NCBI GenBank assembly: GCA_018260755.1
Contig: JAGTWP010000050.1
Span: forward strand, 1-9,562
DNA: 9,562 bases
Origin: Candidatus Altarchaeum sp.
Lineage (GTDB): Archaea > Altiarchaeota > Altiarchaeia > Altiarchaeales > Altiarchaeaceae
Direction: 5' to 3'
The position numbers and the translations under genes are program-made. Of the stretch, positions 1-9,562 are shown piece by piece. The notes beneath the pieces are model-generated. The model had not been told where the DNA came from, searched no databases, and saw nothing but the letters and a program-made list of their open reading frames with translations. Every line of letters begins with the position of its first letter. Position 1 is the stretch's first letter.

Positions 1-1
1 G

Positions 2-181
2 GAAAAGCAGTCAAAAACAAACAAGACTGAAAAAGCAGCCAAACCGGAAAAGCAGTCAAAAACAAACAAGACTGAAAAAGCAGCCAAACCGGAAAAGCAG
101 TCAAAAACAAACAAGACTGAAAAAGCAGCCAAACCGGAAAAGCAGTCAAAAACAAACAAGACTGAAAAAGCAGCCAAACTG
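2..181 (+). repeat. Four tandem 45-bp coding repeats in the TFE tail
   Basis: Units lie at 2-46, 47-91, 92-136 and 137-181 and appear identical except that the last codon of the fourth changes from CCG to CTG (Pro to Leu). A degenerate fifth start (GAAAAGCAGCC) follows at 182. The unit length is a multiple of three, so copy number can change without breaking the frame. Near-perfect DNA identity points to recent expansion or gene conversion. The array is cut by the window edge, so the full copy number is unknown. Confidence 0.95.
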
Positions 182-820
182 GAAAAGCAGCCAAAAATAA
201 AAAAAACAAAAAATGATGTTGTTAAAGGTGTTGCTAAGAAAGACAAGATTGTCAAAAATGCAGATAAAACAGTTGTTGTTGCGGAGTCCATAAAACCTGT
301 TGCGGTCCGATTTTCAAAAATTTATGAAAATAAAAATGTCAGGGAAATTTTGTTAAAATATTTTGAAGAAGGGTGTGTGGATATATTGCCGGAACTTAAT
401 GATTATATCGGAGATGAAATTGTCTCAAATAAAAAAAATATGAAGGCCCCGATAATAAGGAAATGGTTAAATTTGATGCATGATAAGAGCATTGTAGAAT
501 TTAACAGGACAAAGGATAAAAAAACAGGGTGGTTTACATACTTCTGGAAAATAAGACCGGACAAAATTGTTGAATTTACGGTCTCGGATATTAACAAGGA
601 AATAGAAGAATTAGAAAAAAAAATAGAAGAAATTAAAGCACATAATTTTGTCTGCGACTGTAAAACATGGACATCCACCGAAGCATTAGAGTCGGATTTT
701 ATATGTCATGAATGTGAAAAGGTGATTATGGAAAAAGATAATAACGAATTAATCACGGAAATGGAAAACAAAAAGAAAGTACTCGAGAAAAAAAAAGACG
801 ACATTTTGTCCTCACCGTGA
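2..820 (+). CDS. tfe: Transcription factor E (TFE, alpha subunit) with long Lys-rich repeat tail, 5' end missing
   Basis: This is the archaeal counterpart of the TFIIE alpha N-terminal half, which helps TBP, TFB and RNA polymerase open promoter DNA. The frame is open from the window edge, so the true start lies upstream; 272 residues are visible. Visible residues 1-60 are four copies of a 15-residue Lys/Thr/Ala unit (EKQSKTNKTEKAAKP). A further basic linker runs to about residue 103. The winged helix (about 104-190) contains the TFE hallmark TGWFTYFWKI (175-184). A short coiled coil follows (about 196-213). Next comes a zinc ribbon with Cys218, Cys220, Cys235 and Cys238 (CxC-x14-CxxC), and then a charged C-terminal helix. 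Typical archaeal TFE is about 160-190 residues and lacks such a tail. The TTG at 350 is only an internal codon within the winged helix. The domain assignment is confident; the role of the tail is unknown. Confidence 0.9.
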   Translation, partial: EKQSKTNKTEKAAKPEKQSKTNKTEKAAKPEKQSKTNKTEKAAKPEKQSKTNKTEKAAKLEKQPKIKKTKNDVVKGVAKKDKIVKNADKTVVVAESIKPVAVRFSKIYENKNVREILLKYFEEGCVDILPELNDYIGDEIVSNKKNMKAPIIRKWLNLMHDKSIVEFNRTKDKKTGWFTYFWKIRPDKIVEFTVSDINKEIEELEKKIEEIKAHNFVCDCKTWTSTEALESDFICHECEKVIMEKDNNELITEMENKKKVLEKKKDDILSSP

Positions 821-821
821 T

Positions 822-836
822 TAAAAAATAAATTTA
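822..836 (+). promoter_or_regulatory. Candidate TATA box for the MTA phosphorylase gene
   Basis: An A/T-only run, TAAAAAATAAATTTA, lies about 19-33 nt before the ATG at 855. That is the distance expected for an archaeal TATA box driving a leaderless or near-leaderless mRNA. No Shine-Dalgarno sequence is visible between it and the ATG. The region is AT-rich, so such a match has a sizeable chance of being accidental. The gene could instead be read from the TFE promoter, since the gap is only 34 nt. Confidence 0.35.
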
Positions 837-854
837 CTAACAGATAAATTTAAA

Positions 855-1649
855 ATGCCAGCTGATAAAATTTCTATCGGAATAATTGGAGGGACTGGAA
901 TATATAATGAGAAAGATAGTAAGGAAACCAAGAAAATAAAGGTCTCAACCCCTTATGGAAGTCCTTCCGATTTGATAACAATCGGAAAATTTAACGGAAA
1001 GAAAATCGCATTTATTCCGAGACATGGAAGTAATCATACGATTCCTCCGCACAAAATAAATTTCAGGGCAAATATAATGGCATTGAAAGCATTGGGTGTT
1101 GAAAAATTAATTTCGCTGTCTGCTGTTGGAAGTTTGAGAGAAAATTTTAAACCCGGAGATATTGTCCTGTCAGACCAGTTCATTGATTTCACAAAGCAGC
1201 GAATTCAGACATTTTATGACGGAAATAGGGTCTGCCATATTTCAACAGCGGAGCCATTTTGTTCGGAATTGAGACGAATAGCAATAGATATTACAAAAAA
1301 GTTAAAATTTTCGTTTCATGAAAACGGAACTTATTGCTGTATTGAAGGTCCGAGATTTTCAACGAGGGCGGAATCAAGATTTTTCAGAAATTTTGCAGAT
1401 GTTATCGGAATGACTATATGTCCCGAGGTTACATTGGCACGGGAAAAAGAGATGTGTGTGCTAAATATTTCAACTGTAACTGATTATGATGTATGGGCAA
1501 AAAAACCCGTATCGGTTGAGGATATTATCAAAGTAATGAAGGAAAATAATGAAAAGATCAGGGAAATTTTGAGAAATTTAATAGAAGCAATTCCTGAGAA
1601 AAGGCATTGTGAGTGCGGGAAGGCGTTGGAAAATGCGTTTGTTGATTGA
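855..1649 (+). CDS. mtnP: S-methyl-5'-thioadenosine phosphorylase family protein (PNP/MTAP type)
   Basis: The 264-residue protein belongs to the trimeric purine nucleoside phosphorylase family. These enzymes cleave 5'-methylthioadenosine with phosphate, releasing adenine and methylthioribose-1-phosphate for purine and methionine salvage in the cytoplasm. Visible motifs are GGTG (12-15), the phosphate-binding RHG (56-58), SAVGSL (89-94), EGPRFSTRAES (164-174), IGMT (184-187) and TDYD (209-212). In this family Asp210/Asp212 in the base-binding loop favour a 6-amino purine; true PNPs carry Asn there. Near the C-terminus is a CxC pair, Cys252 and Cys254. A similar CxC is known in hyperthermophilic archaeal MTAP II and PNP, where it forms or shuffles disulfides. 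Length is normal. The ATG at 855 fits the family start, 34 nt behind TFE. A methylthioinosine phosphorylase, as in some methanogens, is the main alternative. Confidence 0.9.
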   Translation: MPADKISIGIIGGTGIYNEKDSKETKKIKVSTPYGSPSDLITIGKFNGKKIAFIPRHGSNHTIPPHKINFRANIMALKALGVEKLISLSAVGSLRENFKPGDIVLSDQFIDFTKQRIQTFYDGNRVCHISTAEPFCSELRRIAIDITKKLKFSFHENGTYCCIEGPRFSTRAESRFFRNFADVIGMTICPEVTLAREKEMCVLNISTVTDYDVWAKKPVSVEDIIKVMKENNEKIREILRNLIEAIPEKRHCECGKALENAFVD

Positions 1650-1791
1650 AAAATAATCATTCCCCTCCTCAGAAATTTATCCTTGTTTTAAAACTCCTAA
1701 CCACCACTATCATGGCAGCAAATTCAAAATAGTAAACTATCTGGAAATAACATCAAAGACCTTAAATTTAAGACTGCACGACGCCTTCAGT

Positions 1792-1803
1792 GGCACATAA
1801 CCC
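1792..1803 (+). repeat. Possible solitary IS end in the 1650-1917 convergent gap
   Basis: The 12-mer GGCACATAACCC matches 10 of 12 bases with the right end of the decayed IS (5846-5857). Its reverse complement matches 11 of 12 bases of the IS left end (5307-5318). The preceding stretch (about 1701-1790) is less AT-rich than its surroundings. It holds an open run of about 40 codons ending at 1821 that I do not recognise, with no start or ribosome site. This may be the tail of a degraded insertion sequence. Nothing else convincing is visible in the 268 bp between the two convergent genes. Confidence 0.35.
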
Positions 1804-1917
1804 TGGTTGACATGTTGTAAGGAAACTAAAATTTTTAGACCAATAGTATATTATTATGATATATTCACATAAATTTTACATTAAATTTTTGATAAAATTT
1901 GTTTATCCTCCATATCA

Positions 1918-4206
1918 TTATAACCTCACTTCGTTCGGATATTTGCTCATTTCATTCGTAAATGATAGCAAATCTTCATTTTTGGCAATTCCCTTACAAC
2001 CTGTTGAGCATAATTTCTTAAGTAATTTCACAACCTCAAAATGATTATGTAGATTAAATCTTGCATAAGACTGGAACACTCCAACTTTGATTGTATATGC
2101 ATCCTTTGGAAGAATTTTAAATAAGTCCTCATCTGTCCAGTCATCACCTATTGCCAATACAAAATCATAATATCCATTCGTAAATTGCATTGCTGCACTG
2201 CCTTTATTTACACCTCCGTTCCTGAATTCAATCACTTTGTTTCCCTGCAAAACCTGAATATCTAAATTTGCCATTAAATTTATTATTTCATCCCTAATTT
2301 CCTTTGCCTTTTGCGATGCCAGTTCAGGATCGCTTTTTCTGTAATGCCACACTACTGAAAAATCCTTTTCTTCAATAAAAGAATAAGGAACTCTGTCTAC
2401 ATAATCCTGAAGTATGGAAAGTATTTTTGGTTTCCATTTTGTATCTAATTTTCTAATCAGTTTCCATTCACCATCCTTTTCTTTTATATATACACCGTGT
2501 TCTGCTACAAATCCAACATTAAAATTTCCAAACCATTCCTGAAGCGTTTTCCTGTCTCTGCCGCTTGTAATTATTACATAATTTTTGTCATCATTTGAAA
2601 ATTTCCTTAAAATTTCTAAAATTTCATCACCTGGAGTCGCATTTTCAGGACGGTCTGCAAAAGGAACTAAAGTTCCGTCGTAATCCAGAAATATAAGTCG
2701 TTTGTTTGCATTAATGTAATCCCTCATCATTATTCTTTCATTGCTCTTCTTCAACAATCTCATTTCAAGACCTTTCTGTTCTTCCTTCATAGATAACAAC
2801 TCTGAAATAAAATCATTGCCCCATTTAATTATATCGTACCTTCTCAATCTGTCCTGCATAATTTTATTGCGTCTAATCTGCTCTTCCTCAGGCATCTCCA
2901 ATGACTGCTTTAATGCGTATGCTATTTCTTCAAGGGAGTTTGGATTTATAATAATTGCCTCTCCAAGTTCTTTTGACGCTCCTGCCATCTCACTCAAAAT
3001 TAAAACGCCTTTTTCATCACTTCTTGTGGCAATATATTCCTTTGCGATTAAATTCATCCCGTCTCTTAAAGGAGTTATTAAAGCAACATTACTAATTGCA
3101 TAATAAGATGCAAGTATCTCAAAAGGAAGCGATGTGAACTGATAATTTATTGGAGTCCATTTAATGGTTCCAAATTTTCCGTTTATCTTCCCTATATATT
3201 CATCAATCTGTCTTTTCATCGTCTGATAATGCTCGACCCCGACACGGGAAGGAACCAAAACCAGAACAAGCACAACTTTATTATGCCATTGCGGATTTTT
3301 CTCTAAAAACAATTCATACCCTTGTAAACGATTTATTATGCCTTTTGTATAGTCCAGGCGGTCAATTGACAAAATAATTTTAAAATTTTTCAATGTTGTT
3401 TTAATTTTTCCAAAATTTTTCCGGACATTCATGTTGTCAATAGACCTGTTAAATTTATTAAAGTCAATGCCCATCGAAAATACATCGGCTTTAATAACTC
3501 TGTCGCTATAAATCTTTCCCATCTCATTATCATATCCGAGAACGCAAATAATTGACCTTAAGAAATGCTGAACATACTCATGCGTATGGAATCCTATGAG
3601 ATCCGATCCTAACATCCCTTCAAGTATGTCTATTTGCCATTTTCTTGGAAGAAGGCGAAATAATTCATAAGATGGAAAAGGAATATGAAGGAAAAAGCCA
3701 ATAGAAATGTTTTGTATTTTATCCCTCAAAATCTTTGGGAGAAGCATCAAATGATAGTCATGTATCCAGACAATATCATCTTCTCTTAGAATTTCCATTA
3801 ATGCGTTGCAAAAAATTTTATTAACATCATTATAAAAATTCCAGTATTCCTCCTTATACTTGACATAAGAAGAGAAGTAGTGGAATAACGGCCATAATGT
3901 GCTATTACAAAATCCGTTATAAAAATTTTCCATACTTTTTTCAGGCAGAAAAACGGGATGGTATTTAAATTTTTTAAGTTTATCTTTAACATATTCCTTT
4001 TCTTCGTCTCCTACTGTAATTCCGGGCCATCCAACCCACATATAATCACTAAATGCCTCATGTTTGCCCTCCAAATATGTCTTTAATCCAGAAACCAGAC
4101 CGCCGGGACTTTGCTGAAATTTAAATTTTTCTCCGTTCTTTTTTATTGCTATCGGCAAACGATTTGCAACAATAATCAATCTTCGCCTTTCTTTTCCTTC
4201 TTTCAT
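1918..4206 (-). CDS. Bifunctional trehalose-6-phosphate synthase/phosphatase (OtsA-OtsB fusion)
   Basis: The 762-residue protein should make trehalose from a nucleotide-glucose donor and glucose-6-phosphate, then remove the phosphate. Residues 8-475 are a GT20 synthase domain: VANRLPIA (13-20), SPGGLVSGL (33-41), HDYH (149-152), HIPFPSYELFRLLP (174-187), DRLDYTKGI (282-290) and LRDGMNLIAKEYIA (380-393). Residues 500-735 are a HAD phosphatase: DYDGT (Asp508, Asp510), ITSGR (Ser548), NKGSA (Lys668) and GDDWTDED (687-694). All catalytic motifs look intact in both halves. After the phosphatase comes a tail of about 25 residues with no recognised motif. The ATG at 4206 overlaps the stop of the upstream MscS gene in the sequence ATGA, so translation is probably coupled. 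In Thermoproteus tenax such a fusion is reported in an operon with a mechanosensitive channel, which supports an osmotic or stress role. Donor specificity cannot be told. Confidence 0.95.
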   Translation of the reverse strand: MKEGKERRRLIIVANRLPIAIKKNGEKFKFQQSPGGLVSGLKTYLEGKHEAFSDYMWVGWPGITVGDEEKEYVKDKLKKFKYHPVFLPEKSMENFYNGFCNSTLWPLFHYFSSYVKYKEEYWNFYNDVNKIFCNALMEILREDDIVWIHDYHLMLLPKILRDKIQNISIGFFLHIPFPSYELFRLLPRKWQIDILEGMLGSDLIGFHTHEYVQHFLRSIICVLGYDNEMGKIYSDRVIKADVFSMGIDFNKFNRSIDNMNVRKNFGKIKTTLKNFKIILSIDRLDYTKGIINRLQGYELFLEKNPQWHNKVVLVLVLVPSRVGVEHYQTMKRQIDEYIGKINGKFGTIKWTPINYQFTSLPFEILASYYAISNVALITPLRDGMNLIAKEYIATRSDEKGVLILSEMAGASKELGEAIIINPNSLEEIAYALKQSLEMPEEEQIRRNKIMQDRLRRYDIIKWGNDFISELLSMKEEQKGLEMRLLKKSNERIMMRDYINANKRLIFLDYDGTLVPFADRPENATPGDEILEILRKFSNDDKNYVIITSGRDRKTLQEWFGNFNVGFVAEHGVYIKEKDGEWKLIRKLDTKWKPKILSILQDYVDRVPYSFIEEKDFSVVWHYRKSDPELASQKAKEIRDEIINLMANLDIQVLQGNKVIEFRNGGVNKGSAAMQFTNGYYDFVLAIGDDWTDEDLFKILPKDAYTIKVGVFQSYARFNLHNHFEVVKLLKKLCSTGCKGIAKNEDLLSFTNEMSKYPNEVRL

Positions 4207-5261
4207 TGTTTTGCATTTTTAAAGTATATATTCCTGACAGGAAATGAAATTTCTATTCCTTCTTTATTGTATCTTGTCATTAATTTTTTAATGAATTCGT
4301 GAACAACTAAATATTGGTCAACAAATTTCTCAACCCTTAAAATTATACTGAAATTTATATTTGAGTTACCGAAGTTATTATATCTGATAAAAGGTTCAAA
4401 ATTTTTAACCGCACCTGGAATATTTTGCTGTATTTCCTTTGCCACTTCAATTGTTATTTTTTCAACTCTTTCTAAATCAGAATTGTAAGAGACGCCGCAA
4501 GGCACAACAACCGCCATTTCCTGTTCAGGTGTATAATAGTTTATTATTATGCTTTGCGCCAGTTTTGAATTTGGAATTATGATAATATTATTTTCCAATG
4601 TCTTTATTTTTGTAGTTCTCCAGCCAATATCTTTAACATAACCTTTCATTCCATTCTCAAGTTCAACATAATCGTCAAATTTTATCGGCTTATCTGCAAT
4701 AAGGTGGATTCCTGCAAATAAATTTGATAAAGTATCCTGTAACGCTAAAGCAACTGCTAATCCGACGATTCCCAAACTTGCTAAAAGAGGAGTGATTTCA
4801 ATATTAAAGACCCCTTGTAAGATTAGCATTAATGCAATCGCATATATGAATCCATAAATAATTTTTCTGAGCAGAGGCATAAATGCTTTATCAACATTTC
4901 CATTTGTGTTTAAAGAGAATTCACCGTCATACCACCTAATAACAGCATCCAATATTCTCGTAACAAAAAAAGTTCCGAGCAAAATATATATAGATGTAAA
5001 AATTTTGTCAATTACATACTGATAATTTGCAAGTAGTTCTATTCTTAACAGTCCGAGATACAATCCGATAAAAAATATGATAAGAATTATGGGTGTTTTT
5101 GCTGTCTTTAAAATTTCATCATCAAGTGTTGTCCTCGTTCTTTTTACAATTTTGGTAAAAATTTTTTCAAGTATAAAAAAGACAAGATACGCAATAAATA
5201 GAAAAATTCCTGTTATTATTAAAGCAATTACTATGTCCATATAATTTTCAATACCAAACAT
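4203..5261 (-). CDS. mscS: MscS-family small-conductance mechanosensitive channel
   Basis: The 352-residue membrane protein should open under membrane tension to release small solutes after hypo-osmotic shock. Hydrophobic helices lie at about 9-31, 57-73, 83-104, 131-150 and 156-175. The last is the Gly/Ala-rich pore helix (LLASLGIVGLAVALALQD, 159-176). The cytoplasmic beta domain carries the family signature DKPIKFDDYVEL (190-201), GWRTTKIKTLENN (213-225) and IPNSKL (229-234). The C-terminus has the typical GIEISFPVRNIYF (335-347). It resembles archaeal MscMJ-type channels with two extra N-terminal helices. The ATG at 5261 gives the longest protein. Met8 (5240) is an alternative and sits better relative to a TATA-like run at 5273-5285. 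The stop overlaps the start of the trehalose gene by 4 nt. The upstream side abuts a decayed mobile element, whose left end lies 47 nt from the start. Confidence 0.93.
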   Translation of the reverse strand: MFGIENYMDIVIALIITGIFLFIAYLVFFILEKIFTKIVKRTRTTLDDEILKTAKTPIILIIFFIGLYLGLLRIELLANYQYVIDKIFTSIYILLGTFFVTRILDAVIRWYDGEFSLNTNGNVDKAFMPLLRKIIYGFIYAIALMLILQGVFNIEITPLLASLGIVGLAVALALQDTLSNLFAGIHLIADKPIKFDDYVELENGMKGYVKDIGWRTTKIKTLENNIIIIPNSKLAQSIIINYYTPEQEMAVVVPCGVSYNSDLERVEKITIEVAKEIQQNIPGAVKNFEPFIRYNNFGNSNINFSIILRVEKFVDQYLVVHEFIKKLMTRYNKEGIEISFPVRNIYFKNAKQ

Positions 5262-5272
5262 TTTAAATTTTT

Positions 5273-5285
5273 GATTATATTATGA
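5273..5285 (-). promoter_or_regulatory. Candidate TATA box of the mscS-trehalose operon
   Basis: Read on the minus strand this is TCATAATATAATC, centred about 17 nt before the first ATG (5261) and about 38 nt before Met8 (5240). It is the clearest TATA-like run between mscS and the mobile element. With an archaeal spacing of about 26 nt, transcription would start near 5252 and favour Met8. This is inference from composition and spacing only. Confidence 0.3.
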
Positions 5286-5460
5286 CTTACTCAGTTTTAA
5301 TGTAAATGGTTATGTGCCCTATAAAAGTAGGCCACTTATATTTCTTGTAAATTATCAATTAAATTTTGAAGATTAAATAAAAATGACTCTTATTTAATAA
5401 TACGTGATTAACTATATTTGTTATAGATTATATTTGAAATGAAAACGAAAAAAAAGCATC

Positions 5461-5523
5461 ATGTATCTTACTGAAGAGGATTGCCTTGAAATGATTAAGA
5501 GTATCACGCTATTAAAAATATAA
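5461..5523 (+). pseudogene. Remnant transposase N-terminus, probably IS1595/ISXO2-like
   Basis: The 20-codon frame reads YLTEEDCLEMIKSI from its second residue, then turns into LLKI and a stop. Transposases of the IS1595/ISXO2 group commonly begin with a TEEDC-hydrophobic-hydrophobic-KxI stretch just before a zinc-finger CPxC. The match stops where that zinc finger should begin, so the gene is truncated. Its position inside the inverted-repeat element supports a transposase origin. The family call rests on a short stretch and is an inference. Confidence 0.45.
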
Positions 5524-5564
5524 GCATACTTTTTTCATTTTTAGCCATTAATTTAATTAAATTT

Positions 5565-5808
5565 GTAACTATTCAACCACCCAAAAAATTACGGGTAAAT
5601 TTTTTGATTTTTACGCTCACTTCGTTCGTGCATTTTAAAATCTTTGAGATTTTAAAATTGTATTTTTTGAAATTTTACGCTCACTTCGTTCGTGCATTTT
5701 CAAACAAGTTTGAAAATCGCAGGTATTAAAAAATATTTGAAATATTTTTTAAGATTGAAAATTTATTTATAAATTTTCAGTAAATTTTTGTACCCTCTGA
5801 ATAGTTAA
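5565..5808. mobile_element. Hairpin-rich MITE, long copy (244 bp), nested in the decayed IS
   Basis: The ends are GTAACTATTCA (left) and TGAATAGTTAA (right), an inverted pair differing at the terminal base. Identical 8-bp flanks TTAAATTT (5557-5564 and 5809-5816) look like a target-site duplication. The sequence is AT-rich and has no plausible coding region. It aligns with the 105-bp copy at 7252-7356 but carries extra blocks inside, two of which begin with the same 24-nt stretch containing CTCACTTCGTTCG. The GTAA ends plus an 8-bp duplication are compatible with an IS66-type mobiliser, but that is a guess. AT-rich flanks make chance 8-bp matches less surprising than usual. Confidence 0.7.
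5583..5779. repeat. Array of five successive hairpins inside the long MITE copy
   Basis: Perfect stems occur at 5583-5605 (8 bp, 7-nt loop), 5632-5658 (12 bp, 3-nt loop), 5696-5717 (10 bp, 2-nt loop), 5726-5752 (13 bp, 1-nt loop) and 5756-5779 (10 bp, 4-nt loop). The arms differ in sequence from one hairpin to the next, so this is not one hairpin copied. A direct repeat of about 24 nt (5613-5636 and 5677-5700) precedes the second and third hairpins. Very AT-rich DNA forms short palindromes by chance. Five gap-free stems in under 200 bp, four of them 10 bp or longer, is nevertheless notable. Confidence 0.85.
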
Positions 5809-5881
5809 TTAAATTTTAAATTAAATTAATGGCCTACTTCTATTTGGCACTCAACCCAATAATTTTAAATTTACCTGTTTT

Positions 5882-7096
5882 TCATCTTATTCCCAGAAAA
5901 AACAAAATTGTCGGAACTAACAGAACTCCCATCGCATGCGTTCTGTTTACATTGCCAAATATTGAAATCAGCCCGATACACATACCAATTAAGGCAATAA
6001 ATATTCCATAAATTCCTGTAAGAACAAAAAGCGCAACACAAATCAGCACAAACGAGGATATATTTAAATTTCTACTGTTTACCCGTCCTGTCCATTTCAC
6101 CGCAATTTTAGAGGTCTTATGAAAAAGCACAACGGCAAAGAACGAAACAAAAAGGATAATTCCGATAAACAGCAAAATTTCCCCGAAAGATATATCCATA
6201 ACCGAATCAATCATAACTGCCACTCCGCTGCGCGCATTTCCTATTGTATAAATTGCAATCAGCGAAAATATGCTGTCTGATAAATTTATTGCAGAAACAG
6301 AAATCATAAAAGCTCCGACACTGTTTCCGAAGACAATTGCCATCAACGTTCCTATCTGCGAAGCACTTATTCCCGGCAATGTTCCAGCGAGCATTCCCGC
6401 AAAGGCACCCAAAAATCCTGCCGTGTAGAAATTTTTGTCCGGTTTTGCCGTCGCCTTTGGAAGTTGTGAAATTTGTTTTCCTTTTTCATAAGTAATGACA
6501 TTAACGAGCAGTGTGCTTAATCCGAACAGCCCCGCAAATACGGGAAACAAAACCTGCGAAGATGAGAAAAAATTTAAATTTAACGCGAGCAGTCCAAAAT
6601 ATCCCGAAAGCACAAACACAAAAAGAGCGGTTAAAATTTTGTAAATTTTTCTTTCATACAATAACAGAGCAGCAACAACTATGATGAGAACAAACACAAT
6701 AAAATTTCTTGACGCCTCGTAAATAGCAGGAAGAAACAGGAATGCAAAAACCGCCAGAATTAAAGCAAAGAACAATCCGAATATTGCCCCGAATAAGGTA
6801 AAGTATGCGGCATCCATTGCTTTGCCTTCCAAAATTAAACGTTGGGCCGGAAGCAAACTTAATGCTGTTTCCTCCTGCGGAGCGCCGAGAAACAGCGTCG
6901 GGATAAATTCCATAAACTGATGAACGATCATTGCTGAGATTAAAATAACTGCAAACTCCAAAGGCAGTAATCCCAGAGTCGGAAGCAAAGAAATCATAAT
7001 AATTGCAACATTATTTACATGAAAGCCAGGAATTAGTCCTGTAATAAAGCCGATTATTATGCCAATAAAAGCAAAAAGTATAAATTCAAATAACAT
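5882..7096 (-). CDS. TctA/DUF112-family membrane permease
   Basis: The 404-residue polytopic membrane protein belongs to the tripartite tricarboxylate transporter permease family, in the archaeal DUF112 branch. It shows the internal duplication typical of the family: GFITGLIPGFHVNNVA (16-31) in the first half and GMLAGTLPGISASQIGTL (234-251) in the second. The loop after the first repeat holds GAPQEETALSLLPAQRLILEG (71-91), with charged and polar residues expected near the substrate site. About ten hydrophobic segments span the rest. Bacterial TctA works with a small TctB and a periplasmic TctC. Neither is present here, so the substrate and energy source are unknown and a tricarboxylate role should not be assumed. 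The start ATG (7096) immediately precedes a hydrophobic helix and has no Shine-Dalgarno sequence. The gene stands alone, flanked on both sides by mobile-element sequence. Confidence 0.85.
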   Translation of the reverse strand: MLFEFILFAFIGIIIGFITGLIPGFHVNNVAIIMISLLPTLGLLPLEFAVILISAMIVHQFMEFIPTLFLGAPQEETALSLLPAQRLILEGKAMDAAYFTLFGAIFGLFFALILAVFAFLFLPAIYEASRNFIVFVLIIVVAALLLYERKIYKILTALFVFVLSGYFGLLALNLNFFSSSQVLFPVFAGLFGLSTLLVNVITYEKGKQISQLPKATAKPDKNFYTAGFLGAFAGMLAGTLPGISASQIGTLMAIVFGNSVGAFMISVSAINLSDSIFSLIAIYTIGNARSGVAVMIDSVMDISFGEILLFIGIILFVSFFAVVLFHKTSKIAVKWTGRVNSRNLNISSFVLICVALFVLTGIYGIFIALIGMCIGLISIFGNVNRTHAMGVLLVPTILFFLGIR

Positions 7097-7141
7097 TTTT
7101 AAAATTGAGGAAGGTAAACTGAGTAAGTTCCAATCAAAATT

Positions 7142-7167
7142 TCGTATAATAATCTCGTATAATAATC
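7142..7167 (-). promoter_or_regulatory. Tandem 13-bp repeat with TATA-like cores upstream of the permease
   Basis: The unit TCGTATAATAATC (plus strand) occurs twice in direct contact (7142-7154 and 7155-7167), 46-71 nt before the permease ATG. On the minus strand each copy gives GATTATTATACGA, with a TATA-like core. It could be a duplicated core promoter or simply a replication slip. No experimental or motif evidence separates these. Confidence 0.3.
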
Positions 7168-7251
7168 TGCAGTAGAAACGAACTCGGATAAATTTATTTT
7201 ACCTTTATTTGTCCTTTCTTCTTTTCTACATTTAATAATTTAAATTTTTTC

Positions 7252-7356
7252 GTAACTATTCAGCCACCCAAAAAATTACGAGTAAATTTTTTGATTTTTT
7301 TGTATTTTTTGAAATTTTCGTAGGTAAATTTTTGTACCCTCTGAATAGTTACTTAC
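7252..7356. mobile_element. Short copy of the hairpin-rich MITE (105 bp)
   Basis: The left end GTAACTATTCAG (7252-7263) is repeated in inverse as CTGAATAGTTAC (7341-7352). Identical 8-bp flanks ATTTTTTC (7244-7251 and 7357-7364) are seen if the right end is taken 4 nt further out, at 7356. It matches the outer parts of the 5565-5808 copy almost base for base, including the shared CCACCCAAAAAATTACG and TTTTTGTACCCTCTGAATAG stretches. It lacks the extra hairpin blocks. It retains one small hairpin around 7269-7291. It has no coding capacity and lies upstream of the permease. Confidence 0.7.
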
Positions 7357-7364
7357 ATTTTTTC

Positions 7365-7653
7365 TAAATATTATTTTTATTTTTTACCATTTTTATTTTT
7401 ATTTTTATTTTAGGTAGTGCTAAGCAAGTAATGATAAAATTTAATATTTAAACCAAAATTCAATAATGGGAAAGGTTAAAATACATAAAATTGTTACAAA
7501 ACATCATTACATCTTTATCACTACTATATTATGTACTTGCTCTCCGCACTCATCAGGATTAAATGAAACGAATGAAGCGAAAAATTTATTGTATTGCAAT
7601 TTCCATCAAATTGCTTTCTTTTTATTTAAAATTTTGATGAAAATACAAATTAT
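7365..7653. other. AT-rich gap without a supported gene
   Basis: The stretch starts with a T-rich low-complexity run of ATTTTT units (about 7369-7412). An open frame starts at 7466 on the plus strand with a TATA-like run 15-25 nt before it. Its protein has unusual composition and runs on antisense to the ferredoxin, so I do not call it. The first 60 codons could be a host gene cut by the GC-rich block, but nothing in them is recognisable. The only other structure is the hairpin at 7596-7614. Confidence 0.5.
7596..7614 (-). terminator. Hairpin downstream of the tes-ferredoxin pair, possible terminator
   Basis: A perfect 7-bp stem (GCAATTT with AAATTGC) closes a 5-nt loop, 40 nt beyond the ferredoxin stop. 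Minus-strand transcripts would then read a mixed A/T stretch with only a five-T run. Archaeal termination relies mainly on U-tracts, so this is weak. On the plus strand the hairpin is followed by TTTCTTTTTATTT, which would suit a plus-strand terminator better, but no convincing plus-strand gene precedes it. Confidence 0.25.
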
Positions 7654-7794
7654 TTACGCGCAGATTCTGCATTCGATGCAGAGTTTCGAATCGATTTTCA
7701 ATCCGGCGGCATTCATTCGCATCGCGTTCTTCGGGCACACGCCGACGCATCCGCCGCAGAGAAGGCATTTGTTTCTATCGATGTTTGGTATCAT
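7654..7794 (-). pseudogene. Truncated 2[4Fe-4S] ferredoxin behind tes
   Basis: The 46-residue frame starts MIPNIDRNKC. It carries a complete first motif, Cys10-x2-Cys13-x2-Cys16-x3-Cys20-Pro. The second motif is incomplete: Cys39-x2-Cys42-x2-Cys45-Ala-stop, with the final x3-Cys-Pro missing. In clostridial-type ferredoxins one cluster is held by the first three cysteines plus the last one. Here that cluster would lose a ligand, while Cys20/39/42/45 could still hold the other. The stop at 7654-7656 coincides with the switch from GC-rich to AT-rich DNA, which points to physical truncation rather than a natural end. The start lies 11 nt after the tes stop with GGTAGG directly before the ATG, so the two were one operon. 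This ferredoxin type often sits beside geranylgeranyl reductase in archaea. A product with one working cluster cannot be excluded. Confidence 0.75.
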
Positions 7795-9476
7795 CCTACC
7801 ATTTGTTATCTGCTTTTGATTGTTTTGCACGGCTGCCGGCGCCTTTTTTCTGCAGTTCCCACTTCCCCCGCAGAGTTCGCCTCCTTAAAATCCTTCAGCG
7901 GAATGCCGAATCTCCGCTCAATTTCGGTGCGGTATGTCGGCCCGCCGTTGTATGCGCAGAACGGGATGAGGCGCCCGTCCGGCGTAACCTGGTGTATTCC
8001 GCATCGCTTCACTCTTTCGATGTCGTAGTTGTATGAATCCTGGAAATGCATGACGCCGACAAGCAGGGAATTCCATGAGAACTTTATCAGGGCTTGGTAG
8101 TCGTTAAACAGCACGGAACGAATCATCGCCTTTACATCCAATCCAGCGGGCCCCTTCTTCTGGTCTATGTGGCGCAGCACCTTTCCAGAGTTGAGCAGCA
8201 GGCGCATTCTGGCGAAGCGGGAGCCGCGTATTCTCGCCGCAAGTTGCATCACGTCGGACATAAATCCTTCTACGTCAACGAATTGAGTTATCGGGATTAT
8301 CTTTGGATTATTGTCCCTGCCGCCGCCAATATGTGCGCCGCCTGCATCGCTGGCGCCTTTCTGGCTTTTCTCCACGAAAATGTAGGTCGCCATTCCGCAG
8401 TGCGGGTGCGTCGTAAAAGTAATCTGCGGCTTTCCGGCAACGGACGCGACAAGTTCGGAGATGGGAGCAACCACAGGAACCGGATAGAAGTCGCTCCGCT
8501 TGATTACGCCGTTGGTGTGCTTTTCGATTGCGGCGCACACATCAGGTATGGTGAAGCGCTGGCGCTCCCTTTCTTTCATTGAAATGCGTCCCGTGAAGGC
8601 TATGGGCTGGTAGTTTATCCCGCGCACCACGTCGCTGTTCTGGATTGCAAAATCGAATATCGCGCCTATCTGGTTGTCGTTCACCGTCTTAACTATCGTC
8701 GGGACTAGCACGGTGCTGAGCGTGGACTTCCTGCAATTCTCTATCGCTTTTTTCTTGACAGCCAGCAGGCGCCTGCCGCGCAACTTCATATATACTTCAT
8801 CATCCAGACCGTCGAACTGCAGGTACGCTGTATTCAGTCCGGTGTTTACCATTTTCTGCACGAACGCCGGATCCTCCGCCATTTTCAGTCCGTTCGTCGC
8901 TACCTGTATATGGCGGAATCCCATCTTCGACGCGGTTTTGAGTATCTCAAGAAAATCGGGGCGCACAGTCGGCTCCCCGCCCGAAAACTGGACGGCAGCA
9001 GCAGGCACCGGGCGGTTCCCGCGCAGGACGCGCATCATTCCCACTACTGTTTTGAAGTCCGGTTCGTAAACATATCCGGAGGCGTTTGCGTTGGCGAAGC
9101 ATATCGGGCAGCGCAGGTTGCAGCGGTTCGTCAAATCGATGTTTGCAAGAAGGGTGTGGGTCAGGTGTTCGTCGCAAAGCCCGCAGTCGAAAGGGCACCC
9201 GTCCGTCACAGGCATCCGCGGATTTGAAACTCCTTGTCCGTCGTATGCGAACTTCTCCGCCTTGAGATACATCGCGGCGTCCGACCAGTAAACGTCTGAA
9301 AAGCGTCCGTGCTCCGGGCATTCTTTCTCAATGAGCGCCTTGCCATCGCGCTCGAAAACGCGCGCCTGAACAATCTTTCCGCATTCCGGGCAGAGCGACT
9401 GCGTTTCCTTGGGAAGCCCTTTCATGATTGTAGAATGTTGATTGCGGATTGCAGAATTCCGGCTTCGCACTTTCGA
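7657..9476. other. GC-rich block carrying tes and the ferredoxin; probable transferred segment or assembly join
   Basis: Base composition changes sharply at both ends: near 7656/7657 inside the ferredoxin frame, and near 9476 at the beginning of the AT-rich tandem repeat. Within the block G and C make up more than half of the bases; the rest of the window is strongly AT-rich. Codon choice follows the same split, with GC-ending codons such as CGC, GGC and CTG in tes and A/T-ending codons in all other genes. No inverted repeats or target duplication were found exactly at the two edges. Lateral transfer with later truncation and a chimeric contig both explain this. Confidence 0.7.
7806..9425 (-). 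CDS. tes: Radical SAM tetraether lipid synthase (Tes)
   Basis: The 539-residue enzyme resembles Methanocaldococcus MJ0619, the synthase that joins the phytanyl chain ends of archaeal diether lipids to form membrane-spanning tetraethers. Motifs are CPEC (Cys12, Cys15) with ECPEHG (Cys36), a likely rubredoxin-like iron site; CPFDCGLC (Cys77, 81, 84), a likely auxiliary cluster; and the radical SAM core CNLRCPIC (Cys102, 106, 109) followed by FSGGEPTVRPD (147-157). HPHC (Cys343) and the family C-terminal signature CGIHQVTPDGRLIPFCAYN (Cys475, Cys490) follow. The MJ0619 structure has three 4Fe-4S clusters and one mononuclear iron, and all its cysteine groups seem present. I chose ATG 9425 (MKGLPKETQSLCPEC) because the family starts just before CPEC. 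ATG 9485 would add 20 Ser/Arg/Asn-rich residues. The gene is much richer in GC than the other genes here and precedes a truncated ferredoxin by 11 nt. Confidence 0.9.
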   Translation of the reverse strand: MKGLPKETQSLCPECGKIVQARVFERDGKALIEKECPEHGRFSDVYWSDAAMYLKAEKFAYDGQGVSNPRMPVTDGCPFDCGLCDEHLTHTLLANIDLTNRCNLRCPICFANANASGYVYEPDFKTVVGMMRVLRGNRPVPAAAVQFSGGEPTVRPDFLEILKTASKMGFRHIQVATNGLKMAEDPAFVQKMVNTGLNTAYLQFDGLDDEVYMKLRGRRLLAVKKKAIENCRKSTLSTVLVPTIVKTVNDNQIGAIFDFAIQNSDVVRGINYQPIAFTGRISMKERERQRFTIPDVCAAIEKHTNGVIKRSDFYPVPVVAPISELVASVAGKPQITFTTHPHCGMATYIFVEKSQKGASDAGGAHIGGGRDNNPKIIPITQFVDVEGFMSDVMQLAARIRGSRFARMRLLLNSGKVLRHIDQKKGPAGLDVKAMIRSVLFNDYQALIKFSWNSLLVGVMHFQDSYNYDIERVKRCGIHQVTPDGRLIPFCAYNGGPTYRTEIERRFGIPLKDFKEANSAGEVGTAEKRRRQPCKTIKSR

Positions 9477-9552
9477 TTGGCTCATATTTCTTAAAGAGTG
9501 ATTAATTATATTTGTTGGCTCATATTTCTTAAAGAGTGATTAATTATATTTG
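9477..9552 (-). promoter_or_regulatory. 38-bp tandem duplication with TATA-like boxes upstream of tes
   Basis: Two identical 38-bp units lie at 9477-9514 and 9515-9552. On the minus strand each contains AAATATAATTAAT followed by ATGAGCCAA. The proximal TATA-like box sits about 22 nt before the ATG at 9485 and about 80 nt before the ATG at 9425. The distal copy's ATG (9523) opens only MSQQI and a stop. The duplication thus doubles a promoter and an upstream start. Its plus strand together with the following bases to 9562 resembles 5403-5429 inside the decayed IS, so the window edge may be entering another copy of that element. Confidence 0.5.
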
Positions 9553-9562
9553 TTATAAATTA

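Follow-up and report, generated by a model that had tools for sequence, protein, structure and literature searches.

A tetraether lipid synthase gene of probable Thermoplasmatota origin, next to a broken ferredoxin gene and between host repeats, in a Candidatus Altiarchaeum genome

Gene content and composition of the locus

The window (the whole stretch of DNA analyzed, 9,562 bp) is contig C6 of a Ca. Altiarchaeum metagenome-assembled genome (MAG) that comprises 78 contigs, totals 1.32 Mb, and is 85% complete. Toward its right end lie a gene for tetraether lipid synthase (Tes), part of a ferredoxin gene, and the block of unusual base composition that holds both:

7806 to 9425, minus strand: tes, tetraether lipid synthase, 539 aa from the ATG at 9425 (assigned by NF045702, PDB 7tol_A, and its cysteines)
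7654 to 7794, minus strand: truncated 2x[4Fe-4S] ferredoxin, 46 aa, ending in CIECRICA and a stop (assigned by alignment with native ferredoxins)
7657 to 9476, no strand: GC-rich block, probably foreign, about 1.82 kb (delimited by GC, GC3, and a donor-versus-host Markov score)

Tes determines whether membrane-spanning lipids can build the membrane, and GDGTs serve as biomarkers. The GC content of the block in 500-bp windows is 0.53 to 0.56, against a mean of 0.320 (SD 0.047) over 4,296 windows of the MAG, and the block supplies the six highest-GC windows of all those sampled, equaling or exceeding the rRNA operon. Codon usage follows suit, with a GC3 of 0.67 for tes plus the ferredoxin open reading frame versus 0.24 to 0.36 for the five other genes of the contig. 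The donor-versus-host Markov score also places the block at the top of the sampled genome, where only two non-rRNA blocks clearly stand out, namely this one and a fragment on contig C64 that is described below. The block is unlike its host in composition, as is looked for in recent horizontal gene transfer. A preliminary description of this DNA had proposed a GC-rich block with its own base composition and codon use, which the windowed GC and GC3 profiles bear out. Its coordinates were also correct, as was the 11-nt gap that it gave between tes (stop codon at 7806 to 7808) and the ferredoxin gene (7794 to 7654).

Elsewhere on the contig, a 45-bp tandem repeat (positions 1 to 201) encodes (EKQSKTNKTEKAAKP)n on the N-terminal side of a TFE-alpha-like protein, and the left end of the contig falls inside this repeat. 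In addition, a gene for a bifunctional trehalose-6-phosphate synthase/phosphatase (1918 to 4206) overlaps an MscS-type channel gene (4203 to 5261), and the two are possibly an osmotic-stress pair.

An intact synthase gene beside a broken ferredoxin gene

The Tes protein scores 665.8 bits against the NCBIfam model NF045702, for which the curated equivalog cut-off is 450, and it is a full-length homolog of the enzyme of solved structure (PDB 7tol_A, E 8e-155). All cysteines that are near-invariant among 99 Tes sequences are retained (C102/C106/C109, C12, C15, C36, C343, C475, and C490), and the protein also carries C77/C81/C84. The radical SAM CxxxCxxC motif and the auxiliary cysteines that characterize the known Tes/GDGT-MAS synthase (PDB 7tol and 7tom; NF045702) are common to both proteins over a full-length match. 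The copy in the window differs from that known enzyme in being a Thermoplasmatota-type sequence, with a predicted activity, within an Altiarchaeota genome. An in-frame ATG at 9485, from which a longer reading frame had been called, falls inside the flanking host repeat, and homologs favor 9425 as the start. The gene is an intact, full-length open frame, and its product is probably active.

The ferredoxin gene is truncated, which the preliminary description did not recognize. Its last ~15 residues are missing, and with them the C-terminal tail and the fourth and final cysteine of motif two. It therefore has seven of the eight cluster cysteines of the two CxxCxxCxxxC motifs that define a 2x[4Fe-4S] ferredoxin, and its TAA stop codon (7654 to 7656) lies just beyond the GC-rich side of the left junction of the block. 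Two-cluster ferredoxins use the fourth cysteine of their second motif for the first cluster, and for this reason a normal pair of [4Fe-4S] clusters is not expected in the protein. According to the alignment, the ferredoxins encoded behind tes in relatives go on to include CP and a short tail. The nearest relative is STD1_48 (labeled Candidatus Thermoplasmatota), of which one contig opens with the ferredoxin end CIECGICLKYCPTGAILPEKRVK and proceeds directly into a geranylgeranyl reductase-type frame. This complete tail and the reductase are on a different contig from tes, and the tes contig ends inside tes; we infer that the one continues the other.

The gene for geranylgeranyl reductase, an enzyme of lipid saturation, is gone from the block in the window. 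Because the ferredoxin is broken and the reductase is missing, the block represents a torn operon end, not a functional cassette of two genes. The earlier proposal of a functional tes-ferredoxin cassette is therefore not supported, given that the ferredoxin is without its last cluster cysteine and tail. Moreover, some 40 native loci have the ferredoxin gene between tes and a geranylgeranyl reductase gene that was not carried along here. The window shares with the Thermoplasmatota tes-ferredoxin-geranylgeranyl reductase cluster the first two genes, their order, and their 11-nt spacing, but its ferredoxin stops before the eighth cysteine and the reductase is missing. Similar neighbors are present in Methanosarcina acetivorans (MA_1486-MA_1485-MA_1484), where the ferredoxin beside tes was reported to be required by the geranylgeranyl reductase (PMC8941075). 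Given that report, the ferredoxin may serve mainly the reductase as its partner, and not Tes.

Phylogeny and gene order point to Thermoplasmatota

The window Tes and that of STD1_48 form a pair with 76 to 78% identity and 100/100 support, within a clade that is mainly Thermoplasmatota and also includes some bacterial sequences and one Pacearchaeota-labeled Tes. A tree forced to place the window Tes within the main Altiarchaeota clade is worse by 173 log units and is rejected (AU p=7e-75 under the model used). The Tes proteins of other families in the host class occupy two separate positions in the tree, both distant from the window protein. One tes locus from the host class (G018) is identical to the tes locus of 'Candidatus Altiarchaeales archaeon' B22_G2, and on this ground the host is assigned to Altiarchaeota. 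The Tes tree thus conflicts with host relationships, another hallmark of recent horizontal gene transfer, and the phylogeny that the preliminary description had called for groups this copy with Thermoplasmatota. As a separate observation, the Pacearchaeota-labeled and bacterial MAGs whose Tes sequences fall within the mainly Thermoplasmatota clade are represented by five loci (L101, L061, L080, L082, and L106).

Gene order carries the same signature. Among Thermoplasmatota-labeled loci with enough sequence, a ferredoxin gene follows tes in 28 of 31, and it does so in 12 further loci, two labeled only Euryarchaeota and ten lacking a phylum label, mostly from relatives of STD1_48. No ferredoxin gene was seen behind tes outside these loci, the host class included. 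A reductase-like frame comes after the ferredoxin gene in at least 37 of 40 loci, and the three such frames that were checked all score above the cut-off of TIGR02032, the family model for geranylgeranyl reductase. In these sequences, tes-ferredoxin-geranylgeranyl reductase is the usual gene order of Thermoplasmatota. Tree, gene order, and composition together support the earlier suggestion that tes was transferred from a distant archaeal lineage of higher GC content.

Of the four genomes of the genus compared, only the MAG that includes the window has tes; no full-length Tes was found in the three congeners (65 to 87% complete), and such absence from close relatives is likewise expected of a recent transfer. 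The search for a second, native tes, which the preliminary description had recommended, found none in the same 85%-complete MAG, where the sole candidate was a weak radical SAM match on contig C30. A virus-borne tes was considered and rejected, as no relative was found among the proteins encoded by viral contigs and the flanking repeat is absent there too. A plasmid-borne tes was likewise rejected, as plasmids yielded only matches with less than 60% identity.

Host repeats flank the block

The edges of the block and the repeats beside them are as follows:

7252 to 7352, no strand: dispersed host repeat with terminal inverted repeat GTAACTATTCAG (repeat copies in the MAG)
7414 to 7524, no strand: dispersed host repeat with ends GTAGTG / CACTAC (copies in many contigs, with the same end base)
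7656 to 7657, no strand: left junction, inside the ferredoxin gene, where AT-rich, host-like DNA starts
9479 to 9514, no strand: 36-bp end fragment of a 192-bp MITE-like host repeat, the fragment end being the right edge of the block
9517 to 9562, no strand: beginning of a further copy of this 192-bp repeat, inside which the contig ends

In 50-bp steps, the GC content drops from about 0.6 to 0.2 at the left junction, and likeness to the STD1_48 ferredoxin ends there, at the last common TGC codon. The nearer of the two repeats on this side (7414 to 7524) stands 132 bp to the left of the junction. On the right, the copy at 9517 to 9562 is 100% identical to copies in contigs C71 and C30, which hold the two identical full copies of the 192-bp repeat (L207 and L158) alongside many partial ones elsewhere. 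This element is short, non-coding, and dispersed, and it has terminal inverted repeats (GGCTCATATTTCTTAAAGAG ... CTCTCTTAAAAATATGAGCC; inverted ends GGCTCATATTT), as is typical of a MITE. No clear direct repeat indicative of a target-site duplication is evident at the flanks shown, and no matching transposase was identified. The repeat is weak or absent in two of the three congeners. Four other contigs (C4, C26, C60, and C68) also break within it.

Host repeats therefore flank both sides of the block, and the contig holds no N, compared with 40 N runs in the scaffolds of the MAG, which rules out a scaffold join. A search of contig-end overlaps for a neighbor of this contig returned none. Such overlaps reach up to 52 bases in the MAG, and one contig stops exactly 55 bases into the repeat; an assembler working with k=55 would fit these two facts. 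The Geyser Andernach assembly was made with metaSPAdes (PMC8755723). Bridging the right edge by synteny was attempted and abandoned: in two congeners tctA adjoins a DHPS-like gene, whereas in the host MAG that DHPS-like gene lies mid-contig on C71. The literature on tes with ferredoxin, on tes transfer, and on insertion sequences of Altiarchaeota offered little further.

The second foreign fragment (C64:9024-10149, L192) lies in mid-contig and is 91% identical to a genome of the same class as the host (G012), whose GC content is 0.50. Encoded there are the tail of RNase HII, a rhomboid protein whose gene is frameshifted in C64, and an intact adenosine-specific kinase, of which the host retains its own diverged version on C41. 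On one side the fragment stops exactly where a repeated host sequence ends, and its other edge is ragged. The block in the window has the same asymmetry, which suggests capture by recombination with one end anchored in a repeat and the other joined illegitimately. The fragment backs real uptake of DNA and hints at this mode of capture, although two cases do not establish a mechanism.

Weighing the alternatives

Composition, the Tes tree, the gene-order signature, the truncation, and the host repeats on both sides indicate that the block is quite probably a fragment of a Thermoplasmatota chromosome, acquired horizontally and recently integrated into this Altiarchaeota species. That tes is instead native, vertically inherited, and merely odd in composition has next to no likelihood. 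The gene does exist in other families of the host class, but their Tes proteins lie elsewhere in the tree and have no ferredoxin gene behind them, and the three congeners show no tes. A more serious concern, though still an unlikely one, is an assembly chimera in which an Altiarchaeota contig end and a piece of a co-occurring Thermoplasmatota genome were fused at 7657, within the ferredoxin gene. In favor of this reading, the sequence comes from a metagenome assembly, the block occupies a contig end, and a gene is interrupted at the left junction; moreover, a 20-bp host match in C68 reaches exactly to that junction, which a short-k misjoin or chance could explain. Against this, the right edge runs into a repeat of the host genome that is identical to copies elsewhere in the MAG, and because of this second edge a chimera would need two joins or a shared repeat. 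The left join also has neither N nor a long repeat, and the fragment on C64 is flanked by host DNA on both sides. If the MAG represents the Geyser Andernach population, the water there is reported to contain no other detected archaeon (PMC13003381). A real, recent integration is thus favored over a chimera.

Even a real insertion could carry tes as a silent or decaying passenger that leaves the lipids unaffected, and we give this reading perhaps one chance among several. The codon use of tes is donor-like rather than adapted, the ferredoxin is broken and the reductase lost, a repeat sits just upstream of tes, and the captured rhomboid gene on C64 has suffered a frameshift. Yet Tes retains a full-length open frame and its cluster cysteines. 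In addition, provided that the population is the same, iGDGT-0 is reported from water with Ca. Altiarchaeum as its sole detected archaeon (PMC13003381).

If the integration is real, recombination anchored in the host repeat at one end and illegitimate joining at the other may be the mode of capture. The piece that arrived, or that survived, starts just before tes and stops within the ferredoxin gene. Tes would then couple the phytanyl chains of two archaeols to yield GTGT and GDGT-0. Because the neighboring ferredoxin is a broken remnant, the enzyme would need other ferredoxins of the host as its electron source. Physical integration in living cells, the activity of Tes, its electron source, and the mode of capture are our reading of the sequence.

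Implications for membrane lipids in the genus

Groninga and colleagues describe one tes, clustering with Euryarchaeota, in the Geyser Andernach Ca. Altiarchaeum MAG GCA_018260755.1 (PMC13003381). The same source gives iGDGT-0 as detected at that site, with Altiarchaeum the sole archaeon found (PMC13003381; 2026), and states that GDGTs were not reported in earlier work on another Ca. Altiarchaeum population (PMC13003381). Both that gene and ours are the single tes of an Altiarchaeota genome and group with Euryarchaeota rather than with the Alti-2 tes (PMC13003381). The accessible text of that report has no discussion of transfer, gene neighbors, or a composition break for the Ca. Altiarchaeum tes (PMC13003381). 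Since the MAG analyzed here is the only one of the four genomes of the genus with tes, it may be the Geyser Andernach MAG. If the two represent the same population, then tes was already known there, and the torn-operon anatomy and the likely donor are what the present analysis adds.

It is possible, if short of probable, that tetraether synthesis in this Altiarchaeum population was recently acquired through one foreign gene, torn from a lipid operon and caught beside a host repeat, which changed a lineage with archaeols only into one that makes tetraethers, in a genus that repeatedly captures 1 to 2 kb of foreign DNA. If true, the transfer would account for the clustering of the published Alti-1 tes with Euryarchaeota. 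A population with tes and congeners without it would provide a natural gain-of-function comparison. Moreover, one recent transfer into a lineage otherwise reported as archaeol-dominated would decouple lipid type from phylogeny within a single genus.
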